Below, in pieces: positions 1 to 42,006 of a stretch of 42,006 nt of DNA. Within the stretch, counting starts at the first letter, position 1. Each line of letters opens with the position of its first letter. The position numbers and the translations under genes were made by a program. Source of the DNA: an uncultured Geobacteraceae bacterium (GTDB lineage: Bacteria; Desulfobacterota; Desulfuromonadia; Geobacterales; CAIOGM01); the NCBI GenBank assembly GCA_903902345.1, contig CAIUUR010000102.1, positions 1 through 42,006 on the forward strand. Reading direction: 5' to 3'. The notes beneath the pieces were generated by a model that was not told the origin of the DNA, searched no databases, and saw only the letters and a program-made list of their open reading frames with translations.

Positions 1-124
1 GGGAGCGACGGCGTGACTTCGGGCACCACCGACAGTCGCATTCAGACGTGAACCCTCCCGTGAGGACCCTCTATCAGCTACGGTCCATGGTTCGTGCGTC
101 AGCAATGCGCTACCTGTGGCTCCG

Positions 125-153
125 TTGACTTTGCCCGTTGCAATTGATATAAT
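125..153 (+). promoter_or_regulatory. sigma70-type promoter upstream of the OmpA-like lipoprotein gene
   Basis: TTGACT (125-130), 17-nt spacer, TATAAT (148-153); about 75 nt upstream of the ATG at 229. Confidence 0.75.
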
Positions 154-228
154 GTCTGGTCATAGTCTGGATTTTACCCCGAGCCCAGCCCTGTTCCCGT
201 TCCCCACTTTTTACTTCCGGAGGTCCCC

Positions 229-1089
229 ATGGGCTTGACCTGTTCCCGACTTCTCCTCCCGGTTCTCCTCCTTATTACCGCAGGGGGGTGTGTTTCCACC
301 GGAACCTTCGACCGGAAGGTGGCCGAAGTGGCGACTCTGACCCAGGAAACGGCCCGATTGCGTCAGGAAGGGGCCGACCGGGTCAGGAGCGAAGGTGACC
401 GGGTAGCGGAGCTGGCGGAACTGGCGAGTCGGGTGACGGCGCTGACGGTGCTCAACAGAAAATGCGAGGCCGACAGGAAGGTCGTGGAAGGACTTCTCAG
501 GGCAAAGGAAGATACTCTTTCCACCACCGTCATCGATCTCCGGCAGAAGAACGCCGAGCTTGCGGGGAGCAATCTCTCGCTGAAACAGGATATGGACGCC
601 CTCCTGAAGAGCAGGAGCGGAGATGTCAGAAAAACCGGTTCGATCTACGAAGAGTTGCTGGGGCTTATGAAAGATGAAGTTGCCCGGGGTGAAGCAACCG
701 TTTCGGAATTGCAGGGTACCCTGACGGTGACCCTGTTCGAACCACTCCTTTTTGACCCCGGTGCGGCGGATCTCAAGCCGACGGCTGGAGCAACGCTGCG
801 GAAACTGGCGGGGTATCTCAACGGGGTGAAGGGGAAAGGCATTCGGGTGGAAGGGGACACCGAAACGGTCCTGAGCGCCTCCTGGTCGCTGCAAAAGTAC
901 CCCTCCGGGTGGGAGCTGGCGGCGGCCCGGGCCGTCACGGTGGCCCGGGCCCTCCAGCAGGAAGGGGTCAGCCCCCTTCTCCTGTCGGCGGTTTCCCATG
1001 GAGAATACCGCCCGTTGTCGGACAACATCTCCGAGCTCGGCCGGGCCAGGAATCGGCGGATTCAGCTTGTCATCATCCCCAAAGAGTGA
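229..1089 (+). CDS. OmpA/MotB C-terminal domain lipoprotein
   Basis: Signal peptide with lipobox ITAGGC; coiled-coil N-terminal half; C-terminal OmpA-like segment (LFDPGAADLKPTAG...ELAAARAVTVARAL...GRARNRRIQLVI). Confidence 0.85.
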   Translation: MGLTCSRLLLPVLLLITAGGCVSTGTFDRKVAEVATLTQETARLRQEGADRVRSEGDRVAELAELASRVTALTVLNRKCEADRKVVEGLLRAKEDTLSTTVIDLRQKNAELAGSNLSLKQDMDALLKSRSGDVRKTGSIYEELLGLMKDEVARGEATVSELQGTLTVTLFEPLLFDPGAADLKPTAGATLRKLAGYLNGVKGKGIRVEGDTETVLSASWSLQKYPSGWELAAARAVTVARALQQEGVSPLLLSAVSHGEYRPLSDNISELGRARNRRIQLVIIPKE

Positions 1090-1094
1090 GTCAG

Positions 1095-1790
1095 ATGAAA
1101 AAAAAACAGCCCCTCCCTAAACCGAAAGAATTCACTCCGGCCCCGTTCACGGCGCTGAAGGGGTTGGCCGTGAAGGCGTCAGCCGTTTCTTCCCCGGCAC
1201 CGACGCCTCCTCCACCGGCGCCGCTACCGCCGACAGAAGATGAAGATGATCTTGACCTGTTTTTTCGGGCAGTCTCCGATGTCAGGCCGCTGCCATCGCT
1301 CCGGCGGAAAGATGCTTCCTCCGTGCCTCCGCCCTCCCCGGTTTTGCGTGTACGAAAGCTGGAAGAAGAGGACAGCGCGTTGTTTCTCGCGTCGCTGACG
1401 GGGATGGATGTCCGGTTCCAGGACGAACTTCCCGAGGAGGACAGTGTTGTGCTGTCTTGCGTTCCGGCCAGCCGGTTCAAGCAGCTCAGAAGGGGGACCC
1501 TCAAGATCAGGATGGAGCTTGATCTGCATGGTTTGACCCGTGAGGAGGCCCTGGAAAGTCTCGGGCGGTTCATCGAAGGCGCCTGGCAGAGAGAATTGAA
1601 GGCGGTGCTTGTTATTACCGGCAAGGGGAACAATTCTCCCGGTGAACCGGTTCTTCAGGCGGCGGTTGACGGTTGGTTGCGGGAGCAGGGGAAAGAAAGA
1701 GTCGTGGAGTTCGCCTCGGCTCCCCGTCAGCTGGGTGGTGCCGGTGCCTTTGTCGTTTTTCTCAGACCTCATTTGGAAGACATACCTTGA
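1095..1790 (+). CDS. Smr (MutS2 C-terminal-like) domain protein with Pro-rich N-terminus
   Basis: Smr motif MELDLHGLTREEAL...VLVITGKGNNSPGEPVLQAAVDGWL; start moved to ATG 1095 (MKKKQPLPK), just after the upstream stop. Confidence 0.85.
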   Translation: MKKKQPLPKPKEFTPAPFTALKGLAVKASAVSSPAPTPPPPAPLPPTEDEDDLDLFFRAVSDVRPLPSLRRKDASSVPPPSPVLRVRKLEEEDSALFLASLTGMDVRFQDELPEEDSVVLSCVPASRFKQLRRGTLKIRMELDLHGLTREEALESLGRFIEGAWQRELKAVLVITGKGNNSPGEPVLQAAVDGWLREQGKERVVEFASAPRQLGGAGAFVVFLRPHLEDIP

Positions 1791-1818
1791 AATAGTTGTT
1801 TGAACGGGAAGTTATAAT

Positions 1819-2721
1819 TTGCACTGTCATCATGATGAATTAGACGCTCTTCCCTTGAGGAACGCCGAACCGGATACGATCTGGTGCTGTTTTGGTTACG
1901 GACCTGATGTCTGCATCCGGTACGAACGGCAGGGGCGTGGCCCGGTCCCGGTAATCCTCCTTCATGGCTTTGCCGCCTCCCGAACCACCTGGGATGATCT
2001 CAGGGTCCGCTTTTCTCTCACACAATACACTCTTTATCTCATCGATCTTAAAGGATTCGGTCGTTCTTCAACGCCCCGTGACGGCGATTACAGCCCTGTC
2101 GAACAGGCGGCGATAATCCTGGGTTTAATGGCTGAACTACAGTTACGCGGCGCCGTACTGGCAGGACATTCCTATGGAGGGACGGTAGCACTTCTTGCGG
2201 TGCTCATGGCACGCCGGTCAGCATGGCGTGGGCTCTTTACGGGACTGGTGCTCATGGGCGCTCCGGCCTGGCCCCAGCCGCTCCCGAAGTTTTTCCGCTA
2301 CCTGAAGACTCCATTTCTGGGAAGCGCCCTGCTGAAGATTCTCCCCAACCGGTATGTTGTAACCAGGGCACTGAAATCGATCTATTACGATAAAAAGCTG
2401 GTGGACGACCTTCATCGGGAGCGTTATGCCGACAGTTTTAAAGGGAGCGGGACGGTAAATGCCCTGATTCGCACCGTGCGCCAGATGGTGCCGAAGGAGT
2501 GGGAGGAAATTTGTTCCGCATATCCTCTTCTGGAGACACCACTCCTGCTCATCTGGGGAAGGGAAGATCGGGTGGTGAGGCTCTGGCAGGGGGAGCGGCT
2601 CCGGGATACGATTCCCGGGGCTCGACTGGAGATCATGGAGGGGTGCGGGCATAATCCCCATGAGGAGTGTCCCGACGAATGTTGGAGGATCATCCTGCAG
2701 TTTCTGAAAGAGGTGGGTTAA
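1819..2721 (+). CDS. alpha/beta hydrolase
   Basis: VILLHGFAASRTTWDDL, nucleophile elbow GHSYGGT, C-terminal GCGHNPHEE; annotated start is TTG and uncertain. Confidence 0.85.
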   Translation: MHCHHDELDALPLRNAEPDTIWCCFGYGPDVCIRYERQGRGPVPVILLHGFAASRTTWDDLRVRFSLTQYTLYLIDLKGFGRSSTPRDGDYSPVEQAAIILGLMAELQLRGAVLAGHSYGGTVALLAVLMARRSAWRGLFTGLVLMGAPAWPQPLPKFFRYLKTPFLGSALLKILPNRYVVTRALKSIYYDKKLVDDLHRERYADSFKGSGTVNALIRTVRQMVPKEWEEICSAYPLLETPLLLIWGREDRVVRLWQGERLRDTIPGARLEIMEGCGHNPHEECPDECWRIILQFLKEVG

Positions 2722-2728
2722 ATCCGTC

Positions 2729-2757
2729 TTGAAACCATGACAATTTGCCGCTACACT
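2729..2757 (+). promoter_or_regulatory. candidate sigma70 promoter upstream of rpe
   Basis: TTGAAA - 17 nt - TACACT, about 48 nt upstream of the rpe ATG. Confidence 0.45.
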
Positions 2758-2804
2758 GCATCACATCGTTTCCGCCTGACCATCTACCGCTCCCGGAGTA
2801 ACCC

Positions 2805-3470
2805 ATGAAAAAGATTGCACCATCTATCCTATCCGCCGATTTCTGCCGACTGGGTGAAGAGATCCGGGCCGTGGAGGCGGCAGGGGCCGATTACATCCAT
2901 GTGGACGTCATGGACGGCCACTTCGTGCCCAACATCACCATCGGGCCGCCGGTGGTGGCCTCCATCCGTAAGGTGACCGCTCTTCCCCTGGATGTCCATC
3001 TGATGATCGAGAATCCCGGCCGCTACATCGCCGACTTTGCCAAGGCGGGGGCCGATCTCATCGTGGTGCATGCCGAGGCCGATGTTCACCTCCACCGCAC
3101 CGTGCAGCTCATCAAGTCGCTGGGGAAAAAGGCCGGGGTTTCTCTGAATCCCGCCACCTCCCTGCACGTTCTCGACCATATCATCGAGGATCTGGACTTG
3201 GTTCTCCTCATGACCGTTAACCCCGGATTCGGGGGGCAGGCCTTCATCGAATCGTGCCTCCCCAAGATCCAGGCGGTTCGCGCACTCCTGGACCGGCGCG
3301 GTCTGGAGGCGGAACTGGAGGTGGACGGAGGGGTCACGGTGGAGAACATAGCTCGGATCTCCCATGCCGGCGCCGACGTTTTCGTGGCGGGGAGCGCCGT
3401 CTTCAATGGCGGGGATTACGCCGCCACCATGGGGGAGATGCGGCGACGGTTTCGGGAACCGCTTCTCTGA
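2805..3470 (+). CDS. rpe: ribulose-phosphate 3-epimerase
   Basis: [20 protein letters not shown]...[20 protein letters not shown]...[13 protein letters not shown]...EVDGGV; full-length match to the Rpe family. Confidence 0.97.
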
Positions 3471-4126
3471 TGGCGCCCTCGCCCTCTCCGGGTAATGGCG
3501 GAGAGTGGGAGGAGATGGAACAGCTTCGCCGGTTGCTGCAGGGTCGCCGCCGGCTGATCCTGCCGTCCGGTCCGGTCCCGGCGGCGGTCCTCCTCCCCCT
3601 GTTCCACGAAGACGGCTCCTGGAATGTTCTCCTCACCAAGCGTACTGAGCATCTCACCCACCACGGCGGCGAGATCTCCTTTCCCGGCGGAGTCCGCCAG
3701 GATGACGACCCCGATCTGCTGGCCACCGCCCTGCGGGAGTGTTGGGAAGAGGTGGGGATCAGGCCGGAAGATGTTGATCTTCTCGGTACCCTGGACGACA
3801 TCGTCTCCGTTCACAATTACCTCGTAACCCCCTTCGTCGGAGTCATCCCGTCTCAGTACCCCTTCAACATCAGCCAGGACGAGATCCAACGGCTCATCGT
3901 GATTCCGGTGGCGGAGTTGCTCCGTCCCGAGATCTATCGAGTGGAGGATTGGAGCTGGAAGGGGCGGAAGATGCCGGTTTCATTCTTTACCTCCGGAGAG
4001 GATGAGGTCTGGGGGCTCACCGCCGCCATCCTGAGGCAGTTTCTCGACCTGATACAACCCGCTGCCGCACAAGAAGCTTGCGATGCCTCCACAGACTGCC
4101 ACCATTCCCCGGATTCTCATTGTTGA
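3470..4126 (+). CDS. Nudix hydrolase, CoA pyrophosphatase type
   Basis: Nudix box GGVRQDDDPDLLATALRECWEEVGI; start ATG 3470 overlaps the rpe stop (ATGA-type overlap). Confidence 0.9.
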   Translation: MAPSPSPGNGGEWEEMEQLRRLLQGRRRLILPSGPVPAAVLLPLFHEDGSWNVLLTKRTEHLTHHGGEISFPGGVRQDDDPDLLATALRECWEEVGIRPEDVDLLGTLDDIVSVHNYLVTPFVGVIPSQYPFNISQDEIQRLIVIPVAELLRPEIYRVEDWSWKGRKMPVSFFTSGEDEVWGLTAAILRQFLDLIQPAAAQEACDASTDCHHSPDSHC

Positions 4127-4160
4127 GTACGAATTGGTAACCACCTACCGGGAGATCCCC

Positions 4161-4973
4161 ATGTCATCACCGTTGCCCGAACTATTCGACGCACATTTCC
4201 ACATCATCGATAGCCGGTTCCCCCTGACCCCCAACAATGGGTACCTGCCGGAGCCCTTCGGCTGCGGTGACTATCTGTCCCGGATGAGCGGTTACAACCT
4301 GGTGGGGGGGGCCGTCGTCTCCGGCTCTTTTCAGGGGTTCGATCAGGGGTATCTGGTGGAGGCCCTAGGGGTGTTGGGGGCCGGTTTCGTGGGGGTCACC
4401 CAGCTTCCGGCGACTGTTTCCGATGGGGAGCTTCTTTATCTCAACGACGCGGGGGTGCGGGGATTACGGTTCAACCTGAAGCGGGGGGGATCGGAAGGGG
4501 TGGAACAGCTGGAGTCAATGGCGCGGCGCGTTTACGAACTTGTCGGCTGGCACGTGGAGCTCTACGTGGAGTCGCGGGATCTGGGGGAGCTCCTTGGCGC
4601 CCTGGCAGAGCTCCCTGCGGTGAGCATCGACCATCTGGGGCTTGGTGGGGAGGGGTTCAAGAGCCTGCTGCTGCTGGCGGAACAGGGGGTCAGGGTCAAG
4701 GCGACGGGGTTCGGCAGGGTCGATTTCCCGGTGAAAACCGCCCTCCGGGATCTCTACGCGGCCAATCCGGCGGCGCTCATGTTCGGCACCGATCTCCCCT
4801 CCACCCGGGCGCCCCGCCCCTACGAGGATGACGATGTTACCCTGGTTTTGGATGCCCTGGGAGAAGAGGGAGCCCGCCGGGTTTTTCATGATAACGCCGT
4901 CCATTTCTATCGTCTCGACGCACCCACCCCCAAAAAAACCTTGGCGCCCGCAAGGGGCGCCCCTACCTCGTAG
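4161..4973 (+). CDS. amidohydrolase-2 family TIM-barrel metal hydrolase
   Basis: LFDAHFHIIDSRFPL at the N-terminus, SIDHLGLGG, LMFGTDLP near the C-terminus; last codons lie inside an inverted repeat. Confidence 0.85.
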   Translation: MSSPLPELFDAHFHIIDSRFPLTPNNGYLPEPFGCGDYLSRMSGYNLVGGAVVSGSFQGFDQGYLVEALGVLGAGFVGVTQLPATVSDGELLYLNDAGVRGLRFNLKRGGSEGVEQLESMARRVYELVGWHVELYVESRDLGELLGALAELPAVSIDHLGLGGEGFKSLLLLAEQGVRVKATGFGRVDFPVKTALRDLYAANPAALMFGTDLPSTRAPRPYEDDDVTLVLDALGEEGARRVFHDNAVHFYRLDAPTPKKTLAPARGAPTS

Positions 4974-4993
4974 GGGTACCCCTTGCGGGTATC
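4943..4993. repeat. imperfect inverted repeat (REP-like hairpin) overlapping the 3' end of the amidohydrolase CDS
   Basis: GGCGCCCGCAAGGGGCGCCCCTAC / CTC / GTAGGGGTACCCCTTGCGGGTATC. Confidence 0.8.
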
Positions 4994-5100
4994 CGTTTTA
5001 CAACCGGCAGTTTCAATTGCACTCCCACACTCCTTGACTCCTGAAGTAGAACGCCGTACTATGCGGACAATGATGATTCCATACCCTCAGGAGGGTGGTT

Positions 5101-5427
5101 ATGAGCGATAAACAGTGGTCCGAAGTCAACCTTCTTCGTCCCAAGAAGGGGTATATGGGGGGGGAGGTTCTCATCACTTCGGTGATTCTCATCGGCTGGG
5201 GGGGGGCGACCTTCGGTTTTCAACTCCTCCAGAAATTTCTGGCCACGACTCCCCAGGGGGAAAACATCTTCACCCGCTACACCTTTTTCAATCTGCCGTT
5301 GAATGTCTGGTTCACCGGCCAGTTTCTTCCTCTCTGGTTTGTCATCCTCTGCATGATCTATAACCTTTACATCGACCGGCTGACGGAGCGGCACAGTCGC
5401 ACGAGATATCCCTATGAACATGAGTGA
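5101..5427 (+). CDS. DUF4212 family small subunit of a sodium/solute symporter
   Basis: About 108 aa, two hydrophobic segments, NLPLNVWFTGQFLPLWFVILCMIYN; immediately precedes and overlaps the symporter gene. Confidence 0.88.
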   Translation: MSDKQWSEVNLLRPKKGYMGGEVLITSVILIGWGGATFGFQLLQKFLATTPQGENIFTRYTFFNLPLNVWFTGQFLPLWFVILCMIYNLYIDRLTERHSRTRYPYEHE

Positions 5428-6949
5428 CCTCCAGATCAAGTTCGTTCCCCTGGTCATTGCCGTCGTAGTCCTAACTTCCTTTCTCCTGGTGGGGCTCCTC
5501 CACAAGGTGCGGGAAAGCTCCGATTACGGCCTGGGGGGACGCTCCATCGGTCGGCTGGGGAGCGGCGCCGCCATCGCCAGCAACTGGATGAGCGCCGCCA
5601 GTTTTCTGGGGATGGCCGGTTTCTTCTACCTGTACGGTTACCTGGGGCTGGCGTGCGTTATCGGTTGGACCGGCGGGTACGTCCTGCTCCTCATCCTCCT
5701 GGCAGGGCAGATTCGGCGTTTCGGCAAGTACACCGCCCCGGATTTCGTGGGAGAACGGTACGACTCACCCGCGGCGAGGCTCATTTCAGCTCTTATCTCC
5801 GTCACCATCTCGGTGATCTACTGTGCCGCCCAGTTCAAGGGGATAGGAATCCTCTTCGGTTGGCTGTTTGGTCTTCCCTACACGACCGCGGTCACCTTCG
5901 GGTCCATTGCCGTGATCTCCTACGTAGTTTTCGCCGGTTCCCAGGGGGTGATGAAGAACCAGCAGTTGCAGTACACCATCCTCATCATCTCCTTCATCGT
6001 TCCCCTCATGTTCCTGGCGAAAAAACTGGGGTATTTCTGGCTGTTGCCCCAGTTCGGCTACGGTGCGGCGCTCCCTCAGCTCTCTCCCGAGTTCAGGAGC
6101 AGCTTTACCCTTCCTTTTGCCGGATCGTCGCTGTTCCAGTGGTCGGCTCTCTGTTTTACGCTGATGGTAGGGACTGCCGGGCTCCCCCATGTCCTCTCCC
6201 GATTTTACATTGTGCCGAACATCCGTGATGCCCGCTGGAGTCTGGTCTGGGGACTCTACTTCATCGCTCTCATCTACTGGTCGGCCCCGGCCTACGCCGT
6301 CTTTGCCCGGCTTCTTGAGGCCAAAAGCGGTGTTGTTCCCGATCTTGCCACAGCCCGGGGGATGGCGGACATGATCGTTATCACGGCGGCAACCAAGGGG
6401 GGGCTTCCCCTCTGGCTGGTTGGTGTCCTGGCCGCCGGGGGGTTGAGCGCCGCTTTCGCCACCGTGTCGGGACTACTCATGACCGGCGCCGCCTCCTGCT
6501 CCCACGACATCTATGCCGGTCTCCTCCATCCCGCCGCCTCGGAGTATCGGAAGATGCGAGTTGCCAAGGGGTGTACCCTCCTCCTGGCGCTGGCCGTTTA
6601 CCTCATCGCGGTGAATCCCCCGGGACTCATCGTGGAGATCACCGCCGTGGCCTTCGCCCTGGCCGGCAACACCATCTTCCCTGCCTTCCTCCTGGGGATC
6701 TGGTGGGGGAGGGCTAACCGGCAGGGAATCATCACCGGCATGCTCCTGGGAGTTCTGATTACCTTTGCCGCACCGCTTTTCGGCACGTTTATCCCTACGC
6801 TGGCCACAATCTTCCCCGTGACCTCTTCGGCTCTCTGCGGCGCCCCCCTGGTTATTCTCGTCACCATCGTCGTGTCGCTCCTGACCCCTCCGCCGCCTGA
6901 ACGGATTCGACGCTTCCTGGCCACGGAAGTCCACGGTCATCTGGATTAG
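5414..6949 (+). CDS. sodium/solute symporter (SSS family, ActP-like)
   Basis: Multi-pass membrane protein; ASNWMSAASFLGMAGFFYLYGY, YTAPDFVGERYDSPAARL, GGLSAAFATVSGLLMTGAASCSHDIY. Confidence 0.93.
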   Translation: MNMSDLQIKFVPLVIAVVVLTSFLLVGLLHKVRESSDYGLGGRSIGRLGSGAAIASNWMSAASFLGMAGFFYLYGYLGLACVIGWTGGYVLLLILLAGQIRRFGKYTAPDFVGERYDSPAARLISALISVTISVIYCAAQFKGIGILFGWLFGLPYTTAVTFGSIAVISYVVFAGSQGVMKNQQLQYTILIISFIVPLMFLAKKLGYFWLLPQFGYGAALPQLSPEFRSSFTLPFAGSSLFQWSALCFTLMVGTAGLPHVLSRFYIVPNIRDARWSLVWGLYFIALIYWSAPAYAVFARLLEAKSGVVPDLATARGMADMIVITAATKGGLPLWLVGVLAAGGLSAAFATVSGLLMTGAASCSHDIYAGLLHPAASEYRKMRVAKGCTLLLALAVYLIAVNPPGLIVEITAVAFALAGNTIFPAFLLGIWWGRANRQGIITGMLLGVLITFAAPLFGTFIPTLATIFPVTSSALCGAPLVILVTIVVSLLTPPPPERIRRFLATEVHGHLD

Positions 6950-6960
6950 GAGGAGAAAGG

Positions 6961-7047
6961 ATGTTTACGCGGTTCGACATCGAAGAATCACCTCTGCGGG
7001 CCTCATCCCTTGTGAAGGTTATTGCCGAGGAGGGAATAACCCTATGA
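6961..7047 (+). CDS. 28-aa small ORF, translationally coupled to the downstream gene
   Basis: TAGGAGGAGAAAGG Shine-Dalgarno directly before ATG 6961; encodes MFTRFDIEESPLRASSLVKVIAEEGITL; TGA overlaps the next ATG (ATGA). Confidence 0.5.
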   Translation: MFTRFDIEESPLRASSLVKVIAEEGITL

Positions 7048-8294
7048 CAGACCGGGTGACGAAAAAGCTCTTTGATGAGATCTGCGAAGGGATCTTCCGG
7101 GAATTTCGATTGCTCCCGGGAGATGAGGGACGTGAACTGCTGCTGCAGGTCTCGAACAACCTGGAGCGGGAAATAACCGCCGAGCAACAGTTCCAACATG
7201 AATTCGGGAGATTACGGGACGAACTCCTCCGGGTCGATGGGCCGGGTGAATTAGCGCGACTGCACGGACATCTGGCCGGACTGGTTGCTGCCTCCTTCCG
7301 CCGCCGACAGTCGGCTCCTGCCCTGCACGTGCTCTGCAGTGCGGTGCTGGATATGACCGTCACCCAGGCGCTCCGGCTGGCGGTAGAAGGTCTTGCGGAA
7401 GAGGGGTTGGGAAGTGCGCCGCCGTACGCCTGGCTGGTCATGGGTGCGGCCGGTCGGCGAGAGGCAACCCTACCTCAGGAACTGGAAGGTCTGCTGGTCC
7501 ACGGACCGGGTGCGGAAGAGGCCGCCTACTGTGCCGCCATGGCGGGAAGGGCGATCTCCATCCTGGGGCAGTGCGGTATCCGGAGCAGCAAACGAGGGAT
7601 CATGCCCGATCGACCTGCCTGGCGCGCATCTCCGGAGGAGTGGGAAGAACGGCTGGAAGAGCTCTGCCGGCGGGAGCGTGGCCCCGGTTCCCGGTCGGCT
7701 CGTTCCGGTCTCCGTCTGGGGGAGTTCTTCCCCCGGCGAGCCACAAACCTGAGCACCCCGCTCTTCGAACTGGCGGACCTGAGGGTCGTCGCGGGGAATC
7801 ACGACCTGGGGGACAAACTGCGGCTCCAGGTTCGGGCTGCGGCGCAGCGGCATCCCGCCTGTATCCTGGAGGCGGCGCAGACCGTGGCATCGCTCCCCTC
7901 CCCTTTCAACTTTTTCGGTAAGTACCGGGTCGAGCGGTCAGGCCCCCATCGGGGGATGATTGAGCTGGATCGCTGGGGCTCTCTCCCTCTGATCTCCATG
8001 GTTCGTCTCCAGGCCGTGACAGTGGGGATTGCCGAAACCGGCACCCTGGAGCGGATTCGGTTGCTCCTCAAGAGAGGCGCTTTGGATGTGGCGCTGGGCA
8101 AACAACTTCTCCTGGGGGGAGTCGAGATTTTTCGCTTGAAGGCGGAACTGGATGCCCGGGAGGAAGTGGGGAACGGCGGATGGCTGTCTCCCGGCGAACT
8201 CTCCCCCACCGACGGAAAAGCCCTACGGGAAGCATTGGAGTCCATCTCCACTCTTCAGAAGGTCATCCACAGCAGTCTGGCCCAACAGGTGTGA
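7044..8294 (+). CDS. DUF294-like putative nucleotidyltransferase / substrate-binding protein
   Basis: PPYAWLVMGAAGRREATLPQELEGLLV corresponds to the NTase GSxGRxExTLxTDQD region; downstream PAWRASPEEWEERLEEL and ADLRVVAGNHDLGDKLR are typical of DUF294 partners of SSS symporters. Confidence 0.8.
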   Translation: MTDRVTKKLFDEICEGIFREFRLLPGDEGRELLLQVSNNLEREITAEQQFQHEFGRLRDELLRVDGPGELARLHGHLAGLVAASFRRRQSAPALHVLCSAVLDMTVTQALRLAVEGLAEEGLGSAPPYAWLVMGAAGRREATLPQELEGLLVHGPGAEEAAYCAAMAGRAISILGQCGIRSSKRGIMPDRPAWRASPEEWEERLEELCRRERGPGSRSARSGLRLGEFFPRRATNLSTPLFELADLRVVAGNHDLGDKLRLQVRAAAQRHPACILEAAQTVASLPSPFNFFGKYRVERSGPHRGMIELDRWGSLPLISMVRLQAVTVGIAETGTLERIRLLLKRGALDVALGKQLLLGGVEIFRLKAELDAREEVGNGGWLSPGELSPTDGKALREALESISTLQKVIHSSLAQQV

Positions 8295-8296
8295 CG

Positions 8297-9085
8297 ATGC
8301 GTTTTTCCCTCTCATCCGGAACGCTCTTCACCTTTCCGCTCCCCAAGGCGTTCGAAATGGCCAAAGCTGCCGGTTTCGACGGAGTGGAACTGATCATCAA
8401 CCAGGAGTTTCAGCGAGTCAACAGCCGGGCGCTGATCAGGGAACTGGCGGAAATACACCCCATACACTCCATCCACGCACCCTTCATGATTCTGGACGGC
8501 TGGGGGGGGCCGGTGGATATGCTTCGGCGTAGCGTGGATCTGGCGGGGGAGGCGGGGATTGGACTCGTCAACTTCCATCCCCCCTCATGGCTGGGGTTCG
8601 AACTCCAGTACTGGCGCTGGCTGTACAAGATCGTCGATTTTCAGAGAGAGGTGGGGAGTGAGCAGGTCCTGGTCACCATGGAGAATATGCCGTGGGTGGG
8701 AAAGATGAAGATCAATCCTCACATCCTCTCGGTAACGGAGAAGATGGTGGAGTTTATTTCCCAACGAAACCTCTACCTGACCTTCGATACGACGCATCTG
8801 GGATCGGGCAAGACCAATTTTATCAATGATTTTTATTCTTTCTACAAATCGGGGAGAATCAGGAACATCCACTTCTCCGACTACGGCCACGGAAGGGAGC
8901 ACCTGATTCCCGGCCACGGCATCCTGCCGCTTACTCGTTTTCTCAACCACCTGAGCCAGACAAACTACGACGGCTGCTTCACCCTGGAACTCTCCCCCCA
9001 CGAATTTCCCCGGGACGAAGGACACATCATAGCGCTCCTCTCGGAAATCAGGGAGTTCCTCGTGCGGGAAACGACACCCCCCTAA
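8297..9085 (+). CDS. xylose isomerase-like TIM-barrel (AP endonuclease 2 superfamily) protein
   Basis: FEMAKAAGFDGVELII, HSIHAPF, VTMENMP, LTFDTTHLG, IRNIHFSDYGHGREHLIPGHGILP; start corrected to ATG 8297. Confidence 0.88.
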   Translation: MRFSLSSGTLFTFPLPKAFEMAKAAGFDGVELIINQEFQRVNSRALIRELAEIHPIHSIHAPFMILDGWGGPVDMLRRSVDLAGEAGIGLVNFHPPSWLGFELQYWRWLYKIVDFQREVGSEQVLVTMENMPWVGKMKINPHILSVTEKMVEFISQRNLYLTFDTTHLGSGKTNFINDFYSFYKSGRIRNIHFSDYGHGREHLIPGHGILPLTRFLNHLSQTNYDGCFTLELSPHEFPRDEGHIIALLSEIREFLVRETTPP

Positions 9086-9088
9086 AAC

Positions 9089-9150
9089 CGGTTCAAGGTT
9101 CCAAGTTCCAGGTTTGAGAACCTAAAACCTTGAACCTTGAGCCTTGAACC
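9089..9150. repeat. period-7 repeats forming a long imperfect inverted repeat between convergent genes
   Basis: Left arm GGTTCAAGGTTCCAAGTTCCAGGTTT, right arm AAACCTTGAACCTTGAGCCTTGAACC; 22/26 arm positions complementary. Confidence 0.85.
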
Positions 9151-9154
9151 TGTT

Positions 9155-10144
9155 TCATCCCCTGACCAGCCGCATCATCGCCTCGGGATAGCGGGCCCCG
9201 GCGGCGGCGCCCACGGGAAAGACCGCCTCGATGGCGTCCACCTCTTGGGTCGTCAACTCCACCTCAAGAGCTCCCAGATTTTCCTCCAGATACTCCCGCC
9301 GCTTGGTACCGGGAATCGTGACGATCTCCTTCCCGCGGGCCAGAACCCAGGAGAGGGCCAGTTGCGCCGGAGTACACCCCTTCAGATCAGCCATCTCCCT
9401 CACGTTTTGTACTATATCCAGGTTTTTACTGAAATTATCTCCCTGGAAACGGGGGGAGTTGCGCCGGTAGTCATCGGGGGAGAGATCCTCAAACCGGCGA
9501 AATCGCCCGGTGAGGAATCCCCGCCCCAGCGGGCTGTAGGCAACGAAGCCGATCCCCAGTTCCCGACAGAGCGCCAGCACCTCGTCCTCGGGATCGCGGG
9601 TCCAGAGGGAGTATTCGCTCTGGAGCGCCGTAATAGGGTGGACGCCATGGGCGCGCCGGAGGGTAATCGGTCCCGCCTCGGAAAGCCCCAGCCAGCGAAC
9701 CTTCCCTTCCCGCACCAGTTCCGCCATGGCGCCGACAGTTTCCTCGATGGGAACCTCCGGATCGACCCGGTGCTGATAGTAGATGTCGATGGTCTGAACC
9801 CCCAGTCGCCGCAGACTTCCATGGCAAGCTGCTCGCAGGTATTCGGGGCGACCGTTGACCCCCCGCACGATCCGACTGTAGCAGTCCCGCACCGTGCCGA
9901 ATTTGGTCCCTAAAATCACTTCATGACGCCGCCCCTTGATGGCCCGCCCGATAAGCTCCTCATTGACGAAGGGACCATACATATCGGCGGTATCAAGGAA
10001 GTTGACGCCCAGATCCAGCGCCCGATGGATGGTTGCCAGCGATTCCTGCTCGTTGCGAGCACCATAGAATTCCGACATCCCCATACATCCGAGCCCCAGA
10101 GCCGAAACCTCCGGGCCGTGACTCCCCAACCTGCGCCGTTTCAC
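9155..10144 (-). CDS. aldo/keto reductase
   Basis: [67 protein letters not shown]; likely GTG start at 10144 preceded by GGAGAG. Confidence 0.93.
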
Positions 10145-10261
10145 CTGACTCTCCTTTCGTCCGTTCCCCAAACCAACTCTCTTTACCCCTCAGCAACTCC
10201 CCCTCGTGCTTAGTATACACCGTTTCGGGGACAGTATCAAACGCCCGAGTGGCAGAGGGCA

Positions 10262-10564
10262 TAAGGTGATTCGCGATAAAGAACATACCAGCAACCGGTC
10301 GAATCTATTTGGCCTTCTTGGGAGCACGGACATCCTGTCCGTATTCAAGCGGCGGTAGCGCTTGAAAAGCCTTTGATGACATGACAATGATTCAAAGATG
10401 AAACCGCTCAAAACGCGGGCAGGATGCCCGCTCTCCCAGGAAAAGCTGATCGACGGATTTTCCTGGGGATATTTTTTGTGGCGAATCACCTTACTTCGAC
10501 TTCGCTCAGCACAAGTCGTTCAGGATGACAACCGGTTGGTTTGTTTATTGTCGCGGAGCACCTA
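10262..10564. repeat. nested inverted-repeat (MITE/REP-like) element
   Basis: Outer arm 10262-10298 is related in inverted orientation to 10530-10564, and its first 13 nt (TAAGGTGATTCGC) are a perfect inverted repeat with 10481-10493; inner arms 10317-10341 and 10416-10440 are 20/25 complementary. Confidence 0.8.
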
Positions 10565-10774
10565 ACACCTACATTTGTCAAAGTAATAAGCGACTAAAAT
10601 AGCGGAGCAGGTTTCCCTCGCATTTCATTCCGATGCCTCCCTTCTACACCGTACGTTGATGCCTTCGTAAATTCCACGAAAACTGCCTGTTCCGTCATTT
10701 CGACCAATGGGAAAAATACAAAGATTCCAGGCGAGGATATCGTCACCTGAATAGTTACGTAATTGTTTTACTAG

Positions 10775-10803
10775 TTGACAAAATCTGTCACGCACCGTAA
10801 AAA
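10775..10803 (+). promoter_or_regulatory. candidate sigma70 promoter for cydAB
   Basis: TTGACA (10775-10780) - 17 nt - TAAAAA (10798-10803), about 60 nt upstream of cydA. Confidence 0.65.
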
Positions 10804-10864
10804 AGGCTGAAACAATCGTTTTAGACAGCCGAATACGCTGACCACTACCTGGGAGGAAAAACAG

Positions 10865-12214
10865 ATGGATGTCCTGACCCTGAGCAGGCTGCAGTTTGCG
10901 ATCACGAGTATGTTCCACTTCATCTTCGTGCCGCTGACCCTTGGCCTCTCCATTCTGACCGCGTTCATGGAAACGCGTTACGTCATCACCGGTGACACGA
11001 CCTACCTCAAGATGACCAAGTTCTGGGGAAAACTCTTCCTCATCAACTTCGCCCTTGGCGTCGTCACCGGCATAACCATGGAGTTCCAGTTCGGGATGAA
11101 CTGGGCCGAATATTCCCGCTACGTGGGAGATATCTTCGGCGCCCCCCTGGCCATTGAGGCGACGGTAGCTTTTTTTCTGGAGTCGGTCTTCATCGGACTC
11201 TGGATCTTTGGCTGGAACAAGGTCTCCAAGAAGGTCCATGCCGTTTCCATCTGGCTGGTAGCCCTGGCCACCAATCTCTCCGCCCTCTGGATTCTCCTGG
11301 CCAACGGCTGGATGCAGCACCCCGTGGGGTATGTTCTCCGCAATAATCGAGCCGAGATGGTTGATTTCATGGCGTTGATCACCAACCCCGACGGACTCCT
11401 GAAGTTCGCCCACCAGTTGACCTCCGGCTATACCGTGGCGTCATTCTTCGTCATGGGGGTATCGGCCTGGCATCTGCTGCGCAAAAACGAGACCGATTTC
11501 TTCATCCGCTCCTTCCGGATAGCGGCCACCTTCGGTCTGGTCTCCACGATTGCCGTGGGGATCTTCGGTGATATGTCCGCGGTGGAGGTGGCCAAGGTGC
11601 AACCCACCAAGTTTGCCGCCATGGAATCGGTCTGGGAAAGCAAACATGGAGTGGGGATGAACCTCCTCCTCCTCCCCGATCCCCCCAACGAATGCAACAG
11701 TGTGGAGGGGGTCTGCGTCCCCAACGCGGTGAGCATTCTCGCCTTCCATGACCCCAACGCGCTGATCAAGGGGCTGAAGGAGTTTCCGCCGGAACTCCGG
11801 CCACCGGTCCTCCCCACCTTCATCAGTTTCCGGCTCATGGCCGGTCTGGGAACCTACTTCATCCTGGCGTCTCTGGCCGCGGTCATCCTCTCCCGGTGGG
11901 GGAAGATCGAGAACCAAAAACTTCTTCTCACCCTCCTCCTCTACTCCCTGCCACTCCCCTACCTGGCCAACTTTCTCGGCTGGGTCGTGGCCGAAGTGGG
12001 GAGACAACCATGGATCGTCTACGGCGTGCTTAAGACCTCCGATGCGGTATCCAAGTCCATCAGCCTTTCCCAGGTCATCGGCTCACTGGTGGGGTTCACC
12101 CTGCTCTACGGCTTCCTGGGGGTGGTCGATATCTACCTGCTGGCGAAATTTGCCCGCAAGGGACCGGATAACGATCTGACAACCATGCTCAAACCACGCG
12201 GACAGGAGGCTTAA
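10865..12214 (+). CDS. cydA: cytochrome bd-type quinol oxidase subunit I
   Basis: LSRLQFAITSMFHFIFVPLTLGLSILTAFMET; GITMEFQFGMNWAEYSRYVGDIFGAPLAIE; adjacent to cydB. Confidence 0.96.
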   Translation: MDVLTLSRLQFAITSMFHFIFVPLTLGLSILTAFMETRYVITGDTTYLKMTKFWGKLFLINFALGVVTGITMEFQFGMNWAEYSRYVGDIFGAPLAIEATVAFFLESVFIGLWIFGWNKVSKKVHAVSIWLVALATNLSALWILLANGWMQHPVGYVLRNNRAEMVDFMALITNPDGLLKFAHQLTSGYTVASFFVMGVSAWHLLRKNETDFFIRSFRIAATFGLVSTIAVGIFGDMSAVEVAKVQPTKFAAMESVWESKHGVGMNLLLLPDPPNECNSVEGVCVPNAVSILAFHDPNALIKGLKEFPPELRPPVLPTFISFRLMAGLGTYFILASLAAVILSRWGKIENQKLLLTLLLYSLPLPYLANFLGWVVAEVGRQPWIVYGVLKTSDAVSKSISLSQVIGSLVGFTLLYGFLGVVDIYLLAKFARKGPDNDLTTMLKPRGQEA

Positions 12215-12215
12215 G

Positions 12216-13244
12216 ATGGGACTTCAGATAACTTGGTTTATTCTTTGGGGAGTTCTCTGGGCGGTTTATTTCATGCTGGACGGCTTCGTCATGGGGGCCG
12301 GCATCCTGCATAACCTCATCGGCAAAAGCGACGGTGACAAACGGGTCATGATCAACACCATCGGTCCGATCTGGGAGGGTAACGAGGTCTGGCTGGTTAC
12401 CGCCGGCGGCGTCACCTTCGCGGCCTTTCCCACCACCTACGCCCTGATGTTCAGCTACCTGTACAGTGCGCTTTTCCTCCTCCTCTGCGCCCTCATCGTG
12501 CGAGGGGTCTCCTACGAATTCCGGAGCAAGGAAGAGAGTACTACCTGGAGAAAAGGGTGGGACACCGCCATCATGCTGGGGAATTTCCTCCCCGCCCTCC
12601 TGTTCGGCGTCGCCTTCGGCAACATCTTTGAAGGTCTTCCCATGGATGCCGCCGGATACCACGGCTCGCTCCTCTCCCTGCTCAACCCCTACGGCCTCCT
12701 CACCGGGCTCCTTTTCGTTGCCCTCTTCGTGGTCCATGGCGCCCTCTACCTGACGGTGAAGAGCACCGGCGACTTAAGCAAACGCTCCCAGGCAACCGCG
12801 GACAAGTTATGGCCGGGACTTCTCCTGGTGGCGGTGGCCTTCCTCGTCTACACGAATTTCGCCACCAAGCTGTATGACAACTACCTGGCGCACCCCCTGC
12901 TGATGATCGTACCGGCACTGGCCGTCGTCTCCCTCCTGGCCATCAGGATACTCTCCGCCAAGGGGAATCCCCTGGCGGCCTTTACCGCCTCCAGCCTGAC
13001 CATCCTCTTGGTGGTGGGAACCGCGATAACCGGACTCTTTCCCAATCTGATCCCGTCCAGCATCGATCCGTCCTCCAGCCTGACTCTCTACAACTCATCA
13101 TCCAGCCCCTATACGTTGCAGATCATGCTCCTGGTCGTCGCCGTCTTCATCCCCATCATCATCGGCTACAAGATCTGGGTCTATCGCATCTTCCGGGCTC
13201 CCGTCAGAGAGGAAGAGGTCCTGGCGGACAAACAGGCATACTGA
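12216..13244 (+). CDS. cydB: cytochrome bd-type quinol oxidase subunit II
   Basis: WFILWGVLWAVYFMLDGFVMGAGIL; INTIGPIWEGNEVWLVTAGGVTFAAFPTTYA. Confidence 0.96.
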   Translation: MGLQITWFILWGVLWAVYFMLDGFVMGAGILHNLIGKSDGDKRVMINTIGPIWEGNEVWLVTAGGVTFAAFPTTYALMFSYLYSALFLLLCALIVRGVSYEFRSKEESTTWRKGWDTAIMLGNFLPALLFGVAFGNIFEGLPMDAAGYHGSLLSLLNPYGLLTGLLFVALFVVHGALYLTVKSTGDLSKRSQATADKLWPGLLLVAVAFLVYTNFATKLYDNYLAHPLLMIVPALAVVSLLAIRILSAKGNPLAAFTASSLTILLVVGTAITGLFPNLIPSSIDPSSSLTLYNSSSSPYTLQIMLLVVAVFIPIIIGYKIWVYRIFRAPVREEEVLADKQAY

Positions 13245-13283
13245 GCAAAAAGCCCATAAGATCATTCCATACGGATTCATCGT

Positions 13284-13313
13284 AAAAAGCCCCGGTATCC
13301 TCCGGGGCTTTTT
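13284..13313 (+). terminator. rho-independent terminator after cydAB
   Basis: AAAAAGCCCCGG TATCCT CCGGGGCTTTTT, perfect 12-bp stem with A/T-rich flanks. Confidence 0.93.
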
Positions 13314-13443
13314 CTCGGTTTACAGCTTTTGCCGCAAGCTCACCGTTTCATCATAACCGCTGCGACTCGTTCCCCCTTGTCCCCCACTGACCTTCACGCC
13401 CTCCCTCAAGAAGAGTCTTTCGATCCTCCCTACATTCCATTCC

Positions 13444-13472
13444 TTGTACGTTGTGCGAAAATGACCTATATT
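13444..13472 (+). promoter_or_regulatory. candidate promoter for the chemotaxis transducer
   Basis: TTGTAC - 17 nt - TATATT, about 35 nt upstream of the ATG at 13508. Confidence 0.45.
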
Positions 13473-13507
13473 GCGGGTAAACCATTTTATTACCCAAGGA
13501 AGCAACC

Positions 13508-15172
13508 ATGCTGCGTCACCATCTGATATCAGCGGCAATTATTTCGCTAGGGCAATCCCTGGCGCTGCTGCTTTTCGGAGGGGTAACTACCGTCACTATT
13601 CCGGTAACCCTCTTCCTGGTTGTGGTTACATTCGGCATCATGTGTCGTCTGATCCCACCCCCTTCACAGAATGAGGAAATCGTACTGATTTGCGCCCGAA
13701 TAAACTCCATTGCCACGGGCAAGGAGCACCTGAACGTGAAACTGACGAGCTCCGACCCGACAGTTGGCAAATTACCCACTGTCTTGTCTGATTTTCTCGC
13801 CATGTTCAGAAATATCGTCGTCACGGTACGAGAAAAGAGTGCCCAAATCGCCATTTGCGCCGCAAAAATGAACCTCCTCGTCCATGTTACCAATACCAGC
13901 TCCCGCAAGCAGGGAGAGTTGTCAGAAGGTATTTTTAAAATATCTCACGACGCGACCAACTCCGCCGACCAGATTTCGGTAAACGCCCAATCCGCTTCCG
14001 ACACAACGGCAAACAATCTTCATATTGCCCAGAAATCCCTGGACAAAATGAGAGATATTACCCTGGTGGTCAATGCAATCAGTGGAAGACTGGGAAATTT
14101 TCAAAATACGGTGGAAAAGCTGCACACCAGTTCACAAAAAATCAACCGGATTGTATCGCTGATCAACGGTATTTCCGATCAGACCAATCTGCTGGCGCTC
14201 AACGCCACCATCGAAGCGTCCAAGGCCGGAAACGTCGGCAAGGGGTTTGCCGTGGTCGCCGATGAGGTCAAGAGTCTCTCCCGACGGGTAAAAGAGGCAA
14301 CGACCGATATCAGTGAGAATACCGAGGAGATAATCTCTTTGATAAAAGTAACGCTGCTGGAAACCAAGACCATCGGGAGTGATGTTGAAAACTCAAAAAA
14401 CATGGTGATCTCATCGGCCAACGATTTTGAGCGAATGGTGTCCGACTTCACCCAAATGGCGTCACAACTCTCCGAAATAACACAATCCATCCACTCCCTG
14501 CAGGGGAGCAACCACAGCATACACAGTATGGCCACTGAAATCCGTGAAACCAACCAGAAGCTGACGCAACAGGTGGAGGAGTCGGAACATTACGCCATTG
14601 AACTACGGGAATCGACTGAATTTACTCAGGGAGTTCTTGCCCGCTTGCGCACCGGAGGGACACTGTTTGACGATATTCTGGAGAAAGTCACAAAATTTCG
14701 CGATGACGTTTCGCTGCTCCTCTCCCGACGACTGGAACAAAATGCACCTATTTTTGACCGGAATTACCGTGAGATACCCGGTTCGAATCCCCGGCGGTAC
14801 ACCACCGGTTACGATGGTATCTGCGAAAAAGAGCTGCAAAAACTCTATGATGAATTCTCCCATTCCGAAAAGCACTTCAGATACGGACTCTGTGTTGACA
14901 TCAACGGTTATGCGCCCACTCACTGCAGCGAGTTTTCCAAGCCACCCACCGGAAACCCTGCCATCGACATCATAGCCTGTCGCCACAAACGTATTTTCAA
15001 TGACTCCGTGGGGCTCAAGGTCGCCAGAAACAACGAACCAAGCCTGTTGCAGACCTATATGCGGGACACGGGAGAGGTATTGAACGATCTGTCAATGCCG
15101 ATTTTTATCGGGGGGAAACACTGGGGCGCCGTACGCGTGGGATTCACCACTGACCTCATAATTGGAAATTAA
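13508..15172 (+). CDS. methyl-accepting chemotaxis-type signal transducer with C-terminal sensory domain
   Basis: Signalling hairpin [55 protein letters not shown]-terminal TM hairpin; about 140-aa C-terminal extension. Confidence 0.92.
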
Positions 15173-15290
15173 GTTCTGTTGGCGCCCTGCCTCGCCTTTT
15201 TTTCATATTCATATCAGCATTGTCCGGTTAGGTTCTTGCTTGTGGACTATAAGTCCCCCCGCCCCCCTCCTTCAAACTCATCCAAACACT

Positions 15291-15312
15291 CCTCTCCCCT
15301 CAGGGGGAGAGG
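15291..15312. repeat. palindromic intergenic repeat (hairpin)
   Basis: CCTCTCCCC TCAG GGGGAGAGG, perfect 9-bp arms, followed by GCCGGGGTGAGG. Confidence 0.75.
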
Positions 15313-15441
15313 GCCGGGGTGAGGTGTGGTTTTAAGTGGGCGAGAGGTGGTGGGAGCGGTAGAAACGAAGAACAGTTGTTTTTCCCTGGAACATGGGATA
15401 GCATGATGTATGAGCAATAAACCACTGTCACCCCTGAACAG

Positions 15442-15774
15442 ATGACTACTACCTATTCATCAAGAAAGCATCTGCCCGTAATAGTCTTCTTCATTGCCGC
15501 ATTCTGCCTGTTTTTCAACGGAATGCGACTGCCGGATATCTCGCGTCCTCATCGGCCCAGGCCGAGTCAGCGAGCCGTCTTGGAAAGCAGGAATGAAACA
15601 CCCCAACAGCTTGAAAACCAATCCGGTGACTCCTGGGCGCTGCCACCGATACAACCCGAGTTCCGGGAACCGGATCGATCAAACCCGACGAAAGATTTCT
15701 TCGCGAGCCATTTTCCGGAGCACCCTCCCCTCTTCCCCAACTCTTCCCGCGCTCCTCCACGTCTCCTTTCCTGA
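15442..15774 (+). CDS. possible small membrane-anchored/secreted protein
   Basis: Hydrophobic N-terminus LPVIVFFIAAFCLFFNG, then Pro-rich tail; no recognisable family and no strong RBS. Confidence 0.35.
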   Translation: MTTTYSSRKHLPVIVFFIAAFCLFFNGMRLPDISRPHRPRPSQRAVLESRNETPQQLENQSGDSWALPPIQPEFREPDRSNPTKDFFASHFPEHPPLFPNSSRAPPRLLS

Positions 15775-15883
15775 AGCCATGACCGTTGTTGAATTGCCCC
15801 ATCCCTCCGAGGCTCAAATCCTATCTATGTCACGAAAAGGGGAGAACGGTTCCAATGCTTTACTTACCAAAGGAGAAAAGATC

Positions 15884-16441
15884 ATGAAAACTGTTATCAA
15901 ACGGTTACTGCCAATCGTATCGGTATTACTACTCATCGCCGCCGGCTGCGCAAAACAGAACGTCGTCAAGCAGGAAGCGCCGCCTCTTCCCACGGCCCCA
16001 CCACCGGCAGTGACAACCGAGGCGGCAACGCCCACCACACCTCCCACGACACCGGCGCCACTCGCGGGTAACGAAGAGAAAACCTCACCCCAGGCAACCG
16101 CACTGCAGAATCAACTGGAGAAGATTTATTTTGGTTTTGACTCTTCAACCTTGAGCGATAAAGCTCGTCAAACGCTGAGCAAAAATTTTGCCATCCTGAA
16201 ACAACACCCCCGCGGCAAGATTACCGTGGAAGGACACTGCGATGAACGGGGATCCGATGCCTATAACCTTGCTCTCGGCCAACGGAGAGCGCAAGCCGCG
16301 ATCAACTACTTGACCACCATGGGAATCCCTCCGGAGCGGCTGGCTCCCCTCAGCTACGGCAAGGAAAAACCGGCTGATCCCGGCCATGATGAGACCGCTT
16401 GGACCAGGAATCGGCGGGACGAATTCGTCGTTTCCCCTTAA
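15884..16441 (+). CDS. peptidoglycan-associated (Pal/OmpA-type) lipoprotein
   Basis: RBS AGGAGA before ATG 15884; lipobox LIAAGC; OmpA domain IYFGFDSSTLSDKARQTL...VEGHCDERGSDAYNLALGQRRAQAA. Confidence 0.93.
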   Translation: MKTVIKRLLPIVSVLLLIAAGCAKQNVVKQEAPPLPTAPPPAVTTEAATPTTPPTTPAPLAGNEEKTSPQATALQNQLEKIYFGFDSSTLSDKARQTLSKNFAILKQHPRGKITVEGHCDERGSDAYNLALGQRRAQAAINYLTTMGIPPERLAPLSYGKEKPADPGHDETAWTRNRRDEFVVSP

Positions 16442-16451
16442 TGTCACGTTT

Positions 16452-16483
16452 CCTGCATTGGCCACCACGACGGCCAATGCAGG
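16452..16483. repeat. hairpin downstream of the Pal-like gene (terminator-like, no U-tract)
   Basis: CCTGCATTGGCC ACCACGAC GGCCAATGCAGG, perfect 12-bp stem. Confidence 0.75.
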
Positions 16484-16582
16484 TGCAGTCACCAAAACTT
16501 TCAGCTCATTGTTTATCCCGCTAACCTGAGGGTACGAAACAGTGCCCAGATGGACGGACTAACTAACAATTGGGAGTCCCCC

Positions 16583-17620
16583 ATGCGCCCCATGCTCATC
16601 AATAACTCCATCAACATACTCGTCACCGTCCTCACCCTCACCCTCTGCACGTCTGCCGGAGCCACCGAATCCGACTATCACCTGCTGAAACGGCTGCATC
16701 TGGGAGGTGACGGGGGATGGGATTGTCTGACCATAGACGGTCCAACCCGTCGACTCTACCTACCCCGGGGACACCATGTACAGGTGGTCGATCTGACCAC
16801 GGACAAGGTAATCGGCGATATCCCCGACACCCCCGGCGTTCACGGCATCGCCCTGGCCACCGAACTGCACCGGGGGTTCACCAGCAACGGAAAGGGGAAT
16901 ACGGTCACCATCTTCGATCTGAAATCATTGAAAATCACGGGGCAGGTTAAGTGCGGCAGTAACCCGGACGCCATTGTCTACGATCCCTCCACAAAACGGA
17001 TAGTCGTCGGCAATGGACGTAGTCATGATGCCACCGTCATCGACGCCGCCAGTGGGGCCGTTCTCAAGACTATCCCCTTGGGTGGCAAACCGGAGTTCGC
17101 TGTTGCTGACGGTTCCGGAAGAGTTTTCATCAACATCATGGATACCGCCGAGGTCGCCACCATCGACTGTCGTATTCTCGGTGTCACCAAACGATTTTCC
17201 CTGACCCCTTGCGAAGAACCCACCGGCATGGCCCTTGATCCGAAACACCACCGGATCTTCTCCGGCTGCCGCAATCGGCTCATGTCGGTCCTGGATAGTG
17301 TAACCGGCAAGCTGCTGGCAACCATCCCCATTGGAGGCGGAGTTGACGGCGTAGGCTACGACCCGGTCCGAAAACTTGCGTTCAGCGCCAACGGTGACGG
17401 AACTCTGACGGTCATCAGAGAGGCAACCCCGGGGGGCTTCACTCCCATGACCCTGGTAACGCTGCCCGGCGCCCGAACCATGGCCATTGATCCGGTGACT
17501 CATCTACTGTATCTTCCCACGGCACTCTTCGAGGCACTGCCGGAGTCCGGCAAGAGCAGTGAAAAACTGCGCCCGGTGATGGTCAAGGATAGTTTCGAGC
17601 TGTTGGTGGTGGGACAGTGA
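16583..17620 (+). CDS. YVTN-type beta-propeller repeat protein, secreted
   Basis: Signal peptide ILVTVLTLTLCTSAGA; repeated beta-propeller units (LYLPRGHHVQVVDLTTDKVIGDI, IVVGNGRSHDATVIDAASGAVLKTI). Confidence 0.88.
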   Translation: MRPMLINNSINILVTVLTLTLCTSAGATESDYHLLKRLHLGGDGGWDCLTIDGPTRRLYLPRGHHVQVVDLTTDKVIGDIPDTPGVHGIALATELHRGFTSNGKGNTVTIFDLKSLKITGQVKCGSNPDAIVYDPSTKRIVVGNGRSHDATVIDAASGAVLKTIPLGGKPEFAVADGSGRVFINIMDTAEVATIDCRILGVTKRFSLTPCEEPTGMALDPKHHRIFSGCRNRLMSVLDSVTGKLLATIPIGGGVDGVGYDPVRKLAFSANGDGTLTVIREATPGGFTPMTLVTLPGARTMAIDPVTHLLYLPTALFEALPESGKSSEKLRPVMVKDSFELLVVGQ

Positions 17621-18066
17621 ATAGCGGATTACGTATTGTTGCGCTCTTTGAGGGGGCAAAGGGGATACTGGTCCTGCTGTCCGGCTTCGGCCTGCTGTCC
17701 CTCATCCATAAGGATCTCCACCTGGCCGCATCACAGCTGCTGAGGCATCTGAATCTTAATCCGGCCAGTCACTACCCGGTCATTTTTCTGGACGCGGCAA
17801 ACCGCGTGACCGATGTCCAGCTTTGGTTCATGGCGGCCGCAGCCCTGCTGTATGCCGCCGTCCGGATCATCGAGGCATTTGGTCTCTGGACGCAGCGTCC
17901 ATGGGCCGAATGGTTCGGTCTCCTCACGGGGGGAATGTATATACCGGTGGAACTGTACGAAGTACTGCGGGGGGCGTCCTGGCCCAAGGTCACGGTTCTG
18001 GTCGTGAACTCCGCCATCGTCCTCTACCTTCTGGTTGTAATTCTCAAATCCAAAAAAAGCTGGTAA
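17617..18066 (+). CDS. DUF2127 family membrane protein
   Basis: LRIVALFEGAKGILVLLSGFGLLSLIHKDLH...VRIIEAFGLWTQRPWAEWFGLLTGGMYIPVELYEV; GTG start overlaps the upstream stop. Confidence 0.85.
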   Translation: MNSGLRIVALFEGAKGILVLLSGFGLLSLIHKDLHLAASQLLRHLNLNPASHYPVIFLDAANRVTDVQLWFMAAAALLYAAVRIIEAFGLWTQRPWAEWFGLLTGGMYIPVELYEVLRGASWPKVTVLVVNSAIVLYLLVVILKSKKSW

Positions 18067-18088
18067 GTTGGAGTTCAGCTTATCATAA

Positions 18089-18124
18089 CAAAAGAGCGGC
18101 GGGATGTCTCCCGTCGCTCTTTTG
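18089..18124. terminator. bidirectional rho-independent terminator between convergent DUF2127 and glnA genes
   Basis: CAAAAGAGCGGCGGGA TGTC TCCCGTCGCTCTTTTG; 16-bp stem with one G-T pair. Confidence 0.92.
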
Positions 18125-18147
18125 TTTCGGTATATCCGTCTCGACGA

Positions 18148-19560
18148 TTAGATGTCGAAGTAAAGTGCGAATTCCAGGGGAACCGGACGCATCCGGACCG
18201 GGTTAACTTCGGCTTCGATCTTGTAGTCGATCCACTTCTCGATGACGTCGGGGGTAAAGACATCACCCTTGAGGAGGAACTCGTGGTCATCCTTCAGAGC
18301 CTGAAGCGCCTCTTCCAGGGTTCCCGGAGCGGACGGGATGTCCTTGAGTTCTTCCGGTGAAAGACCGTAGATATCCTTGTCCAGCGGCTGCCCCGGATCG
18401 ATCTTGTTCTCGATTCCGTCCAGACCGGCCATGAGCATGGCGGCAAAGGCCAGGTAGCCGTTGCAGGAAGGATCGGGAGTACGATACTCGACCCGCTTGG
18501 CCTTGGGGTTGGAGGACATCATGGGGATACGAAGCGCCGCGGAACGATTCCGGCTGGAGTAAGCCATGTTCACCGGGGCCTCGAAACCGGGCACCAGACG
18601 CTTGTAGCTGTTGGTGGTGGGGTTGGTGATGGCGCAGAGAGCCTTGGCGTGCTTGATGATCCCGCCGATGTACCAGAGGGCCATCTTGGAGAGCCCGCCG
18701 TAGCCGTCGCCGGCGAAGAGGTTCACGCCGTCTTTCCAGATGGACTGATGGCAGTGCATCCCGGAGCCGTTGTCGCCGTAAAGCGGTTTCGGCATGAAGG
18801 TAACGGTCTTGCCGTTGCGGTTAGCCACGTTCTTGATGACGTATTTGAACCACTGCAGCTGATCCGCCATGTCCACCAGTGACGAGAAGCGCATATCGAT
18901 CTCGGCCTGGCCGCCGGTGGCGACTTCGTGGTGCTGACACTCCACGCGGATGCCGACCTTCTGCAGTTCCATAACCATCTCGTTGCGCAGGTCGTTCTGG
19001 GAATCCACGGGCGAGCAGGGGAAATAACCTTCCTTGTGGCGCGGCTTGTGACCCAGGTTGGGGAACTCTTCGCGGCCGGTGTTCCAGGCCCCTTCGGAGG
19101 AATCAACCATGTAAAACGCCTGATTGGCGGAAGAATCGTAGCGCACTTCGTCAAAAATGAAGAATTCCGCTTCCGGTCCGAAGAATGCGGTATCGCCGAT
19201 GCCCGTTGACTTGAGGTACGCCTCTGCTTTGCGGGCAATGTTGCGCGGATCGCGGCTGTAGTCTTCCTTGGTGATCGGATCGAAGATGTTGCAGATCAGG
19301 GAGAGGGTCGGGACGACGATGAACGGATCAATCTTGGCGGATGAAGGATCCGGCAGCAGGATCATGTCGGAGGCATGGATCGGCTGCCATCCGCGGATGG
19401 AGGAACCGTCAAAACCCTGCCCTTCCTCGAAAGTATCTTCGCCGAACTCGGTGATGGGCACCGAGACATGCTGCCATGTACCGATAAAGTCCATGAACTT
19501 GTAATCAACCATCAGCGCGCCATTTTCTTTAGCAAACTCAACTACCTGTTGTGGGGTCAT
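18148..19560 (-). CDS. glnA: glutamine synthetase type I
   Basis: [35 protein letters not shown]...[11 protein letters not shown]...[13 protein letters not shown]...[27 protein letters not shown]. Confidence 0.98.
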
Positions 19561-19610
19561 CGTTACTCTCTCCTTTGCCTGTGATGTATGGTTGCCCAGC
19601 AGTACTCTTG

Positions 19611-19955
<345 letters not shown>

Positions 19956-20051
19956 TCACCTCCTTGGTAGTTTCAAAATTGTCGAAGTATAGAGAGCCAT
20001 TGAGGAAAAAGCAAGGTATAAACGGAGCGCTCAAAGCCTGCGACATCATCT

Positions 20052-20067
20052 AGCAATTATGTTGCCA
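20052..20067 (-). promoter_or_regulatory. sigma54 (-24/-12) promoter for glnB-glnA
   Basis: Minus strand TGGCAACATAATTGCT matches TGGCAC-N5-TTGCW with correct GG/GC spacing; about 103 nt upstream of glnB. Confidence 0.8.
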
Positions 20068-20222
20068 AACCGTCGGACAAAAATGGCATCCATTTATCAA
20101 TGAGTTAGTTCGACCGTGGCAAAAAAATGTGTGGTACTCCGCTGGTTTCGCGTAAAAATAAGGCACGAGCAGCCCATGCTGCCCGGTTTTCGGTCACTCC
20201 ACGCCCGACTCACCGCAACAAC

Positions 20223-20867
20223 TTAGCGCCTCACGAATATCTCACGCGCCATCTGGGTATCGATGGCGAATTCGGAAAAACCGACCCGGAAGATGTAAGA
20301 CGGAAACGTCTGCAGGAGGAGAATGCGGTTTCCCGGCAACACCCCCATGGCCATCAGTTTCTGCATCTTCTTGCTGTCCCCGGTCTGGATATAGGCGATC
20401 TCCCCTTCCTGGTTGCTCTTCAACTCCGTGAGCGGAACCACCCCCATGTCCCCCTGGCGCTCCGCCTCGATACAGCACTCCCCCTTGGGAATCTCCTTGC
20501 CATGGGGACAGGTTCTGGGGTGGTTCAGCATGGTGCAGACCTTGGTGTCAACACCCTCATTGAGCAGGTGTTCGAACTGACACGCCTTCCGGTCTCCGTC
20601 TTCCCCCCTGATGTCCAGAACGTCCATCATCAGCCTCTCGGCCAGGCGGTGCCGACGGATGGTCTGGCGCCCCTCTACCTTTCCCTCCGGACGGAAGTAG
20701 ACACTGCCGCTCTTCACCTCGATGAAGGCCCGCTCGGTCAACTCGGCGTAGGCGGGATCATCCGCCGCAATCCCCACACTGTCGATATCCAGGTAACCCC
20801 GCCCCTTCTCCTCCACGGCAATCCAGAGCGCTTCGAGGATTTCTTCCGCCTTTTCCGAGAGTTTCAT
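20223..20867 (-). CDS. DtxR/IdeR-like metal-responsive protein with C-terminal FeoA (SH3-like) domain
   Basis: RHRLAERLMMDVLDI, CQFEHLLNEGV...HPRTCPHGKEIPKGECC, C-terminal VVPLTELKSNQEGEIAYIQTGDSKKMQKLMAMGVLPGNRILLLQ; start at MKLSEKAEE. Confidence 0.87.
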   Translation of the reverse strand: MKLSEKAEEILEALWIAVEEKGRGYLDIDSVGIAADDPAYAELTERAFIEVKSGSVYFRPEGKVEGRQTIRRHRLAERLMMDVLDIRGEDGDRKACQFEHLLNEGVDTKVCTMLNHPRTCPHGKEIPKGECCIEAERQGDMGVVPLTELKSNQEGEIAYIQTGDSKKMQKLMAMGVLPGNRILLLQTFPSYIFRVGFSEFAIDTQMAREIFVRR

Positions 20868-20886
20868 GCCCTGGCTCCTTGTCTGT

Positions 20887-21072
20887 TCACTCTTCACCTT
20901 TGACAGTTTTAAACACACTCCGGATCTTTTTGAACAGCTCCGACTCCGGCGGATTTTCGTAATTGCAACGGGGACACTTTATCATATTTTTACCGCAGGA
21001 TACCGGACAATTCGCACACCCCCGAATCCCCTCCTCCTCGCGAAACTCCAGCGCACAGAAACCGCACCTCAT
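20887..21072 (-). CDS. small Cys-rich (zinc-ribbon/Fe-S-like) protein in the feoB operon
   Basis: 61 aa, CGFC...CANCPVSCG...CPRCNYENP; ATG overlaps the feoB stop; between feoB and the DtxR/FeoA gene. Confidence 0.78.
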   Translation of the reverse strand: MRCGFCALEFREEEGIRGCANCPVSCGKNMIKCPRCNYENPPESELFKKIRSVFKTVKGEE

Positions 21073-23060
21073 GCAAGGATACCGGTAACAAGAAGTAGCC
21101 GGTTAAGAAACCAGCCGGAGCCATAAGCAAAGAGTGAGACAAAAACCCCGATGGAGACGGCCACTCCCATCCCCCGCTCCTTCTTCATGATGAGAAATTG
21201 GGCAATGCAGGGGATGAAGAGGGTAAGGGTCACCGCCGCCACGACCAATTGCCGGGGGGTCATGAGACCCTTGGCCTGCAGATCATAGAGCCCGGCGGCG
21301 CCGTAGTCCCGGCGAAAGAAGCCGAAGATGAACGCCACCGCCGTCTCCTTGGGAAGACCGATGGAGGCCATGACCGGGGTCATCCAGGTGATGAGCTTTT
21401 CGAAAAAACCGGTGATCTTTCCCAGCCAGAGGAGAACCGACGCCAGGATGAAGAGCGGCAGGATCTCCATGAAGTACCACTGCATCCGGGTATAGGTCTT
21501 GGTCAGGACATTACGAAATTGGGGAAGCCGCAGGGGAGGGAGTTCCATGTAAAAGAGCGGCGTCTCCCCCGGGATCAGGCGTGCGGCAAGAAATCCGATG
21601 ACAATGAAGATGAGAAGGAGGCAGACGCTCCAGACCAGGAGCGCCCCCGGCGTCTTGGAGAGGAGCGCCAGAATGACCCCCAGCTGGGCCGAGCAGGGGA
21701 TGGCCAGGGCCAGGAGGAGCGTGGCGATAATCCGCTCCCGCACCGTCTCCAGAGTCCGGGTCACCATGGTGGCCATGGTGTCGCAGCCGAACCCCAGGAC
21801 AATGGGGATAACTGCTCGCCCGGTGAGGCCGATCCTCTTGAAGAGTCGATCCACCAGGAGCGCCAACCGGGGGAAGTAACCGCTGTCTTCCAGGAGCGAG
21901 AAAAAGATGAAGAAGGTGGCGACGATGGGGAGGATTATCCCCACGGCATAGCGAACCCCCAGGGTGATAACTCCGTATTCCCCCACGAAGAGCTCACGGA
22001 TGACCTCCCAGGGGATGGTCCGCCGGGAGAGATCGATGATCCAGGGATTGAACCGGGCCACAAACAGCTGGCTTTCGATGAGGTCAACCAGGGTCCCGGC
22101 GCCGAATTTCCCCACAAACTGGTACAGCCCGAAATAGAGGACAACGAAAAGAATCGGAACCCCGGTGAGGGGGCGGACAGTAAGCCGGGAAAGGCGGGAA
22201 GCAAAGGTCTCCCTCCTTTTGTCGGGTAAACGGATGACACCGTCCAGAAGATCGTGCACGATCTCTTTCCGCTCCAGAGAGAGATCCAGGTGAAATGACT
22301 CCCGCCGTTGGAAGATTTTTTCCTTTACCAGAGCCTCAATGCGCGAAGCACCCTCCCCTTCCGTTGTCCGAACGAGAAGCTCCACCTCCTCATCGCGCTG
22401 AAGGAGCAGGAGCGCCAGAGACTTGGCCGAGAGGCGGTATTCACCCTTGAGCTCTCCGGCCACGGCGGCAATATCCTGTTCCATCCGACGGCCATAACGG
22501 AAGGGGGTCTGATGTACCCCGTCGTAACCGCTGATCGCCTCCCGGATCTCGGTCACCCCCCGTTTCCGGGCAGTGGCGGCGCCGATCACCGGTATCCCTA
22601 ACCGCTCCCGGAGCAGCGGTATATCGATGGCGAGCCCCATCCGTTCGGCCTCATCCATGATGTTCACCACCAGGATCACCGGGAGGTCGGCCTCGATGAG
22701 CTGCAGCGTCATGGCGAGCATCCGCTCCAGGTTGCGGGCGTCCAGGACATGGACAACCAGGTCCGGGGCCTCGACCAGGAGAATCTCCCGGGCGACACGC
22801 TCCTCCTCGGTGATAGGGAGGAGGGCGTACATACCCGGAGTATCGCAGATTTCAAACGTCTCTTCGCCAAGGAGGGCACTCCCCCGAGAAACCTCCACGG
22901 AGGTGCCGGGATAGTTGGAAACGGTGACATAGGCCCCGGTAAGAGCATTGAAAAGGACGCTCTTACCCACATTGGGGTTCCCCACCAGGGCTACCTTCCG
23001 GTGAGCCGGGACGCCACGGGATTCGTCTTCACTTCTTTGACGCTTTTTGAACCAAGCCAT
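21069..23060 (-). CDS. feoB: ferrous iron transport protein B
   Basis: G-domain GNPNVGKSVLFNALTGAYVTVSNYPGTSVEVSRG, DTPGMYALLPITEEERVAREILL, NIMDEAER; C-terminal membrane domain; start corrected to MAWFKKRQ. Confidence 0.95.
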   Translation of the reverse strand: MAWFKKRQRSEDESRGVPAHRKVALVGNPNVGKSVLFNALTGAYVTVSNYPGTSVEVSRGSALLGEETFEICDTPGMYALLPITEEERVAREILLVEAPDLVVHVLDARNLERMLAMTLQLIEADLPVILVVNIMDEAERMGLAIDIPLLRERLGIPVIGAATARKRGVTEIREAISGYDGVHQTPFRYGRRMEQDIAAVAGELKGEYRLSAKSLALLLLQRDEEVELLVRTTEGEGASRIEALVKEKIFQRRESFHLDLSLERKEIVHDLLDGVIRLPDKRRETFASRLSRLTVRPLTGVPILFVVLYFGLYQFVGKFGAGTLVDLIESQLFVARFNPWIIDLSRRTIPWEVIRELFVGEYGVITLGVRYAVGIILPIVATFFIFFSLLEDSGYFPRLALLVDRLFKRIGLTGRAVIPIVLGFGCDTMATMVTRTLETVRERIIATLLLALAIPCSAQLGVILALLSKTPGALLVWSVCLLLIFIVIGFLAARLIPGETPLFYMELPPLRLPQFRNVLTKTYTRMQWYFMEILPLFILASVLLWLGKITGFFEKLITWMTPVMASIGLPKETAVAFIFGFFRRDYGAAGLYDLQAKGLMTPRQLVVAAVTLTLFIPCIAQFLIMKKERGMGVAVSIGVFVSLFAYGSGWFLNRLLLVTGILA

Positions 23061-23065
23061 GAATC

Positions 23066-23497
23066 TTACCCCTGACATGCTGAACAGAGTCCGTAGAGCT
23101 CCATCTTGTGGTACCGGATAACAAATCCGTGAGAAGCCGCGATCTCGTCCTGAATGGCCTCGACGGCGGCATTGGAGAACTCGGAGATGGCGCCGCAGAG
23201 GACGCAAACGAGATGATCATGGTGCTCGCCCTCGGCCACATGCTCATAACGAGTCTGACCATCACCGAACTGGAACTCCCGGGCAATTCCCGACTCGGCG
23301 AAAAGCTTCAGGGTCCGGTAGACCGTAACGTAGCCGATGGTGGGGTGGGCGCTCCGCAGATGGAGATACAACTCCTCGATGCTCAAATGCCGGTTCGTGG
23401 AAAGAAACGCCTCCAGGATGATATCCCGTTGACGCGTGGATTTGAGACCTTTCTCAGCAATAAAGTCGTGGAAAATCTTTTTTTTAACCCGATTCAT
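23066..23497 (-). CDS. fur: Fur family transcriptional regulator
   Basis: GLKSTRQRDIILEAFLSTNRHLSIEELYLHLR...IGYVTVYRTLKLFAESGI...EHHDHLVCVLCG...LYGLCSAC. Confidence 0.95.
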   Translation of the reverse strand: MNRVKKKIFHDFIAEKGLKSTRQRDIILEAFLSTNRHLSIEELYLHLRSAHPTIGYVTVYRTLKLFAESGIAREFQFGDGQTRYEHVAEGEHHDHLVCVLCGAISEFSNAAVEAIQDEIAASHGFVIRYHKMELYGLCSACQG

Positions 23498-23510
23498 GCC
23501 GCCCTCATTT

Positions 23511-23525
23511 TGAAATTGAATTTCA
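23511..23525. promoter_or_regulatory. candidate Fur box (7-1-7 palindrome) upstream of the fur-feoB operon
   Basis: TGAAATT G AATTTCA, perfect 7-1-7 palindrome 14 nt from the fur start codon. Confidence 0.7.
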
Positions 23526-23655
23526 CTTTAACCGCCACACCGCGGAATGTCAAGCTAATTAACCTCTTGGCGGAGTCGTGCCGTACGAACAACTCCGTCG
23601 AACGGTAAGGGCACAAAAAACCTGTCGTTCTATTGACCATAACAAACATTTACAG

Positions 23656-23684
23656 TTGACAGTTTACGGTTATTCTGTTTTCAT
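23656..23684 (+). promoter_or_regulatory. candidate sigma70 promoter for pyc
   Basis: TTGACA (23656-23661) - 17 nt - TTTCAT, about 120 nt upstream of the pyc ATG. Confidence 0.4.
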
Positions 23685-23803
23685 ATGCCGGCACTGCTGT
23701 TACCGCTTAATTGTTTAAATTTACTGTATTTTTTCAGTTATACGAAAATTTCACACAGAGTATAAATCGTTTTATTCAGACGAAAAATTACTGGAGGTAC
23801 GCA

Positions 23804-26800
23804 ATGAAACATCAGGGTTTCAGGAAGGTCATGGCCGCCAACCGGGGAGAGATCGCCATCAGGATCTTCCGCGCCTGCACAGAACTGGGAATCGGCACGG
23901 TGGCCATCTACTCCGAGGAAGACAAACTGTCGCTCCACCGCTACAAGGCGGATGAGGCCTATCACATAGGGAAGGGTAAATCCCCCATCGACGCCTACCT
24001 GGGAATAGACGAGATCATCGCCCTGGCGCTGAGGGCCGATGTGGACGCCATCCATCCCGGCTACGGCTTCCTGTCGGAGAACGCCGAGTTTGCCGAGAAG
24101 TGCGAGGCCGCCGGAATTGTCTTCATCGGCCCCACCGGCGAGATGCAACGGGCGCTGGGGGACAAGGTGGCGGCGCGAAAAGTGGCGACTGCCGCCGGAG
24201 TACGCACGGTCCCCGGCACCGAGGACCCCATCGAGAAGGAAGAGGATGCCCTCATCTTCGCCAAAGAGCATGGCTATCCCATCATCGTCAAGGCCGCGGC
24301 AGGGGGAGGCGGGCGCGGTATGCGGGTTGCGCACAACAAGAAGGAGTTGCTTGAAGGGCTGGTAGCCGCCGCCAGCGAGGCCAAGGCGGCCTTCGGCGAC
24401 GCGGCGGTATTCCTGGAGCGCTACCTGCAGAACCCCAAACATATCGAAGTACAGATTCTGGGTGATAACCATGGGAATCTCGTCCACTTCTATGAAAGGG
24501 ACTGCTCCATCCAGCGGCGCCATCAGAAGGTGGTGGAGTTTGCCCCTTCTCTCTCCCTCTCCCAACTACAGCGGGAAGAACTCTGCAACGCGGCCCTGAA
24601 AATCGCCGGTCAGGTGAAATACCGCAATGCAGGGACCGTAGAATTCCTTCTGGACCAGGAGGGACAATGGTACTTCATCGAGATGAATCCCCGTATTCAG
24701 GTGGAACATACCGTTACCGAGATGATCACCGGACGCAACCTGGTACAGTACCAGATCCTGGTGGCCCAAGGGCATAAACTCTCCGATCAGGAGATCAACA
24801 TCCCCTCTCAGAGCGCCATCGACATCCGCGGCTACTCCATCCAGTGCCGCGTCACCACCGAAGACCCGGCCAACAACTTTGCACCGGATTTCGGCACCCT
24901 CACCACCTACCGTTCCGCCGCCGGCTTCGGCGTCCGTCTCGACGCGGGGAATGCCTTCAACGGCGCCAAGATCACCCCCCACTACGACTCCCTCCTGGTG
25001 AAGATCAGCGCCTGGGGTCTCACCTTCCAGGCGGCAGCCCATGTCATGCACCGGGCGCTCCAGGAGTTCCGGATTCGCGGTGTCAAGACCAACATCGGCT
25101 TCCTGGAAAACGTCATCACCCACCCGGTGTTCATGAACGGCAAATGCGACACCTCCTTCATGGACAAGCACCCGGAACTCCTCCAGTTCCGTGAGAAGAA
25201 AGACCGCGCCAGCAAGGTACTCAAGTTCCTGGGGGATGTGGTCGTCAACGGCTCTCCGGGGATCGTCAAGCCGCTCAAGTCGGCGGAACTTATTGAAGCC
25301 CGGGTTCCCGAGGTAGACCTCACCAAATCCCGTCCGGCGGGGAGTCGCGATCTCCTCATGATGCTGGGAGCAGAGGGACTCTCCAAGTGGATCCTGGAGC
25401 AGAAAAAGCTCCTCCTCACCGACACCACCATGCGGGATGCCCATCAATCCAACCTGGCCACCCGGGTCAGGACCCATGACCTCCTGAAGATCGCCGATGC
25501 AACCTCTTACCTGGGGGCGGAACTCTTCTCCCTGGAGTGCTGGGGGGGAGCCACCTTCGACGTCTCCATGCGGTTCCTCAAGGAAGACCCCTGGCAGCGA
25601 CTCCACAAGCTCTCCGAGGCGATCCCCAACATCCTCTTCCAGATGCTCCTCCGGGGGAGCAACGCCGTGGGATACACCAACTACCCCGACAACGTGGTGG
25701 AGAAATTCGTGGAAGAGGCGGCGAACTCGGGGATCGACATCTTCCGGGTCTTCGATGCTCTCAACTGGACCAAGGGAATGTCCGTGGCCATGGACGCGGT
25801 GAGAAAGAGCGGCAAGATCTGCGAGGCCGCCATCTGCTATACGGGGGACATCACCGACCCCCGGCGGGACAAATACCCGCTGAATTACTACGTCTCCATG
25901 GCCAAGGAGCTGGAGCAGATGGGAGCTCACATCCTGGCCATCAAGGATATGGCCGGACTCCTCAAACCTCACGCAGCCTACAAGCTGGTAAAAGCGCTGA
26001 AGGAGAACATCGGCATCCCCATCCACCTCCACACCCACGACACCTCCTCCAACGGGAGCGCCATGCTCCTGAAGGCCGCCGAGGCCGGGGTGGACATCGT
26101 GGATGCCGCCCTCTCCTCCCTCTCGGGGCTGACAGCCCAGCCCAACCTGAACGCCCTGGTGGCGGCCATGGAGGGGACCGATCGTGACCCGCTGGTGAAC
26201 GCCGCCGGGCTCCAGAGCCTGGCCAACTACTGGGAGACGGTGCGCGACTACTACGCACCCTTCGAGTCGGGGCTCAAATCCGGCACGGCGGAGGTTTATC
26301 ACCACGAGATCCCGGGGGGGCAGTACTCCAACTACAAGCCCCAGGTGGCGGGTCTGGGACTCCTGGACCGGTGGGAAGAGTGCAAGGAGATGTACCACAA
26401 GGTCAACCTCCTCTTCGGCGACATTGTCAAGGTGACCCCCTCCTCCAAGGTCGTGGGGGATATGGCCATATTCCTCATGAAAAACAACCTTCAGCCCGAG
26501 GACGTACTTACCCAGGGAGAGGAGTTGACGTTTCCCGAATCGGTGGTGGGAATGTTCAAGGGGATGTTGGGTCAGCCGTACCAGGGGTGGCCGGAAGAGC
26601 TCCAAAAGATCATTCTCAAGGGAGAACAACCCATCACCTGCCGTCCCGGAGAGTTGCTGGAGCCGGTGGAGTTCGAGGTGGAGCGGGAAAAGCTGGAAGA
26701 GAAGGTGGGACACAAGATCGACGACAAGGCGCTCATCTCCTACATCCTCTATCCCCATGTCTACCCGGAACTGGACCAGCATCGCCAGCTCTACTCCGAC

Positions 26801-27250
26801 ACCTCGGTCATCCCGACCCCCATATTCTTCTACGGCCTGGAGCCGGGACAGGAGACTTCCCTGGACATCGAGCCGGGAAAGACTCTCATCATCAAGCTCA
26901 ACGCCATCGGCAAGGTTCAGTCCGACGGCACCCGGCAGGTCTATTTCGAATTGAACGGTAATGCCCGTTCGGTGACCGTCCGCGACCACGCCGCTGTCAC
27001 CGATGAGAAGGAGCGGGAGAAGGCCGAAAAGGGGAACGCCAAGCATCTGGGCGCCCCCATGCCGGGAAAAGTGCTCAAGGTCAACGTCAAGGCCGGTGAT
27101 GCGGTAAAGGGGGGGGATGTCCTCATGGTCACCGAGGCGATGAAGATGGAAACCAACATCAAAGCCAGGGAAGATTGCGTGGTCGCCGAGGTAAAGTTCA
27201 AGGAAGGGGAAAAAGTTGAGAAGGAAGAGCTTTTGATCGTGCTGGCCTGA
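23804..27250 (+). CDS. pyc: pyruvate carboxylase, single-chain
   Basis: Biotin carboxylase domain (KVMAANRGEIAIRIFRACTELGI), carboxyltransferase (LLLTDTTMRDAHQSNLATRVRTHDLL), C-terminal biotin site VTEAMKMET; RBS GGAGG before ATG 23804. Confidence 0.98.
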   Translation: MKHQGFRKVMAANRGEIAIRIFRACTELGIGTVAIYSEEDKLSLHRYKADEAYHIGKGKSPIDAYLGIDEIIALALRADVDAIHPGYGFLSENAEFAEKCEAAGIVFIGPTGEMQRALGDKVAARKVATAAGVRTVPGTEDPIEKEEDALIFAKEHGYPIIVKAAAGGGGRGMRVAHNKKELLEGLVAAASEAKAAFGDAAVFLERYLQNPKHIEVQILGDNHGNLVHFYERDCSIQRRHQKVVEFAPSLSLSQLQREELCNAALKIAGQVKYRNAGTVEFLLDQEGQWYFIEMNPRIQVEHTVTEMITGRNLVQYQILVAQGHKLSDQEINIPSQSAIDIRGYSIQCRVTTEDPANNFAPDFGTLTTYRSAAGFGVRLDAGNAFNGAKITPHYDSLLVKISAWGLTFQAAAHVMHRALQEFRIRGVKTNIGFLENVITHPVFMNGKCDTSFMDKHPELLQFREKKDRASKVLKFLGDVVVNGSPGIVKPLKSAELIEARVPEVDLTKSRPAGSRDLLMMLGAEGLSKWILEQKKLLLTDTTMRDAHQSNLATRVRTHDLLKIADATSYLGAELFSLECWGGATFDVSMRFLKEDPWQRLHKLSEAIPNILFQMLLRGSNAVGYTNYPDNVVEKFVEEAANSGIDIFRVFDALNWTKGMSVAMDAVRKSGKICEAAICYTGDITDPRRDKYPLNYYVSMAKELEQMGAHILAIKDMAGLLKPHAAYKLVKALKENIGIPIHLHTHDTSSNGSAMLLKAAEAGVDIVDAALSSLSGLTAQPNLNALVAAMEGTDRDPLVNAAGLQSLANYWETVRDYYAPFESGLKSGTAEVYHHEIPGGQYSNYKPQVAGLGLLDRWEECKEMYHKVNLLFGDIVKVTPSSKVVGDMAIFLMKNNLQPEDVLTQGEELTFPESVVGMFKGMLGQPYQGWPEELQKIILKGEQPITCRPGELLEPVEFEVEREKLEEKVGHKIDDKALISYILYPHVYPELDQHRQLYSDTSVIPTPIFFYGLEPGQETSLDIEPGKTLIIKLNAIGKVQSDGTRQVYFELNGNARSVTVRDHAAVTDEKEREKAEKGNAKHLGAPMPGKVLKVNVKAGDAVKGGDVLMVTEAMKMETNIKAREDCVVAEVKFKEGEKVEKEELLIVLA

Positions 27251-27255
27251 TCTTG

Positions 27256-27285
27256 TGTAGGGGCACGGCGCGCCGTGCCCCTACA
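27256..27285. repeat. perfect 30-bp palindrome immediately downstream of pyc
   Basis: TGTAGGGGCACGGCG|CGCCGTGCCCCTACA with no loop. Confidence 0.9.
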
Positions 27286-27336
27286 GGAAAAACGGCATAC
27301 CACTACATAACGTCTTCTTTTTTTGCCGATGCAACA

Positions 27337-27385
27337 AACAAAGAACGCCCTGCTTCCGGACTCCGGAAGCAGGGCGTTCTTTGTT
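27337..27385. terminator. bidirectional terminator between pyc and the convergent isochorismatase-like gene
   Basis: AACAAAGAACGCCCTGCTTCCGGA C TCCGGAAGCAGGGCGTTCTTTGTT, perfect 24-bp arms. Confidence 0.93.
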
Positions 27386-27402
27386 ACAAATAGTGGCAAC
27401 GA

Positions 27403-28035
27403 TCAGGCGAAATCTTTAACCGTGACCAGTTCCACCCCCAGCAACTCCAGCGCTTTTTTCATATTATCGGGACAACGGCTGGGCGCAGCATCACTCCGAG
27501 TGGCGTCCAGCACCACGTAGACATGCTCGAATTCCTGATTGACATGTTCGATGGCCGTCATGGCCACCGCCGAGGAGAACGGAAAGCCGCAGACTACCAC
27601 ATGCTTGACGTTGAGACTCCGAAGGGTGGAGACATGAGTGCTGAACTCCGGGCTCGTGCCAATGGAGTTGCAGATCAAGCTCGGGTGTTCCCCCTTGCGC
27701 ACCGGCCGGGATGATTTCCCCACCAGCGCCAGCTCTATCTTGGGGATCAGATGAACGCCGGGAGTCCGTTCGATACAGTGACTCTTCTCGCCGGAGAGGC
27801 TCTGCTCCACATTCTCCATGGCATCGGGACGCCGGGGATGAATGTCATTGGAAACGACGATTCTTCTGAACGGTTTGGCGATCAGCGCCACGATATTGTC
27901 GGTGACCACCGCCATGGAGGGATCTCCGGCGACCCCCTCAACCACACGCGAACCTTTTTCTTCATCACAATAATCGACTTGGGCATTCATCACAATCAAC
28001 GCCCAGATATCCTTGCTCACGTCAAACTGTTGCAT
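27403..28035 (-). CDS. isochorismatase/nicotinamidase-fold protein, probable pseudoenzyme
   Basis: ALIVMNAQVDYC, VVSNDIHPRRPDA, SHCIERTPGVHLIP, VRKGE, VVVCGFPFSSAVAMTAIEH, VVLDATRS follow the cysteine-hydrolase family order. Confidence 0.85.
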   Translation of the reverse strand: MQQFDVSKDIWALIVMNAQVDYCDEEKGSRVVEGVAGDPSMAVVTDNIVALIAKPFRRIVVSNDIHPRRPDAMENVEQSLSGEKSHCIERTPGVHLIPKIELALVGKSSRPVRKGEHPSLICNSIGTSPEFSTHVSTLRSLNVKHVVVCGFPFSSAVAMTAIEHVNQEFEHVYVVLDATRSDAAPSRCPDNMKKALELLGVELVTVKDFA

Positions 28036-28122
28036 CTCGGTTCTTCCTCCTTGTAATTGTCAGAATGTATACTGCAGAAAAAATCGGTAAATCTCAAGAG
28101 AATTCAGGCAAGCCATCCTGAC

Positions 28123-29430
28123 TTAGGAGACCAGCCGTCTCGCGATGATATCATGATTAAGCCAGAGAACCGGTCCCTGGGGCGCCCAGGAGTCATCGAA
28201 CATCAGACGGCCAACCCCCTGAAAGACCAGCCGGGAGAGTTCGGCGCAAACCACCCGTTTCTGGTCAACGCTCATGGCCATGAGCTCCTGGGAGCGCTCC
28301 AGCATGAACGCCATCTGCTCCTTGCCATTGTGCTGAGGCCATCCGGTGAACTCACGGTAACTAACCATGAGCGGAGCGCAGAGATAGTCATCCACCCGCG
28401 CCAGCATCCTCGGTAGATTTTCCCCTTCCTTCAGGAGGGCGGCGCAATCCTGCCAGGCCTGTTCCGCCACCGGACCGCCCCCCTCGCGCACCAGTGCAGT
28501 CAGGAACGGATAGAGTGAGAGTTCCACCCCCAGGAAGAGAGCGCTGGAATTGGTCTGAATCTCCGGGCAGTTGTAGACAGCAGCGCTAATCCCGTTGCGG
28601 GTTGCCTCCACGGCAATATCTTCCAGCCGCATCTTGGCTTCTCCCTGGACATAGGGGGTATAACTCTGCCAGACATACTCGCCACCCAGGAGAACTCCGC
28701 AGCCATGGTACCCGTAGGCCACGTAACGGACCGTCCCCCCTCCCGACTCCACGGCGGTTCGAAGGGGAGTCGTACTTTCCAGGAGGCGACCGAAGGTGTC
28801 TCCGGTCACTTCGTTGAAATTGAGCTGACAGAATCGCCCCAGTTCCGAATTCCAGAAGAGCTCCGAAGGGAGATACTTGTCTCCCGTCCCTTTGAAGATC
28901 CTGTTAAGCAACGGCATGAAGAGCCGTGTCCGGGGGATACCTCCGGCCATGGTATGGACAAAGAGCACCGACCCCCCAGCCGGAACCAGGGGGGTTAACT
29001 CCCCCACAAACCGCTGCAGATTGGCGGTAAAACGTTCGATACCCCGTTGGCGGGATGATTCGAGAAGCCCCTCGCCGAACCGCACCGATGCCCAATCGTC
29101 GGGCTTGATCCCCTTCAACCGATCCACCGGCGAAAGTCCGTCCGCGGCCGGTTCCAGATCGAACCCTGCTTCCAGGGGGATATTAATGATCTTCCCCCCC
29201 AGATTCCCCTCGGCTTCGGCCAACTCCTCGACGGTCAGAGGGCGGAGTCCGCCACCGTTATCGCGCCGTCCCACAGTGGCCCCCACCACCGTCATCCCGG
29301 CGCGACGCGCCTCATCCACGATGCCGGTGGCGTACCCCCTGCCGAACAGTTCTCCGAAAAGGACGAAGAGGTCCCCCTCCTTGTATCCTGGTGCAGCGGG
29401 AAGATGTTTCATCGGCGTATATTCTGTCAT
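28123..29430 (-). CDS. 435-aa protein, possibly FabMG-type enoyl-ACP reductase family
   Basis: Long ORF with Rossmann-like N-terminus (LFVLFGELFGRGYATGIVDEARRAGMTVVGATVGRRD); family name is from memory of annotations, not a search. Confidence 0.65.
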   Translation of the reverse strand: MTEYTPMKHLPAAPGYKEGDLFVLFGELFGRGYATGIVDEARRAGMTVVGATVGRRDNGGGLRPLTVEELAEAEGNLGGKIINIPLEAGFDLEPAADGLSPVDRLKGIKPDDWASVRFGEGLLESSRQRGIERFTANLQRFVGELTPLVPAGGSVLFVHTMAGGIPRTRLFMPLLNRIFKGTGDKYLPSELFWNSELGRFCQLNFNEVTGDTFGRLLESTTPLRTAVESGGGTVRYVAYGYHGCGVLLGGEYVWQSYTPYVQGEAKMRLEDIAVEATRNGISAAVYNCPEIQTNSSALFLGVELSLYPFLTALVREGGGPVAEQAWQDCAALLKEGENLPRMLARVDDYLCAPLMVSYREFTGWPQHNGKEQMAFMLERSQELMAMSVDQKRVVCAELSRLVFQGVGRLMFDDSWAPQGPVLWLNHDIIARRLVS

Positions 29431-29456
29431 GACACTCTCCTCATACTATGTATTAT

Positions 29457-29484
29457 GAACGGTAAACGGTGAACGGTGAACGGT
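29457..29484. repeat. four tandem heptamers GAACGGT/AAACGGT
   Basis: GAACGGT AAACGGT GAACGGT GAACGGT between the 435-aa protein gene and dnaB. Confidence 0.85.
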
Positions 29485-29487
29485 TTT

Positions 29488-30858
29488 TCAGTATTCGTCT
29501 CGCGCCCGGTTCTCGAACTTGGTGTACTCGCCACAGAAGATCATGGGAACCGTCCCGATGGGGCCGTTTCGCTGTTTGCCGATGATAACCTCTGCGTCCC
29601 GCTCGTGCCCCAGAGTGCAGGAGTTGTCCCGTTTGCGGCAATCCTCGCAATAGACCGCCTCCCGGTAGACGAAGGCAATGACGTCGGCGTCCTGCTCGAT
29701 GGCTCCAGACTCCCGCAGGTCACTCATCATGGGGCGTTTGTCCGTACGGCTTTCCAGACTTCGGTTAAGCTGGGAAAGGGCGACCACCGGGATGCTCAGC
29801 TCCTTGGCCAACGCCTTGAGAGAACGGGAAATTTCGGAGATCTCCTGTTGACGGGATTCGATCCGGTCACCACCTCTCATGAGCTGAAGATAGTCAACCA
29901 CCACCATTCCGACCCCATGCTCGGCCTTGAGACGACGGACCTTGGCTCTCATCTCCGTGGAGGTGATGGCGGGGGTATCATCGATAAAAATCTTGCCGCT
30001 GGAAAGGGACTCGGCCCCCTTGGTGAGCTTGCTCCAGTCCCCGTCGGCCAGATTACCGGTCCTCATCCGGGAGGCATCGATGCGCGACTCGGAGCAGAGG
30101 AGTCGCATGGCCAGCTGCTCCTTGCTCATTTCCAGAGAAAAGACCGCCACGGATACCGGTTTCTCCGCATGAATCGCAGCGTACTGGGCGATGTTGAGGG
30201 CAAAGGCAGTCTTCCCCATGGAGGGGCGACCGGCGATGATGATGAGGTCACCCCGCTGGAAGCCGGCGGTCATCTTGTCCAGATCCACAAAGCCGCTCTC
30301 CACGCCGGTGATATGATTCTGACGTTCGGAAAGCTCCTCCAGCGACTTGAACGTATCCTTGAGAAGCGACTTGATCTCGTAAAAAGCGCGCTTCATCTGG
30401 TTCTCGGATATTTCCATGACCACCCGCTGGGCCCGGTCCAGAAGCTCCGTCAGGTCGGTCCGTTCATCGTACCCCTGGGTGATGATGTCGGTGGAAGCGT
30501 TGATGAGCCTCCGGGCAATGGATTTTTCCTTTACAATCTTGGCGTAGTAGGCAATATTTGCCGCGGTGGGAACGTAGTCCACCAGGGTCGCCAGGTAGGC
30601 TCCCCCCCCCGCCTCATCCAGATCCCCCCGCTTTTTCAGCATCATGGTGAGAGTGATGAAGTCGCACGGCTCCCGCTGTTCGCTCAGCTCCAGCATCGCC
30701 TTAAAAATCTTTCGATGGGGCTCCCGGTAGAAATCTTCCACGACCAGAAGCTCCAGGACCTGGTTGATCGCCTCGTTTTCCAGGAGAATCCCACCGAGAA
30801 CCGACATCTCGGCCTCGATACTCTGAGGTGGAACCCGTTTTCCTGTGTCTGTCGTCAT
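29488..30858 (-). CDS. dnaB: replicative DNA helicase
   Basis: RVPPQSIEAEMSVLGGILLENEAI...IIAGRPSMGKTAFALNIA...VVVDYLQLMRG...SLKALAKELSIPVVALSQLNRSLE. Confidence 0.97.
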   Translation of the reverse strand: MTTDTGKRVPPQSIEAEMSVLGGILLENEAINQVLELLVVEDFYREPHRKIFKAMLELSEQREPCDFITLTMMLKKRGDLDEAGGGAYLATLVDYVPTAANIAYYAKIVKEKSIARRLINASTDIITQGYDERTDLTELLDRAQRVVMEISENQMKRAFYEIKSLLKDTFKSLEELSERQNHITGVESGFVDLDKMTAGFQRGDLIIIAGRPSMGKTAFALNIAQYAAIHAEKPVSVAVFSLEMSKEQLAMRLLCSESRIDASRMRTGNLADGDWSKLTKGAESLSSGKIFIDDTPAITSTEMRAKVRRLKAEHGVGMVVVDYLQLMRGGDRIESRQQEISEISRSLKALAKELSIPVVALSQLNRSLESRTDKRPMMSDLRESGAIEQDADVIAFVYREAVYCEDCRKRDNSCTLGHERDAEVIIGKQRNGPIGTVPMIFCGEYTKFENRARDEY

Positions 30859-31027
30859 GCGATCCGCCCTCGAAGAGTCTATCCTGAAAACGTGTCAGTA
30901 TACCCCGAGAGGTTGAGGGGGTCAACTGCTTTGCACAGGTTTACCTTTGCCATGGCATACCTACCCGTGTTATGAAGGGTACAATTGAACCAGCCCATCT
31001 TCAGTAACAACATCAGTAGAGAAAATC

Positions 31028-31555
31028 ATGATTCCACTGGAAACTGTCAAGACAGAAGAATCCCCACGGTCGGTTATTGCAACACACGGTACCTCGCCGG
31101 AGGGGGAACTCCCCATTGGTGGCGGATGGGGCTACACCAGGAATGACGCCTGCGTCATAGAGAGAGTTGATTCAGCCGCCGATCCCAAAGCGCCAGGTGA
31201 CAGGGTCAGTATTGAACAGCTCTTTGTGGAAAAACGGATTATTGAAGAGATGATCCACTGCCGACCAGAGGGAGAGAGATTTGCGGGGATAGAATGGAGC
31301 ATGCTTACCCAGGAACATCTGAATGACGCAACCAGACAATTTGACAAGCTGACTTTCGAGATCCGCGCATTCCCGGAACGTGATTGGGAAAGCCTCAAGG
31401 CCGAATATGGGGGGCCAAGGGGAGTTGCGAACCCGAAGTTCAACCACGAAGATCATGAGAAGAAACGTCAGAAGAAACTGTTTTTCGTAACGAGAGAGTT
31501 CTGGTTTGATGTTACCGCTTTCCTCGACCAGGAACCGGTCATGAAGAGCCATTGA
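31028..31555 (+). CDS. conserved-looking hypothetical protein (175 aa)
   Basis: ORF in a gap with no competing gene; acidic/basic mixed soluble sequence, GGGWGYTRNDACVIERVDSAADPKAPGDRVSIEQLFVEKRIIEEMI. Confidence 0.65.
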   Translation: MIPLETVKTEESPRSVIATHGTSPEGELPIGGGWGYTRNDACVIERVDSAADPKAPGDRVSIEQLFVEKRIIEEMIHCRPEGERFAGIEWSMLTQEHLNDATRQFDKLTFEIRAFPERDWESLKAEYGGPRGVANPKFNHEDHEKKRQKKLFFVTREFWFDVTAFLDQEPVMKSH

Positions 31556-31825
31556 AACTCGGTCATGACGGCCCGGTTCTCATCCCGCGCCTTTGTCGCG
31601 GCCGCAGTACGTACCGGATCGCTCAGGAGGTCGAAGCCGAAGGCACGCCTGTTGCGCCAGTCAACGGAGCTACTCTCTTTGCCCGGCATGGCGCACCATC
31701 CAAAGAAGAAAAGTGTCGGGTCGGAGAACTGTTTCTGGATAAATCCTAACTGTCTGCTAAGATTATACCAGAACTACGGCTCTCCGTGGGGAGGGGTGAA
31801 GGGTAGGTTTAAAACGGAGGGTGTC

Positions 31826-32722
31826 ATGCGGATTCTGATCGTGGACGATGTCCCGGACAACATTAGGCTCCTCAGCAGAATGCTGGAGAATGACGGTTAC
31901 CAGTTATCCTCTGCCGTGAACGGCCGTCAGGCCCTGAAACTTGCGGGGAGCTGCGCACCGGATCTGATTCTTCTGGACATCATGATGCCGGAGATGGACG
32001 GCTATGAAGTCTGCGCGACGCTGAAGGTCGATCCGCTCCTGAGCTCAATCCCGGTCGTTTTTCTCACCGCACTGGCGGACGCCGAACATGAGGGACGTGG
32101 TCTCGCCCTGGGAGCGGTGGACTTCATCACCAAACCGTTCAACGAGGCCCTCGTCAGACTCCGCGTCAGAACCCATGTGGAAATCAAGCGACAGCATGAT
32201 CTCCTGACCAGACTCTCCCGTCTTGACCCCCTGACTCAGATACCCAACCGTCGAGCCTTCGATGAACGTCTGGACGGAGAGTGGCGACGCGCCATCCGCT
32301 CCGATGAATCGCTTGCCGCAGCGATGATCGACATAGATCACTTCAAGGAGTATAACGACACCCATGGTCATCCAGCCGGTGACGACTGCCTCCGGCAGGT
32401 GGCCACGGCACTCTCCGAGAAGCTGGAACGGGCAGGTGATTTCATTGCCCGCTATGGGGGTGAGGAGTTCGTCTGCGTGGTCAACGGGGAGGACGGCCAG
32501 GAGGTCTGTCTCTCCATGGAGAAACTCCGGAGGGGGATCGAGGCGCTTCAGATACCCCACGGTATGTCACCGGTTTCCCCCTGGGTCACGGTGAGTATCG
32601 GCGCCGCGCTCTGTCATCCGACGAAAGATACCCCCCCCACCGGCCTCGTGGCGGCGGCTGACGTTCAGCTCTTCCGGGCCAAAAAGCTCGGCCGGAACAG
32701 GGTCTGCCTCGACTCGGTCTAA
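31826..32722 (+). CDS. response regulator diguanylate cyclase (REC-GGDEF)
   Basis: REC MRILIVDDVPDNIRLL...LILLDIMMPEMDGYEV...TKPF; GGDEF IDIDHFKEYNDTHGHPAGDDCL...RAGDFIARYGGEEF with RxxD I-site. Confidence 0.94.
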   Translation: MRILIVDDVPDNIRLLSRMLENDGYQLSSAVNGRQALKLAGSCAPDLILLDIMMPEMDGYEVCATLKVDPLLSSIPVVFLTALADAEHEGRGLALGAVDFITKPFNEALVRLRVRTHVEIKRQHDLLTRLSRLDPLTQIPNRRAFDERLDGEWRRAIRSDESLAAAMIDIDHFKEYNDTHGHPAGDDCLRQVATALSEKLERAGDFIARYGGEEFVCVVNGEDGQEVCLSMEKLRRGIEALQIPHGMSPVSPWVTVSIGAALCHPTKDTPPTGLVAAADVQLFRAKKLGRNRVCLDSV

Positions 32723-32743
32723 GGGGAGTCCTACCGCCGCCGA

Positions 32744-34105
32744 CTACTCCGTCACCCTCCGGATGGCTGCCTCGACCCCGTCGCAGAGGCTTTTCAGCTC
32801 CTCCAGGGTGATGACCAGCGGCGGAAAGATGACGATGATATTCCCCAGTGGCCGCAGAAAGAGACCATGCCGCCGCGCCTCCCGACAGACCTGCACCCCC
32901 ACCTTCTCCTCCCAGGGGTACGCCTCCCTCGTCGACCTGTCACGGACCAGCTCAATCCCCCCCACCATCCCCCGGGAGCGGACATTTCCCACGTGAACCA
33001 GACCAGACATATCGGCCAACCGCTCCTCCAGATAGGCGATCTTCGGTTTCAGCCCCTCCAGCAGGTTGTCCTTTTGGAACAGCTCCAGACTGGCCAGGGC
33101 CACGGCGCAGGCCAGGGGATTCCCGGTGAAGGTGTGGCCGTGGAAAAAACTCTTCAACTCCCGGTACTGGCCGAGAAAGGCGTCGTAGACCGCCTGGGTC
33201 GTCATCGTGGCCGCCAGGGGGAGATAGCCGGCGGTGATCCCCTTGGAGAGCGCCATAATGTCAGGAGTTACCTCCTCCTGCTGGCAGGCGAACATGGTGC
33301 CGGTCCGGCCGAAGCCGGTGGCCACTTCGTCCAGGATGAGGAGGATGTCGTGGCGGGAGCAGAGCTCCCGCACCCCCTTCAGGAACCCGGAAGGGTGAAC
33401 GATCATCCCTCCCGCCCCCTGAACCAGCGGCTCCATGACGACCCCCGCCACTTCACCGGCATGCTCCGCCATGAGCCGTCCCAGCTCCGCCAGACAGCTC
33501 ATGCCGCAGGTTCCCGGGTCGTCCTCCCCCAACTCGCAGCGGTAGCAGTATGGGGACGGGGCCTGAATCGTGGCAAAGAGGAGCGGGCGGAAGATCTCAT
33601 GGTAGGCGTCGATCCCCCCCACACTCACCGCACCCAGGGTATCGCCATGGTAGGCGTGACGAAAGGTGATGAACTTCTTCTTGCCGGCAAAACCCCGCTG
33701 CTGCTGATACTGGAAGGCCATCTTCAGCCCCACCTCCACCGCGGTGGAGCCGTTGTCCGAATAGAAGACCTTCTCCAGCCCCTCCGGAGTAACGGCGACA
33801 AGCTGCTGGGCCAGGAGGATGGACTGTTCACCCGCCAATCCCAGGAGGGTGGAGTGTTCCAACTTCTCCACCTGAGCCTTCAGCGCCTCGTTCAGTTCCT
33901 TCCGGCAGTGGCCATGAACATTGGTCCACAGGGAAGCCACCCCATCCAGATACCGATTACCGTCAGTATCCACCAGCCAGGAACCCTCCCCCCGCTCGAT
34001 GACGACCGGGGGCTCAGCACCCCACTCACTCATCTGGGTGAAGGGGTGCCATACGTAGCGTCGGTCCAGTTCCTGCAACAGTTTCGTCCGGTCAGACAAG
34101 GCCAA
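32744..34105 (-). CDS. bioA: adenosylmethionine-8-amino-7-oxononanoate aminotransferase
   Basis: DRRYVWHPFTQMSEW...GDTLGAVSVGG...LILDEVATGFGRTGTMFACQQE...LSKGITAGYLPLAATMTT...FFHGHTFTGNPLACA. Confidence 0.96.
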   Translation of the reverse strand: MALSDRTKLLQELDRRYVWHPFTQMSEWGAEPPVVIERGEGSWLVDTDGNRYLDGVASLWTNVHGHCRKELNEALKAQVEKLEHSTLLGLAGEQSILLAQQLVAVTPEGLEKVFYSDNGSTAVEVGLKMAFQYQQQRGFAGKKKFITFRHAYHGDTLGAVSVGGIDAYHEIFRPLLFATIQAPSPYCYRCELGEDDPGTCGMSCLAELGRLMAEHAGEVAGVVMEPLVQGAGGMIVHPSGFLKGVRELCSRHDILLILDEVATGFGRTGTMFACQQEEVTPDIMALSKGITAGYLPLAATMTTQAVYDAFLGQYRELKSFFHGHTFTGNPLACAVALASLELFQKDNLLEGLKPKIAYLEERLADMSGLVHVGNVRSRGMVGGIELVRDRSTREAYPWEEKVGVQVCREARRHGLFLRPLGNIIVIFPPLVITLEELKSLCDGVEAAIRRVTE

Positions 34106-34814
34106 GCTCCTTTCTCAGGATAGTCGTCAGCGGTTCCCCGGCGATCCGGTCAACAATGGCATCAACCACATGACGAGGATCGGTGACATCAACCCGGGGA
34201 AAGATCCCCAGAAGCGGCGCCCCGGAAAGGGAGCCGATGAGATGAGGCGCCGACTCTTCGGCGTCGTCGGGGTCGTCGGGGTAGCCGGAGATGATGGTTC
34301 CGACTACGGTGATTCCCATCTGCCGGGCGGCGAGACAGGTCAGGAGGGTATGATTGACGGTCCCCAGACCCGGCCGGGCCACCACGATCACCGGAAGATC
34401 CAGCCGCAGGATCAGGTCCGCCACCAGGAGTCCGCCGGCCAGGGGAACCATGAGCCCGCCGGCACCTTCCACCACGGTGAAATCATGTTCAGTTGCCAGG
34501 ATACCGTAGTCGGCGGCGATCTTTTCCATATCTATCCTGACCCCCTCCCGGGCCGCGGCCACCGACGGTGCCAGCGGAGCAGAGAGGAGATAAGGAGTAG
34601 CCTGGGGGGGGAGGATCGTAATCCCGGCGCCATAGGCCAGGAGTTCAGCGTCGTCGGAAATCCGGACTCCACCCCGCAGGGTACAGCCGCTGGTGACCGG
34701 CTTCATGACACCGGTGCTGCGCCCCGACAGCACCGCCAACCGGGCGATGACTGCGGCGACGATGCTCTTCCCCACATCCGTATCCGTTCCGGTTATGAAG
34801 ACGCCGCGGCTCAC
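34092..34814 (-). CDS. bioD: dethiobiotin synthetase
   Basis: FITGTDTDVGKSIVAAVIARL...MKPVTSG...VVEGAGGLMVPLAGGLLVADL; GTG start overlaps the bioB stop. Confidence 0.95.
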   Translation of the reverse strand: MSRGVFITGTDTDVGKSIVAAVIARLAVLSGRSTGVMKPVTSGCTLRGGVRISDDAELLAYGAGITILPPQATPYLLSAPLAPSVAAAREGVRIDMEKIAADYGILATEHDFTVVEGAGGLMVPLAGGLLVADLILRLDLPVIVVARPGLGTVNHTLLTCLAARQMGITVVGTIISGYPDDPDDAEESAPHLIGSLSGAPLLGIFPRVDVTDPRHVVDAIVDRIAGEPLTTILRKELGLV

Positions 34815-35806
34815 AGGCTCTCCCCGCAGCAGGGGGTAACGGTCAGCTCCAGGTCGGCAAGCATCTGCCAATCCTCCTGTGAGGAGCGTCCCACCGTAGT
34901 GAGATAATTGCCGGTCATGGTTCCGCTGGCCCCGGCAAAGAAGATCCAGGACTGGAGATCCCGCAGGTTCTTCTCCCGCCCCCCGCAGACGGAGATCTGC
35001 TTGTCGGGGTTGACGTAGCGGAAGAGGGCGATGGCCTTGAGGCATTCCATGGGGGTGATAAGGTCGGCCCCTTCCAGGGGGGTGCCGGGGATCGGGTTGA
35101 GAAAGTTGAGGGGGATGGACTCCACCGAAAGCTCCCGGAGGGTGAAGGCCAGCTCCACCCGCTGGGCCGGAGACTCACCCAGGCCGAAGATTCCCCCGGA
35201 GCAGACCCTAAGCCCCACCTCCTTCACCGACCTGATCGTGGCGATGTCATCGTCGTAGTCGTGGGTAGAGCAGATGTTGGGGAAAAAGCTCCTGGCCGTC
35301 TCCAGGTTGTGGTGGTAGGTGACCATCCCCGCCTCTTTCAGGGCGCGGGCCGTATCCGTGGAGATGATCCCCAGGGAACAGGCCGGGGCGATATCCGTTT
35401 CCCGCACGATCCGCCGGAGCGCCCCGCAGATGGTCGCCACCTCATCCCCCCCCACCGACGTCCCGCTGGTGACGATGCCGTAGCAGGAGGAACCGTTTTC
35501 CTGGGCGCTCTTCGCCTCGGACACGATCCGCTCCTCATCCACCAGGGGGTAGACGGGGACACCGGTTTCGAAATGGGCCGACTGGGCGCAGAAGGCGCAG
35601 TTTTCGGAACAGCGTCCCGACTTGGCGTTGATGATGGCGCAGAGATGAACCCCGTTCCCCAGAAACTCCTCCCTGATCCGGGTCGCCCCCAGGAAGAGGG
35701 CAAAAACATCCGAGCCGGTGACTCCCATCAGCTTGTTCGCCTCTTCCTCCGTCACCACGCCCCCCGCGATGACTCTGTCCGCCAGTTCCGCTATCCACTG
35801 TTTCAT
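34811..35806 (-). CDS. bioB: biotin synthase
   Basis: Radical-SAM motif [41 protein letters not shown]-like region; [12 protein letters not shown]; start at MKQWIAEL with upstream GGAGGATC. Confidence 0.97.
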   Translation of the reverse strand: [331 protein letters not shown]

Positions 35807-35849
35807 GGTTGATCCTCCCGTAGAAGGTGAGTAACATAGGGGGAAACGA

Positions 35850-35880
35850 TTGTCAACCGGTGTCGACATATGGTTTACAA
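35850..35880. promoter_or_regulatory. BirA-box-like inverted repeat upstream of the bioBDA operon
   Basis: TTGTCAACC - 13 nt - GGTTTACAA, 44 nt upstream of the bioB start. Confidence 0.65.
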
Positions 35881-35975
35881 CCGACCGCTCACTCCTCTCC
35901 CCCCCTGCCATGGAAGTGAGCGACGGAAACTTCCGAGGGTAACCGATGATCCCCCCGCAAAAAGTCCAACGCCCC

Positions 35976-36050
35976 CTTCGACAAGCTCAGGGCGAACGGA
36001 CTATAAACGTGTAAATTCTTGGAAATCCGTTCGTGCTGAGCTTGTCGAAG
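35976..36050. repeat. inverted repeat with 25-bp arms
   Basis: CTTCGACAAGCTCAGGGCGAACGGA (35976-36000) / TCCGTTCGTGCTGAGCTTGTCGAAG (36026-36050), 23/25 complementary. Confidence 0.9.
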
Positions 36051-36164
36051 CATGGTAACTATTCAGCATATTGTAAAAGATTGTCATCACCGCCTGCGGG
36101 CAGAAGCACCCTTCGGCGCGCAGGCCCGAGGGTGTAATCGGGAATCCAGGTGTTGAAAAATGGA

Positions 36165-36187
36165 TCCCCGATGGAAACATTCGGGGA
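36165..36187. repeat. short hairpin repeat
   Basis: TCCCCGA TGGAAACAT TCGGGGA followed by TGACAGAC. Confidence 0.65.
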
Positions 36188-36430
36188 TGACAGACTTTTT
36201 AATGCATTTCGTCGACAGCTGATAGTCACCTTCAAGCTAACATTCGCTGGGAAGGGGTGTCAACGCAATTCATGCCGGCCGGCAGCCCGCCACATTACCG
36301 CAACGCTGTAAAGCCTGACGGATAAGCCATTGACTTTACTCCATTTCTGGTGATACCTTCACAGGGAAACGCACTCGTGCAGTTTACGACAGCATTCCCC
36401 CGCGAAGAGAGTGACCGAGGAACACATTTC

Positions 36431-37186
36431 ATGAGCATATTTCCCGGAAGAGTATCAAGATCCTCCCCCGTTTTTATCGTCGCCACCGGTCGTTCAGGAA
36501 CGCATTTTCTTGCGGAAATACTCTCCTCAGACCCGCGACTCCGCGTCCTTGTGGAAAAGCAGCCCTATTTTCGACTGTCAACAGCCATGGCCCTCGATCC
36601 CCGCAAGGAAAAACTCCTGATGCCTTGGCTGGTGTTAGGATACCGTTACGAAGCGGCCCGATCCTTCGGACGTCGGCTCATTGAAAAAAGTCATCCGAAT
36701 ATATGGCTGGCGGAAAAGCTTGCCAAAGCTTTCCCCAACAGCCTGTTTTTAGGGATTCAGCGTGACGTTTACGGTACGGTCGCCAGTATGCTCAAACATG
36801 ACGGGGTCCTTTCATGGCAACAACACTGGCGCGAATTTCCCGTTCCGAACCGGTTTCTCGGTATTGATACGCAGTGGGTTGATCGCTACGAGCAGTTATC
36901 TCCTGCAGGTCGCTGCGCCCTACGGTGGTCAGCCCACCAACAACGGATGTCAAAACTTCGAGATCTGTTGGGATCACGTCTCCTGGTCCTGGAATATGAA
37001 GCCCTCGTCCTTCACGGGGAGCAACAACGGGCCGATCTGCAGGAATTTCTGGACATAGAGAACCCCTTTCGGCCACCACTCCCCCTAAAGGAGTCCGTGA
37101 ACAAGTGGAAGTCCCATCTATCCGCGCGTGACATGGTGCAGATCGATGAAGTCATCGCCATGACACGTTATTCGGGACAGCGGTAA
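36431..37186 (+). CDS. sulfotransferase family protein
   Basis: PAPS 5'-phosphosulfate loop FIVATGRSGTHFLAEIL; LFLGIQRDVYGTVASMLKHDGV 3'-phosphate region; start may be 36431 or further upstream (36350). Confidence 0.82.
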   Translation: MSIFPGRVSRSSPVFIVATGRSGTHFLAEILSSDPRLRVLVEKQPYFRLSTAMALDPRKEKLLMPWLVLGYRYEAARSFGRRLIEKSHPNIWLAEKLAKAFPNSLFLGIQRDVYGTVASMLKHDGVLSWQQHWREFPVPNRFLGIDTQWVDRYEQLSPAGRCALRWSAHQQRMSKLRDLLGSRLLVLEYEALVLHGEQQRADLQEFLDIENPFRPPLPLKESVNKWKSHLSARDMVQIDEVIAMTRYSGQR

Positions 37187-37267
37187 CCTTTCCCGACAGG
37201 ATGATAAAAGTTTACGACGTATTCCGTCGCACGAATCTGTTAGACTCCTCCCCGGGAGGAACCGACC

Positions 37268-38557
37268 ATGGATACCACAACGATGACGCTGGAAGAGAAG
37301 ATCAGGATACTGGCGGAGAGCGCCCGGTATGACGTCTCCTGCTCCTCCAGCGGCAGCAGCCGGAGCAACACCAAGGGAGGAATAGGCAACGCCGCATCCA
37401 GCGGTATCTGTCACAGCTGGTCGGCAGATGGCCACTGCGTCTCGCTCCTCAAGATCCTCCTCACCAATATCTGCATTTACGACTGCGCCTACTGCCTCAA
37501 TCGCCGAAGCAACGACATCCGCCGCGTCGCCCTGACGCCGGAGGAGGTGGCGGAGCTTACTATCAACTTCTACCGCCGCAACTACATCGAAGGACTCTTT
37601 CTCAGCACCGGCGTGGTGCGAAACCCCGACTACACCATGGAACTCCTCATCCGTACGGTGCGCACCCTCCGGGAAGAGCACCGATTCAACGGCTATATTC
37701 ACCTGAAACTGGTGCCGGGAGCCGATCCGCTTCTGGTGGAGCAAGCAGGGAGAATGGTGGATCGGGTCAGCATCAACCTGGAACTCCCCACCCGGGGTAG
37801 TCTGGCCCTCCTGGCGCCGGACAAGAGTCGGGAGGCGATCCTTCTTCCCATGCGTCAGGTAAGCGGACTCATTACCGCCCGCCGGGACCAGGGGCGAAAC
37901 GCCCCCCCCTTCGTACCCGCCGGTCAGAGCACCCAAGTCATCATCGGCGCAACCCCGGACAGCGATTTTCGGATCATGACGATTTCGGAACAGCTCTACC
38001 AGCGGATGGGGCTCAAGCGGGTCTACTACTCCGCCTACGTTCCGGTGGCCGGCGACCCACGACTTCCGGCCCTCATCGCCACGCCGCTTCTGGCTCGGGA
38101 GCACCGACTGTACCAGGCGGACTGGCTTCTCCGCTTCTACGGCTTCAGGGCGGACGAACTGCTGGACGCCGGCTCCCCCGACCTGGATCAGGAGCTGGAC
38201 CCCAAGACGGGTTGGGCCCTGCGCCATCGGCAACTCTTTCCCGTGGAGGTGAATCGAGCCGAGTACGAGGTGCTGCTCCGGGTCCCCGGAATCGGGGTCC
38301 GTTCGGCAAAACGGATCGTTCGGGCCCGCCGGGTGCAGCGCCTCCGGCGGGAGGAGCTGGCGAAGCTGGGGGTGGTTATGAAGCGGGCCCGTTATTTTCT
38401 CACCGCGGACGGAGCAGGGTCAGAGGGAACGGATCTTTCCCCGGAACGGTTGAAGGAACTCCTTCTCCCGGGAAAAAAACGACGGAGTGATTCCGGGCAG
38501 CTATCACTCTTTCCCCCGGACCCCCGTGATCTCAGCGGCATCACGGGGGAGCTCTGA
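37268..38557 (+). CDS. putative DNA modification/repair radical SAM protein with C-terminal helix-hairpin-helix
   Basis: CIYDCAYC (CxxxCxxC); HhH LLRVPGIGVRSAKRIVRARR; N-terminal ARYDVSCSSSGSSRSNTKGG...GICHSWSADGHCVSLLKILLTN resembles the TIGR03916-type family. Confidence 0.9.
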   Translation: MDTTTMTLEEKIRILAESARYDVSCSSSGSSRSNTKGGIGNAASSGICHSWSADGHCVSLLKILLTNICIYDCAYCLNRRSNDIRRVALTPEEVAELTINFYRRNYIEGLFLSTGVVRNPDYTMELLIRTVRTLREEHRFNGYIHLKLVPGADPLLVEQAGRMVDRVSINLELPTRGSLALLAPDKSREAILLPMRQVSGLITARRDQGRNAPPFVPAGQSTQVIIGATPDSDFRIMTISEQLYQRMGLKRVYYSAYVPVAGDPRLPALIATPLLAREHRLYQADWLLRFYGFRADELLDAGSPDLDQELDPKTGWALRHRQLFPVEVNRAEYEVLLRVPGIGVRSAKRIVRARRVQRLRREELAKLGVVMKRARYFLTADGAGSEGTDLSPERLKELLLPGKKRRSDSGQLSLFPPDPRDLSGITGEL

Positions 38558-39294
38558 TGGCGGTCTGGCGCTATGACGGCACCTTTTCCGGCTTTCTCAC
38601 CCTCTGCGCAGAGCTGGTCACCCGGAGGGAGGAACCGGAGGGGATCATCTTCGGGGAATCCCTCCAGGCAGAGTTGTTCCGATCGACGGTCGATGTGGAA
38701 AACAATGATGCTCGGGCGGAAAAAATGCTGGGAGCCATAGCCGCCCGAATCTCTCCCGAAAGCTGCCGTACCCTTTGGTGTGCATTCCAGTCCCGGAAAG
38801 AGGGGGTGGAACTCCTCCTCTGGCGCTACCTACAGTTCGGGCGGGTGACCGGTGCGAAGTGCGACCGATTTCTGGCCCACCCCGCCGTGGCGCCGGTTCA
38901 CAAACTGGCACTCTCCGTGGGGCACGAAGCGCACACCGTCAGGGGAATCGTCCGGTTTCAGGAAACCGCGGGAGGACAGTGGTACGCGGCAGTGGAACCG
39001 GCCTACCAGATTCTGGAACTGATCGCACCGCACTTCGCTGCCCGCTGCGCTGATATGAACTGGCTCATCCACGACGTGCGGCGGAACCTGGCGGTGGCAT
39101 GGAACGGGTCGGAGTGGCGCCTCACCACCTTCGACGCCCAGGGAGTACCTCCGTTGTCGGCAAACGAAGCAACCTGGTCGGCGCTCTGGAGGAGCTATTT
39201 TGCTGCCGTCGCCATCCCCCAGCGGGCCAATGGTCGGCTTCAGCAACAACACCTCCCCAAACGGTTCCGAAAATATCTCACGGAATCGGTGTGA
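38557..39294 (+). CDS. DUF4130 (TIGR03915-type) putative DNA metabolism protein
   Basis: WRYDGTFSGFLTLC...RCADMNWLIHDVRRNLAVAWNGSEW...LWRSYFAAVAIPQRANGRLQQQHLPKRFRKYL; start directly follows the radical SAM stop. Confidence 0.9.
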   Translation: MAVWRYDGTFSGFLTLCAELVTRREEPEGIIFGESLQAELFRSTVDVENNDARAEKMLGAIAARISPESCRTLWCAFQSRKEGVELLLWRYLQFGRVTGAKCDRFLAHPAVAPVHKLALSVGHEAHTVRGIVRFQETAGGQWYAAVEPAYQILELIAPHFAARCADMNWLIHDVRRNLAVAWNGSEWRLTTFDAQGVPPLSANEATWSALWRSYFAAVAIPQRANGRLQQQHLPKRFRKYLTESV

Positions 39295-39422
39295 TCCATC
39301 CCGGAACCGACCTCACCATGTTACCCGTACCCTCATTTCCCCATATACTCATTGACTGTCGCCCCCTCCTTCATTATGATGACTTGCTGGAATAACGGAA
39401 AGTACGCAGGGGAGTAGAATTC

Positions 39423-40718
39423 ATGTCTCTTCTGAAACGAGCGACCCTGGTCCAGAAGCTCATTCTGAGCTATGCGGCCATGACCGTCTTCACCGTCGCC
39501 GCCCTGGGAAACGCCATCATGGGGCTCTACGCCCTCAACCGGGTCGCCGACTCCATCGTCTCCAGCGACCTGGTGGCAATCACCACGGCGGGAAAGTTGC
39601 GTGATTCGCTTCTGGCCCAGGAGGGATACCTCCGCAAATTCATCATCCTCAACGGTTCGGAATTCAGGACCCTCTTCGACAATCGTGACCAGGAGATCCG
39701 GAAGTCACTTGACCTGCTCAAGGGTAGCGGCCAGAACCGGCAACTGCCGGAGGTATACCGGCAGTACCGTGACTTCCGTGACGGAGCCGGTATCCTCTTC
39801 CAGGGGGGGAATGTCGACCAGAAGGCCGTGACCACGGCCGCTGACCGGACTCTGGCGGCGTTGGACGGCATCATCGCCGACCGGAACCGGCAGCTGACTG
39901 AAAAGATGGCCGAAGCCGACCGGAGCCGGATGGAGACGGTCCGCCTGACGCTGCTCCTCTCCTTTGCCGGCTTTATCTTCGCCATCAGTGTCGCCGGCTT
40001 CTTCGCTTTCAATATTTATCGAAGTATCACCAAGTTGAAGAAGGCGACCCATCGGATCGCTGCGGGGGATTTCGACTTCGACCCCCAGATTCCCTCCTCC
40101 GACGAGTTCGGAGAACTGGCCCACGATTTCACCAGCATGGCGGCCAAGCTGAAGCTTCTGGAGGAGGTCAGCCTGGACGCAAGCCCCCTGACCCGACTCC
40201 CCGGCAATATCGCCATCGAACGGTCGCTGAACCGGCGTCTCAAGGGAGGGGAATCTTTTGCCCTCTGCTATGTTGATCTGGACAATTTCAAGTCCTACAA
40301 TGATCGTTACGGCTATGTTCCGGCCAGCGACATCATCAAGATGACCGGCGAGATCATCTACGACGCGGTGAAGAAACATGGTGACGACAGCGATTTCGTC
40401 GGCCACATCGGCGGCGACGATTTCGTCATGATCATCGGTTCGGACAAGATCACCGCCGTCTGTGACACGGTCATCCAGGAGTTCACCACGGGGATCAAGG
40501 GGTATTACAGCCAGGAGGACCTGGCTGCGGGCTCCATCAACGGAGTGGACCGCTACGGGGTGCCACGGGAATTCCCCATCATGACCATCTCCATCGCGGC
40601 CCTGGATTGCCGAAAAGGTGATTACGCCTCGGCCGCCGACATCGCCCGGGCTGCCGCCGAGATCAAGGACCAGGTGAAAGTCGCTCCCGGCAGCAACTAT
40701 TTCATTCATCGACGGTGA
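39423..40718 (+). CDS. membrane HAMP-GGDEF protein, Hypr-like dinucleotide cyclase candidate
   Basis: N-terminal TM plus periplasmic helical sensor, second TM, HAMP, GGDEF with DLDNFKSYNDRYGYVPASDII and GHIGGDDFVMI. Confidence 0.9.
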   Translation: MSLLKRATLVQKLILSYAAMTVFTVAALGNAIMGLYALNRVADSIVSSDLVAITTAGKLRDSLLAQEGYLRKFIILNGSEFRTLFDNRDQEIRKSLDLLKGSGQNRQLPEVYRQYRDFRDGAGILFQGGNVDQKAVTTAADRTLAALDGIIADRNRQLTEKMAEADRSRMETVRLTLLLSFAGFIFAISVAGFFAFNIYRSITKLKKATHRIAAGDFDFDPQIPSSDEFGELAHDFTSMAAKLKLLEEVSLDASPLTRLPGNIAIERSLNRRLKGGESFALCYVDLDNFKSYNDRYGYVPASDIIKMTGEIIYDAVKKHGDDSDFVGHIGGDDFVMIIGSDKITAVCDTVIQEFTTGIKGYYSQEDLAAGSINGVDRYGVPREFPIMTISIAALDCRKGDYASAADIARAAAEIKDQVKVAPGSNYFIHRR

Positions 40719-40721
40719 CCC

Positions 40722-41315
40722 GTGAATAGAATTTTCTCACCCCTGCTCATCCTCTTTGCCTTGGCTTCCGGGGGGTGTGCCACCCTGAGTACGTTTTTCG
40801 GTCAGGCGCCGGAGCCACCCGCCGCGCCGGAACCCCACAAGCCTCCCCCCCCTCCCCGCGTGACACCACTCCCCCCCCCAAAGAGTCCGGCACTCCAGCT
40901 GGTCCGGGCACGAGAGCTGATGCAGAGCGGCAAGGATGAAGCTGCGCGGGAGCTGCTCCAGAAGATAAGCTCTGAGAAAAGCATCCCCGGCGTCACCGAC
41001 GAGGCGCTGTTTCACCAAGGACTCCTGAGCCTGAGAAACGAACATGAGACCGGCGGCTATCCCCAGACCCGCCAGCTCCTGGAGCGACTCATCCACGACT
41101 ACCCGGGAAGCGTCTGGGCCGTTCAGGCCGCCCCGCTGAATGATCTCCTCATGGCGTACTGGCAATCCGAGATCTCTCTCATCAAAGCACGGCGTCAGAT
41201 CAAGGGGCTGGAGAAATCAAACAACTCTCTCACCAGGGAAAACAAGGAGATGCACCTCAATATCGAAAAGCTGAAGAGTCTGGAGCAGGAACTGGGGCAG
41301 AAAAGCAGGAGATAA
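40722..41315 (+). CDS. Pro-rich lipoprotein with TPR-like and coiled-coil segments
   Basis: Lipobox ALASGGC; Pro-rich linker; ARELMQSGKDEAARELLQKI...YPQTRQLLERLIHDYPGS; C-terminal coiled coil; GTG start right after the cyclase. Confidence 0.8.
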   Translation: MNRIFSPLLILFALASGGCATLSTFFGQAPEPPAAPEPHKPPPPPRVTPLPPPKSPALQLVRARELMQSGKDEAARELLQKISSEKSIPGVTDEALFHQGLLSLRNEHETGGYPQTRQLLERLIHDYPGSVWAVQAAPLNDLLMAYWQSEISLIKARRQIKGLEKSNNSLTRENKEMHLNIEKLKSLEQELGQKSRR

Positions 41316-41325
41316 AAAAACGTTG

Positions 41326-41358
41326 ACCGTTCACCGAAAGAAACGAACGGTGAACGGT
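41326..41358. repeat. hairpin built from GAACGGT heptamers
   Basis: ACCGTTCACCG (41326-41336) / CGGTGAACGGT (41348-41358); right side reads GAACGGT GAACGGT. Confidence 0.75.
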
Positions 41359-41379
41359 TTATTCTGAAAAGAGCATTTG

Positions 41380-41506
41380 CACGCGGAGACGCGGAGAATG
41401 CCAAGCAAAACAAGTCGATTACAGAGGCATCACCTTCACCTGATTGGTGCAGACTTAGCCTTTCCCAACGTCTTGATTTTCTCCGCGATCTCCGCGTCTC
41501 CGCGTG
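41380..41506. repeat. 127-bp element with perfect 18-bp terminal inverted repeats
   Basis: CACGCGGAGACGCGGAGA (41380-41397) and TCTCCGCGTCTCCGCGTG (41489-41506). Confidence 0.88.
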
Positions 41507-41527
41507 ATGAACTGCCGTTTTTTAGGT

Positions 41528-42006
41528 TTACTTTATCCCCGCTTCCTGGGCCAAGGCCCGCCAGGCGGGGAGACTCCGCTCTATCATGGACTTATCCACG
41601 CAGTAGGCGATCCGGAAGTAGCCGGGAGCGCCGAATCCGGCGCCGGGGACGAGGAGTATCTGGTGCTTCTGGGCCAGACGGACGAACTCCACATCATCGG
41701 CAAAGGGTGACTTGGGAAAGAGGTAGAAGGCGCCGTCGGGACGAACCATGCTGAACCCCATCTCGGTGAGGTAGTGATAGAGGATATCCCGCTTCTCCTG
41801 ATAGGCCGCGATATCCACCGATTCCCGCTGCAACCGGGCCACCAGGCGCTGCATGAGGGCCGGGGCGTTGACGAACCCCAGCGTCCGGTTACAAAAGATC
41901 GCCCCCTCCATGAAAAGCTCCACGTGAGTCATCCGGGGATTGACCGCCAGATAGCCGATCCGTTCACCGGGGAGGGCCAGGTCCTTACTGTGGGAAGTGA
42001 CAATGA
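41528..42006 (-). CDS. pyridoxal-phosphate class I/II aminotransferase, C-terminal part (5' end outside window)
   Basis: Open frame to the window edge: IVTSHSKDLALPGERIGYLAVNPRMTHVELF (PLP-Lys motif SHSKDLALPGERIGY), DGAFYLFPKSPF, FRIAYC. Confidence 0.88.
   Translation of the reverse strand, partial: IVTSHSKDLALPGERIGYLAVNPRMTHVELFMEGAIFCNRTLGFVNAPALMQRLVARLQRESVDIAAYQEKRDILYHYLTEMGFSMVRPDGAFYLFPKSPFADDVEFVRLAQKHQILLVPGAGFGAPGYFRIAYCVDKSMIERSLPAWRALAQEAGIK

Follow-up and report, generated by a model that had tools for sequence, protein, structure and literature searches.

The question raised by this locus is which cyclic dinucleotide is made by the membrane GGDEF-type protein encoded at 39423..40718 (+) of the window, i.e., of the whole 42,006-nucleotide stretch of DNA that was analysed. 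In Geobacter, cGAMP is the signal that governs the cytochrome genes of metal respiration; its main synthase is considered to be GacA. By analogy with GSU1937 of G. sulfurreducens, we consider it probable that the protein studied here (P0001) is an inner-membrane, HAMP-coupled cyclase of the GGDEF fold, which accepts GTP and ATP and makes 3',3'-cGAMP together with some c-di-GMP.

The open reading frame is intact, starts with ATG and encodes a HAMP-GGDDF membrane protein of the GSU1937 type with 431 amino acids (AlphaFold2 mean pLDDT 86). Residues 1-199 (39423..40019, +) form a 4HB_MCP_1-like helical part with two transmembrane segments, presumed to be a periplasmic sensor; this assignment uses a sub-threshold Pfam match to 4HB_MCP_1 at residues 8-96, the AlphaFold2 model, in which this part is all-helical, and the hydrophobic stretches, from which the topology was deduced. 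A HAMP domain follows at residues 200-244 (40020..40154, +; PF00672, 40.5 bits), and the GGDEF-type catalytic domain occupies residues 255-431 (40185..40715, +) according to PF00990, hhalign and Foldseek. The match to PF00990 spans residues 255-342 with 44.8 bits and is ungapped on profile positions 5-92; the domain is divergent, and the comparison of the GacA family with it reached 97% in hhalign. The model has the GGDEF fold, with Foldseek matches to WspR, PleD, IsPadC (5llx) and GacA (6d9m). The second GGDEF gene of the window, which the first-pass annotation had called canonical, is indeed so, with GHPAGD and GGEEF present; the start given for it, 31826, is a plausible internal start of an open reading frame that extends over 31565-32722.

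The catalytic domain of P0001 contains the stretch DLDNFKSYNDRYGYVPASDII. The base-selectivity position (PleD D344, GmGacA Ser348; the equivalent GacA serine is numbered Ser348/350) is occupied by Ser302 (40326..40328, +), assigned by hhalign and conservation. The annotation had placed this serine at the base-contacting aspartate and had named an alignment with the serine elsewhere as the outcome that would count against its reading; in the profile-profile alignment with 12 GacA orthologs, Ser302 falls exactly on the Hypr serine, without a gap (GYVPAS opposite GHLVGS), and the residue beside it is Ala where Hypr has Gly. The annotation also read correctly the GGDDF signature at residues 330-334 (40410..40424, +), where Asp333 stands in place of the catalytic-base Glu (role from PMC6456294), and the loss of the RxxD inhibitory site, by sequence a degenerate I-site that reads DDSD at residues 321-324 (40383..40394, +). 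No arginine was found at the RxxD position among the listed residues of the Ser-type Geobacterales homologs. The cross-dimer position, canonically Arg and Tyr304 in GacA, is Asn262 (40206..40208, +) in the Pfam alignment, its role being taken from PMC6456294.

Other active-site residues are retained. The DLDNFK segment (40275..40292, +) supplies the metal-binding Asp285 and the phosphate-binding Lys290, invariant in 75/75 homologs; Asn293 (40299..40301, +), which corresponds to PleD N335 and GacA Asn339 in the base contact on the sugar face, is Asn in 68/75; and Lys419 (40677..40679, +), aligned by hhalign with PleD K442, is kept in 73/73 where this position is covered. The equivalent of PleD R366 is His, and Ser424 lies on that of PleD R446 in the profile-profile alignment with the GacA family. 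The equivalents of the base Glu, R366 and R446 are altered throughout the P0001 family.

Homologs of P0001 were found in 80 named genome records. A long close match to P0001 is present in 49 of the 58 whole genomes of the order, with a second, weaker match in two of the 49. Ser302, Asn262, Asp285, Lys290 and Asp294 are invariant in all 75 Geobacterales-type homologs; GGDD is likewise invariant in the 74 that cover the motif (one row is truncated), the signature being GGDDY in two and GGDDF otherwise. Across the 75 homologs, the mean entropy is 0.07 bits at thirteen catalytic and binding positions, compared with 1.02 over the domain as a whole; of 100,000 position sets drawn at random, none had a mean as low. 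Since the serine is universal, GGDDF nearly so and the active-site entropy low, we do not regard the pattern as a matter of chance; near-invariant active-site residues are what an active enzyme would show. The patterns of the locus search included DNFKSYND, which biases that stretch, although not position 302; the whole-genome homolog search is free of this bias. In seven of the 75 Ser-type homologs (L110, L112, L113, L118-L121) the serine is kept and the Asn293 equivalent is G, S or T, which may point to another change in specificity or to relaxed recognition. Such a loss would be unexpected with a conserved mode of base recognition, and it counts against the explanation that we prefer.

GGDDF is common to the Geobacterales, Desulfobacterota, Nitrospirota, Clostridial and other relatives. 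The selectivity position is Ser in three Nitrospirota and Asp in the Clostridial and other relatives. Relatives of the Desulfobacterota type (L062-L073), also HAMP-GGDDF proteins, have Asn there. On a quick tree the label of this residue needs three changes, with Ser in two places. A single origin of the serine for GacA and the P0001 family was considered and found to be unsupported by the tree, in which the outgroup consists of two long branches and the polarity is uncertain.

Judged by its sequence, P0001 is the ortholog of GSU1937. The published deletion primers for GSU1937 translate to VQKLIAS and STPGSNY, and we treat the two proteins as orthologs because these peptides match both termini of the P0001 family (VQKLI.SY and PGSNY). 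The primer oligonucleotides themselves had no match in any fetched locus; the case for orthology is therefore built on the translated primers and on the published description, which P0001 shares in combining TM-HAMP, the Ser348 equivalent and GGDDF. G007, a Geobacter-type genome, yielded two Ser GGDEF proteins, one GacA-like and the other orthologous to P0001. This corresponds to the published account, where GSU1937, a membrane HAMP protein with GGDDF, is the sole Ser GGDEF protein of G. sulfurreducens besides GacA (Tan et al. 2022, PMC8835794).

The same work reports that the cGAMP reporter falls by more than 90% in a gacA/GSU1937 double deletion, and that one of four GacA-GGDDF fusions gave both cGAMP and c-di-GMP biosensor signals, which were lost in the GADDF mutant; no activity was seen in E. 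coli with the other three GSU1937 fusions or with the full-length protein (PMC8835794). GSU1937, the second cGAMP synthase of G. sulfurreducens, was called the first active GGDDF enzyme (PMC8835794). A structural explanation has been given of how Ser, together with the Asp at the third position of the signature, can bind either GTP or ATP; the fourth signature residue is the cross-dimer base (PMC6456294). The proposal of a sensor-coupled cyclase for cGAMP or mixed dinucleotides is supported by the GSU1937 data, with the correction that the activity is mixed and not cleanly cGAMP instead of c-di-GMP. Likewise, the GacA protein (GSU1658) invoked as the precedent does share the serine, but the closest precedent is GSU1937. 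By analogy, P0001 would have the same output as the latter, cGAMP and c-di-GMP.

The assignment of P0001 to the Hypr enzymes is complicated by its signature, which the first-pass annotation did not weigh. Proteins with Ser or Thr at position 348 were reported in 2019 to carry GGDE[F/Y] exclusively (PMC6456294). P0001 has the serine (Ser302); GGDDF lies outside GGDE[F/Y], GSU1937 being the published exception; and the cross-dimer residue is non-Arg (Asn262), which is weakly diagnostic because Asp-type relatives have Asn at this position too. Compared with the canonical diguanylate cyclases, P0001 retains the fold and the metal and phosphate residues and lacks both the Asp at PleD D344 and GG[D/E]EF. 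With GacA (GSU1658, PDB 6d9m; PMC6456294) it shares the serine that contacts the Watson-Crick edge, the third-position Asp and a non-Arg cross-dimer residue. However, GacA carries a REC domain, GGDE[F/Y], a cross-dimer Tyr and a functional I-site, whereas P0001 sits in the membrane and has GGDDF, Asn262 and no RxxD; the two are distantly related within the GGDEF fold. With GSU1937 the likeness extends to the serine at 348, GGDDF, the membrane HAMP architecture and the primer-encoded termini, and the difference lies in the host: that of GSU1937 also has GacA, whereas P0001 comes from a different, uncultured Geobacterales species in which no GacA was found. The reading of P0001 is essentially right and not new, the enzyme type being already published; the newer part is the near-constant pairing with a lipoprotein and the possible status of sole synthase in this species group, both described below.

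A cyclase that is active and makes mainly c-di-GMP, with the serine tolerated and not selected for ATP use, would fit several observations: the active GSU1937 fusion gave a c-di-GMP signal comparable to that of GacA and a weaker cGAMP signal (PMC8835794), the canonical GSU3350 remained a pure diguanylate cyclase after the Asp-to-Ser substitution (PMC6456294), and GGDDF relatives of the Asn and Asp types exist. We nonetheless hold this to be unlikely. When GSU1937 is deleted, the cGAMP reporter signal drops by about 25% with fumarate and 70% with Fe(III) citrate (PMC8835794), and the serine has no exception among the 75 homologs. A non-Arg cross-dimer residue also favours cGAMP in the tested Hypr enzymes (PMC6456294), although here the Asp-type relatives share the Asn.

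It is still less probable that P0001 is a catalytically degenerate GGDEF protein, which binds a nucleotide or dinucleotide and serves as a receptor or scaffold. GGDDF domains elsewhere are usually inactive (e.g., PA3258, cited in PMC8835794), and the family-wide changes at the base Glu, R366 and R446 equivalents, with the loss of the binding arginine of RxxD, point in the same direction; yet the GGDDF domain of GSU1937 is active in the fusion and inactivated by the change to GADDF (PMC8835794), the metal, phosphate and signature residues are invariant, and P0001 has no EAL or HD-GYP partner domain. A shift to another specificity (c-di-AMP or another purine pair), or one that varies between lineages, might be read from the Asn293 replacements and from the Asn at the selectivity position in Desulfobacterota, but is most improbable given the cGAMP- and c-di-GMP-sensor signals of GSU1937 (PMC8835794), the Asn293 kept in P0001 and the A20 riboswitches present.

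Under the reading as a GSU1937-type cyclase, the P0001 dimer would most likely take both GTP and ATP and yield 3',3'-cGAMP with some c-di-GMP. To judge by GacA, Ser302 would form a hydrogen bond with either purine and Asn293 would contact the base edge, while Asp332 would hold Mg2+ and Asp333 would act as the cross-dimer base. Unlike GacA, P0001 is probably not braked by c-di-GMP, because the RxxD site is lost. The cGAMP would act through A20-type GEMM-I riboswitches that precede genes for c-type cytochromes and other exported proteins.

Such riboswitches are present in the source genome (G000), where nine GEMM-I matches were found, five with A and four with G just before P2. This nucleotide is numbered A14 in 4YAZ, a structure of the cGAMP riboswitch (PMC6274999), and aligns with nt 20 of Vc2; A at nt 20 is cGAMP-selective, and A20G switches a Geobacter riboswitch to c-di-GMP (PMC6456294). 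The types were assigned by covariance-model alignment, a regex scan having been dropped as too noisy. The A-type elements in G000, one of which scores below the Rfam cut-off, precede CxxCH proteins, an NHL-like exported protein and a short exported protein. One of the CxxCH proteins has nine motifs in its visible 437 aa, and another, with two motifs, follows a tandem A-type pair.

A GacA query recovered orthologs across most of the order, the congener G001 among them, and none in G000, G002 and G003 (the source genome and two of its three congeners). In G002, only 151 bp separate comEC from hisS, the two genes that flank gacA in G007, and this interval holds no gacA; in G003, hisS has no gacA upstream. 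The G000 assembly lacks hisS, and its comEC contig runs into different sequence at the end, so the absence of gacA there is likely but not proven, and the claim rests mainly on G002 and G003. The place after comEC that gacA takes in G007 is occupied in G000 (C261, locus L300) by what appears by eye to be a toxin-antitoxin-like pair and a transposase-like fragment near the contig end.

P0001 is the only GGDEF protein found in G000 with Ser or Thr at the selectivity site, and no other Ser GGDEF protein was found in G000, G002 or G003. The motif NDxxG[HY]xx[GA][S/T] matched only the GSU1937 ortholog in G002 and G003; in G000 it had, besides P0001, one match (on C199) outside the GGDEF matches, which we take to be due to chance. 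G002 and G003 keep two A-type riboswitches each. Because GacA was not found in these three genomes and the A20-type GEMM-I riboswitches are kept, the GGDDF enzyme is the only recognised candidate cGAMP synthase in them.

That A20 riboswitches strictly accompany either GacA or GSU1937 was rejected as a rule, because three genomes (G009, G033, G052) have A-type elements without full-length copies of either. Other NDxxGHxxGS matches exist in G009 and G033, and G052 has a Thr-type match only. Because G052 has A-type elements without a GacA or GSU1937 homolog, the riboswitch type alone does not single out the GGDDF enzyme. Matches to NDRxGHxAGT (G007:C1:36920, G024:C191:57154 and G052:C91:19465) are further putative Thr-type promiscuous GGDEF candidates.

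The gene that begins with GTG 3 bp after the cyclase stop codon (40722..41315, +) encodes a TPR lipoprotein of 197 aa that ends in a long helix (model pLDDT 86.5). Its lipobox cysteine is Cys19 (ASGGC-A; 40776..40778, +), Gly-Cys being invariant in 30 aligned lipoproteins, and by the E. coli rule the Ala at +2 suggests sorting to the outer membrane. Its modelled structure has a proline-rich linker, four helices of the TPR type and a C-terminal helix of 66 residues; TPR_6 matched in 26 of the 30 members. In 73 of 78 Ser-type loci a homolog is the next gene downstream, in the same orientation; a few genomes enter this count twice, and three of the five exceptions are truncated or at contig ends. 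Most of the lipoprotein genes overlap the cyclase gene or begin no more than 25 bp from it. By eye, lipobox-like short proteins follow most HAMP-GGDDF genes of Nitrospirota and Desulfobacterota, and none follows the Asp-type HAMP-GGDDF genes of Clostridia. The paper on GSU1937 (PMC8835794) does not mention the downstream lipoprotein. On the upstream side, at 37268-39294 (+), a radical SAM protein (TIGR03916) and a TIGR03915/DUF4130 protein form a putative DNA repair pair, which occurs at this place only in the same genus.

The lipoprotein is likely a functional partner of the cyclase. A comparable arrangement is known in YfiN (TpbB/DgcN) and YfiB (PMC3375315), a membrane HAMP-GGDEF cyclase genetically linked to an outer-membrane lipoprotein, and YfiN is also the best NCBIfam match of P0001 (50 bits versus a cut-off of 325). 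The YfiBNR system differs in that YfiN has a periplasmic PAS domain and YfiB is of the OmpA type, whereas Pfam shows 4HB_MCP_1-like and TPR regions here, with a long helix in the lipoprotein; no YfiR-like gene was seen adjacent to the P0001 locus. By analogy with YfiB-YfiN (PMC3375315), it is plausible that the lipoprotein carries an envelope signal to the cyclase. The input to P0001 would probably come from the periplasmic helical domain, possibly together with the co-encoded TPR lipoprotein.

More tentatively, the HAMP-GGDDF cyclase and the TPR lipoprotein could be an ancient two-gene envelope-sensing module of Desulfobacterota and Nitrospirota, in which the change of specificity in Geobacterales (Ser) lets the module alone supply cGAMP to the cytochrome riboswitches of lineages that lack GacA; we find this possible, somewhat short of an even chance. 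From these comparisons, the GGDDF enzyme would be a membrane-coupled source of cGAMP that is widely conserved in Geobacterales. Some species of the order may rely on it alone for cGAMP, and the co-encoded lipoprotein could carry extracellular input to it.
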